Shown here: in pieces, positions 1-39,629 of the stretch | How the letters are laid out: each line of letters opens with the position of its first letter | Position numbering within the stretch: position 1 is the stretch's first letter | Source: Chloroflexota bacterium | Lineage (GTDB): Bacteria; Chloroflexota; Anaerolineae; Anaerolineales; Villigracilaceae | DNA: 39,629 nucleotides | NCBI GenBank assembly: GCA_016235425.1 | Contig: JACRLC010000007.1 | Span: 1-39,629 of the forward strand | Reading direction: 5' to 3' | The notes under the pieces: model-generated | Database searches by the model: none | The model's input: only the letters and a program-made list of their open reading frames with translations | Told to the model about the DNA's origin: nothing | Position numbers and translations under genes: made by a program

Positions 1-1
1 C

Positions 2-112
2 AACGGCTTTGCCGAAGGTGTCAATCTGAAAATCAAGATGCTCAACCGACGCGGCTATGGCTATCGCAATTTCGACTCCTTCCGTTTGCATGTCCTAGTC
101 AGTTTTGGCTAG
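2..112 (+). CDS. ISL3-type transposase, C-terminal end only (partial)
   Basis: The frame is open from the window edge and ends at TAG 110-112. It encodes 36 residues including N-G-F-A-E-G-V-N-L-K-I-K and R-R-G-Y-G-Y-R-N-F, the typical C-terminal tail of ISL3-family transposases (the segment after the last acidic residue of the DDE domain). The rest of the gene lies outside the window. The family call rests on recognising this tail only, so the subgroup is open. Just downstream, GAGAGCC at 131-137 resembles an ISL3 terminal inverted repeat. Confidence 0.75.
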   Translation, partial: NGFAEGVNLKIKMLNRRGYGYRNFDSFRLHVLVSFG

Positions 113-137
113 TTCTTACAGCAAAAACGGGAGAGCC
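113..137 (+). mobile_element. Probable right terminal inverted repeat of the ISL3 element
   Basis: Downstream of the transposase stop the sequence CGGGAGAGCC ends at 137. Its complement begins GGCTCTCCC, which fits the GGCTCTT-like tips known for ISL3 elements. The other end is outside the window, so the match cannot be confirmed. The next bases (AAAAAAAC) could be a target duplication. Confidence 0.45.
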
Positions 138-228
138 AAAAAAACATCCCGCATGTGGGACGTTTATAAAAAGAGGGTGGTAGGGTTTGACAGCATTGCC
201 CCCTAACGAACCGTTCCCTAAAGAGCCA

Positions 229-744
229 TTACGGGCCAGAGATTAGCAACTGGGCGTAGTTGGCCAGGGAGCGTTGGTACCTGGTCATATGGCGAGACAA
301 CGCTGCCAGGGCGAGCGAGACTGCCTCCCGTTCACGTCCCGTATCCACGAGAGCGAGAGCGAGGAAGGCACAGACCGCGTCGTCCAAATCACTGGACTCG
401 GCCTCCCGTTCGGCCGTCAACAAAGCAACGCTTTCTGATGCCTTGCCAATGTTACGCAGCGAACTAGCCATCTGGATCACAGCCCGACGCCGGCGTTCGC
501 CATGCAATCCGAGTTCGAGCGCCTGACGATACAGTGGTACTGCCAGATCGGAATGGCTGGTTGAGTCCAACGAGGCCGCTCGTTCGAATACCGCCACCGC
601 GCTGTCTGCGGGGATCTCGGCGGTGAGTTGTTCCATCCTGGTCAGGAATTCTTCTTCACTGTGATCATCAATGGATGCCCACAAATCCGATAATCGTTTT
701 TCCCATTCCATGGTTTCGGGAATATCTTTTCTGTCCTCTTTCAT
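229..744 (-). CDS. Tetratricopeptide-repeat protein (TPR_5-like)
   Basis: A 171-residue soluble protein with no signal peptide or membrane segment. The first ~50 residues are charged (W-E-K-R-L-S-D-L-W), followed by paired helices with the alanine/leucine spacing of TPR units, such as L-A-V-P-L-Y-R-Q-A-L-E-L-G-L and A-F-L-A-L-A-L-V-D-T-G-R-E-R-E-A. Small proteins of this build belong to the TPR_5 group, presumed protein-interaction modules of unknown partner. I chose ATG 744 because GGAAAGG lies about 6 bases upstream; ATG 759 would extend it by five residues. It is the first of a row of short minus-strand genes with no operon partner of related function. Confidence 0.75.
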   Translation of the reverse strand: MKEDRKDIPETMEWEKRLSDLWASIDDHSEEEFLTRMEQLTAEIPADSAVAVFERAASLDSTSHSDLAVPLYRQALELGLHGERRRRAVIQMASSLRNIGKASESVALLTAEREAESSDLDDAVCAFLALALVDTGREREAVSLALAALSRHMTRYQRSLANYAQLLISGP

Positions 745-821
745 TTTAGACCTTTCCAAGCAAGAAGTCTGACAGTTTGCGTACGCCCTCGCGCAATTTG
801 CCGAGGTATCGGCGGGGATCT

Positions 822-1618
822 CTACAGGGGCACTTCAAAAATTCTGGTCGTAAGGATGCCGTCCTGAATGGTGACCAATCGGTAATGGGGCGGTAAAAGA
901 CAGCCTAACGGTTCGTCCTGTAAAACAAATGGAAAAGCGGTGGAGCGCAAGCCAAAGATGGGAATATCATTGACGACTCTCTCATAGGTTGTGTGGACAT
1001 GGCCGCAAAATATACCAAGCACATTATGCCCAGTGGCAATTTCCCAGAACCGTGCAATGTCGTCTGCAATGAAATCATCAAGCCAGCGGCTCCCTATCGT
1101 AACCAAGTGGTGGTGCATTAGGATGACAGATGGCGCATCCGTTTCGAGGGATCGGGCGAGAAAATCCAGCATTTCAAGATGAGCAGTGGCTTTAGAGTGA
1201 GGTCCCCAATCTAGACAGATAAATTGAATTCCTTTGTGAGAGAAAGTCACATTCATCAAGGGCGCGGGCAGACTCTTCGGGAATAGACACTTGAAGAAAT
1301 TATTTCGGTCATCATGGTTGCCAGGCAACAGATACATTGGGAACTCGTAAAGTCCTTCAGCCGAAATGAACAGGGGACCCGGTATTTCGGATGATGTGTT
1401 GCGCGCACTAAGCATGTGAAGGAATGCCTGATACGCGACTTTGGCTGGTTTCTCTACAAGGTCGCCAGTAGAAATAATAAAATCGGCATGTTTCCCGACA
1501 TTTTGAGCAATATGCCGCAAGACAGTTCGAAGGCATGCCTGGTCGAAAAGCCATCGAATAACTCTGTCTCGGAATTTGTGAGATGATGATCTGTGATTTG
1601 AATGAAGGAAAAATTCAT
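822..1618 (-). pseudogene. Metallophosphoesterase (CpdA/Icc-like), one-base frameshift near 1529
   Basis: A calcineurin-type phosphoesterase in two frames. The first frame starts at ATG 1618 and gives M-N-F-S-F-I-Q-I-T-D-H-H-L, which carries the D-x-H metal motif. It runs to about 1530. After a one-base slip it continues as R-T-V-L-R-H-I-A-Q and holds the other motifs: G-D-L-V, P-G-N-H-D, a central M-H-H-H and G-H-V-H. The joined protein would be about 265 residues, normal for cyclic-nucleotide phosphodiesterase-like members of the family. Without the join the downstream part (TTG start at 1520) lacks the first metal ligand and is unlikely to work. Either a real inactivating indel or a sequencing/assembly error; the rest is well conserved, which favours a recent event or an error. 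Confidence 0.8.
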
Positions 1619-1635
1619 ATATACCGTCTTGAAGA

Positions 1636-2118
1636 TTAGATCAGCCCTGCCTTACTCAAGGGATTCTCGAAATGCACCAACTCATCCCAGTGATCGCAAA
1701 TGAGATTGCGTCTTTGCGTTCTGTTTACTATCTCCAGCTCGATCCCATCCGGGTCTTTGAAATAGATCGCATAATAATCCATGCCATAGTCGGGATATAG
1801 ACGCGGCTCGCTGACTTGTATCCCAAGCCTCCGTAAATCCTGGGCGATCCGATCAACCGTGTTTTTATCCGCAACCTGCAAGCGTACATGATGCAAGCCC
1901 GGCACGAGGGGGTTATGCGTTATGGATTTGGATGGAGCAGGCCGTATCGTGTATTGCGTCACACGATTGTAGTAATGGAAGTGAGGCTGCCCGCCGACAG
2001 GATTGGTGCCTTTGTGAAATCCAAGCAATTGCATTACGCCATCATAGAAGACCTCCGCTCGTTCCAGGTCAGAAACAGTGATGTAGATATGGTCAATTCC
2101 TAAAACTTCGTATGTCAT
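1636..2118 (-). CDS. VOC-family (glyoxalase/dioxygenase fold) protein
   Basis: A 160-residue vicinal-oxygen-chelate protein. The N-terminal beta-alpha-beta module has G-I-D-H-I-Y-I-T-V-S-D-L (His ligand of strand 1) and the C-terminal module has L-H-H-V-R-L-Q-V and D-P-D-G-I-E-L-E-I-V (Glu ligand). These positions match the metal ligands of glyoxalase I, fosfomycin-resistance and extradiol-type enzymes, but the substrate cannot be told. ATG 2118 follows AAGGTG at proper distance. It is a stand-alone gene in the row of small minus-strand genes; a second, distinct VOC gene is at 10.5 kb. Confidence 0.85.
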   Translation of the reverse strand: MTYEVLGIDHIYITVSDLERAEVFYDGVMQLLGFHKGTNPVGGQPHFHYYNRVTQYTIRPAPSKSITHNPLVPGLHHVRLQVADKNTVDRIAQDLRRLGIQVSEPRLYPDYGMDYYAIYFKDPDGIELEIVNRTQRRNLICDHWDELVHFENPLSKAGLI

Positions 2119-2157
2119 GGGTACACCTTCTTACTGCCGTTTTTGACAGAGCACGAT

Positions 2158-2330
2158 CATCCAGTTCCGTTAGTCTTAATTCCCAGTATCTCTTCGTCAT
2201 AAAACTCCCAGCCGCTCAGCGGCGGCGGGGTGATCCCTAATTGACCCAACATCGTGGCAATATGCGTCCGATGTTCATTACTGTGATAGATTGTTTGTAG
2301 CAGCATGATCGTTGGTGGAGGCTCAACCGC
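2158..2330 (-). pseudogene. DinB-family remnant (C-terminal third)
   Basis: Between the VOC and SET genes the minus strand encodes V-E-P-P-P-T-I-M-L-L-Q-T-I-Y-H-S-N-E-H-R-T-H-I, then M-L-G-Q-L-G-I-T-P-P-P-L-S-G-W, ending at TGA 2160-2158. This is the last helix of a DinB/YfiT-type four-helix bundle, including the H-x-x-x-H-R metal-binding signature. The family is usually about 150-170 residues. Here only some 50 remain, and the frame is closed by TAA just upstream. The other two metal-binding helices are missing, so it is a remnant. An ATG at 2306 exists, but a 48-residue product would not fold as a DinB protein. Confidence 0.65.
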
Positions 2331-2332
2331 AT

Positions 2333-2339
2333 GTTAGGC
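2333..2339 (-). other. Integron-like core site GCCTAAC after the SET gene
   Basis: On the minus strand GCCTAAC lies 19 bases after the SET stop codon and fits the R'' consensus RYYYAAC of attC sites. GTTGAGC (GTTRRRY) follows a few bases later. A 7-base match is weak alone; its value is that similar sites follow GrpB and the nucleotidyltransferase. No folded attC was computed. Confidence 0.3.
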
Positions 2340-2357
2340 CGCGTTATTTGCCGAGCT

Positions 2358-2894
2358 TCACTCATTCTTCATCAAGCGCGCAATGCGTGCATTTAAGAAT
2401 GGTGTGAAATGATCCCGATATCGCTCCTGTACTTCTTTCAACTTCCAGTCATTTCCGGTAATCACGCCGCGGCAGAACGGCGAGCCACAGCGACACGCGC
2501 TATCCATCACCCAGTCAGGTTGGGCGCTAAACAAGGCGTAGTCCACCGTGAGTTCTTCATCTGCCGCTATATCCCGCCGTGCCATGAGGGTGACTTCATC
2601 GGCCAGCCAGAGATTGGAATCACACGCGTGATTCATCGAGCCGAGCCGCTGTTGGGTGATTGCCGGGTGCTCCACCAAGTGCAGGTCTTCGTCGATCTGC
2701 ATGGCATTGAAGCGGCCTGTGATCTGTTGGAACGCACGTAACTCATCATCCGTCATGAGGTCGCCGCCGATGATTTCAATGGGTTCGCCTTGGCGGACGG
2801 GCTCGCGCGCAAAGATGCCCAGACCGTGAATATCAGATGGGCGAATGTCTTGGCGGGGATCAATCCAAGTTTCCAGTAGGTAGCGACGAGTCAT
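2358..2894 (-). CDS. SET-domain protein (protein lysine methyltransferase-like)
   Basis: A 178-residue protein that is almost only a SET domain. Visible motifs: G-L-G-I-F-A (SAM-binding N-flank), G-S-M-N-H-A-C-D-S-N (the N-H of the pseudoknot), E-E-L-T-V-D-Y (catalytic Tyr region) and a post-SET zinc cluster C-R-C-G-S-P-F-C-R-G followed by G-N-D-W. With the NH, the Tyr and the post-SET cysteines intact, a SAM-dependent lysine methyltransferase activity is plausible; the target is unknown. ATG 2894 is preferred, with GAAAGGGA upstream; an in-frame GTG at 2918 would add eight residues. Horizontally spread single-gene SET proteins are common in bacteria. Core-like sites on both sides suggest it may be a mobile cassette. 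Confidence 0.88.
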   Translation of the reverse strand: MTRRYLLETWIDPRQDIRPSDIHGLGIFAREPVRQGEPIEIIGGDLMTDDELRAFQQITGRFNAMQIDEDLHLVEHPAITQQRLGSMNHACDSNLWLADEVTLMARRDIAADEELTVDYALFSAQPDWVMDSACRCGSPFCRGVITGNDWKLKEVQERYRDHFTPFLNARIARLMKNE

Positions 2895-2939
2895 TTTGAG
2901 TACGTGTCCCTTTCTCACGCTATGGCACGCTGTGGGCGG

Positions 2940-2946
2940 CGTTGGG
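2940..2946 (-). other. Integron-like core site GCCCAAC between GrpB and SET genes
   Basis: The minus strand reads GCCCAAC here, matching RYYYAAC, 50 bases after the GrpB stop. I see no matching GTTRRRY before the SET start, so the site is incomplete or coincidental. Confidence 0.22.
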
Positions 2947-2995
2947 CGTAATGTGCTCCCGGTCGAATGGGGATTAGGTGTTACCGCTCTGCCTA

Positions 2996-3520
2996 TTACT
3001 GTTGCCCATTCATCTTTGCTTCTATGGCCTTGATGAATTCCGATTTGGCGTTAGCATAATCGCTAACTGTTTCGAACTCCCTCGTCGCCAGGTCCCGCTT
3101 TAGCCGCTCATAGGCCTCGCGTGCGTCAACATGGACACGCAGGTAGTCTCGGAAGGCTAGGTGCCGCTTCCACCAGTCACGGCCATGCTCGACCAGGTGA
3201 ATTTGATGCGTGCGATCACCATCCCTGCTGTCTTTGCGGAAATAGCGCCGGTAGGGCGTGTCTTTCTCGAAGGCCTTGACGTACTCGTAGCCGAGTCCGG
3301 TGATCGGCTCGATGCAATACCTGTCTGCCTCGGTGAGCGTACGCACCCCGATCAAGATGTCAATTACGGGTTTGGCGGCCAATCCGGGCACAGCCGTGCT
3401 GCCTATATGTTCGATTGCCGCAACGTAATCACCAATCGCAGTGAGTAGTTTTTTCTTTTCGATCTTGAACAATTCGGGCCATTCAGGATTGTAGTCAACG
3501 ATATTAATTCTTGCTGTCAC
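2996..3520 (-). CDS. GrpB-family nucleotidyltransferase-fold protein
   Basis: A 174-residue protein of the GrpB/dephospho-CoA-kinase-associated family (UPF0157). Hallmarks: V-D-Y-N-P-E-W-P near the start, I-E-H-I-G-S-T-A-V-P-G-L-A-A-K-P-V-I-D-I-L-I (G-S-T plus the D-I-L metal strand), Y-R-R-Y-F-R-K, and H-Q-I-H-L-V. The fold is that of nucleotidyltransferases; the biochemical role of most members is unknown. I chose GTG 3520 because GGAGAG lies 7-8 bases before it and the family begins at this point; the open frame runs further upstream to 3667, but that part has no family similarity. It lies alone between the SET and nucleotidyltransferase genes. Confidence 0.88.
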   Translation of the reverse strand: MTARINIVDYNPEWPELFKIEKKKLLTAIGDYVAAIEHIGSTAVPGLAAKPVIDILIGVRTLTEADRYCIEPITGLGYEYVKAFEKDTPYRRYFRKDSRDGDRTHQIHLVEHGRDWWKRHLAFRDYLRVHVDAREAYERLKRDLATREFETVSDYANAKSEFIKAIEAKMNGQQ

Positions 3521-3713
3521 GGGTAGCTCTCCTCTTCCGAAAGAAATGTAGGCATCATACGCGCCATTGTAAGTCCTTCGCTGATTGGAAGGTATAGCAC
3601 AGGAATCCCCGTATTGGTTGGGATGAAAGGTGACGCGATGGATGAAGCAGTCGGGGTTCCTGATCAAGAAGGCATTGGTTTACACAACTCGTCAGGCATC
3701 TGACGACCCAGGT

Positions 3714-3813
3714 TCCCAACCGATTTCCTGACTCCACCGCGAGCCTGCGCAATTGCCAGAAAAGCGTTACATACGCTCAGGGCGAAGCCCTGTCCGCTAC
3801 ACCGGTGTTGGGC
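3714..3813 (-). other. Candidate degenerate attC-like site after the nucleotidyltransferase gene
   Basis: Starting 13 bases after the stop codon, the minus strand has GCCCAAC (3813-3807, RYYYAAC) and, 100 bases on, GTTGGGA (3720-3714; consensus GTTRRRY, last base off). Between them is a hairpin CAGGGC-TTC-GCCCTG and the stretch CTTTTCTGG. The size suits attC sites (about 57-141 bases) and the ends are near complementary, but the inner L sites are not clear. The 306-base stretch 3521-3826 holds no gene that I can see. Confidence 0.3.
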
Positions 3814-3826
3814 ACTTTTTGCTCGA

Positions 3827-4363
3827 TCATGGTTGACCATCGTTCAAAACAAACTCATTGTATTCCTCGGGCATTTCGACGCCAAACTGCTTACAAAGTA
3901 ATTTGACGTCGCGATAATCATTCTCGTCCAGTTTATACCCGGTATGGAATTTCACCATCCACTCTGGGGTAATACACTTGACTGGATAACCGTTGATCGA
4001 ACCTGTTCCGTTCAATGAATCATAAGGATATTTGACTCCAAATACATTATTGCCTGCTTCGTCAAATGTACAGGAATGGAGGTCGAATAAGTGTCCTTGA
4101 CCGTCGCCGAGGACGAAGTTGCATTCCCAGGTATCATCGCGGGGAACCTCTTGGTAGCCTCTCGCTTCCAACAAAGCTCGTATTTTGGGTACATCTTTGT
4201 GCTTTACTGCCACATCCAAATCTTGATGCTTTCGAGTTTGCTTTCCAAGCAGAGCGTCAACTCCCCAGCCGCCATCGATGATGACATCAATATTGTTCTG
4301 TTGCAGGAGTTCCACGATCTTAATAACATCCTGCGGGGTCATCTCGGGATTGTCTTTTGTCAT
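3827..4363 (-). CDS. Lincosamide/aminoglycoside-type nucleotidyltransferase
   Basis: A 178-residue protein of the aminoglycoside-2''-adenylyltransferase family (PF10706), which includes Lnu(A)/LinB-like lincosamide enzymes and ANT(2'')-Ia. The nucleotide-binding site shows D-G-G-W-G-V-D-A-L-L-G and H-Q-D-L-D-V-A-V (the paired Asp that binds metal). A later D-L-H-S-C and the C-terminal W-M-V-K-F-H-T-G-Y also fit. The reaction would be AMP transfer from ATP to a hydroxyl of a small molecule, possibly an antibiotic, but many environmental members have no tested substrate, so it must not be read as a resistance gene. ATG 4363 has AAGGA 6 bases upstream. Single genes of this kind are classic cassette cargo. 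Confidence 0.82.
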   Translation of the reverse strand: MTKDNPEMTPQDVIKIVELLQQNNIDVIIDGGWGVDALLGKQTRKHQDLDVAVKHKDVPKIRALLEARGYQEVPRDDTWECNFVLGDGQGHLFDLHSCTFDEAGNNVFGVKYPYDSLNGTGSINGYPVKCITPEWMVKFHTGYKLDENDYRDVKLLCKQFGVEMPEEYNEFVLNDGQP

Positions 4364-4449
4364 TCTGTTCCTTGATTGTTTCAAAAGATCTTGATGAAGT
4401 AGGTTTCTTTAGCGCCCAATGCAGGGACAGGCCGCTGTTTTTGTATACG

Positions 4450-4620
4450 CTATCGGCGCTTTCCGGCTTCGAATGCTAGACGAAGTTCTTCGACTTTATC
4501 TTCGCCGAGTGACCGGCACACGATCGCGTAACTTTCAAAGTCCTTTGGACGCCAGGAAGTCTGTGGGACTTCATCAAGGAGGAAGGCCCAGTTCTTTTGA
4601 TGTGGCCAGGATTTCGTGGA
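4450..4620 (-). pseudogene. Unrecognised gene remnant (56 codons, no start)
   Basis: The 392-base stretch 4364-4755 contains no intact gene. On the minus strand a frame follows TGA 4623 and ends at TAG 4452-4450. It gives a protein-like composition: W-A-F-L-L-D-E-V, W-R-P-K-D-F-E-S-Y-A-I-V and L-G-E-D-K-V-E-E-L-R-L-A-F-E-A-G. It has no start codon or ribosome site, so it looks like the tail of a decayed gene. I do not recognise the family. Confidence 0.35.
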
Positions 4621-4755
4621 TCAGGGGAATATGTATCACGTTTATAGAACATCCCGATATTACAACGCAAAGTCAGAGTTTTGCCCCCCATATTTGGGGG
4701 TTTTTGGTGAGACGCAATTTTTCAGGCGGGCCGAGAAACCAAAAGAAGATGACCT

Positions 4756-5448
4756 TTATGCCGCAGCCGGTTTCTCTATTTTCCCCAAAACATAATCGGG
4801 CGGCAACGGCTCGACCTTCTGATCGGTCACCAGCGTAACATCCCCGCCCGATTTGAGATAAACCGATTTCTCTCCAGCGCCGATTCTCGCCTCCCAATAC
4901 CCGCCCAAGTCCTTGACTCGCAAACGGGCGCTGGTCAAATCTGCAACGTGAAAGCGCAGGTCACTGCCCGCTGAAAAAGTGACATCTTTGCCGATCATGG
5001 TCTGGCAGTCGATGTTCATTGTCCAGCCTGCCGAAGCATTCCCCAGACAATGGACATCCTGCAGGTTCAACTCGAAGCCGGCGTAAGCGTCCACCTGACC
5101 TTTGATATTCCGAGCGTCAATATCCTTGCCCGCGTACACTTTGACGTTGGAGCCAAACGGCACCAGCACTTCGCCACTGCCGCCGATCTGAACCTCAAGG
5201 ACATCGTCGGGTTGATCGTTTCCTTCCCGGTTGGGCTTTTTCAAGCGCACATCGAACAGCACATGCTCACCGATGGCGGCGCGGGCGCGCGCGATTTCTG
5301 CCTCACTGCGTTTTTCGACTTTCAGCCCCCACATCCCCTTGGTCTCTGCGGTGACCGTGTCGCTTTTGTGCCCTTTCACGGTGACACTGCCGCCCGCTTT
5401 GATAATCACGTTTGGGTTTGTCCCTGCAAGAATGGATCGTTGTGTCAT
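4756..5448 (-). CDS. Beta-rich hypothetical protein (DUF4097/bactofilin-like repeats)
   Basis: A 230-residue protein without signal peptide or membrane helix. It is made of short alternating strands: V-I-I-K-A-G-G-S-V-T-V-K-G, G-S-G-E-V-L-V-P-F-G-S-N-V-K-V-Y-A-G-K, D-A-R-N-I-K-G-Q-V-D-A-Y-A-G, C-L-G-N-A-S-A-G-W-T-M-N-I-D. This pattern suggests a right-handed beta-helix or a DUF4097-like adhesin-type sheet. The family is not certain and no active site is visible. ATG 5448 is used; the longer frame would need TTG at 5454. Its upstream region (5455-5729) has no gene, but two repeat elements. Confidence 0.6.
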   Translation of the reverse strand: MTQRSILAGTNPNVIIKAGGSVTVKGHKSDTVTAETKGMWGLKVEKRSEAEIARARAAIGEHVLFDVRLKKPNREGNDQPDDVLEVQIGGSGEVLVPFGSNVKVYAGKDIDARNIKGQVDAYAGFELNLQDVHCLGNASAGWTMNIDCQTMIGKDVTFSAGSDLRFHVADLTSARLRVKDLGGYWEARIGAGEKSVYLKSGGDVTLVTDQKVEPLPPDYVLGKIEKPAAA

Positions 5449-5520
5449 TTTCAAAATCCTGATTTATTGATTGGCCGCATTGTAGGGTGTTACCACAATT
5501 AAGCGTGGAGCTTTTTCCAG

Positions 5521-5609
5521 GCAAAACCTATCCGCGAATTTACGCTAATCTGCGCGAATTGGTTTGGAAATTAGCGAAAATTCGCGTGAATTCGCGGACA
5601 AAGAGCCTG
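5521..5609. repeat. Repeat family B, 89-base imperfect palindrome (GCGAATT type), intergenic copy
   Basis: Begins GCAAAACCTATCCGCGAATT and ends AATTCGCGGACAAAGAGCCTG-like; CCGCGAATT and AATTCGCGG close the two ends, with GCGCGAATTGGTT in the middle. A diverged copy of the same 89-base length disrupts recQ at 26630-26718. This copy is intergenic between the beta-rich protein gene and the LuxR-type regulator. Confidence 0.8.
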
Positions 5610-5694
5610 ATCACGTTTAAGTGCAGTCCTACCCATTGTAGTACCTGTCCAATTTTTGCGCTTCACCCACGCAGGGTGATTGGGTGGGTGATTG

Positions 5695-5730
5695 CACCCT
5701 CTCCCTTTGGGAGAGGGTTGGGGTGAGGGC
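5695..5730. repeat. Repeat family C (GAGAGGG hairpin) after the LuxR-type regulator
   Basis: CCCTCTCCC-TTT-GGGAGAGGG followed by TTGGGGTGAGGGC. The hairpin starts at the stop codon of the minus-strand regulator and could end its transcript, although the T-tract is poor. Related, larger copies lie at 16.99, 18.96 and 25.10 kb. Confidence 0.75.
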
Positions 5731-8444
5731 TACAGCAATTTCAACTCACGCGCCATTTCCCCCGCCTCATCCCTCGATGTGACATCCAACTTGCGATAAA
5801 TACTTTTCACCTGCGTTTTGATCGTATTCACGGAAACGACCAACTCCCGCGCGATATCGGGATTGGACATCCCTGCGACGAGCAAACGAAGCACGCGTAT
5901 CTCCTGCTGACTCAACGCCTCAATCTGGACTTTGGAGTTGGCCGCCGCTCGAGGGGCATTTGTCTCAGGGACGAAGGAATGCAACAGGGTTTTTGCAAAC
6001 AGGCTGAGGGTCCGATTTGGAAGCGTGGGGAGAGTCGCTTGCAGTAACGCGGACATGCGCGTCCCTTCATCCAAAAAGACGCGGCGGAATCCTTTCGCAT
6101 GGCCAAGCGTGAGAGCCTCGGTGAGTGATTGCGCGGCCTGAGTCAAATTTGAATCCGCGTGATGCGCCAATGCTTCGAGACAACTCACCTCCACCTGACT
6201 GCGGACGCGTCCATTTTCAGCGGCATTTGTATTCCAGCCTTTGAGCGCGGCGAGCGCTTCATGCGATTTGTTTTCAGCAATGAGCAGGCGCGCCAACGTG
6301 AGGGACTCGCGTTCCTTTTGCAGAACAGCGCTATTTTGTTTTTCACTCGAAACAAGCGTAGACCAACTTTTCAGAGAAAGAAGATCGCCCGAAAGAATGG
6401 AGAGACGCGCCTGCGCCTCCTGAATTTGACGCAGATAAATCGGATTTTGAATTTTGTTCACCAGCGATTTCAATAGATCGCCGGCACGAGCAAAATTATT
6501 TTTCGCGGCATGGATGCAAGCCAGAAGAATCGTCGTTTCAACTTGAAGCGATTCGTTGGCGTGTTGTTGGGCAAAGCCCAATGCTTGCGCGGCAAGTTGT
6601 TCTGCGTGTTCCAACTCGTTTTGTTCATACGCAACGCGCGCGAGACCCAGCGAGGCAATGCCCTTGTCATCCAGCATTTCATCGCCGCCGATTGCCTCAT
6701 CCATGACCTGTTGATTCAACTGCGCGGCCTGCTCCAGTTCACCCTGCCAGAACGAAATCTCGCTCAACATTTGCATGGCGGCCAGCACGCCGTGGATATT
6801 TTGCGCCGCGCCCATTTGAGCGCGGGCTTCAAGAAGCGTGTCCTGCGCTTCGAGAATTCGGCCCGCGTCCAACGCCTCGCGGCTGACAATGAGCAGGCTG
6901 GAGCCGCGATACAAAACATCGTGCTCTGGAATTAGAGCTAATGCCTGGCGAGCATATTCAAACGCCTTCTGAAAATCCCCCTGCCACCACGCCGCCATTC
7001 CACGCGTGGAGAGCAATTGTCCGAGCCGATGATGATTCTTTTCTGCGCGCCACGCCGTCTCTGCCGCATGTAAAAACGGTTCAAGCCGCGCGGCTGTGGC
7101 GGGAGCAAAGCGTTCAGGAGATGAATAGAGAAGCACCTGCGAGTAAGCAAAGCAAATGACGGGATGAAGAAAAATTTCCTGCGAGGGAATATTTTCCAGC
7201 CAGCGGCCAAGCGTAAGCAATTCGCTTATGTTGTGGATCTCGATAAATTTTTCGATCAACGTCATCGCCCGGTCAAATGATTTTGCCGCGAGAGCGGTTT
7301 CGATGGCTTCGTCGTAAAGACCGTGATATTCATACCAGGCGCTGGCTTTTTCGAAAATATTTTTTATGGCGGATTCGTCGAGCCGTTGTTTTGCCAGATA
7401 TTGGATGGACTCTGCGAACAGGGGATGATAGCGATACCAGACTCTTCCGCCGCCATGCTCCAACTGCACGAGAAATAGATTCTCCCTCTCAAGCTGTTCG
7501 AGTCTGACCGCGCTGTTAGTTGCCCCCGCTGTCGAATCACATAGCGAACCCGTGAGTCGACTCAGAAAACAGGTCTTCAACAAAAATAGTTGCGCATCTT
7601 CTGGCAGGCTTTCAACGACTTCCCTGGTCAAATAGTCTGCCACATAGCGGTCACTTCCAGAGAACGACTCGATGAGTTTCTCGATGTTGCCAATCCCTTT
7701 GTTTTGAAGCGACAAAACCGCCAGCCGCAAACCTGCCGCCCAGCCTTCCGTCTTTTGAAACAATTGGGTAGCGGCCGTGGATGAAAAATCAGCTTGCAGG
7801 GATTCGCGCAGGAATGTCTCTGTTTCCTGCTGGTTGAAGCGCAAATGTGCGGCATTGATTTCGGCCAACTCATCACGCACGCGCAGGATTGCCAGAGGCA
7901 GGTTGGGGTCATGCCTGGCAGTTAGAACAATGTGCAGGGATTCGGGTAAATGCTGAATAAGAAATGAAAATCCATCGTTGATCTCAGGCGATGTGATGAC
8001 ATGATAGTCGTCCAGCGCAAGCACACAAGGTTCGGTGAGGCGCGTGAGGTCATTGATCAGCGGCGTGAGCAGAGACTGGAAAGATGGCGGCTGGGAGGTT
8101 GTCAGTGCGGCGAGGGTGGTTTTGCCGAGGGTTGAATCAAAAGTCCGTAAAGCGGAGACAACATAAGTCCAGAAGCGAGACGGGTCGTTGTCGTTCGCGT
8201 CCAATGTCACCCAGGCAGATGAGAAGTCTCGGCTCGTAATCCACTGACTGACGAGAGTGGTTTTGCCAAATCCAGTCGGCGCGGTCACGACGGTTAGTTT
8301 CCTGGTCAAGCCAGCGTCCAGCCGCGTCCACAAATCACCGCGTTGAACGAGCGCCGAGTGAAGGCGCGGCGGCATCAACTTGGTGTTCAGTACATTGGAC
8401 TGGCTGCGCTGCATTTTGCTCGCTCGTAAGAATTGAACAATCAT
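5730..8444 (-). CDS. MalT-type LuxR-family transcriptional regulator (large ATP-binding)
   Basis: About 904 residues with the architecture of MalT/LAL regulators. After L-N-T-K-L-M-P-P-R-L comes an NTPase: Walker A A-P-T-G-F-G-K-T-T-L (residues ~55-63), Walker B C-V-L-A-L-D-D-Y-H (~141-147). A long helical TPR-like sensor region follows, then a C-terminal LuxR helix-turn-helix: L-S-Q-Q-E-I-R-V-L-R-L-L-V-A-G-M-S-N, I-A-R-E-L and T-I-K-T-Q-V-K-S-I-Y-R-K-L. Such proteins oligomerise on ATP and inducer binding and activate transcription; the inducer is unknown. No clear ribosome site fixes the start: ATG 8444 and 8414 are both possible, and further extension would run into the divergent methyltransferase gene. 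The hairpin of repeat C sits at the stop. Confidence 0.9.
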   Translation of the reverse strand: MIVQFLRASKMQRSQSNVLNTKLMPPRLHSALVQRGDLWTRLDAGLTRKLTVVTAPTGFGKTTLVSQWITSRDFSSAWVTLDANDNDPSRFWTYVVSALRTFDSTLGKTTLAALTTSQPPSFQSLLTPLINDLTRLTEPCVLALDDYHVITSPEINDGFSFLIQHLPESLHIVLTARHDPNLPLAILRVRDELAEINAAHLRFNQQETETFLRESLQADFSSTAATQLFQKTEGWAAGLRLAVLSLQNKGIGNIEKLIESFSGSDRYVADYLTREVVESLPEDAQLFLLKTCFLSRLTGSLCDSTAGATNSAVRLEQLERENLFLVQLEHGGGRVWYRYHPLFAESIQYLAKQRLDESAIKNIFEKASAWYEYHGLYDEAIETALAAKSFDRAMTLIEKFIEIHNISELLTLGRWLENIPSQEIFLHPVICFAYSQVLLYSSPERFAPATAARLEPFLHAAETAWRAEKNHHRLGQLLSTRGMAAWWQGDFQKAFEYARQALALIPEHDVLYRGSSLLIVSREALDAGRILEAQDTLLEARAQMGAAQNIHGVLAAMQMLSEISFWQGELEQAAQLNQQVMDEAIGGDEMLDDKGIASLGLARVAYEQNELEHAEQLAAQALGFAQQHANESLQVETTILLACIHAAKNNFARAGDLLKSLVNKIQNPIYLRQIQEAQARLSILSGDLLSLKSWSTLVSSEKQNSAVLQKERESLTLARLLIAENKSHEALAALKGWNTNAAENGRVRSQVEVSCLEALAHHADSNLTQAAQSLTEALTLGHAKGFRRVFLDEGTRMSALLQATLPTLPNRTLSLFAKTLLHSFVPETNAPRAAANSKVQIEALSQQEIRVLRLLVAGMSNPDIARELVVSVNTIKTQVKSIYRKLDVTSRDEAGEMARELKLL

Positions 8445-8493
8445 ACCCGTCATGGGAGGGTGCGTCAACTTATCATCCAATTTGCCATCCTCC

Positions 8494-8979
8494 ATGTCGA
8501 ATACACCGAATTCTGATTCTTCGAGAACCGCTGGCGTTCTCGCTCCGCCGCCGTTTATCCTGCTGGGCGCGCTCGCCGGCGGCCTTATCATTCAGATTGT
8601 GACACCGCGTCCGCTCTTCACACACCCGACGCTCGGACGTGTCATCGGTGCGCTTCTCATCCTCCTTGGGTTGGCCCTCAGCATCGCAGTGGTCCATTTC
8701 TTTCGGCAGGTAGGAACTCCCGTTTCCCCCGGTCAACCGTCCCATCATCTCGTTGTCACCGGACTATATCGTTTCAGCCGCAACCCCGATTATCTCGGCC
8801 AGATGTTGCTTTACGGCGGCATCGCTTTGCTGGTCAATTCTCAGTGGGTGTTGCTTACCCTGCTCCCGGCATTTCTGTTGATCCGCTGCGGAGTCATTGC
8901 GCGTGAGGAGAAGTATCTTGAGGATTTATTTGGGGAGGAGTATCGTCGGTACCGTCAACGTGTGCGCCGCTGGCTTTGA
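8494..8979 (+). CDS. Isoprenylcysteine carboxyl methyltransferase (ICMT)-like membrane methyltransferase
   Basis: About 161 residues. Three to four hydrophobic segments (L-L-G-A-L-A-G-G-L-I-I-Q-I-V, I-G-A-L-L-I-L-L-G-L-A-L-S-I, L-L-Y-G-G-I-A-L-L, W-V-L-L-T-L-L-P-A-F-L-L-I) surround the SAM-binding signature V-T-G-L-Y-R-F-S-R-N-P-D-Y-L-G. The E-E-K-Y-L-E-D-L-F-G-E-E-Y-R-R-Y-R-Q-R-V-R-R-W tail is typical. Bacterial members (PEMT/ICMT superfamily) methylate lipids or small molecules in the membrane; the substrate here is unknown. ATG 8494 leaves room for the divergent regulator promoter; ATG 8452 would add 14 residues and overlap it. No partner gene is clear. Confidence 0.85.
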   Translation: MSNTPNSDSSRTAGVLAPPPFILLGALAGGLIIQIVTPRPLFTHPTLGRVIGALLILLGLALSIAVVHFFRQVGTPVSPGQPSHHLVVTGLYRFSRNPDYLGQMLLYGGIALLVNSQWVLLTLLPAFLLIRCGVIAREEKYLEDLFGEEYRRYRQRVRRWL

Positions 8980-9074
8980 CCGTATCTCTATCGTCTGCCT
9001 TGCAACTTGCTTTCGGTATGTGCGTACTACAAAAATAGAATCCAAACCATTACAAGTAGGAGAGCATACTGAAA

Positions 9075-10346
9075 ATGTTGAAACAGAAGATGGCAGTACC
9101 TGGCAAACTCATCCTGTTGGGTCTTGCGGCCTTTTTCCTGGCGCACCTGACACTCCTCGGAAGCGCTTTTCTTACAGATAACATCTCGGTGGTAATTGGT
9201 GCAGCGCTCATAGTGCTGTGTGCGGTCAACTTCATCGGACAATACTTCCTCTTAGGTCGGCATTTTACCAAAAGAGTAGTGGTCGTTCAGAGCGCGAGCG
9301 TAGTTATTCTCGTGAGCGTCTTCTACGTCACAATCCTGATGCCCGCCACTGGAGAGAAACTCCCCAATCTGGCAGATGTGCAATATTGGGATCTAGCCAC
9401 AGGTTCCAGAATTGCATACATCAAACTTGAGCCGGAAGAACTCGCTCACGATGAGCCGATCATTTTCCTGCATGGAGGCCCCGGCGTACCCGACATGGAG
9501 GGGGACTCGGCGTATTTTGGCAGACTGCGTGAAGAAGGCTACGTGGTCTACGTCTATGATCAAGTGGGCGCAGGCAGGTCATCCCGCCTGCAAGATCCAA
9601 GTGGGTATGGCATCGAACGCGATGTAGCCGATCTGGAAGAAATCCGCAGGCAGATTGGCGCTGAGAAGCTGATCCTGATCGGTCACTCATATGGCGCCCG
9701 TCTCGCTGCCACGTACATTGCTGAACACGGGGGACACGTGACCAAATTTATCGCGTCATCACCGGGAGCCTTGGTTGGCGGTCTGGCAACCGGCGGCGAT
9801 TTCCAACAAAGACTGACGACAGCTCAAAAACTGTCAATCTACTCGTTGATCTTACAGCCTCGTCCCTTGACTGCCTACATGCTCCTGCAAATCAACCCGC
9901 GCGCCGCGCATAATTTCGCAGGTGATCTCGAAATGGATGCCCGGAATGATGAGGTCTATGCCGTGGCTGATCCGGCCGTGCGCTGCGGCAACGAGGAATC
10001 GACGCACCGGCTGCACGGTGTGGGTTTCTATGCCAGCCAGTTTCCCCAGTCAGCGCAGCAGGCGCCGTTGAAGGATATTACCGAAGAGTTGAAACACTAC
10101 CAGATTCCGACCCTGGTCATCAAAGGCTCGTGTGATTATCTCACCTGGGCGTCGGCTCTTGATTACCTCGATGCATTTCAAGAGGGACCGGCGCAACTGG
10201 TTTATCTGAGCGGCGCTGGTCACAACGCGTATCAGGATAAGCCTCGCGAGTTTGAACTGAATCTCAAGGCTTTCTTGAATGGTCAACCCTTGCCAGACCA
10301 GTACATCAGCAGGGATGTACCTGCTGATTACGAAAAGGGTTATTAG
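9075..10346 (+). CDS. Membrane-anchored alpha/beta hydrolase (proline iminopeptidase-like)
   Basis: A 423-residue protein. The first ~100 residues hold about three hydrophobic segments (L-I-L-L-G-L-A-A-F-F-L-A, V-V-I-G-A-A-L-I-V-L-C-A-V, S-V-V-I-L-V-S-V-F-Y-V). The catalytic domain follows: H-G-G-P-G-V-P-D (oxyanion motif of S33 peptidases), G-H-S-Y-G-A-R with the Ser nucleophile at residue 205, D in K-G-S-C-D-Y-L and H in G-A-G-H-N-A-Y. All triad residues are present, so it should be an active hydrolase or aminopeptidase held at the membrane. ATG 9075 follows TAGGAG at about 13 bases. It lies about 95 bases after the methyltransferase on the same strand and may be co-transcribed. Confidence 0.85.
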   Translation: MLKQKMAVPGKLILLGLAAFFLAHLTLLGSAFLTDNISVVIGAALIVLCAVNFIGQYFLLGRHFTKRVVVVQSASVVILVSVFYVTILMPATGEKLPNLADVQYWDLATGSRIAYIKLEPEELAHDEPIIFLHGGPGVPDMEGDSAYFGRLREEGYVVYVYDQVGAGRSSRLQDPSGYGIERDVADLEEIRRQIGAEKLILIGHSYGARLAATYIAEHGGHVTKFIASSPGALVGGLATGGDFQQRLTTAQKLSIYSLILQPRPLTAYMLLQINPRAAHNFAGDLEMDARNDEVYAVADPAVRCGNEESTHRLHGVGFYASQFPQSAQQAPLKDITEELKHYQIPTLVIKGSCDYLTWASALDYLDAFQEGPAQLVYLSGAGHNAYQDKPREFELNLKAFLNGQPLPDQYISRDVPADYEKGY

Positions 10347-10416
10347 TCTCACCACGCAGATTGCATCGGTAAAGGGCGGCAGGCATCGTTTTCATCCCAT
10401 GCCTTGTTAAAATCAA

Positions 10417-10441
10417 GGGAGTTGCTTTCCGGGCAACTCCC
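10417..10441. terminator. Bidirectional hairpin between convergent genes
   Basis: GGGAGTTGC-TTTCCGG-GCAACTCCC is a perfect 9-bp stem between the convergent hydrolase and VOC genes. On the minus strand it is followed by TTGATTTT, on the plus strand by AAGACG, so it works better as a terminator for the minus-strand side. Confidence 0.6.
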
Positions 10442-10466
10442 CAAGACGAACGATCGATATTAGAGT

Positions 10467-10844
10467 TTATTTCTTTTTCACTGAAGCGGGTTGCTGCAAT
10501 ACCCAGCCATTACCGTCCGGATCCTGAAAGGTCGCCTCCTGTCCATAATCTTCTTTTTGAATCTCGGAAATAGCTAGTCCGCGTTTCTTGAGCTCCGCAT
10601 GTGTCCCTGCAATATCATCGGTGACAAGCACAAGACCCTGGATGCTCCCAGGATGCATCTGCGGGAACCAGGTCGCGAGGACGAGCCTTGTCTCTACGCC
10701 GGGCCACTCCAACTTGATCCATTTTGTGTCAGGGCTAAATGGCATTTCCTCCACTATCTTGCAGCCCAATATTTCTGTGTAGAACGCTTTCGAGATACTT
10801 TGATCCTTCACCGGAATGGATACGACTGCTATCTTTTTGAACAC
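10467..10844 (-). CDS. VOC-family protein (glyoxalase-like)
   Basis: About 125 residues. F-K-K-I-A-V-V-S-I-P-V-K-D-Q at the start, then A-F-Y-T-E-I-L-G-C-K, and D-P-D-G-N-G-W-V-L near the end follow the glyoxalase/bleomycin-resistance fold. The strand-1 position that is His in metal VOC enzymes is not obvious, so metal binding is uncertain. I place the start at GTG 10844, because AAAGGAG lies 8 bases upstream; the frame extends to 10943 but would overlap the AraC-type gene. It follows that gene by 86 bases on the same strand and is probably co-transcribed with it. Confidence 0.82.
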   Translation of the reverse strand: MFKKIAVVSIPVKDQSISKAFYTEILGCKIVEEMPFSPDTKWIKLEWPGVETRLVLATWFPQMHPGSIQGLVLVTDDIAGTHAELKKRGLAISEIQKEDYGQEATFQDPDGNGWVLQQPASVKKK

Positions 10845-10929
10845 GGTTAATACTCCTTTGCCATCTAAGATATTTGTCAGGTAATTAGGATAGCATTGAT
10901 CGAGCTTGTTGTATTGTAAAAATCTTGCA

Positions 10930-11763
10930 TCAGTGGTTTTCATACATGAGTTTGGCGATATTGTTTAGCATTCTCTTGAAAGAGTTTGGCGTCACCCCCG
11001 TAAACTTCTTGAATTCTTTTGATGCATGGGCTTGGTCGTAGTAACCTCTTAGAGAGGAAACCAATGCGTTCGAGTTATTCGTGTGTTCACTTAGCATGCT
11101 CCCAACAAATGTGTAGTATCGGACGATATTCAGGAATTGCTTGGGTGTAACCCCCAAATATCCTCTGAACATCCTGTAAAACGTTACATAGTTCATATTC
11201 AATAGACGGGCAGTTTCATCAACCTTAATCTGACCGCCAGTTTTCTCGATACTGGTGATGGCTGATTCAAGTAACTGAACATGTGAGTCTTCCACTTGAA
11301 TAAGCCTTGCTTGAAGATAATCATCCAATACCTTCACGTGAGATTTTCCAAAATCCTGAGATGAAAGCTGACTTATAAACCCTGCGGTTTCAGATGGTCC
11401 CAGCCATTTCTCAATCGGCATCACCTGATTGACGAGCCGTTCGGTTCGCAGGAAGGCCGCCAGGCCATACGGCTTGAATTGCACCCCGATATAACGAGCT
11501 TCGCCAGATTGTTCAATAACGAAGGGTTGGGTCGTAATTCCCGACAAAGTATTGCTGTTCGCAAGCCGCGACCCGGTGATCGGATCGATCCTGACCGAAG
11601 GGCTGGCGAAACTTAAGAGCAGCATTGGCCGCCCATTGGGAACAAGAATTTCTCTCCTGGGCTTCTTCTCAGCAGGCGCGCTTACAAGCCAGAAATGTTC
11701 AACGAAAGGGAACAACTGGCGGCTTGGTGCAAAACGCTTATATGTTAATTCGGGCATCGTCAT
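10930..11763 (-). CDS. AraC-family transcriptional regulator with DUF6597-like N-terminus
   Basis: 277 residues. The N-terminal half (F-V-E-H-F-W-L-V, V-P-N-G-R-P-M-L-L-L-S-F, Y-I-G-V-Q-F-K-P-Y-G) matches the DUF6597 sensor domain seen in many AraC-type proteins. The C-terminal half has two helix-turn-helix units: I-K-V-D-E-T-A-R-L-L-N-M-N-Y-V-T-F-Y-R-M-F, and S-L-R-G-Y-Y-D-Q-A-H-A-S-K-E-F-K-K-F-T-G-V-T-P, where F-x-D-Q-x-H is the usual second-HTH form. ATG 11763 has a strong GGAGG about 9 bases upstream, which decides against the longer frame. It probably controls the adjacent VOC gene; the effector is unknown. Confidence 0.9.
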   Translation of the reverse strand: MTMPELTYKRFAPSRQLFPFVEHFWLVSAPAEKKPRREILVPNGRPMLLLSFASPSVRIDPITGSRLANSNTLSGITTQPFVIEQSGEARYIGVQFKPYGLAAFLRTERLVNQVMPIEKWLGPSETAGFISQLSSQDFGKSHVKVLDDYLQARLIQVEDSHVQLLESAITSIEKTGGQIKVDETARLLNMNYVTFYRMFRGYLGVTPKQFLNIVRYYTFVGSMLSEHTNNSNALVSSLRGYYDQAHASKEFKKFTGVTPNSFKRMLNNIAKLMYENH

Positions 11764-11934
11764 GGAGTCACCTCCTGGCTGGATTTGGTAATCCCCCTGC
11801 CTGATGATGGCGCAGAAAAGAGGCAAAGTCCTTTTTGGCTTCTGGCAACCTGGCAACGACAAATTCGATGCCTGTTACCTTGGCATCCTGTTCAGGTGGA
11901 TCACCTGTGTAACCTTGATTGATAAAAGCGACCT

Positions 11935-13047
11935 CTACCCCTCATACAATTTCTCGATGGGTGTATATTCTACATCGAATCCAAACCGCCTGGGACTCAA
12001 CAACTCCAATCCCTTTGACGATCTCCACTCATCTGGCGCGGGGAAGCCGATGACGGAAACCTTTTGCCCAACGCGCAGGTGCGGGTTCTCGCAGATGGCA
12101 TTCGTTGTGCTGTCGAAAATGCAGATCAGATCCGGCGCGGTGACATCCGCCTCGGAGTTGCGCCAGGACATGAGGTTTTCGTTCTTGAACCACACCCGGT
12201 AGGTTTGACCCTCGTATTTGCCCGTCCCCGTCATCTCCGTTTCGCCGACGGTGAATCCATCCACGGTTTCGTAGCGGAAGTTGCTGACCGCGCCCTCGAA
12301 AAGCGGAAAGCCTCCGCACGAACGCGCGACGTGCTCGGAGGCGGGGATGTCTCTCTCGATGGCTTCACGATACATCCTGCCGATCTGCCAGGCGCGCGAG
12401 ACCGTGCCCAGGATGACCGCGTTCCGCATGACCTTTGCCTGCGCGGGATGATCCACCACTCCCATGAGATTCTTGCTCGCAACCGCCATGGACCTCACGA
12501 GGGCTTCGGCGCGCTCGTCATTGACAACCTGCGGGATGATGACCACGTCACCGAACAGACTGGCAACCGCCATAGGGTGGATCGGAAGCCCATAAATGCT
12601 GAACGTGGACTGAATGAGTTCCGGCACGGCGCGCCCGGCGGGATCGGCGTCAACGATATTTTTGCCGAGGAGCGCGGCAGTGTAGAAGGCTTCCGCTGTG
12701 TTGCCTCCGCCCATTTCGGTGGGGAGCACGCCGTACAACTCCTCCCCGAAATATTCCTCCAACGCTTTGTAGGCGTGGTAGGCGGGAGGCTCTTCCAGCT
12801 GAGGCAACGCTTCGAAACGCGCCTCCAGTTCGCGGGTCGGGGGAGAGACGCTTCCACATCCATAAGGGACGGCGACCCACGCTTCGCCGGGCACTTCGCT
12901 GAAATCCACCAGGCGAAATTCCTTTCCCATATCGAGGGCGCTGTCAATCAGTTTCAAGCCGTTTGCAAGCGAGCCACCGCCGCCTGAGCCAAGGATCGTC
13001 GCGCCGTGAAGGATGTCGTAGAGATTTTGCCGGTTCAGGATTTTCAC
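11935..13047 (-). CDS. DUF917 / S-methyl-thiohydantoin desulfurase-like protein
   Basis: About 370 residues of the DUF917 family. The N-terminal block has L-Y-D-I-L-H-G-A-T-I-L-G-S-G-G-G-G-S, then P-Y-G-C-G-S-V-S-P-P, the centre has E-M-G-G-G-N-T-A-E-A and D-A-D-P-A-G-R-A-V-P-E, and the C-terminus has the beta domain G-F-P-A-P-D-E-W-R. Family members are related to the N-terminal half of hydantoinase A/oxoprolinase, and one fungal member desulfurises S-methyl thiohydantoins. The substrate here is unknown, but a cyclic amide or peptide derivative would suit the operon. GTG 13047 follows GGAGG; the earlier GTG 13062 overlaps the previous stop by four bases. Last gene of the operon. Confidence 0.85.
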   Translation of the reverse strand: MKILNRQNLYDILHGATILGSGGGGSLANGLKLIDSALDMGKEFRLVDFSEVPGEAWVAVPYGCGSVSPPTRELEARFEALPQLEEPPAYHAYKALEEYFGEELYGVLPTEMGGGNTAEAFYTAALLGKNIVDADPAGRAVPELIQSTFSIYGLPIHPMAVASLFGDVVIIPQVVNDERAEALVRSMAVASKNLMGVVDHPAQAKVMRNAVILGTVSRAWQIGRMYREAIERDIPASEHVARSCGGFPLFEGAVSNFRYETVDGFTVGETEMTGTGKYEGQTYRVWFKNENLMSWRNSEADVTAPDLICIFDSTTNAICENPHLRVGQKVSVIGFPAPDEWRSSKGLELLSPRRFGFDVEYTPIEKLYEG

Positions 13048-13058
13048 AATGCCTCCGT

Positions 13059-14108
13059 TCACGCAACGCCGAGCAGACGATCAGCCAGCGGCTTGAGGTC
13101 GGGATGAATGACTTTTCCGCAATCCATGATCTGCACGCCGTCGAGCCAGACCGAGGAGTTCAGGCAGATGCCGTCGCAATGCGATTTCGCTTCGATGCCG
13201 TCCGGCGGCGCGTCCACCGGATTGAGATAGCCCAGCCCCCATTCGGTGCATCCCCAGATCCGCTCGTCTTCGAGGACGTTGCCGCTCAAGCGCGCGCCGG
13301 GATTGAAGCCGTAGCAACCGTGCGCCAGGCGGAACATGTTCGGGTCGTTGAATGATTCCAGCCAGGCGCGAAACTCGTCGGCTTTGCGCCCGCCGCGGAT
13401 GCGCGTGACGCGTCCGCGTTCGACATCGAGGCTGACCGGCTCGTTGAGGAAGCCGCAGGGCGGGGCGATGGTTCCATCGAAGACCAGCCTCCCGTGGATG
13501 GATTCAAAGTCGGGGAAGAAACTGATCTGTCCGCCGGGGAAATGCGCGCCCGGAGTCTGGGCGCGCCCATCGTCGCAATAGACCTGGCGCGAGGCAACCA
13601 GGTTGAAGGTCAGGTCGTTTCCGGCGGGAGTGATGATCCGCATGGCGCGGGCGCGCTGGGTCATGTCGGTCACTTTTTTCATGAACTGCGAGAGCAGGGA
13701 TGCGTCAATGCGCCCGATGAGCCGCACCATCATGTCCACGTCCATGCCCACGAGGCACATGTAACGCAGTTTCTTGTTAACTGCGAGAGCGCGTTCATAC
13801 GGCGTGGAATAAAGGAGCCACTGCTGGTTGAGTTCGATCCAGGCGTCGGCGTGAGTGAGCGCGGCGGTCAGCGACTCGACTGGCAGAAAAGGATCGGCGG
13901 CTTTCGCCACTCCCAGCGGCGCGACGAGATGGATGACCATCGGCTTGGCGCCCACGGAATGGGCGGCGGCGGCAACGGCGTGGACGACGCGCATGTCGCT
14001 CTGCGTGTCGGCGGTGATGACCACCGTCTCTTCGGGCTGGAAGGCGAGCATGTCGTCCGCCAGAATTCGGGCGGCTTTGACAAGTTCAAACGGATAATGT
14101 TCGGTCAT
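13059..14108 (-). CDS. M29 aminopeptidase / NicX-like metalloenzyme
   Basis: A 349-residue protein of the fold shared by M29 aminopeptidases and 2,5-dihydroxypyridine 5,6-dioxygenase NicX. The N-terminal half (A-A-R-I-L-A-D-D-M-L, V-V-I-T-A-D-T) is the alpha/beta domain. In the C-terminal half H-G-C-Y-G-F-N-P-G-A and K-S-H-C-D-G-I supply His and His-x-Asp at the spacing of the NicX iron ligands. By family knowledge it could be a peptidase or a ring-opening dioxygenase; I lean to the NicX-like side because of H-x-D. ATG 14108 overlaps the stop of the upstream ATPase gene by ATGA, showing translational coupling. It also nearly abuts the DUF917 gene. Confidence 0.78.
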   Translation of the reverse strand: MTEHYPFELVKAARILADDMLAFQPEETVVITADTQSDMRVVHAVAAAAHSVGAKPMVIHLVAPLGVAKAADPFLPVESLTAALTHADAWIELNQQWLLYSTPYERALAVNKKLRYMCLVGMDVDMMVRLIGRIDASLLSQFMKKVTDMTQRARAMRIITPAGNDLTFNLVASRQVYCDDGRAQTPGAHFPGGQISFFPDFESIHGRLVFDGTIAPPCGFLNEPVSLDVERGRVTRIRGGRKADEFRAWLESFNDPNMFRLAHGCYGFNPGARLSGNVLEDERIWGCTEWGLGYLNPVDAPPDGIEAKSHCDGICLNSSVWLDGVQIMDCGKVIHPDLKPLADRLLGVA

Positions 14109-15106
14109 GGGATTCCTCGCTTGGCTTTGGGATTGTTGGATTGCAGAAGATGGCAGGCGGCGCGATGGCTGTTGCCCAGTTTCAACATGACCGGCTCTTC
14201 GCGGCGGCAAACCTCCATCGCCATCGGACAGCGCGTGTGGAAGCGGCAGCCAGAGGGCGGGTTGATCGCGCTCGGCACACTGCCCTCCAGCGTTTGCAAA
14301 TCGTCGAGGCTGTATTTGGTGATGTCTGGAATGGCGTTCAACAATGCCTGCGTGTACGGGTGCCGCGGGGAATTGAATATCGTATCCGCTTCGCCCTCTT
14401 CCACCACCTTGCCGAGATACATGACCACGATTCGGTCGGACAGGTAATGCACCACGCTCAGGTCGTGCGAGATCAGGATGTAGGTCAAGCCAAGATTGCG
14501 CTTGATCTGCATGAGCAGGTCGAGGATTTGCGCCTGCGAAAGGATGTCAATCGCGGACGTGGGTTCGTCCAGCACCACCAGGCGCGGCTCCAGCGCAAGC
14601 GCGCGGGCGATGGCGATCCTCTGTCTCTGCCCGCTCGAAAATTCGTGCGGATAATGATACAAACTCTCGCGCGGCAGCCCCACCATCTCCAACAGGCTCT
14701 GCACTTTTTCGACCAGTTGCGTCTGCGACAATTTCAGGTAAACGGTCAACGGCTCGCCGACGATGTCGCGCACCAGCAGGCGCGGGTTGAGCGACCAGAA
14801 CGGATCCTGGAACACCATTTGGATGTCGCGCCGCGTCTTGCGCAATGCCTCCTGCGAAAGATGGGTCAGGTCCGTTTCATCGAACCATATCTTTCCCTCG
14901 GTGGCTTCCTCCAGCCGCAGCAGCAAATTGACCAGCGTGGATTTTCCGCAACCCGATTCGCCCACCAGCCCGATCACCTCACCAGGCTGGATTTCCAGAT
15001 ACACACCGTCCACCGCCTTGATCCATTCCTTTTCACTGAACAATTTATCGGAACGCACGGGAAAATATTTTTTCAAGCCTTCGAGCTTCACCAGCGGCGC
15101 GTTCAT
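14105..15106 (-). CDS. Peptide/nickel ABC transporter ATPase, second subunit (DppF/OppF-like)
   Basis: 333 residues. Walker A G-E-S-G-C-G-K-S-T, Q-loop V-F-Q-D-P-F-W-S-L-N-P-R, signature S-S-G-Q-R-Q-R-I, Walker B L-V-V-L-D-E-P-T-S-A-I-D and H-loop L-I-S-H-D-L-S. The C-terminal oligopeptide/dipeptide domain has C-R-F-H-T-R-C-P-M-A, whose Cys residues in such proteins hold an iron-sulfur cluster. All ATPase residues are present. It would energise uptake with the partner ATPase and the two permeases. ATG 15106 overlaps the upstream gene by ATGA (15106-15103). Confidence 0.93.
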   Translation of the reverse strand: MNAPLVKLEGLKKYFPVRSDKLFSEKEWIKAVDGVYLEIQPGEVIGLVGESGCGKSTLVNLLLRLEEATEGKIWFDETDLTHLSQEALRKTRRDIQMVFQDPFWSLNPRLLVRDIVGEPLTVYLKLSQTQLVEKVQSLLEMVGLPRESLYHYPHEFSSGQRQRIAIARALALEPRLVVLDEPTSAIDILSQAQILDLLMQIKRNLGLTYILISHDLSVVHYLSDRIVVMYLGKVVEEGEADTIFNSPRHPYTQALLNAIPDITKYSLDDLQTLEGSVPSAINPPSGCRFHTRCPMAMEVCRREEPVMLKLGNSHRAACHLLQSNNPKAKRGIP

Positions 15107-16074
15107 CGTCCGCCTCCCTCGCGCAGAAGAATGCACGCGGCTCTATGACCATCTGAAATCGGGATCAGATTTGGATTTTGCTCCAGGCAGGATTCGACGG
15201 CGAGCGGACAACGCGCGTAATAGGGACAGCCCCGCTTCGTTTCGGACCTCAGGCTTGCCGCGGCGAATTTGAGTTTTTCCGACTTCTCGCGCGGGATCGC
15301 GGAGATCAGCGCCTCGGTGTAAGGATGTTTGTGATTCTCGATCACCGCGCGGCTCGGACCGAGTTCCACCACCTTGCCGCGATAGAGAACGCCGATGTGT
15401 TTGCAGATGACGTTCACCAGCCCCATGTTGTTGGCGATGAACAGGACGCTGAGTCCCAGGGTCTTTTGCAGTTCATCCATCAGCTTGAGAATCCCCGCCT
15501 GGATGGTGACATCGAGATTGCGGGTGGGTTCGTCGGCGATGAGCAGTTCCGCGCCGCACGAGAGCGCAATGGCGATGATGACGCGCTGGCGCTGTCCGCC
15601 GCTCAGTTCGTGCGGATACTTTTGCAGGGCTGATTCCGCGTCAGAAAGCCGAACCAGTTCGAGGGTCTGGATGGAGGCGTTTTTCAAGTCCGCGCCTTTC
15701 AATCCGCGGTGGCGCTGGATGACGTTGCCCAACTGCTGTCCAACCGTAAAGACAGGGTTGAGCGTGGACATCGGGTCCTGGAAAATCATCGCAATGCGGC
15801 GTCCGCGATAGTTTTCCTCCAATTCCCTGCGGCTTTTCTGGAGCAGGTCTTCGCCATCGAAGCGGATCTCGCCGCTGTGAATGACGGATTGTCCCGCGGG
15901 CAGGAGACCGAGAACCGCGAGCGCCAGCACGGTTTTGCCCGCGCCGCTCTCGCCGACCAGCCCAAGCGTTTCGCCGCGCCCCAGTTGGAGATGTTCGATG
16001 TCGAGCGCCTGCTTCTCGCCCTCGAAGGTCTTGAAATTGATTTTGAGATTCTTGATTTCCAGTAAAGTGTTCAT
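15103..16074 (-). CDS. Peptide/nickel ABC transporter ATPase, first subunit (DppD/OppD-like), H-loop His replaced
   Basis: 323 residues. Walker A G-E-S-G-A-G-K-T, Q-loop I-F-Q-D-P-M-S-T-L-N-P, signature L-S-G-G-Q-R-Q-R-V and Walker B L-L-I-A-D-E-P-T are normal. The H-loop, usually I-T-H-D-L-G, reads I-A-N-N-M-G, so the switch His is Asn215. The D-loop is also unusual (R-N-L-D instead of T-A-L-D). The C-terminal domain has C-P-Y-Y-A-R-C-P-L-A. An altered H-loop usually marks a degenerate ATP site; with the intact partner subunit this would give an asymmetric ATPase pair. It is coupled to both neighbours (4-base overlap downstream, 2 bases to the permease). Confidence 0.92.
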   Translation of the reverse strand: MNTLLEIKNLKINFKTFEGEKQALDIEHLQLGRGETLGLVGESGAGKTVLALAVLGLLPAGQSVIHSGEIRFDGEDLLQKSRRELEENYRGRRIAMIFQDPMSTLNPVFTVGQQLGNVIQRHRGLKGADLKNASIQTLELVRLSDAESALQKYPHELSGGQRQRVIIAIALSCGAELLIADEPTRNLDVTIQAGILKLMDELQKTLGLSVLFIANNMGLVNVICKHIGVLYRGKVVELGPSRAVIENHKHPYTEALISAIPREKSEKLKFAAASLRSETKRGCPYYARCPLAVESCLEQNPNLIPISDGHRAACILLREGGGR

Positions 16075-16076
16075 CG

Positions 16077-16970
16077 CTAGATTTTTCTCGTCTTAGGGTC
16101 GAGCACTTCGCGGATGCCGTCGCCGATCAGGTTGAACGCCAGCACGGTGACGATGATGGCAAGCCCAGGGAAGGTACTGTACCACCAGGCGTTGAGGAAG
16201 TACGTGCGGCTGGTGGAAATCAGCAAGCCCCATTCGGGAGTGGGAGCCTGCGCGCCCAGCCCCAAAAAACTCAGCGCGGCGATGGTGAGGATGACGCCGC
16301 CGATGTCCATCGAAGCCTGCACGATGACGGGCGCGATGGTGTTGGGGAGCACGTGATTGAAGATAATTTTCGAGCGCGGCGTCCCAATCGAAAGCGCGGC
16401 GCGCACGAACTGCCGTTCGCGGATGGAAACCGCCTGTCCGCGGATCAGGCGCGTGTACCAGGGCCACCACGAAATGACGATGGCGGCGATGGCATTTTGC
16501 AGGCTGGGACCGAGGAACGCCGCGATGGCAATCGAGAGCAGCAGCGGTGGAAAAGACAGGAAAATATCGGTCAGGCGCATGATGACTTCGTCCACAAACC
16601 CGCCAAGCGTCCCCGCCACCGCGCCGAGCGGGATTCTGATGCACAGCGAAATAAAGACTGCGATCAAGGCAGTGACCAGCGAAATGCGCGTGCCGTACAA
16701 AACGCGCGAGAACATGTCGCGCCCCAGTTCGTCGGTGCCGAACCAGTATTGGGTGGAGGGCGCGAGCAGTTTATCCTGCACGTTGGTCTCTTCGAGAATG
16801 TGGGTGGGGTACGGCGCGATCCACGGCGCGAAGATGGCGATCAGCACGAGGAGCAGGACAACCATCAAAGAGGCGAATTGCAGGTGGTTGCGGTTGAAGA
16901 GATACAGCGATTGCTGGAACTCGCGCCATTGAGGTTTGAAAACTAAAAGAAATTCATCAAATGATTTCAT
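16077..16970 (-). CDS. Peptide/nickel ABC transporter permease (DppC/OppC-like)
   Basis: 297 residues. An N-terminal membrane helix (F-A-S-L-M-V-V-L-L-L-V-L-I-A-I-F-A-P-W-I-A-P-Y) is followed by the family block F-G-T-D-E-L-G-R-D-M-F-S-R-V-L-Y-G-T-R-I-S-L, four or five further helices, and the ATPase-contact loop R-A-A-L-S-I-G-T-P. These are hallmarks of DppC-type permeases. It forms the membrane channel together with the DppB-like protein encoded upstream. The 94-base gap between the two permease genes is filled with repeat C. Confidence 0.93.
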   Translation of the reverse strand: MKSFDEFLLVFKPQWREFQQSLYLFNRNHLQFASLMVVLLLVLIAIFAPWIAPYPTHILEETNVQDKLLAPSTQYWFGTDELGRDMFSRVLYGTRISLVTALIAVFISLCIRIPLGAVAGTLGGFVDEVIMRLTDIFLSFPPLLLSIAIAAFLGPSLQNAIAAIVISWWPWYTRLIRGQAVSIRERQFVRAALSIGTPRSKIIFNHVLPNTIAPVIVQASMDIGGVILTIAALSFLGLGAQAPTPEWGLLISTSRTYFLNAWWYSTFPGLAIIVTVLAFNLIGDGIREVLDPKTRKI

Positions 16971-16985
16971 GGGTTTTCCTTACGC

Positions 16986-17060
16986 TCCCTCATCCCCAGC
17001 CCTTCCCCCGAAGGGGAAGGGAGTCCCCTCTCCCGAAGGGAGAGGGTTAGGGTGAGGGCA
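16986..17060. repeat. Repeat family C, double hairpin inside the ABC operon
   Basis: Two neighbouring hairpins, CCCTTCCCC-CGAA-GGGGAAGGG and CCCCTCTCCC-GAA-GGGAGAGGG, bracketed by CCCTCATCCCC and GGGTGAGGGC. It fills the gap between the two permease genes and may attenuate the transcript or only protect its end. Confidence 0.8.
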
Positions 17061-17064
17061 AAAC

Positions 17065-18075
17065 TCACACTCTCACGCGCGGGTCGGTCGCCACGATGAT
17101 GTCCGCGGCGAGATTCAGGATGACGTAACTGATGGTGGAAAAAATCGTCACGCCGATGATGGCGGGATAATCCAAGCCCACGACCGCACTGACGATGTAA
17201 TTCCCGATGCCGGGCCAGGCAAAGATGGACTCGGTCAGGAAGGTGTTGACCAGCGTGAAGCCGATGGACAGCGCCACCACAGTCGCCGTCGGCCCCAGCG
17301 AATTTTTCAACGCATACGACCAGACGACGCGCGTTTCGGGCAGACCGTACGAACGCGCCGCGGTGATGTAATCCTCGTTCATGATCTCCAGCAGGGCGGA
17401 GCGCGTCATGCGCGCCACCAACCCAACGGGATAGACCGCGATGGTAAAGCCTGGAAGAACGAGATGTTTGAGCGCGTCAAAGAACACTTCCAGGTTGCCC
17501 GCCAGGAGCGAATCCACCGTGATAAAACCCGTGACCGTGGGCACGTCCATCGTGAGTTGAATGCCCATGCTGAGTTGCCCGCCCATCGGCAGGATGTCGA
17601 GGAGGCGGAAAAAGATCAGTTGTAAAACGAGACCAATCCAAAAGGTCGGGAGGGAAACGACGCCGATGGAGAAGAGTCGGCTCAAGTGGTCGAGCGTCTG
17701 GTCTTTTTTCTGCGCGGAGACCACGCCCAGCGGAATCCCCGCGATGACCGCCGCCAGCGTGGAAAGCGTCACCAGTTCCAGCGTGGGCGGGATGGTCGCC
17801 TCCAGTTCGGACAGAATGGGCTGGTGCGTTCGCAGGGAATAGCCGAGGTCGCCCTGCGCCAGCGCGGCCAGGTATTTCCAAAACTGCACGTACACGGGCT
17901 GGTCGAGTCCGAGGTCAACTGTTGCCTTCGCGATTTGTTCGGGTGTGGCGCGCGGTCCCACCCATTTTGCCGCGGGGTCGGACGGCACCACGCGCGCAAT
18001 CACGAATGTGATGACCACCACGCCGAACAAAACGATGACGCCCAGCATCAACCTGCGTAGAATGAATTTGATCAT
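17065..18075 (-). CDS. Peptide/nickel ABC transporter permease (DppB/OppB-like)
   Basis: 336 residues, six predicted membrane helices. The first is M-L-G-V-I-V-L-F-G-V-V-V-I-T-F-V-I-A-R-V, followed by the conserved P-S-D-P-A-A-K-W-V-G and later G-D-L-G-Y-S-L-R-T. The ATPase-contact loop A-A-R-S-Y-G-L-P-E and the closing G-L-D-Y-P-A-I-I-G-V-T-I-F are typical of DppB. The start lies 9 bases after the nitroreductase stop, so both are on one transcript. Confidence 0.93.
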   Translation of the reverse strand: MIKFILRRLMLGVIVLFGVVVITFVIARVVPSDPAAKWVGPRATPEQIAKATVDLGLDQPVYVQFWKYLAALAQGDLGYSLRTHQPILSELEATIPPTLELVTLSTLAAVIAGIPLGVVSAQKKDQTLDHLSRLFSIGVVSLPTFWIGLVLQLIFFRLLDILPMGGQLSMGIQLTMDVPTVTGFITVDSLLAGNLEVFFDALKHLVLPGFTIAVYPVGLVARMTRSALLEIMNEDYITAARSYGLPETRVVWSYALKNSLGPTATVVALSIGFTLVNTFLTESIFAWPGIGNYIVSAVVGLDYPAIIGVTIFSTISYVILNLAADIIVATDPRVRV

Positions 18076-18084
18076 TGCGCCGCC

Positions 18085-18624
18085 TTATTCGAACCGTTCC
18101 CAATCCACCAAATCCCGCCACGTGATTTTTTTGCGCGGGCGCATGGGCAGTTGCGATTCCGACGGAGAGGACGCGTACCCAATGCAGATGAACATGACGG
18201 GATGGAGATGGCGCGGCAAATTAAGGATGACGCGCACCGCCTCTTTGCTGAACGAGGTAACGGGTCCCGCACCCAAGCCTATCGCGTGCGCTGACAGGAG
18301 AATCGTCTGCATGACCGCGCCGACATCGATGAACGGGGACATGTCCGTTGCAGGAAATCCATTTTCGTTGACAACGTTCTCGTCAATGCAGATCAGGATC
18401 AACGCCTGCGGGTATTGATACATGCCCGGTGCGAACATCTTGAGCAGCTTGATGGTTTCCGTACTTTGAATGGCGACCAGGCGGTTGGAACGCTGGTTCC
18501 CCGCGACAGGCGCCCAGCGCGCGGCTTCGAGAATCTTTTCCAATTGCTCGCGCGCCACAGGCTGGTCGGTCATGTTTCGCGTCACGCGGCGGCTGCGAAT
18601 GACCTGGAGGAAGGCTTCGTTCAT
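18085..18624 (-). CDS. Nitroreductase-family flavoprotein
   Basis: 179 residues. V-I-R-S-R-R-V-T-R (FMN phosphate-binding Arg pair near the start), A-A-R-W-A-P-V-A-G-N-Q-R (FMN binding) and D-V-G-A-V-M-Q-T-I-L-L-S-A-H-A-I-G-L-G-A-G identify the NADH:FMN nitroreductase fold. Members reduce nitro groups, quinones, enones or other acceptors; in a catabolic operon it could reduce a substrate ring. ATG 18624 is the likely start; ATG 18645 lies within the overlapping upstream frame. It sits between the DUF6092-like gene and the first permease. Confidence 0.88.
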   Translation of the reverse strand: MNEAFLQVIRSRRVTRNMTDQPVAREQLEKILEAARWAPVAGNQRSNRLVAIQSTETIKLLKMFAPGMYQYPQALILICIDENVVNENGFPATDMSPFIDVGAVMQTILLSAHAIGLGAGPVTSFSKEAVRVILNLPRHLHPVMFICIGYASSPSESQLPMRPRKKITWRDLVDWERFE

Positions 18625-18940
18625 TTCTTGATTTCTTGTCCTCACCAGGCTCGATGTGCGCCGCCATGAAGCGCGCCGTCAGCCCGTTAATCTCATCCAG
18701 CGCGGCGGAAAAAACATCCGCATCAAGGAAGTTGATTTGCGCGCGAAGAGACGGTTCCACTGTTTCAGTGAGCATTTTTTGAGTCTCGGGGGAGGCGCGT
18801 TTCATCATGAACTCACGCAGGCTTTCGGCGGCAGTCAACAGGCGCATGGGAGCATAAAACGGCGGTTCATCCACCTGCGTTCGCGCCGCAGAGACGAGAA
18901 AGGCAAATAACTCGAGCGCTTCGGATTCGGTGATGATCAT
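18383..18940 (-). CDS. DUF6092-like small helical protein with an overlong, overlapping C-terminus
   Basis: The first ~95 residues look real: E-A-L-E-L-F-A-F-L-V-S-A-A-R-T, D-E-P-P-F-Y-A-P-M-R-L-L-T-A-A, and amphipathic helices to about A-R-F-M-A-A-H-I. This fits DUF6092, small proteins of ~100 residues and unknown role. The frame then runs on for another 80 low-complexity codons that overlap the nitroreductase gene by some 240 bases, and this tail (P-P-G-H-S-Q-P-P and similar) looks like noncoding read-through. Either the original stop has been lost or a base is missing near 18640. No cofactor motif is seen. Confidence 0.55.
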   Translation of the reverse strand: MIITESEALELFAFLVSAARTQVDEPPFYAPMRLLTAAESLREFMMKRASPETQKMLTETVEPSLRAQINFLDADVFSAALDEINGLTARFMAAHIEPGEDKKSRNERSLPPGHSQPPRDAKHDRPACGARAIGKDSRSRALGACRGEPAFQPPGRHSKYGNHQAAQDVRTGHVSIPAGVDPDLH

Positions 18941-18960
18941 GATGTTCCTTTTGTGGGGAC

Positions 18961-19040
18961 GCCCTCACCCTCACCCTCTCCCAAAGGGAGAGGGGATTGA
19001 CTCCCTTCCCCCAATAGGGGAAGGGCTGGGGATGAGGGAG
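18961..19040. repeat. Repeat family C, double hairpin after the binding-protein gene
   Basis: CCCTCTCCC-AAA-GGGAGAGGGG and CTTCCCCCAATAGGGGAAGGG inside outer GCCCTCACCC and GGATGAGGG arms. It lies between the binding-protein stop and the next gene. In transporter operons hairpins at this place often stabilise the abundant binding-protein message; that is an inference here. Confidence 0.8.
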
Positions 19041-19049
19041 AGCGCGAGT

Positions 19050-20618
19050 CTACTCGAACCACGTCCCGTAGAAGAACACCACGGTCGGGTAGGCGGGATT
19101 AAATGTGAATCCTTTGAAATTCGCCGTTGTTACCCAGGCGACCTGCTTATCGAACGCGATAATGGTGGGCGCGTCTTCCATCAGCAGGTTTTGCGCGTCC
19201 ACGAACATGGCTCCTGCCGCGGCGCGGTCTGTGGCGGAGGCGGCGTCGGCTTCATCAATCATGCCGTCGAAATCGGGATTCTTGTAATAGGCGAGGTTGA
19301 AGAGCGGCTCTTCCTCCGAATGGAACGGGGCGAACAACATGGAGTAGGGACTGGGCATGTCGGGCCACCAGTACATCATGTAAATATCCTGCCGGTCTGC
19401 CGCATTGGGATTCTTGGCGAGTTCCCACTGGCTGTCCCAGGGCATCGAGCGGATTTCCAGTTCAATGCCGAGTTTGCCCAGTTCCGCCTTGTAGAGTTCG
19501 GAGGCGTTCTTCTGCGCTTCGTCACCGGAGGTGTAGGTGAGCAAAAGTTTGAAACCGCCATCAGGGTGTTCCGCATCTTTGAGCAGTTGCTTCGCTTTAT
19601 CCAGATCGTGCGAATACTGCATCACGTCCGTTGAATGTCCCCACATCCCTTCGGGAACCATGCCGTAGGATTGGGTCGCGTATCCGCCCATCGCGTTCTT
19701 GATGACCTCCTCGTAGGGGAATGCGTACGACAACGCCTGGCGGACAAGCGCGTCGTCCAGCGGAGCCTTTTCCGTGTTGAACATGGCGATCAATACCTGT
19801 TGCGAAGGCGAGACACTCACCGCGACCTTGGGGTCGTTCTTCAACGTGTCCACATCCACGTAGGGGAGTTCAGACGCGACCGTTGCTTCGCCTGTTTCGA
19901 CCATCTGCCGCCGCGTGGCGGGTTCGGATATCTTCTTGAACACCACCAGCGGAATGTTCTTCTCAGACCAGCCGCCCCAATATTCATCGAACTTTTCCAC
20001 CACTACCTCGTCGCCCGGTTTGAAACTTTTGATCTTGTACGGACCCGTCCCACAGTCGCGCCCGGATTCGAACCAGGCATCGTCATCGCCAATGCTCAGG
20101 CAGTGGATAAAAGCCCCGTAGCCGGCCGAGGCGATCAAGTCCAATGAGGCGGGATAGAGAAGATTGAACTCCACGGTGTAGTCATCCACCACGTTGATCG
20201 TATCCACCGCCGACCAGATATAGGACGCGCCCTGTTGGAGGCGCATGGTGCGCTCGATGGAAAACTTCACCGCCTCGGCGTTGAAGCCCGAGCCGTCGTG
20301 GAATTTCACTCCCTGTCGCAGTTTGAACGTCCACGTCAAACCGTCATCCGAGACGGAATATTCGGTTGCCAGCAGTGGGATGATCTTGCCCGTGGCGGAA
20401 TCGTACCGAACGAGCTGCTCGTACATGTTATTCATTACCTGAATGCCGTTGGAAAACTCCACCGCGGGGTCCCAGTTGGTCACTGGTTCGGCGTTCCCGG
20501 CGTAGAGCGCAAACTCAGGAACGTTCGCGGTTTTGGATGAACCGCATCCCGTAAGGATCAGGCTGGCGACCGCCAGCAGACCGACAAGAACGTACCAGCG
20601 ATTGAGGGTTGATTTCAT
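19050..20618 (-). CDS. ABC transporter substrate-binding lipoprotein, family 5 (DppA/OppA-like)
   Basis: 522 residues. A lipoprotein signal peptide (Y-V-L-V-G-L-L-A-V-A-S-L-I-L-T-G-C) ends in the lipobox L-T-G-C, so the protein is lipid-anchored outside the membrane. Family blocks follow: W-D-P-A-V-E-F-S-N-G-I, L-T-W-T-F-K-L-R-Q-G-V-K-F-H-D-G and G-T-G-P-Y-K-I-K-S-F-K-P-G-D. These belong to extracellular solute-binding family 5 for peptides, nickel, opines and similar ligands. ATG 20618 is preceded by GGAGGAG; the longer frame to 20672 is not needed. It is the first transporter gene after the PucR-type regulator, with a 32-base palindrome 44 bases upstream. Confidence 0.93.
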   Translation of the reverse strand: MKSTLNRWYVLVGLLAVASLILTGCGSSKTANVPEFALYAGNAEPVTNWDPAVEFSNGIQVMNNMYEQLVRYDSATGKIIPLLATEYSVSDDGLTWTFKLRQGVKFHDGSGFNAEAVKFSIERTMRLQQGASYIWSAVDTINVVDDYTVEFNLLYPASLDLIASAGYGAFIHCLSIGDDDAWFESGRDCGTGPYKIKSFKPGDEVVVEKFDEYWGGWSEKNIPLVVFKKISEPATRRQMVETGEATVASELPYVDVDTLKNDPKVAVSVSPSQQVLIAMFNTEKAPLDDALVRQALSYAFPYEEVIKNAMGGYATQSYGMVPEGMWGHSTDVMQYSHDLDKAKQLLKDAEHPDGGFKLLLTYTSGDEAQKNASELYKAELGKLGIELEIRSMPWDSQWELAKNPNAADRQDIYMMYWWPDMPSPYSMLFAPFHSEEEPLFNLAYYKNPDFDGMIDEADAASATDRAAAGAMFVDAQNLLMEDAPTIIAFDKQVAWVTTANFKGFTFNPAYPTVVFFYGTWFE

Positions 20619-20661
20619 GGTCTCCTCCGATGAAACAAGTTTGAAAATCAGGCACAGAAAG

Positions 20662-20693
20662 TTGACAGCCACTTTTGAAAGTGACTGTCAACT
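20662..20693. promoter_or_regulatory. 32-base inverted repeat, candidate operator of the binding-protein operon
   Basis: GTTGACAGCCACTTT-TG-AAAGTGACTGTCAAC: two 15-base arms with one mismatch and a two-base centre. It lies 44 bases before the start codon of the binding-protein gene and 76 bases after the stop of the PucR-type regulator. The tiny centre and absence of a T-run argue for a protein-binding site rather than a terminator. The PucR-type protein is the obvious candidate ligand. Confidence 0.65.
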
Positions 20694-20769
20694 CAATCAT
20701 ATAAACGGGCGGGGAAAATTCAATTTGCTAATTGTGACAAGAAGGAGGGGATGAATTTATCCCTGGCGG

Positions 20770-22419
20770 CTAAATGTCCATCAACTTCGCCAGTTTGCAG
20801 GCCAGATAGTAATTCAATTGCTGTTCTTTTGAAAACGGGTTTGTCCCCAGGATTTTCTCGATCCGTCCCAGCCTGTATTTCAACGTCTTGGGGTGAATGA
20901 AGAGTTGGTACGCAGTCTGTTGCAGCTGCTGGTTGGCGTCGAAGTACGCTTCCAGTGTTTGCACGAGATGAGAGTTGTTGTGCCTGTCGTATTCGACCAG
21001 TTCCCCCAGCGTGCGGTTGAACCAGTTCATCGTCTCGGGCTGAACCGCCACCCGTTCCAGCAACACGTAAAGGGAAACATCGTCATACCACACGACGCGT
21101 TTCGCGCTCTTCATCTTGCGGCAAACATCCAGCGCGGATTTCGCCTCCGCGTGACTGACCCTCAAATCGGTGACCGCCTCGTGGAACCCGCCAAACACAA
21201 TCGGTGAAGGAAATTCTCCAAGCATATCCTTGAGCAGATCCCCGACGGCTTCCGCCAGTTTTTCGAATTCAACCTGCATCTGCGAGGGGGACGTTTTTAG
21301 ATTCGTGTGAGGGAGCAGGACGATGAGGTTCCCCTGTTCCGCCAGAATGCCGCCGCGATTCCTTTCATTGACCAGCCTGCCCGCGCTTTGCAAAAAACGG
21401 ATCTTGGCAAGCTCGAGGTCCGCGCGCGAACTGCCCACGCGGCTGAGAAAACTTTGTTCCGCCCGGGAAATGTCCATTAATGCCGCCACGTGCTTGCCGC
21501 GCAAATCCCAGCCGAAGGAATGGGCGTGGGTGAGGATTTCATTTTCGGAGAGTCCCTCCTTTCCAAGCAGGTTTTCAAAGAAGCCGCGTTGCAGTCTGCG
21601 CTCGGCTTCCAGCACGGCACGCTGTTTCACGAGTTCGAGCGAAGCCATGACCGCCGCCTGCTCCATTGCCACACGATCGAGCGCGTCCAGTGTCGAGATG
21701 GGATCGTACGCCAGAATATATCCGCTCGATGGCTGTGTTTCGCTGGGGAGCAGGGAGACCAACCGATAGCCTCTTTCCCGCCAATACTCCTCCGCCTGGC
21801 GTTCCGACTGCCTGGAATGATATTTTGGAAGCAACTCCTCGAACTGGCAGCCCTCCTCGAACCCAGCCGAGGCAAGGACGCTTCCCCACGAATCCAACAC
21901 CGTGACGGGATGGTTGATCAGCCCGCTCAAAGCGGTCACCACGGATTTCAACCCGCCTCCCGCGAGACTGAGAGTTGACAGCTGACGATGGATTTCGTCC
22001 GACCGCTGGAGCAGGTACGTCTTTTCCTGCAAAATGGCGCTGACCACCGGCTGGATGACCTCGGAGTAATCCACCTCCTCCGGGATCTCGATGATGGGCA
22101 GTCCCAACTCCCTCGCGCGCTGGATGACCGCCTCCGGCAATTCGTCGAGTATCCCCGTTTGAAAAACCAGTCCCGCGCTTTCTCCCGCCGCCAGCAATTC
22201 AATCGTTCTGATCTGTTCGTTCAGGTCATCCTTGATGGCATAAAAACTTGTCAGGAATAACGCCTTCTTTGTTTCCCACTTTTCCTCCATCGGCGCTTCG
22301 ATGATGTTGACAGAGTTAATTTCATGCTCCAGCCCAACCTCTCCTGTCAGGAGATGGGCTTTCGAGAAACTGTTCAATTTCAACGCTTGCGAAATGGATA
22401 ATGCCACAGGATGCTCCAA
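20770..22419 (-). CDS. PucR-family transcriptional regulator
   Basis: 549 residues with three regions. The N-terminal PucR domain has S-I-S-Q-A-L-K-L, V-N-I-I-E-A-P and a later I-I-E-I-P-E-E-V-D-Y-S-E-V. The central part (R-G-F-F-E-N-L-L-G, G-W-D-L-R-G-K-H-V-A-A-L) resembles the GGDEF-like domain of CdaR-type proteins. The C-terminal HTH_30 has H-L-V-Q-T-L-E-A-Y-F-D-A-N-Q-Q, A-Y-Q-L-F-I-H-P-K-T-L-K-Y-R-L-G-R-I. The prototype controls purine catabolism in Bacillus; relatives control uptake and breakdown of sugars acids, allantoin or amino-acid derivatives. Its position directly before the transporter operon on the same strand, with the palindrome between, makes it the likely local regulator. 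Confidence 0.9.
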   Translation of the reverse strand: MEHPVALSISQALKLNSFSKAHLLTGEVGLEHEINSVNIIEAPMEEKWETKKALFLTSFYAIKDDLNEQIRTIELLAAGESAGLVFQTGILDELPEAVIQRARELGLPIIEIPEEVDYSEVIQPVVSAILQEKTYLLQRSDEIHRQLSTLSLAGGGLKSVVTALSGLINHPVTVLDSWGSVLASAGFEEGCQFEELLPKYHSRQSERQAEEYWRERGYRLVSLLPSETQPSSGYILAYDPISTLDALDRVAMEQAAVMASLELVKQRAVLEAERRLQRGFFENLLGKEGLSENEILTHAHSFGWDLRGKHVAALMDISRAEQSFLSRVGSSRADLELAKIRFLQSAGRLVNERNRGGILAEQGNLIVLLPHTNLKTSPSQMQVEFEKLAEAVGDLLKDMLGEFPSPIVFGGFHEAVTDLRVSHAEAKSALDVCRKMKSAKRVVWYDDVSLYVLLERVAVQPETMNWFNRTLGELVEYDRHNNSHLVQTLEAYFDANQQLQQTAYQLFIHPKTLKYRLGRIEKILGTNPFSKEQQLNYYLACKLAKLMDI

Positions 22420-22613
22420 ACAAGGATACGGGGATTATATTCCCAACTTGAGCTGCTTACAAAATTCTGAGAACAGTAGAGCAGTGCAGGATAACTCATT
22501 ACGTTGGTATTCATCGCATCATGAGTTGAATCAAAAAATAACCACCCCTTTTATGGATGAAAAAATCCGCGCCCGCGGAATCCGATCCGCCTCAACGCGT
22601 CTAACGCATCGTC

Positions 22614-23453
22614 TCAAAGACGAAGAAACCGCGCGCTCCCTCCTGGCTCGTTGGCCGACTCGTCCACGAGAGCCTGCGCCATTGGCATTTCTCTGACGAT
22701 AACGATGATGGCCGCGCTCTCTTGTGGCGCAAATTGCCAATTTGCGCTGCGGGTAGATAAAAGTTCGTTTAACGCGCGCAACTTCGAGGGCAGTCCCGAA
22801 GCGTATTTCACGTCGAGAGTCAGGTTCGGGCGGTTGAATCCAGTCACGATGCGAGTCGAGTCCCCTAATCCAAGAAGTCGAATAATATCTTTTTGGACTT
22901 GCGGTGTGGCAGTTGCGGTGAGCGCGGCTGTGAGCGGATTTCCCAACACGGCGCGGGCTTGCGCGATGTGCAGATAATCGGGACGAAAATCGTGACCCCA
23001 CTCAAAGATGCAGTGGGCTTCATCTACGGCGAGCAGGCTGATGCCTGTCCTGAGCGAAGTCGAAGGATTCTGCGAACGAAGCGCATTGAGAAATGGAACA
23101 TTGCGGAGACGTTCGGGCGCGACGTAAACGAGACGATATTTATTTTGCGAGAGGTTTTGCAATCGCAGGTTTTGCTCGGAGGTTGGAAGTGCGCTGTTGA
23201 TGTACGTGGCAGGAATGTCGCGGCGGGTGAGACTGTCCACCTGATCCTTCATCAACGCGATCAGCGGCGAGATGACGAGCGTGATGCCATCGAGTTGCAA
23301 CGCCGCGAGTTGAAAGATGAGCGACTTGCCCGCGCCCGTCGGCATAACCGCGAGGGTGTGATGATGATTCAGCAGACTCTGAATCGCTTCTTCCTGTCCA
23401 GGGCGAAAGGATGAAAAGCCGAAGTGTGAGTGGAGAGGGGTGGAGAGGTTCAT
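22614..23453 (-). pseudogene. Truncated RecQ helicase, first helicase domain only, with repeat D inserted
   Basis: 279 residues with the first RecA-like domain of RecQ: F-G-F-S-S-F-R-P-G-Q-E-E-A-I, Walker A M-P-T-G-A-G-K-S, I-S-P-L-I-A-L-M-K-D-Q-V, Y-V-A-P-E-R-L, D-E-A-H-C-I-F-E-W-G-H-D-F-R-P and L-T-A-T-A-T. It stops about 60 residues after G-F-N-R-P-N-L; domain 2, the zinc-binding region and HRDC are absent, while RecQ proteins are usually 500-700 residues. At residues ~129-137 the family sequence is interrupted in frame by N-P-S-T-S-L-R-T-G, encoded by repeat D. ATG 23453 follows GGAAGGG. Probably not a functional helicase alone; a single-domain ATPase cannot be excluded. Confidence 0.8.
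23044..23068. repeat. Repeat family D (CCTGAGCGAAGTCGAAGG) inside the truncated recQ
   Basis: Plus strand CCTGTCCTGAGCGAAGTCG then AAGGA. On the coding strand it reads P-S-T-S-L-R-T-G between L-R-S-Q-N and I-S-L-L-A-V-D-E-A-H, so the frame is kept. It matches a small dispersed element that I know from many Chloroflexota and metagenome contigs. Confidence 0.75.
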
Positions 23454-23521
23454 GAAATCAATATCCCTTCCTATTGCGTCAAACACTGGTTGCGTGGATT
23501 ATACAACCAAAGATTTGCACA

Positions 23522-23557
23522 CAATAAAAATCGCCCTGCCGGTTTTGGGGCAGGGCG
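23522..23557 (-). terminator. Intrinsic terminator after the 38-residue micro-ORF
   Basis: On the minus strand CGCCCTGCC-CCAAAACC-GGCAGGGCG followed by ATTTTTATT: a 9-bp GC-rich stem with a U-run, 20 bases after the micro-ORF stop. It should end the transcript of the 360-residue gene. Confidence 0.85.
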
Positions 23558-23576
23558 AAAGGAGAGGTTAAGGATG

Positions 23577-23693
23577 TCATGCAACCGCTAAGCGCGGGCG
23601 GAATTTGTAGCCATATATTCGATATATGCCGCGCGACGGTTGTATCAGTTCGGTTGTAGGTGTCGTGTGGTTGGCTTGCAGTTTACATTTCAT
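23577..23693 (-). CDS. Micro-ORF, 38 residues, ending in Y-G-Y-K-F-R-P-R-L-A-V
   Basis: ATG 23693 overlaps the stop of the preceding 360-residue gene (ATGAAATGTAA), so it can be translated by coupling. The product begins M-K-C-K-L-Q-A-N and ends S-R-G-I-Y-R-I-Y-G-Y-K-F-R-P-R-L-A-V-A before TGA 23579. The same ending, R-G-I-N-L-V-Y-G-Y-K-F-R-P-R-L-A-V-Q, occurs at 37.8 kb, again followed within 20 bases by a terminator. The shared protein-level ending with different codons argues for a translated peptide. Strongly basic, aromatic, no membrane segment; function unknown. Confidence 0.5.
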   Translation of the reverse strand: MKCKLQANHTTPTTELIQPSRGIYRIYGYKFRPRLAVA

Positions 23694-24765
23694 CCAAATC
23701 ATCACCCACTTCGCCAAAATTATCGGCTGGGTTGAACGGCGGCTTGTTTGGGTCATACCGCTTCGGGATGGAGGGTGGCGGGATGTTGCGCGTGAACTTG
23801 TGCATGGCGATCATGTGGTCAATGATCTCGTTTGTGCCTTCTTCACCCCTGTGCCTTTCGAGTTGCGTGATCTGCTTTTTCGCCCAGTCGGGAAGTTCGC
23901 CTGGCTGGCCGTCGTCGGTGTCGAGAAAACTCCAATCCACAATCGTCGCGGCGGGTTTGGATGGTTCGGGAGGAAGCGCGGTCTCGAAGAGTTGCGCCAG
24001 TTCCTTGTCAATGCTGGGGCGATAGGGCGCGATGCGTTCCTTTTGATTCTCGTTGCGGACGCGCTGCACTTCGTCCTTCGTCTTCGGCGCGGACGGGTCA
24101 ATCTTCTCCATCATGCGGTCATAGCGCGAGCCGTCGCCCGCAGGCGGAATCCACGGGATGCGATGCGCGTTGTCGCGCCACCAGACCACTTCGGCCAGCA
24201 GGCGGCGGGCTTTTTCATCGCTGTAGCGCGAGCAAAGTTCACCCAGCGCCTCGGCCGCGTCGGCGAAGAAACCGAGGTCGGCGTATTGCCAGCCGATCCA
24301 GTGCAGGGTTGCGCGCGGGTCTTTGGTTTTTTGAATGGCGTCTGCAAAAATTGACCAGGCGTAATCGGTGCATTCCTCGTCGCCGAGGCAGTACGCGCCG
24401 AGCAATTCCATCTTGCCGTCTTCGAGGATCTTCCGCACGTCTTTTGGACCTCCCCGCTCCATCATAGCCTCATATTTTCCATCCCACCGACTCATAAACC
24501 GAAACGACAACGCCAGCCTGCGCCTCTGCTGCCATGGACGGTCGTCCCACTCGTCAATGTTCTGTTGGACGGCCACGCGGTTGTCGTAGATCGTCCACTC
24601 GTCGCAGAAGAGTTCGTAGACGAGATCGCTGGCTTCCTGGCAATCGGGAAAGAGCGCCAAGATGTCAAAACACAACGCGGCCGCGTCGGGCTGTCCGCAA
24701 TACCATTGGCCTTCGTCTTGTGCGCGGGCGAGGGTTTGGTGAACGTAGTCAGGGTAGGAGGACAT
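23683..24765 (-). CDS. Unrecognised 360-residue protein, helical N-terminus
   Basis: The N-terminal ~200 residues are helix-rich with TPR-like spacing (A-A-L-C-F-D-I-L-A-L-F-P-D-C-Q-E-A-S-D, L-G-F-F-A-D-A-A-E-A-L-G-E-L). The C-terminal 130 residues are charged and Pro-rich (P-P-E-P-S-K-P, P-P-S-I-P-K-R-Y-D-P-N-K-P), probably disordered. It has no signal peptide, no membrane helix and no catalytic motif that I recognise. It starts 3 bases after the recQ stop with AGGAG inside the end of recQ, so the two are coupled. Being tied to a RecQ-type helicase and next to Wadjet, a role in DNA repair or defence is possible, but nothing in the protein proves it. Confidence 0.75.
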   Translation of the reverse strand: MSSYPDYVHQTLARAQDEGQWYCGQPDAAALCFDILALFPDCQEASDLVYELFCDEWTIYDNRVAVQQNIDEWDDRPWQQRRRLALSFRFMSRWDGKYEAMMERGGPKDVRKILEDGKMELLGAYCLGDEECTDYAWSIFADAIQKTKDPRATLHWIGWQYADLGFFADAAEALGELCSRYSDEKARRLLAEVVWWRDNAHRIPWIPPAGDGSRYDRMMEKIDPSAPKTKDEVQRVRNENQKERIAPYRPSIDKELAQLFETALPPEPSKPAATIVDWSFLDTDDGQPGELPDWAKKQITQLERHRGEEGTNEIIDHMIAMHKFTRNIPPPSIPKRYDPNKPPFNPADNFGEVGDDLDEM

Positions 24766-25101
24766 GGATTATTTCTCCTGTTGGGAGATCAAATATGCAA
24801 CTCGTAAAATTTTCAAATCGTCGTAGTTCAATGCGCCGTTCAGTTTATCGTAAATCGGTTTGAGGTAGTACGCGCCGAGTTCCGCGAACGCAGCGAGCGC
24901 GGTCTGACGTTGTTCGGGCGTGGTGGATGAGAGCGATTCTACGTCCCCGTCTTTTCGCAGCGAATTGCCCGCCTGCGTGTATTTCATCAAGTGATCGAGG
25001 ATGGTTCCCATGGTAACCTGGTGGCTTTTCATCAAGGTTGGGATGGTGTCTCCCGCGTTGAAGGCCTGCGCGACGAGGCGCGTGCGTTCGGGGAGTTCGC
25101 C

Positions 25102-25183
25102 GCCCTCACCCCTAGCCCCTCTCCCGATGGGAGAGAGGGACGATGTTCCCCTCCCCCTTTGGGGGAGGGGTTGGGGGTGAGGG
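25102..25183. repeat. Repeat family C, double hairpin inserted in frame in recQ
   Basis: GCCCTCACCCC ... CCCTCTCCC-GAT-GGGAGAGAGGG ... CCCCTCCCCC-TTT-GGGGGAGGGG ... GGGGGTGAGGG. It is translated as P-H-P-Q-P-L-P-Q-R-G-R-G, a short spacer, then S-P-I-G-R-G-A-R-G-E-G-G between the HRDC domain and the C-terminal helix-turn-helix region, a place where a flexible linker is likely to be tolerated. Confidence 0.85.
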
Positions 25184-26629
25184 AGTTCCTTCAACCCATG
25201 CTTTTCGCAATACGCTTTGATGATCTCCAAAAACGTTTCGCCATATTGACCCAACTTCGCCTGCCCCACGCCAAAGATTTGCAGCAGGCTGTCATAAGAC
25301 TGCGGATAGAACGCCGCCATTTCCACGAGCGTCTTATCCGAGAAAATGACGTACGGCGGGACTCCCGCCTCGTCGGCCATCTCCTTGCGTTTTTGTCGCA
25401 GGATGGCAAACAGCGCGTGGTTGTATTCGACCTCCTCTTTTTTCCTGACCCGTTCCGCCTCTTGCAGGACGCCAAAAATGGGTTCCCGTTTCTTGAGCGC
25501 TTCCAACGCCTTGACCGTGAGACTCAGCGTGCGATACTCGCCTTCCTGCTTGAGGTATCCCATCGAAAGCAGTTGGCGGGCAAGGTGCATCCATTGCTTG
25601 TGCGACCATTCCGCGCCGATGCCGTAGGTGGACAGTTTGTCGTGACCCCAGCGCAGCACCTTCTCGTTCTTCGATCCGAGCAGGATATCAGTGATGTGAC
25701 CCGCGCCGAATTTCTCGCCCGCGCGTTTGACGCACGAGAGGAATTTTTGCGCGGGGATGGTGACGTCGGTCAGCGCGGCGGGGGCGGAGGTGCAGTTGTC
25801 GCAGTTGGAGCAGTTATCGGCGGAGTATGATTCGCCGAAGTATGCGAGCAGGGGCTTGCGGCGGCAGGTTGTTTCGTCCTCAGCGTAACTGACGATGGCG
25901 TTCAGATGCTGGACAGCGACGCGCCGCTCCTCCCCCTCCTTCTGGTCAATGAGGTAGTTGATCTTGGCGACATCGGAATAACTGTAAAGCAGGATGCAAT
26001 GCGCGGGCAGGCCATCGCGCCCCGAGCGGCCGATCTCCTGGTAATAGCCTTCGATGCTCTTTGGCAAATCGAACTGAATGACGAAGCGCACGTTGGGCTT
26101 GTTGATGCCCATCCCGAACGCGATGGTGGCGACGATCACCTGCGCGTCGTCGCGGATGAAGGCCTCCTGGTTCCGTTTTCGTTCGGCGTCCTCCAACCCC
26201 GCGTGATAGGAACGGGCGGAGTAGCCGCGCGAAACAAGGTACGCGGCGAGTTCGTCCACCTGCTTGCGCGAGAAACAATAAACGATGCCCGACTGATCCT
26301 TGTAGCGTTCGAGCATTTCGATGGTCTCCGTGATCGGGTCGCGTTTGCGGACGACTTCGATGTACAGGTTCTCGCGGTTGAAACTGGCGACGAACTCGTT
26401 CCTTGTGGCGAACTGGAGTGTGGAGCGGATGTCCTGCCGTACGTGCGCGGTGGCGGTGGCCGTCAGCGCGAGGCAGACCGCGCTTGGAAACTGTTTGCGG
26501 ACTTGCACGAGCTGGCGATACTTGGGGCGGAAGTCGTGGCCCCACTCCGAGATGCAGTGGGCTTCGTCAATCGTCAGGCAATGTGGTGATTACCCACATC
26601 TTTTACGCCCGCCAATTCCAGGGAAGAAA

Positions 26630-26718
26630 GCAAAACCTCAGCCGCGAATTCCACGAATTTTCGCGAATTGGTTTTAAAAATCCGTGTGAATTAGTGAAAT
26701 TCGCGGCAAAATGCTCTG
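26630..26718. repeat. Repeat family B, 89-base imperfect palindrome, copy disrupting recQ
   Basis: Plus strand GCAAAACCTCAGCCGCGAATT ... GCGAATTGGTTTT ... AATTCGCGGCAAAATGCTCTG. Same length and same ends as the copy at 5521-5609, with scattered substitutions. It carries stop codons in the recQ reading frame. Confidence 0.85.
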
Positions 26719-27006
26719 GCTTTGAGGCTTTGAATGACGTATGCGGACACGCCGAACGCGCGCAACTGCTCCACCTGGTCTTTCATCAACGAGATGAGCG
26801 GCGAGACGATGACGGTCAGCCCGTCGAAGAGGAGCGAGGGGATCTGGTAGCACAACGATTTCCCTCCGCCCGTCGGCATGACGGCTAGCGTGTCGCGGCG
26901 CGCCATCACGTTCTCGATTACTTCGCGCTGGAGCGGGCGGAAGGTATCGTAGCCGAAGGTTTATTTGAGGATGGAGGAGGGGGGTGGGCATGAGGGGGAC
27001 GTGGGG

Positions 27007-27029
27007 CGTGTTTCGTGTTGCGTGTTACG
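27007..27029. repeat. Repeat family A, intergenic copy between SWIM gene and recQ
   Basis: CGTGTTTCGTGTTGCGTGTTACG, starting 12 bases after the SWIM-gene stop on the coding strand. Leftmost copy of the family in the window. Confidence 0.8.
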
Positions 27030-27040
27030 TGGCGGGTTGG

Positions 27041-28786
27041 TTACAACTTGAGGTGGTTCAGTTCGCTTTGCAGGGCGGGGAGTTTTTTGTAGCGTTCGCG
27101 GATATCGGCGATGAGTTTGTCCCACGATGGCGCGTCGTTCAACTGGCGATAAATCTCCCGCGTTTCTCGAAGATATTGCGCGGCCTGCGAGTAATTTCCA
27201 CGGTCTCGATTGTCCATGATGCGCGCCGCCGCTTCTACATACAGGCGGATGGATTCCTGTGGGTATTGCGACTTTGCCGCCTGCGCGACTTCGATCTTCA
27301 ACGATTGAGACATCCATTGTTCGGGCATTTTGCCGAGCGCCGCAATCGCCAGTCCCACTTCTTTGTCGTGGAGATGGATTTGGACAAGCAAGCCGAAATC
27401 CTTTTTCTTCTCCAGTTCGGCGATGATCCGAGTCCGCAGTTCGTCCCATCGGTTGAGTTCTTTGGCGGGTTTGCGAAGTTTCTTGTATTGCTCGAGATTC
27501 GGGCGCGGCCAGAAAAGGCGTTCCTCCAATTGCAGCGATCCTGCCCAATCACCGCGTTCTTTGCGTCTTTCCGAAAGCCATTCCAGCAAGCGGGTATCTT
27601 TGATTTTTTCCAACCGCTCGGTTACAAGTTTTTCGGCGAGAGCCGCCTGTTTATGTTTGGTAAAAATTCCAAGCGTGTTGAGAAGCGGATAATCCTCCGC
27701 GCCCCTGGCGGCGTCCGCGGCCTCTTCGACCCTTTTGAGTTTGAGCAGGCGTTCGATGAGATCGTTCAAGCGTCCCGTTTGGCGGCAGATTTTCAAGTAG
27801 GCTTCATCATCGAGGGTGTCGGCTTCGATGTCGAGCAAGAACTTACCCAGGACTTCGCGACGGTAGTTGTCGCTCCACTCCTTGCCTTTTGGCATGATAT
27901 CGCGAACCCATTTTGCGATTTCGACGCGTTCTTCGGGCGTAGTTTTCGCTGTGAGAATTTCTGGCACAGAGTCCGCCGCGCCGACGCCGCCCGCTTGTAC
28001 GTCCCACTTGTACGCGCCGAACAACGCTTCCAGGATTTCACGTCTCTTTTTGGGGTCGTTGATTTTGGAGAGACAGGTTCCAAGCGCCTCCGCGCATTCG
28101 TGCGCGAGACCCAATAACTCCCCCTCTTCGTCTTGCATGGCTACCTCCTCATTGTCGAAAATGGTCTCGATGACGGTTGTGTAGATCGCGGCGGAATTTT
28201 CCGCATTGCCGCGAGCGAGGTAATCCGAGGCGAGGTTCAAGAGCGGTTGCAGGGAATGTTCGATCTCGCCCGTATAGCCATGGCCGCCCCATTCGTAATC
28301 CACGCCGCGAAACGCCTGCTGGGCTTGTCTGCGAATCGCTTTCATGTCCATTGGTGCGCTGTCCTCTGCGGAGAGTGGGAGATCGAGCAGGGATTCCAGG
28401 TCGGGTTCCTGCTCGAGCATTTGCTTGACGAGGGCGATCAATTCGGCTTTGGAGCGTTTTTCGAGCGCCGCGTCGAATGCTTCGATTTCCTGGAACGAAT
28501 CGGGGTCATTGACCCAGGTGAGCAGTAACGCGACGGCATGTTTGCAATGTCCGCCAGCGCCGACGGGACAAGAGCATTGCGCCGATTCGATTCCCTTGCT
28601 GTTGAATACCACTTCCTGGCGATAGAACGGCGCCTGCGAACCAGAGCATTTGGACTTAATTGTCATCCCCTGGCGGCGCTGTTCGTAGATGGCTCCGCCT
28701 GCGTAATACGATTGTCCGCGCTGAAAGTAAACGTCATCTGTCCAGTGGCGGATAGCGGATTCTGTGAGGCGTGGAATGGATGGCAT
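27041..28786 (-). CDS. SWIM zinc-finger protein
   Basis: 581 residues. The SWIM motif C-S-C-P-V-G-A-G-G-H-C-K-H gives C71-x-C73 and C81-x-H83, the zinc ligands. The N-terminus (I-R-H-W-T-D-D-V-Y-F-Q-R-G-Q-S-Y-Y-A-G-G) is the usual lead-in. After residue ~100 the protein is all helix with TPR-like repeats (A-S-D-Y-L-A-R-G-N-A-E-N-S-A-A-I-Y, Y-S-Q-A-A-Q-Y-L-R-E-T). SWIM domains bind DNA or protein; in bacteria they occur next to SNF2 helicases and in defence islands. ATG 28786 is chosen because the longer frame would run through the Wadjet terminator at 28827-28859. It lies between Wadjet and recQ on the same strand. Confidence 0.85.
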   Translation of the reverse strand: MPSIPRLTESAIRHWTDDVYFQRGQSYYAGGAIYEQRRQGMTIKSKCSGSQAPFYRQEVVFNSKGIESAQCSCPVGAGGHCKHAVALLLTWVNDPDSFQEIEAFDAALEKRSKAELIALVKQMLEQEPDLESLLDLPLSAEDSAPMDMKAIRRQAQQAFRGVDYEWGGHGYTGEIEHSLQPLLNLASDYLARGNAENSAAIYTTVIETIFDNEEVAMQDEEGELLGLAHECAEALGTCLSKINDPKKRREILEALFGAYKWDVQAGGVGAADSVPEILTAKTTPEERVEIAKWVRDIMPKGKEWSDNYRREVLGKFLLDIEADTLDDEAYLKICRQTGRLNDLIERLLKLKRVEEAADAARGAEDYPLLNTLGIFTKHKQAALAEKLVTERLEKIKDTRLLEWLSERRKERGDWAGSLQLEERLFWPRPNLEQYKKLRKPAKELNRWDELRTRIIAELEKKKDFGLLVQIHLHDKEVGLAIAALGKMPEQWMSQSLKIEVAQAAKSQYPQESIRLYVEAAARIMDNRDRGNYSQAAQYLRETREIYRQLNDAPSWDKLIADIRERYKKLPALQSELNHLKL

Positions 28787-28826
28787 GGCATGTTCCAAAG
28801 ATTGGGATGCGCGAATTATACAACTT

Positions 28827-28859
28827 AAACAAAATTGCCTTGTCAAAAATGGACAGGGC
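28827..28859 (-). terminator. Intrinsic terminator after jetD
   Basis: On the minus strand GCCCTGTC-CATTTTT-GACAAGGC followed by AATTTTGTTT. The 8-bp stem (one G-U pair) and U-run lie about 30 bases after the jetD stop and separate the Wadjet operon from the SWIM gene. It resembles the hairpins at 23.53 and 37.75 kb. Confidence 0.8.
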
Positions 28860-28865
28860 AAAAGA

Positions 28866-28880
28866 GAGCAGCGTGTTGCG
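28866..28880. repeat. Repeat family A, partial copy after jetD
   Basis: CAGCGTGTTGCGCGG, a half-length copy between the jetD stop and its terminator. Confidence 0.45.
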
Positions 28881-28889
28881 CGGGGTGAC

Positions 28890-30146
28890 TTATGTGGTTG
28901 GCGGATAGATGGCTTCCTGCTCCAATTTTAAGCCGCGCTTGAGGAGATGTTCAATGACGGGACGAACGTCGCGAAGTTCGGAGCGGAGGAGCAGGCGTTT
29001 GAGGTTGACGCGGTCGGATGCAGTGAGAGGGCGCGCGCAGCGAATGTTGGATTCGAGGGTTTCGATGTCCATCAAATACGGTTGTACTTGTTCGCCAACT
29101 GTTCGGCGCAGTTGACTCAAGATGTTGAATCCGCCGTAGTCCAAATCTGGCCAAAGGTAAATCGGCACACTTTCAGGCAGAAGTCGGAGTACGCGTCTTA
29201 CGGCGGGAGATGGATTGCCGTAGGTGCAGAGGAGGGCTTGTTGCGTGTTTCGTGTTGCGTGTTCCGTTTGGCGGGTAAATTGATGAAAGGTGGTGAGATT
29301 TTCGATGCAGAGGACGGATTCGGCGCGGACAGATCGGAGGGAGGATGTTTGGGCAGCAGGGAATCCAACCGATGGAGTGAAGCCACTCAGGTTGAGAATT
29401 TCGCCGTCCTCGGTGGTGAGTTCCCAGTTTCCAGAAAGATGGATGTAGTTTGGATTGGCAACGAGATTCAATTCGCGCAGAACTTCTTCAGCGGGGATTC
29501 GTTTCCATTCGGGGTTGCCGAGGCGGGCGAGGCTGACGAGTTGACGTTTAATGGCTTCGAGTCGTTTGCTGTTGTTGAAGACGCGCACGCTGAAGACGCG
29601 GTAGGGAGTCTCTGCTGTCAGGGCGGGTAAGGCTTGTAAAACGGCGAGCAGGTCAAGGGTCAGGTTTGAATCGGTGAGGCTGAACGGCGCGGGAGATTTT
29701 TCAGCTTTGAGTTGGTTCAGGATGTAATTAATCGCGCGGCCGCGCCAGTCATCCTGAAAGCGAAATTTGTCGGCGAGGAGCAGTTGTTCGAGATGGGTAC
29801 GTCGGTTGGCGAGGGGAATTCGATTGAGGAGGGTGTAGAGCGTGTTGCGTGTTGCGTGTTCCGTTAGTTTGACGGATTGGAGGATGTGACCTTTTTCGCC
29901 TGGGAGCCAAGTGAGTTGGATGAGGTTGGCGCGTTCGAGAATTTGGAGTTGTTCGTTGGCGATGAGGCGCGGGGTTGGATCTGTTTGCGAAAAATAATTC
30001 GGGAGGGGGAGAGCGGTGAGGGTGACTTTGATGCTTCTATGTTGCGTGTTGCGTGTTCCGTTTTCGGAGGGACGGCGTTCGAGGACGTCGAGCAAGGCAT
30101 TCAGCGCGACACTTACATCAGGCGATGGGACAAAAGGCACTTCCAT
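28890..30146 (-). CDS. jetD: Wadjet protein JetD (DUF3322 + TOPRIM/DUF2220 nuclease), three repeat-A insertions
   Basis: 418 residues. The N-terminal DUF3322 half begins S-P-D-V-S-V-A-L-N-A-L-L; the C-terminal half is a TOPRIM domain with E282 (V-L-C-I-E-N) and D334-x-D336 (Y-L-W-P-D-L-D-Y-G-G-F), the metal-binding residues of topoisomerase VI-like nucleases. JetD is the subunit that cleaves plasmid DNA trapped by the JetABC motor. Repeat A is translated at residues 28-37 (S-E-N-G-T-R-N-T-Q-H), 94-102 (L-T-E-H-A-T-R-N-T) and 292-302 (Q-T-E-H-A-T-R-N-T-Q-Q); the last is inside the TOPRIM fold, between the E and D-x-D strands. The active-site residues are kept. Last gene of the operon, 111 bases after jetC. 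Confidence 0.92.
   Translation of the reverse strand: MEVPFVPSPDVSVALNALLDVLERRPSENGTRNTQHRSIKVTLTALPLPNYFSQTDPTPRLIANEQLQILERANLIQLTWLPGEKGHILQSVKLTEHATRNTLYTLLNRIPLANRRTHLEQLLLADKFRFQDDWRGRAINYILNQLKAEKSPAPFSLTDSNLTLDLLAVLQALPALTAETPYRVFSVRVFNNSKRLEAIKRQLVSLARLGNPEWKRIPAEEVLRELNLVANPNYIHLSGNWELTTEDGEILNLSGFTPSVGFPAAQTSSLRSVRAESVLCIENLTTFHQFTRQTEHATRNTQQALLCTYGNPSPAVRRVLRLLPESVPIYLWPDLDYGGFNILSQLRRTVGEQVQPYLMDIETLESNIRCARPLTASDRVNLKRLLLRSELRDVRPVIEHLLKRGLKLEQEAIYPPTT
29240..29269. repeat. Repeat family A inside jetD (TOPRIM domain)
   Basis: GTTGCGTGTTTCGTG then TTGCGTGTTCCGTTT. Coding strand gives T-E-H-A-T-R-N-T-Q-Q (first frame), residues 292-302 of JetD. Confidence 0.9.
29841..29867. repeat. 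Repeat family A inside jetD (middle)
   Basis: CGTGTTGCGTGTTGCGTGTT then CCGTTAG, 27 bases. Coding strand gives L-T-E-H-A-T-R-N-T (first frame), residues 94-102. Confidence 0.9.
30040..30064. repeat. Repeat family A inside jetD (N-terminal)
   Basis: GTTGCGTGTTGCGTGTTCCG then TTTT. Coding strand gives N-G-T-R-N-T-Q-H (second frame), residues 28-37. Confidence 0.9.
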
Positions 30147-30159
30147 TTTTCACTCAACC

Positions 30160-30257
30160 AAACGGAACACGCAACACGGGTCTCGACACCTGCACTTGCG
30201 TCAGGTACAAGTGTACGCAGCGAACACTACTCGACCACCGACACGTAACACGCAACA
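30160..30257. repeat. Composite repeat (A + E + A) filling the jetC-jetD gap
   Basis: AACGGAACACGCAACACGGG, then GTCTCGACACC, a variable middle, CTACTCGACCACCGAC, and ACACGTAACACGCAACATT touching the jetC stop codon. It is the inverse orientation of the composite inside jetC (31911-32018), with the same flanking modules and a different middle. It fills nearly all of the 111 bases between the two genes. Confidence 0.85.
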
Positions 30258-33200
30258 TTATTCTTTTTCCAACTTCTCAATCATCTCGCTCTTGTCAATA
30301 CCAATCACAAACGAATGATTATTTTTGCGGACGACGGTGCAGACGCTATCCACATACGGGAGGAGCGAACCTGATTTGTCGGGCGGGGTGGCTAAAAGGA
30401 CTTGCAGTCCCGCTTCTCGCATGAAGTGGAGCGCGCTGGCGGTGCGGGCGGTGTCCATTTTGCCGAAGGCTTCGTCGAAGAGGGCAAGCCGAATGGTATC
30501 GGAAGGGCGAGCCTGGTTGAGGCGATAGGCTTGGGCGAACGACGCCGCCATCGCAACGTAAAAGGGCGTGGTGGTTTCGCCGCCGCTTTTCTTGGCGTTG
30601 ATTTGACTCAGTAAAGCGCGGTCGCCGTTGGGGTAATGAATGCGGATGTCATATTGCAGGTAGTTGCGGTAATCCTGCAATTCGCGCAGTTCAGCGTTTT
30701 CATCGTCGTGCGCGCTGGTGAGACGCTCGAAGAGTAAGTCCCAGCCCTGTTGATGTTTCTGGCGGAAGTCCGATTCAAAAAGTGAATCGCCCATCATTTG
30801 TTGGCTGTCCATCACCATGTCGAAGACCTGGCGCAGGGCGGGCGCGGGCTGGTTGATGAACTCAAAACGTTCGCCGCCGAAGCGCAGGTTGGCAAGCGTG
30901 CCGTTGAGAAACGCGAGTTGCTGGCGCGCGTCTTCGATTTGCTCGCGCAGGCGATGGATGAAGTTTTCGACGAGTTCCTGTTCGGCGAGGCCGCGTTGGT
31001 GGGCGATTTGGGTTTCGTAGTTGGGCAACTCTGAGGTGATGAGTTTTTCTTTTTCAGCCATGTAGCGTGTTGCGTGTTCCGTTTCGTCGGTGGCGAAGTC
31101 GTAGCGAAGAGAATATGCGAGTTTCGCTTCGCGCAGGCGGTCGCGCGAGCGCTGCTCGGCGGTCTGGTAGTCGTTTTCATAACGGCTGGCATTTTGCAAG
31201 ATCACTTCGAGTGGCTGGCGTTCGCGGCGGCGTTCGTATTCTTTTTGGACATCGGACTTGGTTTCCTCGTCGGCGTTTTCCTGGATGATAAAAGACTCTG
31301 CGCTTCGGATGGATTCGTCTGCGCTTCTTTCCAAGCCTGGGATGGATTCCGTTTCGATTTGCTTGATCTTCTCTTCGAGATTTCCCAGTCTCCGCTCGAA
31401 GGTCGCGACTTCGCTTTGCAACTGGTCGCGCTCGCGCTGATATTTTTCCATGTCGGCTTTGAGCGTTTCGACGGTATGAGTGTCGAGCGCGGCGAGTTCT
31501 TTGGTGAGTGTTGCGTGTTGCGTGTTCCGTTCGGGGAGGAGGGCGAGGGCTTCGAGGGCGTGCTCGAGTTCGATGAGCGGGCGGATTTTGTCGCGCGTGA
31601 GGGCGAGACGTTCACGCAGGGCGGTCTCGCGTTTGTTGAGATTCTTCAGCTCGTCTGCGATTTCGTCAATGCGGGTTTCTCGTTGTTCGATCTGACGCGG
31701 CGCGGCGCGCTCGCCGATGAACCAGCGTTTGTAGACCTGCGGGTTGAGGTGGCTGTCGGTGAAGTTGCGGCGGACGAAACATTCCTGGGTGATGGCGGTT
31801 CGATGGGAGCGGAGTCCTTCGATGGAGTCGCATTTGATGTAGTGACCGAGGAGCAGGTCAACGTAGGCGCGGGCGGCAGGGTTATCGGTAACGGCTTCGG
31901 AGGAAAGAGTCTCGTGTTGCGTGTTGCGTGTTCCGTCGGTGGTCGAGTAGCCCTGAGCGCTCTTGTTCTTTGCGAAGGGCGTATCGAGACCCGTATTGCG
32001 TGTTGCGTGTTCCGTTTTTTGTTGGAGGATGGATTCGGTATCGAGGAGGGTCGCGCCATGTATCGTGTCTTTGTATTTTCGGTAGAGTTGCATGGCGGTG
32101 TCGTAATGGGCGGGCGGGACAAGTAACACAAAGCGATTGAATCCAAGAATACCTTCGATGGCGTTTTGCCATTCGGGATCAGGGATTTGGAGAACGTCGC
32201 AGAGATAAACGACTTCGTTCGCGCCGAGTCCAAGTTCGGCGCGCAGGATTTCGCGCAGGCGGGAGGTGTGAGGCGCTTCCACTTTGACAGAGGCTTCGCG
32301 GTCGCCTGTGCGGAGTTTGCGGATTTCATCTTCGAGTTTGGCGGCTTCGGCTTTGAGTTGATTTGCCTGTTCGTTTAGTAAGGTTTGTTCGCGGGAATAG
32401 GTTTCGCCGAGGATGGCAAGGGACTCTTGCGTGTTGCGTATTGCGTGTTCCGTGTCTACCTGTTTACCTGTGTACTTGTCTACTTTTCCCGTGTTGCGTG
32501 TTTCGTGTTCCGTTAGGAAGGCGGAGAGCGCAGAGGGGATTTCGAGTTTGTCGGAGGCGAGAAGTTTTTTGAGTTTTTTGGCGTCGGTGAGTTCGGCGGC
32601 GAGGGAGCGGTCGAAATCGGATTGGCGTTGGGTGAGGAGAGTCAGTTCGGCGGAGAGGGAGGCGAGTTTGTCGCGGAGTTCCTTTTCGCGCTGGGCGGTC
32701 TGGTCGGTGCGGAGGGCGATCTCAGCGTCGGTCAAGGCCGATTGGGCAAATCGCAGGTTGCGGGTGAGGTCGTCGCGCTGAATCTCGTCGCGGTGAAATT
32801 CCAGTTTGGTGGAGTCCAGTTCGAGGCGGCGCGATTTCAAGTCATCCAGAAAAACATCCGCCTGGGCGCGGCGGGCGACGTAGGTGTTGGTGACGCGGCG
32901 ACGGCGATTGGAGAGGCGTTCCTTGTCGAGGTCTTCGACGTTGGTGAGGGACGTGATGCGCTCGCGGACATCGGCGGCGAGGGATTCAAAATGGCGCAGG
33001 GTTTCGAGTTGGGCTTGCAGGGTTTTGACATCCAGCAGATTTTCGTCAAGCAGATAATTGTGGACGAAGGAGCGGATGTCGGTGAGCGGGCTGAAGGCGA
33101 GACCCTTGACGATTTTGGCGGGGAAGGTATCCTTGAGTTGGCCGAGGCGGTTGAGCAGGTGAACGCGGTAATCTTCGAGGCGGGTGAAGACGCGGGCGCT

Positions 33201-33686
33201 GGCATTGGGCGGCAGGGCAAAATTTTCGAGATGGCGTTTGAAGGCGCGCGTGTCGAAGAGTTGACCTGGGGCTTTGAAGAACCAGTTATCGTTGAGCGCG
33301 GCGTTGTGAACGATGAAATATGCCACGTCGGGATTGCGCCTGTCTTCGTAGGCGTCAATGACCGCGCCATGCGCGAAAAATGTCCCATCGGGATTTTTGA
33401 ATTCGAGGGCAACGACTCCTGTCGCGTCGCCGCGCAAATAGCGCTGACCTTCCGTGCCGAGTTCGCCGCGCACATAGCTGGCGAGAGTCCGCTTGCCACC
33501 GCTGAGTGCGGCTTGGTTGAATCTCACATCACGCTGACCGCCAACGAGGGCAAATTGAACCGCGTCCAACACGGTGGATTTCCCTGCACCATTGATACCA
33601 ATGAAGTAGGTTGTGCCCTGGCAGTTAATGGTGGTGTTTTCAAAAAGATGCCAGTTTACGAGGCGAATTCGGGTTAAGAGTTTCAT
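30258..33686 (-). CDS. jetC: Wadjet protein JetC (SMC/MukB-like ATPase), six repeat-A insertions
   Basis: 1142 residues. Walker A G-I-N-G-A-G-K-S-T at residues 30-38, a long charged coiled coil, and Walker B L-A-L-F-D-E-A-F-G-K-M-D with D1071-E1072, as in the condensin-like ATPase of type I Wadjet. The JetABC complex extrudes DNA loops and recognises small closed circles. Repeat A is translated at about residues 391-420 (two copies around K-V-D-K-Y-T-G-K-Q-V-D), 557-592 (composite with repeat E), 719-727 (E-R-N-T-Q-H-A-T) and 867-875 (T-E-H-A-T-R-Y). All lie between the two ATPase halves, in the arms or near the hinge, where insertions are most easily tolerated. The ATPase motifs are intact. 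The start overlaps the jetB stop by ATGA. Confidence 0.93.
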   Translation of the reverse strand: MKLLTRIRLVNWHLFENTTINCQGTTYFIGINGAGKSTVLDAVQFALVGGQRDVRFNQAALSGGKRTLASYVRGELGTEGQRYLRGDATGVVALEFKNPDGTFFAHGAVIDAYEDRRNPDVAYFIVHNAALNDNWFFKAPGQLFDTRAFKRHLENFALPPNASARVFTRLEDYRVHLLNRLGQLKDTFPAKIVKGLAFSPLTDIRSFVHNYLLDENLLDVKTLQAQLETLRHFESLAADVRERITSLTNVEDLDKERLSNRRRRVTNTYVARRAQADVFLDDLKSRRLELDSTKLEFHRDEIQRDDLTRNLRFAQSALTDAEIALRTDQTAQREKELRDKLASLSAELTLLTQRQSDFDRSLAAELTDAKKLKKLLASDKLEIPSALSAFLTEHETRNTGKVDKYTGKQVDTEHAIRNTQESLAILGETYSREQTLLNEQANQLKAEAAKLEDEIRKLRTGDREASVKVEAPHTSRLREILRAELGLGANEVVYLCDVLQIPDPEWQNAIEGILGFNRFVLLVPPAHYDTAMQLYRKYKDTIHGATLLDTESILQQKTEHATRNTGLDTPFAKNKSAQGYSTTDGTRNTQHETLSSEAVTDNPAARAYVDLLLGHYIKCDSIEGLRSHRTAITQECFVRRNFTDSHLNPQVYKRWFIGERAAPRQIEQRETRIDEIADELKNLNKRETALRERLALTRDKIRPLIELEHALEALALLPERNTQHATLTKELAALDTHTVETLKADMEKYQRERDQLQSEVATFERRLGNLEEKIKQIETESIPGLERSADESIRSAESFIIQENADEETKSDVQKEYERRRERQPLEVILQNASRYENDYQTAEQRSRDRLREAKLAYSLRYDFATDETEHATRYMAEKEKLITSELPNYETQIAHQRGLAEQELVENFIHRLREQIEDARQQLAFLNGTLANLRFGGERFEFINQPAPALRQVFDMVMDSQQMMGDSLFESDFRQKHQQGWDLLFERLTSAHDDENAELRELQDYRNYLQYDIRIHYPNGDRALLSQINAKKSGGETTTPFYVAMAASFAQAYRLNQARPSDTIRLALFDEAFGKMDTARTASALHFMREAGLQVLLATPPDKSGSLLPYVDSVCTVVRKNNHSFVIGIDKSEMIEKLEKE
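31062..31087. repeat. Repeat family A inside jetC (residues ~867-875)
   Basis: TAGCGTGTTGCGTGTTCCGT then TTCG. Coding strand gives D-E-T-E-H-A-T-R-Y (first frame). Confidence 0.88.
31507..31531. repeat. Repeat family A inside jetC (residues ~719-727)
   Basis: AGTGTTGCGTGTTGCGTGTT then CCGTTC. Coding strand gives P-E-R-N-T-Q-H-A-T-L, the only copy read in the third frame. Confidence 0.88.
31911..32018. repeat. Composite repeat (A + E + A) inside jetC
   Basis: Two A modules (31911-31937 and 31991-32018) flank a repeat-E element (31938-31992) with GGTGGTCGAGTAGCCC and GGGCGTATCGAGACC as its inverted ends. The 108 bases are 36 codons, read D-G-T-R-N-T-Q-H-E-T on one side, T-E-H-A-T-R-N-T-G on the other, with Y-S-T-T in the middle. 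The two A modules are in different frames relative to each other. Confidence 0.9.
32426..32515. repeat. Two repeat-A copies with a linker inside jetC
   Basis: 32426-32454 (T-E-H-A-I-R-N-T-Q) and 32490-32515 (T-E-H-E-T-R-N-T-G), joined by TCTACCTGTTTACCTGTG and following bases, itself a small tandem of T-A-C-C-T-G-T-like units. Total 90 bases, 30 codons, no frame change. Confidence 0.88.
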
Positions 33687-34315
33687 GGTTGTTCATCATC
33701 ACTTTCGACTTCAACGTCACCCGCTCGATATTTTCGTAGCCAGGCCTCTAACTCTGTGGCGGATTGGATGGGAAGAATGAGACGAACAGAGCCGCGCAGG
33801 CGCAATCGGGCTTCGGCGTCGCGTACATCTATGTTGCGGCCGTCAATGGTGTCAATCAAGCCGATGGAGCGCAGGCGGCGCAGGAGGGTTTCGTATTGTC
33901 CCATGCCGAGGTCGCGTTCCTTGCCTGTGATGGTGCGGTATTCTTCGCGGACTTCACCGATGGTGACGACAGGGTCGCTGGCGAGGCTGAGATGTTCGAT
34001 CTTGTCTTCGTAGAGTTTGCGGAGGACGACGATCATCAGGCTTTCGTCCAGTTTGTAGCGGGCGCGGCTGTAACTGTAGTCGGATACAACCTGGAAGATG
34101 CGGTGATAGTCATCGTGCAGGAGGTTGAAGCCTGTGAGCGCGAGAACCGATTCAAACACGGCGCGATGGCGATGAACGAAGTAATAATCATCCTTGTCGT
34201 CGTTCACATCCTGGTAGAGGAAGGATTGTCCGAGCAGGCGATTGACGATGCGCGGGAAGTCGCGGCGGGATTTTTCGGGGATGTCTTGGAGGAGATTGTC
34301 TTGAGGGAGGGTCAT
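33683..34315 (-). CDS. jetB: Wadjet protein JetB (DUF4194, MksE-like)
   Basis: About 210 residues, the kleisin-associated (KITE-like) winged-helix subunit of type I Wadjet. Visible features: I-V-N-R-L-L-G-Q-S-F-L-Y, D-D-Y-Y-F-V-H-R-H-R-A-V-F-E-S-V, and the winged-helix part E-R-D-L-G-M-G-Q-Y-E-T-L-L-R-R-L-R-S-I-G-L-I. An acidic tail (D-V-E-V-E-S-D-D-E) closes it. It contacts JetA and JetC in the complex. It has no repeat insertion. ATG 34315 is the likely start; the longer frame would read back into repeat A. The stop overlaps the jetC start by ATGA. Confidence 0.88.
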   Translation of the reverse strand: MTLPQDNLLQDIPEKSRRDFPRIVNRLLGQSFLYQDVNDDKDDYYFVHRHRAVFESVLALTGFNLLHDDYHRIFQVVSDYSYSRARYKLDESLMIVVLRKLYEDKIEHLSLASDPVVTIGEVREEYRTITGKERDLGMGQYETLLRRLRSIGLIDTIDGRNIDVRDAEARLRLRGSVRLILPIQSATELEAWLRKYRAGDVEVESDDEQP

Positions 34316-34348
34316 GGTGGTTTCCAGAATTATGTTGATGGAGGAAAC

Positions 34349-34373
34349 GTGTTGCATGTTGCGTGTTCCGTTG
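34349..34373. repeat. Repeat family A between jetA and jetB
   Basis: CGTGTTGCATGTTGCGTGTT then CCGTT, in the same orientation as the in-gene copies. Confidence 0.8.
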
Positions 34374-34412
34374 GATATGCTTTGCGATATGGAGCGTGGT
34401 GCGGGAGGGGAA

Positions 34413-34435
34413 GAAAACGGAACACGCTACACGAG
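34413..34435. repeat. Repeat family A, inverted copy next to the jetA stop
   Basis: AAAACGGAACACGCTACACG then AG, directly after the jetA stop on the coding strand. Together with 34349-34373 it forms an inverted pair around the jetA-jetB gap. Confidence 0.8.
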
Positions 34436-35893
34436 TTAAAGTTTGACAAGGTCGAAGGGTACGACCCGATAACAGCCAACTTGAATAGGTTCGCCATCAT
34501 TGATCTCCAGCCCATAACTGACTTCGGGGTGATGGGCGTAGGCGATGATGGTTGTTAACCAGTGCAGGTCGTAGCGGATGGGGATTTCGGTGATGGGCAT
34601 GCGTTTGTGTCCGTTGAAGAAAGTCATGACTTTGCGATTGACTTTTTCGGGAGAGAAGGCTTGGGTCACATCCTGCATGGTCAAGGCATGGAGCGCGGCG
34701 AAATCGTCAGGGTGGAGGGTAGGGACGATGATGGAATCGGGGGTGAAGGGAGCGCGACGTTGGGGCGGGGTGTAGAAGCTTTTGAGGTCGGGGAGGCGGA
34801 TGGGGGAGTGGAGGAACGTGTTGCGTGTTCCGTGTTCCGTTTCGGGTGGCGTGGTTTCAGGGAGTTCTTCGAGGCCTTCATCGCGGAGGGCGGAGAGATG
34901 TTGGGCGAGGGAGATAAGTCTGTCTTTGAAACTGCCATCAGCGTTGCCGAGTTTGTAGCGGATCTGGCGGAAGGAGGTACGCAAGTATTGCGCATGGCGG
35001 GCGTCAATGTCGGCGAGGAGGGGGTCGAGGCCTTCGAGTTGATTGGAGATGAACCGCAGGGAATGGATGATTTCATGTTCGGCTTGCGCGGGCGAGAGGC
35101 AGCTTTGCGTCGCGAGTTCTTCGGCGGTGTGGGCAATCCATTCGTCGTCCACCAGCCAGGCCTGGATTTGATTCACAATGTCGCGACGGTAACGCGAGAC
35201 GTGGTCGGAGGTTTTCAGGGCGTGGTAGGCGGGTCCGAGGGTTTGGGTGTAATCATCGAATTGCAGGCGCAGGAGGTCGGCGACTTCCATTTTCTTTGTC
35301 GCACGTTCGACGTAGCGGCGGATGTTCTGGTTCAGTTCGTTGAGTCCGCGCACGACCTGGCGGATATTTTCGTAGGTCTGCGAGACGGCGAGGGTGGGGG
35401 AAAAGTCTTTGTGCGTTTTGGCGGAAGTGATGAGTTGGTGCGCGGCGTAGAGTTGTCCCTTGAACTCGCGCGGCTTTTGTTCCTGGATGGAGCGGAAGGC
35501 TTCGAGCAAGGTGAAGGCGTAGTCGGGCAGGATGATGGTCTCGGAGTAGTCGGCGTGTTGCTCGCGTTCGATCCAACCTGAGTCGGCGAGGCGGCGGATG
35601 AGGTAGGCGGCGTAGTACTGTTCGGGCTTGGATCCAGCCAATGACGCTGAGTCCGCTTCGGGGTCGGCCTGATTCGCCATGTCCGTCTGAATCTCGCGTT
35701 CGGCGTCGGAATCCTTAATGTAGTCCACGATCTCCGCGATGACCGTCTCGCGAGCGAGGCCAAAGCGGTTGAACTCGGCGAGGCTGTAGATGCGGATGAG
35801 GATCGCCATGTAGTGCCGCTGGAGGCTGGCGAAACCGACGGTGGTGAAGATGTTGAAGAGGTTGAGGGGGAGGATGTCAAACGGATTCGGCAC
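34436..35893 (-). CDS. jetA: Wadjet protein JetA (DUF3375, MksF-like), one repeat-A insertion
   Basis: About 485 residues, the kleisin-like subunit of type I Wadjet. The N-terminal winged helix begins P-F-D-I-L-P-L-N-L-F-N-I-F-T-T-V-G-F-A and L-Q-R-H-Y-M-A-I-L-I-R-I-Y; the middle is helical; the C-terminus is a small beta domain (V-G-C-Y-R-V-V-P-F-D). Repeat A is read at residues ~351-360 (T-E-H-G-T-R-N-T) in a linker before the final domain. I choose GTG 35893 because it keeps the N-terminal winged helix and lies 17 bases inside the regulator gene, so translation can be coupled; ATG 35809 is the alternative. Confidence 0.88.
   Translation of the reverse strand: MPNPFDILPLNLFNIFTTVGFASLQRHYMAILIRIYSLAEFNRFGLARETVIAEIVDYIKDSDAEREIQTDMANQADPEADSASLAGSKPEQYYAAYLIRRLADSGWIEREQHADYSETIILPDYAFTLLEAFRSIQEQKPREFKGQLYAAHQLITSAKTHKDFSPTLAVSQTYENIRQVVRGLNELNQNIRRYVERATKKMEVADLLRLQFDDYTQTLGPAYHALKTSDHVSRYRRDIVNQIQAWLVDDEWIAHTAEELATQSCLSPAQAEHEIIHSLRFISNQLEGLDPLLADIDARHAQYLRTSFRQIRYKLGNADGSFKDRLISLAQHLSALRDEGLEELPETTPPETEHGTRNTFLHSPIRLPDLKSFYTPPQRRAPFTPDSIIVPTLHPDDFAALHALTMQDVTQAFSPEKVNRKVMTFFNGHKRMPITEIPIRYDLHWLTTIIAYAHHPEVSYGLEINDGEPIQVGCYRVVPFDLVKL
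34816..34843. repeat. Repeat family A inside jetA
   Basis: CGTGTTGCGTGTTCCGTGTT then CCGTTTC. Coding strand gives E-T-E-H-G-T-R-N-T (first frame). Confidence 0.9.
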
Positions 35894-36128
35894 GTTCGGC
35901 CTCCCAGACGAGGATGTCGTGCAGATCGCAGTTGAGCGCAACGCACAGACGGGCGAGGGCGTCGAGGTCAACGTGGCGGGCCGCGCCCGAGTCGAGGCGG
36001 TAGACGAAATCTTTCGGGACGCCCGCCTTCTCGGCGAGTTTGCGCGGGGAGACGCGTTCGCCCGTGGCGGCCTGGTGTTTGCCGAGCAGGATGGTGATTC
36101 GGCCAGATGTCGTAATTTTAGAACTCAT
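35877..36128 (-). CDS. Xre/Cro-type regulator heading the Wadjet operon
   Basis: 83 residues, one helix-turn-helix: R-V-S-P-R-K-L-A-E-K-A-G-V-P-K-D-F-V-Y-R-L-D-S-G, then V-D-L-D-A-L-A-R-L-C-V-A-L-N-C-D-L-H-D-I-L, the standard HTH_3/HTH_26 form. There is no further domain, so any signal sensing must be through DNA or a partner. It overlaps jetA by 17 bases. A strong inverted repeat is centred on its start codon, which suggests that it represses its own promoter and the whole jet operon. Confidence 0.9.
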   Translation of the reverse strand: MSSKITTSGRITILLGKHQAATGERVSPRKLAEKAGVPKDFVYRLDSGAARHVDLDALARLCVALNCDLHDILVWEAERAESV

Positions 36129-36141
36129 GTTCTAATTTTAC
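36112..36141. promoter_or_regulatory. Operator-like inverted repeat centred on the regulator start codon
   Basis: Plus strand TTAGAAC-TCAT-GTTCTAA as the perfect core; the full arms are 13 bases (36112-36124 and 36129-36141) with two mismatches. The 4-base centre contains the start codon of the Xre-type gene. The AT-rich arms stand out from the GC-rich surroundings. Binding here would block transcription start or early elongation. Confidence 0.75.
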
Positions 36142-36189
36142 GGGCAGGTGGAGGTTTTGTCAAGAGGTTTGGCGAGGAAATGGGACAGG

Positions 36190-36213
36190 TGTAGCGTGTT
36201 GCGTGTTCCGTTA
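36190..36213. repeat. Repeat family A at the stop codon of the DUF1841-like gene
   Basis: TGTAGCGTGTTGCGTGTTCC then GTTA. On the coding strand the stop TAA runs directly into CGGAACACGCAACACG. Rightmost copy of the family. Confidence 0.85.
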
Positions 36214-36654
36214 TCTTCTTCCCCGCGCGATTTTTTCGAGCCTGCGTTTGTAGGCCAGGTTGTTGAAGGGTTGGGAATGTTTGAGAACGGGGAAGAGTTC
36301 CATATTGAATTCGTAGGCGATGGCATGGATCGCTTCGTGGCGCGAAACGCCGCGTTTCAACAGGCCGTCCAATGCTTTTCGAGCTTCGGGCGGAGTGTTT
36401 TGTTCGAGTTGGTTTTCGATGATGCTGTGCATGGAAACGTGCAGGATCGAGTGGACGCCGTTCACGACAATTTGGCTATCGTCAAGTTCTTCCAGCCGCT
36501 CCCAGATATCCGCATACTCAACATGCTCTTTCATCATGCGAGCCAAAGTTGCTTCCTGGCCTTCCAGCGGCTCGCCTTCTTTGGCGCGAATCCACAGATC
36601 GTAAAGTTGATCGCGGCTCATGGCTCCCAGCGCATTTGAGATTTCGTCAGTCAT
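36211..36654 (-). CDS. DUF1841-like protein
   Basis: 147 residues. The block H-V-S-M-H-S-I-I-E-N-Q-L, followed by G-V-S-R-H-E-A-I-H-A-I-A-Y-E-F, is the signature of DUF1841, with the H-E-x-x-H-A metal-like motif. The N-terminus (Y-D-L-W-I-R-A-K-E-G-E-P-L-E-G-Q-E) is charged and helical. The family is uncharacterised; the H-E-A-I-H segment suggests a metal site, not a proven protease. Its start overlaps the previous gene by ATGA. It ends 83 bases before the Xre-type gene, separated by the operator and one repeat-A copy. Confidence 0.75.
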   Translation of the reverse strand: MTDEISNALGAMSRDQLYDLWIRAKEGEPLEGQEATLARMMKEHVEYADIWERLEELDDSQIVVNGVHSILHVSMHSIIENQLEQNTPPEARKALDGLLKRGVSRHEAIHAIAYEFNMELFPVLKHSQPFNNLAYKRRLEKIARGRR

Positions 36655-37127
36655 TCTTCCTCCGTCATGGTTTCGTCATCTTCAAACTGCTCACATCCCT
36701 GATGCTCGAATGTCAACAACCCCGTGCGCGGACTGGCAGGATTGGCGCATACGCCCCAGTCGTAGCCGAGTTTGCCTGGGAGTTTGAGGAAGTGTTTGCA
36801 GCCGCAGGAGCAATCCGCGCCGTCGCGTTCGCGCTGGCCGTAGGATTCAAAGTCTGAGGGGAGGTGGCGGCAGATAGAGTGGAGATGGTCGTGCAGGGAG
36901 GGTTGATCGTCGCGTCCCTTGCCGATCAGGTAGAGGTAATCGTCCGCGAAGGACTCGAATACGATGTGGAGAAGTTCTTCACTCTCGTGCGAAAACGTGT
37001 AATGCTCGGGCAGGTGATGGACTTCCATTTCGTACTTTTGGGTTTCATCGTTCCATCTGGCCTGGGCTTGAATGTTACGATGCCTGAAATGCAGTGGCGG
37101 ATGCGGGTCGGGCGGGACGCGGTTCAA
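36651..37127 (-). CDS. DUF3027-like cysteine-rich protein
   Basis: 158 residues. The C-terminal half has C-S-C-G-C-K-H-F and G-K-L-G-Y-D-W-G-V-C-A-N-P-A-S-P-R-T-G, then L-T-F-E-H-Q-G-C-E-Q-F, the mark of DUF3027 proteins; the Cys residues probably bind zinc. The N-terminal part is acidic and helical. Function unknown. It overlaps the upstream gene by 53 bases if ATG 37127 is used; ATG 37031 would remove the overlap but cut into a well-formed N-terminus. It is coupled to the DUF1841-like gene by a 4-base overlap. Confidence 0.7.
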   Translation of the reverse strand: MNRVPPDPHPPLHFRHRNIQAQARWNDETQKYEMEVHHLPEHYTFSHESEELLHIVFESFADDYLYLIGKGRDDQPSLHDHLHSICRHLPSDFESYGQRERDGADCSCGCKHFLKLPGKLGYDWGVCANPASPRTGLLTFEHQGCEQFEDDETMTEEE

Positions 37128-37653
37128 CAGGGATATGTTTGTGGATTTCCCGTTCAGGCTCGCCCGTTTCGGGGTTGCGCGTCAGGATGGCTTTGAGTTT
37201 GTGTTCTTCGATCTCGAACCAGACATTGACGTACACGCTTTCATTTTCCGAACTGCAACCGTCGCATTTGAAGTCTTCGCGGATGAAGTAATGGCCTGAG
37301 TATTGGGGAATCTCATCTCCCACGAAGAATTCATCCAACACATTGTCGAACTGTTTGGTTTGAATCTCCGCCAATCCCAAATGGCGGCGCGTGCGGTGCG
37401 CTTCGATTTTGTCAGGCGTGTCCAGTTGTTCGATCCACGCGTCAATGTCGTCGAAGCCATCCCGCTTCGCCCAAAAATCCTGGAGATAGAATCCCTTCTC
37501 GCCGCGCAGAAAATCCTGGCGGGATTCAACCTGCGATTGTTTGTGCCGTTTGACTTCGCATTCCGCCTCCTCCCAACTCATCGGGGAGTGGCGGTATTGC
37601 CTTCCGCAAAACGGACAGTTCAATTCGGTGTAAATGGTGTCGTACATTCCCAT
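37075..37653 (-). CDS. Zinc-ribbon hypothetical protein
   Basis: 192 residues. C-P-F-C-G at residues 13-17 and F-K-C-D-G-C near residue 130 form the likely zinc-ribbon halves; the first resembles M-Y-D-T-I-Y-x-E-L-x-C-P-x-C-G, seen at the start of many small uncharacterised proteins. The middle (D-D-I-D-A-W-I-E-Q-L) is helical and acidic. The C-terminus is Pro/Ala-rich. No enzyme motif is visible. First gene of the three-gene accessory run before Wadjet. Confidence 0.7.
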   Translation of the reverse strand: MGMYDTIYTELNCPFCGRQYRHSPMSWEEAECEVKRHKQSQVESRQDFLRGEKGFYLQDFWAKRDGFDDIDAWIEQLDTPDKIEAHRTRRHLGLAEIQTKQFDNVLDEFFVGDEIPQYSGHYFIREDFKCDGCSSENESVYVNVWFEIEEHKLKAILTRNPETGEPEREIHKHIPVEPRPARPASATAFQAS

Positions 37654-37745
37654 GTTGTACCTATTCCAGTTTCTTATGATTAGACAAGAGTCAATGGCGG
37701 GTAAAGTATAACGAACAATTCCTCCCTTGGGCAGTGGAAATTAAA

Positions 37746-37772
37746 ATCGCCTTGTCATTTCAACAAGGCGAT
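37746..37772 (-). terminator. Intrinsic terminator after the second micro-ORF copy
   Basis: ATCGCCTTGT-CATTTCA-ACAAGGCGAT, a perfect 10-bp stem followed on the minus strand by TTTTAATTT. It lies 16 bases after the stop of the micro-ORF remnant and upstream of the zinc-ribbon gene, so it would end a transcript coming from the right. Confidence 0.8.
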
Positions 37773-37788
37773 TCGATTTCGAGTTTGG

Positions 37789-37894
37789 CTATTGCACCGC
37801 AAGCCGCGGACGAAATTTATACCCGTATACCAGATTTATACCCCGCGGGGCAGATTGTTGTGAAGATATAAGGTCATTCAGAACCCTTACTGGC
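37789..37894 (-). pseudogene. Micro-ORF remnant ending Y-G-Y-K-F-R-P-R-L-A-V, cut by the IS
   Basis: The frame ends R-G-I-N-L-V-Y-G-Y-K-F-R-P-R-L-A-V-Q at TAG 37791-37789. Upstream it reads L-N-D-L-I-S-S-Q-Q-S-A-P before running into the IS boundary at 37895, so its start is missing. It pairs with the intact 38-residue copy at 23577-23693: the last eleven residues agree except the final one, while third codon positions differ. Confidence 0.5.
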
Positions 37895-37898
37895 CAGC

Positions 37899-38170
37899 AA
37901 TTCCAAATATGAACTAATCAGGGAATAGAACTGCGGGAAAAAGAAAACTCCAAGCCCTCATTCTGGAAGAATGGAGGCTTAGGTAGTCGTCAAGGATAGG
38001 GAAATTAGGCGGATTGGAATCAGAAAATAGCGAAAATTCCAAATATGAACTAATCAGGGAATAGAACTGCGGGAAAAAGAAAACTCCAAGCCCTCATTCT
38101 GGAAGAATGGAGGCTTAGGTAGTCGTCAAGGATAGGGAAATTAGGCGGATTGGAATCAGAAAATAGCGAA
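37899..38170. repeat. 136-base perfect tandem duplication in the IS left end
   Basis: Copy 1 is 37899-38034, copy 2 is 38035-38170; they start AATTCCAAATATGAACTAAT and end AAAATAGCGAA and appear identical. Each has the hairpin CCTCATTCT-GGA-AGAATGGAGG. The second copy has only six bases of the ten-base IS tip. Confidence 0.93.
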
Positions 38171-38229
38171 AGCAAGAACGTGAGTTGAACTTGCAGTCGC
38201 AATAGGAAACAGGGAAAGTGCGTCAGATG

Positions 38230-39540
38230 TCAGCCAGTATCCAATTCAAGCCCCCTGCACATAAACGAAAAGAGCGCGTCCCAAGAATCGAACAGGAGAT
38301 ATTCCAGCAAAGTTTCGACGTGTTGAAAAAACTTGCGGCGTTTTCGTAACACCTGACGCAGCAGGCGATATTTTTTATCCACCAGCCCCATGACCGTATG
38401 AAACAAAAAAGCCAGCAGGTTCAAACTGAGTAGGAGAGAAGACAGGAATTGTTCTCCGTGTCCGAAGTTATGTTCGAGATGATAGCCTTTGGTTTTCAGG
38501 ATATTGTTATTTTCATTTTCGATTTTCCAGCGCGCGCGTCCGTCGCGTGCAATGGCTTCCACCGTTGTTTCCAGAACTTCAAAATCTGTGACGAAAGCGT
38601 TTTTATAAATGATTTCGCCGGTCTCTTCATGGGTAATGGTCAGTTCCACCCAGTTGACCAGCAGGGCGTCGCTGCCGCCGCGCACAGGCATTTGATTGGC
38701 ATAGCGGTAGGTGTATATTTCCCCATATTTGCCGTTCCAATACCGTTTCTGATATTTCCCCAACACCCCTTGCCTATCCAGAAACGCCACGCTTTCGTAT
38801 AACTGCGGGTGCGAATCCTCTTTGCACACCAGAATAAAGTGCATTTTCGCGTCTTGAACCGCCTGACAGAAGGGTTGGCGACTATATAAGTCATCCCCCA
38901 AGATCGTAGTCTTATATCCCGCATAGTATTTGCCGTGTGTGAGTAACCAACGCTTGCCTGCTTCGATCTCACAGTCTTGTTTCTCGTGCCCATCTTGTGG
39001 CATGATAAACTCCGGCTCCAATGAAATCACGTGTTCATTGTTCGCTTGCACAATCACGGGCGTCAAAACGCTGTGATAGTAATTGGTTTTTCCGTTCGCC
39101 AACTGGCGGTGGCTGCAATTGGGACAGTCAATCTTGGATGATGAAAAATATTCTGTCCCATCCAGCGCAATCAACAAACTTCGGGCATGGGAGCGAAACA
39201 TATCCAAAATGCCTGCCGCTTCTAATCTTTCGAAAACCAGCCGATACATCGGTTCCAAATAGTTGGGCGATATCGGATCCAAAAGCGAACGGATATGGCT
39301 GTCGCTTGGAATATTTTTCATCCCAAACAATGTCTGCGCATTGCTCCGTCCTTTTAGCCTTTCCATCTCTTCTTGATGTTCCAAAAATGACGCGCATTGG
39401 GTGAAGAAGACCGAAAATGCTCCCTTGCCCGCATCCGAAACTTCATACCGCACATTCTTCCCCGTTCGCAGATCTGGAAACTCTTCAAAAACTTGTTGGA
39501 GTTCTTTCATGAGGTGGTTGATTGACAGTGATTCTGGCAT
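38230..39540 (-). CDS. DDE transposase (IS4-like / ISNCY type)
   Basis: 436 residues. The three acidic positions are visible: D127 in L-L-I-A-L-D-G-T-E-Y-F, D216/D217 in T-I-L-G-D-D-L-Y-S-R-Q-P-F and E341 in R-W-K-I-E-N-E-N-N. Between the first and second Asp is a Cys pair C-P-N-C. The W-K-I-E-N-E-x-N block resembles the Y-R-E-K signature of IS4-like enzymes, but the spacing differs, so the exact family is not sure. Full length with intact motifs: probably active or recently so. ATG 39540 lies 89 bases inside the right tip. Confidence 0.85.
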   Translation of the reverse strand: MPESLSINHLMKELQQVFEEFPDLRTGKNVRYEVSDAGKGAFSVFFTQCASFLEHQEEMERLKGRSNAQTLFGMKNIPSDSHIRSLLDPISPNYLEPMYRLVFERLEAAGILDMFRSHARSLLIALDGTEYFSSSKIDCPNCSHRQLANGKTNYYHSVLTPVIVQANNEHVISLEPEFIMPQDGHEKQDCEIEAGKRWLLTHGKYYAGYKTTILGDDLYSRQPFCQAVQDAKMHFILVCKEDSHPQLYESVAFLDRQGVLGKYQKRYWNGKYGEIYTYRYANQMPVRGGSDALLVNWVELTITHEETGEIIYKNAFVTDFEVLETTVEAIARDGRARWKIENENNNILKTKGYHLEHNFGHGEQFLSSLLLSLNLLAFLFHTVMGLVDKKYRLLRQVLRKRRKFFQHVETLLEYLLFDSWDALFSFMCRGLELDTG

Positions 39541-39629
39541 GGCGACTTATCCGGCGTTCATGATTTTCCCCGACGATACCCTATTTTTACTTTTCCCGTT
39601 TAATCCCTTTCTCATACAGGGAATTGCTG

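What the first reader, a model, noticed from the sequence alone, without database searches (positions are those of the whole stretch)
27001..36213. A short repeat is inserted ten times, in frame, within the Wadjet genes and is confined to this locus
The unit AACGGAACACGCAACAC (coding strand) occurs about 17 times from 27.0 to 36.2 kb and I found none in the other 30 kb. Ten copies lie inside jetA (1), jetC (6) and jetD (3) without shifting the frame. They are read in all three frames (seven as T-E-H-A-T-R-N-T, two as G-T-R-N-T-Q-H, one as R-N-T-Q-H-A-T), so the conserved object is the DNA, not a peptide. The unit has no stop codon in any of six frames, which suits a protein-invading element like the Rickettsia palindromic elements. 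All ten in-gene copies have the same orientation, whereas inverted copies occur only between genes.
Basis: partly seen in the sequence, partly recalled or inferred. Interest (0 to 1): 0.88.

Follow-up and report, generated by a model that had tools for sequence, protein, structure and literature searches.

The report
Seven-base repeats invading Wadjet defence genes
A seven-base tandem repeat found across these bacterial genomes has entered the loops of the Wadjet anti-plasmid proteins far more often than other genes, in several separate lineages, adding short water-loving peptides without breaking the reading frame.

Summary
The repeat is real, but its true unit is seven bases, (ACGNAAC)n, usually n=3. 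The window holds 16 arrays, all at 27.0-36.2 kb; 10 lie inside jetA (1), jetC (6) and jetD (3), all on the coding strand, read in three frames. It is not confined to this locus: of 96 near-matches in the 5.0 Mb genome, 76 lie elsewhere; arrays found there are mostly between genes (54 of 79), with 17 sense copies in 15 other predicted genes. Homologues show that 8 of the 10 in-gene copies lie in length-variable regions and fit insertion; 2 lie at sites of constant length and are not insertions. The strand bias has a simple explanation: sense frames encode hydrophilic peptides, antisense frames hydrophobic, cysteine-containing ones (15 Wadjet loci: 69 sense, 2 antisense). What stands out is a recurrent Wadjet hot spot: 30- to 455-fold enrichment in the 8 genomes where a ratio was computed (six genera, two families), and an association of heptad-rich genomes with Wadjet (9 of 15 versus 12 of 286 others) not seen for PglZ. 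Best reading: a new heptanucleotide variant of known small dispersed repeats. Why Wadjet is the hot spot is open.

The parts
27010..27030 (-). heptad array, 3 units, between genes
29240..29267 (-). heptad array, 4 units, in jetD (TEHATRNTQ, residues 294-303); length-variable region
29844..29864 (-). heptad array, 3 units, in jetD (TEHATRN, residues 95-101); length-variable region
30041..30061 (-). heptad array, 3 units, in jetD (GTRNTQH frame, residues 29-35); length-variable region
30162..30175 (+). heptad array, 2 units, between jetD and jetC; left flank of a REP-like module
30179..30239 (+). REP-like module C (GGTCTCGA...TCGACCACC) between direct heptads, between genes
   Evidence: read from the sequence
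30243..30256 (+). heptad array, 2 units, between jetD and jetC; right flank of the module
31062..31082 (-). heptad-like stretch in jetC (TEHATRY, residues 869-875); NOT an insertion, homologues have the same length
31510..31530 (-). heptad array in jetC (RNTQHAT frame, residues 719-726); NOT an insertion, homologues have the same length
31909..31936 (-). heptad array in jetC (GTRNTQHET, residues 584-593); length-variable region
31938..31991 (-). REP-like module C inside jetC, in frame, between two heptad arrays
31995..32015 (-). heptad array in jetC (TEHATRN, residues 558-564); length-variable region
32426..32453 (-). heptad array in jetC (TEHAIRNTQ, residues 412-421); length-variable region
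32453..32483 (-). module B, 8-bp-period repeat (within GKVDKYTGKQVD) inside jetC between two heptad arrays
32493..32513 (-). heptad array in jetC (TEHETRN, residues 392-398); length-variable region
34351..34371 (-). heptad array at the start of the jetB ORF, probably upstream of the true start; 3' arm of a hairpin
34417..34430 (+). inverted heptad array between jetA and jetB; 5' arm of the hairpin in the mRNA
   Evidence: fold z-score -5.4
34820..34840 (-). heptad array in jetA (TEHGTRN, residues 378-384); 9 codons longer there than five repeat-free homologues
36191..36211 (-). heptad array at the stop codon of the DUF1841 gene
28890..30146 (-). jetD (Wadjet type I nuclease subunit)
30258..33686 (-). 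jetC (SMC-like ATPase), open frame with P-loop and Walker B domain matches
33683..34357 (-). jetB
34436..35971 (-). jetA

Best explanation
This is one copy-rich locus of a dispersed family of small modular repeats in Anaerolineales-type Chloroflexota. The core module is a tandem heptanucleotide, (ACGNAAC)n. It sits between genes, partly as inverted pairs that can fold into hairpins, and also inside genes, where it is often next to or nested with other modules (an 8-bp-period repeat and REP-like palindromes). New copies arise in host genomes where the family is active, by a copying process not identified here (transposition in trans, template switching or short-patch conversion). Inside genes, selection keeps mainly copies that preserve the frame, lie in loops, and read on the sense strand, because all sense frames encode a hydrophilic stop-free peptide and all antisense frames a hydrophobic, cysteine-containing one. 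The Wadjet operon is a recurrent hot spot, most likely because loops of JetC, JetD and JetA tolerate inserts and because copies already there promote nesting and conversion. Shown: anatomy, dispersal, orientation, length-variable positions by alignment, recurrence in Wadjet. Inferred: the copying process, selection as the cause of orientation, and tolerance as the cause of the hot spot.
For: Seven-bp period and 16 arrays. Dispersal: 76 of 96 near-matches outside the window contig; 79 arrays in the stretches fetched there: 54 between genes, 5 at gene edges, 17 sense and 3 antisense inside predicted genes, with 12 inverted neighbour pairs among the 59 not inside genes. Genes hit include a P-type ATPase, MazG, an SbcC-like gene (two copies), TrpE and an MrfA-like helicase. 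Three inverted pairs fold well (z -5.4, -7.1, -3.5). Eight of ten window copies at length-variable regions, the same regions in different genera filled with different modules. In 15 heptad-bearing Wadjet loci 69 sense and 2 antisense in-gene arrays (the 69 include the doubtful jetB one), codon positions 33/18/18, hydropathy -2.0 to -2.4 sense against +1.6 to +1.9 antisense. Enrichment of 30- to 455-fold in the 8 genomes where a ratio was computed. Heptad load of Wadjet follows that of its host genome, Spearman 0.70, 19 genomes, hand-made subtraction. Open frames and Pfam domains in the window genes.
Against: No mobilising enzyme was found: none of 14 Y1-transposase loci in 4 genomes has a heptad array nearby. 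No target-site duplication was defined; the closest JetC homologues differ by 12% or more. Two of ten in-gene copies are not insertions. Loop tolerance alone hardly explains why no other gene of the own genome was seen with more than two copies, nor why Wadjet presence goes with genome-wide abundance. Two heptad-rich genomes (G039, G077) have Wadjet genes without heptads, and G025, with one weak array in Wadjet, has its two listed genome hits elsewhere. The AlphaFold models are poor (mean pLDDT 51 and 47), so loop position rests on alignment and predicted secondary structure.
Confidence: 0.6

Rival explanations
1. Adaptive loop diversification: the insertions are kept because changed surface loops of JetA, JetC and JetD escape plasmid- or phage-borne inhibitors, so the repeat family supplies variation and selection concentrates it in Wadjet.
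For: The same regions are filled with different modules in different genera; strong recurrent enrichment in Wadjet.
Against: 8 of 23 Wadjet loci examined have no heptads at all, so the inserts are dispensable; heptads are also common between or beside the jet genes, where no protein loop is at stake (39 of 110 arrays); no inhibitor was looked for or is known here.
Confidence: 0.15
2. Vehicle: a heptad-laden Wadjet locus moves by horizontal transfer and seeds the repeat family in new genomes.
For: Patchy Wadjet distribution (21 of 301); heptad-rich genomes have Wadjet more often (9 of 15 against 12 of 286), also within the family after removing hits in Wadjet.
Against: Wadjet heptad load follows the host rather than the Wadjet lineage: close JetC relatives in heptad-poor hosts (G292, G304) have 1 and 2 in-gene arrays, while the distant G100 locus in the richest host has 7 in jetC and jetD; four genomes with at least 25 hits lack this JetC.
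Confidence: 0.12
3. Wadjet activity itself makes the repeats: breaks or stalled loops caused by the complex are repaired with short template-switched copies, so the repeat marks Wadjet action on the host chromosome.
For: Genome-level association seen for Wadjet and not for the one control, PglZ.
Against: Heptads abound in genomes without this JetC (G283, G296, G117, G094) and no hit was found in several with it (G049, G059, G065, G209). Wadjet is known to spare the chromosome (recalled knowledge).
Confidence: 0.06
4. Ordinary coding sequence that looks like the repeat by chance or convergence.
For: Two jetC sites are length-preserving and grade into repeat-free homologues.
Against: 0.16 matches are expected against 29 found; eight sites have length changes; the same DNA occurs between genes and in three codon frames.
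Confidence: 0.04
5. A DNA uptake sequence or similar recognition signal, as in Neisseria or Haemophilus, enriched in genome-maintenance genes and paired as terminators.
For: Inverted pairs between genes and copies in DNA-related genes such as SbcC-like and Wadjet; the parallel is recalled from general knowledge.
Against: About a hundred matches per rich genome, tandem, variable in unit number and sequence, unlike a fixed single-copy uptake word with far more copies (recalled).
Confidence: 0.03

Closest known systems
Rickettsia palindromic elements (RPE)
   Same: Small repeats found in frame in many unrelated genes and between genes, adding peptides to proteins (PMC10969869, passages seen; PMC3733652, passages and section 15 read).
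   Different: RPEs are given there as about 150 bp, each encoding a conserved peptide; here a 14-56 bp tandem heptad read in three frames, with copies piled up in one defence operon.
GTAG/CGTC-tagged REP elements and REPINs
   Same: Short repeats, often dimers, mostly between genes and sometimes inside ORFs, many of them DNA-repair genes, once at about the same site in recB of two Xanthomonas species (PMC3733652, section 15 read). The nested module C is REP-like by eye.
   Different: The heptad is a tandem repeat of period 7 and no Y1 transposase lies beside it in the loci examined.
Dispersed heptanucleotide tandem repeats of Nostoc, Calothrix and Xanthomonas (STRR; that name is recalled)
   Same: Tandem units of seven bases dispersed through the genome and mainly between genes (PMC4692102, passages seen).
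   Different: Those studied there are G-rich and under-represented on the coding strand inside ORFs; this one has no T in the G000 sense unit, is not G-run based, and is almost always on the coding strand when inside a gene.
Small dispersed repeats (SDR) of cyanobacteria, Elhai et al. 2008
   Same: Very small mobile repeats (seen only as cited in passages of PMC3116915 and PMC4390886; the paper itself is not held).
   Different: No sequence relation was examined; a target site for the heptad is not known.
Wadjet type I (JetABCD)
   Same: The host operon: all four genes match PADLOC JetA1, JetB1, JetC1 and JetD1.
   Different: The repeats are an addition to the operon, absent from 8 of 23 homologous loci examined.

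Membership tests
REP/REPIN with RAYT | palindromic or paired inverted copies between genes | tested here: inconclusive
   12 inverted neighbour pairs among 59 arrays not inside genes in the own genome, three pairs fold with z -3.5 to -7.1; but many arrays are single and not palindromic
REP/REPIN with RAYT | a cognate Y1 (RAYT) transposase flanked by the repeat | tested here: not met
   14 Y1 loci in G000, G015, G024 and G294, none with a heptad array within about 1.5 kb; four bare half-sites of module C were seen at three of them and not followed
REP/REPIN with RAYT | single unit of 20-40 bp rather than a short tandem | tested here: not met
   Period 7, 2-8 units
RPE-like protein-invading element (works like) | in-frame insertion inside unrelated genes, absent in homologues | tested here: met
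   8 of 10 window copies in length-variable regions; copies in 15 other predicted genes, whose homologues were not aligned
RPE (as a Rickettsia family) | an RPE family sequence, palindrome of about 150 bp | tested here: not met
   Arrays of 14-28 bp in the window, not palindromic singly; no comparison with RPE sequences was run
Dispersed heptanucleotide repeat (STRR) | tandem seven-base units dispersed in the genome, mainly between genes | tested here: met
Dispersed heptanucleotide repeat (STRR) | avoidance of the coding strand inside ORFs | tested here: not met
   69 sense against 2 antisense in Wadjet genes; 17 against 3 in other predicted genes. The trait is from PMC4692102 and may not define the kind
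MITE | terminal inverted repeats with target-site duplication | tested here: inconclusive
   No duplication could be defined; nearest homologues too diverged
DNA uptake sequence | fixed short word with very high copy number | tested here: not met
   About 100 matches, variable unit and length; the defining trait is recalled
Wadjet type I | jetA, jetB, jetC and jetD together, with ATPase and Toprim domains | tested here: met
Wadjet type I | restriction of plasmids | not testable with these tools
   needs an experiment

The most novel reading that the evidence does not exclude
The heptad family and Wadjet are functionally coupled: Wadjet, or the repair of its products, promotes creation or retention of heptads, or heptads in Wadjet loops are adaptive, so that presence of Wadjet predicts genome-wide heptad load and the operon is the hot spot in unrelated genera. 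The association, its absence for the one control PglZ and the 30- to 455-fold enrichment do not exclude this.
Probability: 0.12. Interest if true: 0.9.

Novelty: new variant of a known kind. Interest (0 to 1): 0.6.

Why it matters
Small repeats that decorate proteins are known, but a seven-base tandem repeat that repeatedly piles up in one plasmid-defence machine in several genera did not appear in the listings of the ten literature searches made (open-licence papers only). It gives a natural insertion-tolerance map of JetA, JetC and JetD, and a testable question: does a defence operon collect repeats because it tolerates them, because it benefits from loop variation, or because of its own DNA activity?

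Tried and rejected
Rejected: confinement to the locus; all ten copies as insertions; defence-gene specificity in the own genome, since other in-gene copies are in housekeeping or mixed genes; mobilisation by a neighbouring Y1 transposase; a fixed uptake word; frame constraint as the cause of the three-unit mode, because three units is also the commonest number outside genes (33 of 69 in genes, 19 of 39 outside).

Led nowhere: solved structures by sequence (no matches); AlphaFold models of JetD and JetC with 8 and 9 sequences, too poor for a fold search, so none was run; other heptad-dense stretches in G030, G024, G015, G296 and G294, where 17 of 29 arrays in L114-L119 and L147-L151 outside Wadjet, by my reading, are not inside predicted genes or only at an edge, and 5 of the 29 would have to be recounted if edges are treated otherwise. 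The synonymous-site test was weak: over all pairs the first jetC site was not above background (0.58 against 0.57); only heptad-bearing rows gave 0.80 against 0.58 (top 3.5% of windows), a selected subset; the second site gave 0.70 (top 8%).

Caveats on counts: searches use numbers typed by hand; the hits subtracted for the own Wadjet were rough and equal to or larger than those measured. One search's correlation used other rough subtractions, some smaller than measured (G030, G294). Genomes share ancestry, so Fisher p-values are not corrected for phylogeny, and PglZ is the only control family. Genome sizes other than G000 are rounded. Wadjet stretches were bounded by hand. Gene calls come from a simple codon-usage script. 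Stretches were fetched for 75 of the 76 listed places outside the window contig (C101:14923 was left out); a few listed places did not reach the array threshold. Two overlapping duplicate loci (L027, L028) were dropped before the count. In one search the jetA rows of L067 and G059 and the jetB row of L069 were empty or a few residues long because my start point was wrong; they were not counted. Several Wadjet loci are cut by contig ends (G030, G205, G100, G294, G135, G025, L072). Some genomes appear under two names (L067=G292, L070=G304, L073=G294, L068=G025); each was counted once. Genome-wide counts are not known for L066, L069, L071 and L072. Of the others with heptads in Wadjet, ratios were computed for 8; in G292 and G304 the Wadjet stretch holds 3 and 1 hits where the genome counts are 3 and 1; in G025 both listed hits lie on other contigs.
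Full report
What is there. TRF finds period 7. A unit scan gives 16 arrays in the window, all between 27,010 and 36,211; the 17-mer at up to 3 mismatches gives 29 matches against 0.16 expected. The host operon is a complete Wadjet type I system, jetA-jetB-jetC-jetD, on the minus strand.

Not confined. The own genome (G000, 5.0 Mb) has 96 matches at up to 2 mismatches, 76 of them outside the window contig. I fetched stretches for 75 of those 76 places and found 79 arrays in them: 54 between genes, 5 at gene edges, 17 sense and 3 antisense inside predicted genes (some gene calls are weak). Among the 59 not inside genes there are 12 inverted neighbour pairs. The 15 genes with sense copies include a P-type ATPase, MazG, a DegT aminotransferase, TrpE, an SbcC-like protein with two copies, an MrfA-like helicase and a 2-oxoacid dehydrogenase acyltransferase (ten of the proteins were scanned). 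So the repeat is not specific to defence. Wadjet is still the outlier: no other gene seen has more than two.

Insertions or not. I aligned JetA-D with relatives from the same order and with eight named Chloroflexota MAG loci, six with JetC 83-88% identical and two 73-74%. Eight of ten copies fall in regions whose length varies between homologues: the jetA copy, two pairs in jetC and three in jetD. The other two jetC copies (residues 719-726 and 869-875) lie where repeat-free homologues have the same length and related residues, for example ERETQRAA or DADDAARY; these are resident codons that came to match the heptad, by conversion or by chance.

Modular nesting. In jetC one pair of heptad arrays flanks a REP-like module (GGTCTCGATACG...CTACTCGACCACC, 31,938-31,991) and another pair flanks an 8-bp-period repeat read within GKVDKYTGKQVD. 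The same module type stands between two direct heptads between jetD and jetC. Relatives carry other combinations in the same regions, including a CCCTGAGC...GTCGAAGGG palindrome in jetD of G005. These regions therefore collect several repeat families.

Orientation. In 15 heptad-bearing Wadjet loci, 71 arrays lie in jet genes (one of them the doubtful jetB start): 69 sense and 2 antisense, the latter as one arm of an inverted pair in jetD of G015 and G294; 39 more lie between or beside the genes. Unit starts fall on codon positions 33, 18 and 18 times. The three sense frames encode TEHATRN, RNTQHAT and GTRNTQH repeats (mean hydropathy -2.0 to -2.4); the antisense frames encode VACCVFR, LRVACSV and CVLRVPC types (+1.6 to +1.9). 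Selection against hydrophobic, cysteine-containing loops explains the bias without any special mechanism; that is an inference.

The Wadjet hot spot. Using one 17-base pattern at up to 1 mismatch, I compared hits in the Wadjet stretch with the rest of each genome: G000 26 of 120 (148-fold), G015 24 of 66 (149), G024 7 of 68 (78), G030 5 of 29 (102), G005 4 of 8 (455), G294 10 of 138 (92), G205 4 of 36 (196), G100 13 of 272 (30). These eight lie in six genera and two families. Two heptad-poor genomes have all their few hits in Wadjet (G292 3 of 3, G304 1 of 1); G025 has neither of its 2 hits there. The loci come from a JetC search, not from a repeat search, but ratios were computed only for loci with heptads. 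Eight other Wadjet loci have none, including two in heptad-rich genomes, G039 and G077, also when an ACGNAAT variant is allowed. The load inside Wadjet follows that of the host genome (Spearman 0.70, p 0.0008, 19 genomes, rough subtraction of own hits), which points to acquisition in the host rather than carriage by the operon.

Genome-level association. In 301 genomes sampled from the order, 15 have at least 20 hits and 21 have this JetC at E<=1e-50: 9 of 15 against 12 of 286 (Fisher p 2e-8). Within the own family (69 genomes) it is 6 of 9 against 5 of 60 (p 3e-4), and a size-stratified permutation after subtracting Wadjet hits gives p 0.0014. PglZ, a patchy defence-linked domain, shows no link (1 of 15 against 36 of 286, p 0.7). 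Shared ancestry is not corrected for, and only one control family was run.

Structure and function. The window's jetC and jetD keep open frames and their Pfam domains. The AlphaFold models are of low confidence, but the copies fall in or beside predicted breaks between helices or strands. Three inverted pairs fold into strong hairpins in RNA (z -5.4, -7.1, -3.5); the direct-heptad composite at 30,150-30,262 does not stand out (z 0.2). Whether the peptides are made is not shown.

Comparison with what is known. In-frame small repeats are known from Rickettsia (PMC10969869, passages) and from REP elements in several species, often in DNA-repair genes and once at about the same site in two species (PMC3733652, section 15). 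Dispersed heptanucleotides are known from Nostoc and Xanthomonas (PMC4692102, passages). This family works like an RPE and is built like those heptanucleotide repeats. It is not a REP/RAYT system by the tests done here: period 7, and 14 Y1 transposase loci have no heptads beside them. It is best called a new variant of a known kind, with an unexpected and repeated concentration in Wadjet.

Noticed in passing
window 37899-38171: Perfect tandem duplication of 136 bp (two copies, 100% matches), upstream of the Wadjet operon.
   Followed up: no
window 24769-26508: RecQ-family gene whose match starts at position 155 of the RecQ profile, so the first helicase lobe seems missing or encoded elsewhere.
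   Followed up: no
window 27041-28861: SWIM zinc-finger protein matching the PADLOC candidate family PDC-S62; distant homologues (24-28% identity) also sit beside Wadjet in G024, G025 and L069.
   Followed up: partly
window 32453-32483; also jetC or jetD of G005, G024, G030, and L080, L093: A second protein-invading repeat with period 8, read as QVDKYTGKQVD or similar, often directly beside heptads in genes and between genes.
   Followed up: partly
G005 jetD (L057): A CCCTGAGC...GTCGAAGGG palindrome is read in frame within a jetD loop as PALSTVEG.
   Followed up: no
L119:2442-2487 (G024): An inverted heptad pair lies inside a predicted 5-kb gene, a possible hairpin in coding sequence.
   Followed up: no
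L147 (G296) and L150 (G294): Two genomes seem to share heptad arrays at the same between-gene positions of a gene run that looks syntenic by gene lengths alone, suggesting vertical inheritance of some copies.
   Followed up: no
G242:C1:2367566-2368051 and 2965070-2965555: Two equal-length fragments of JetC (residues 928-1089, 89% identical to the query) lie about 0.6 Mb apart in one genome.
   Followed up: no
G077:C323:5187-8456: JetC homologue with one in-frame TGA, in a heptad-rich genome whose Wadjet has no heptads.
   Followed up: no
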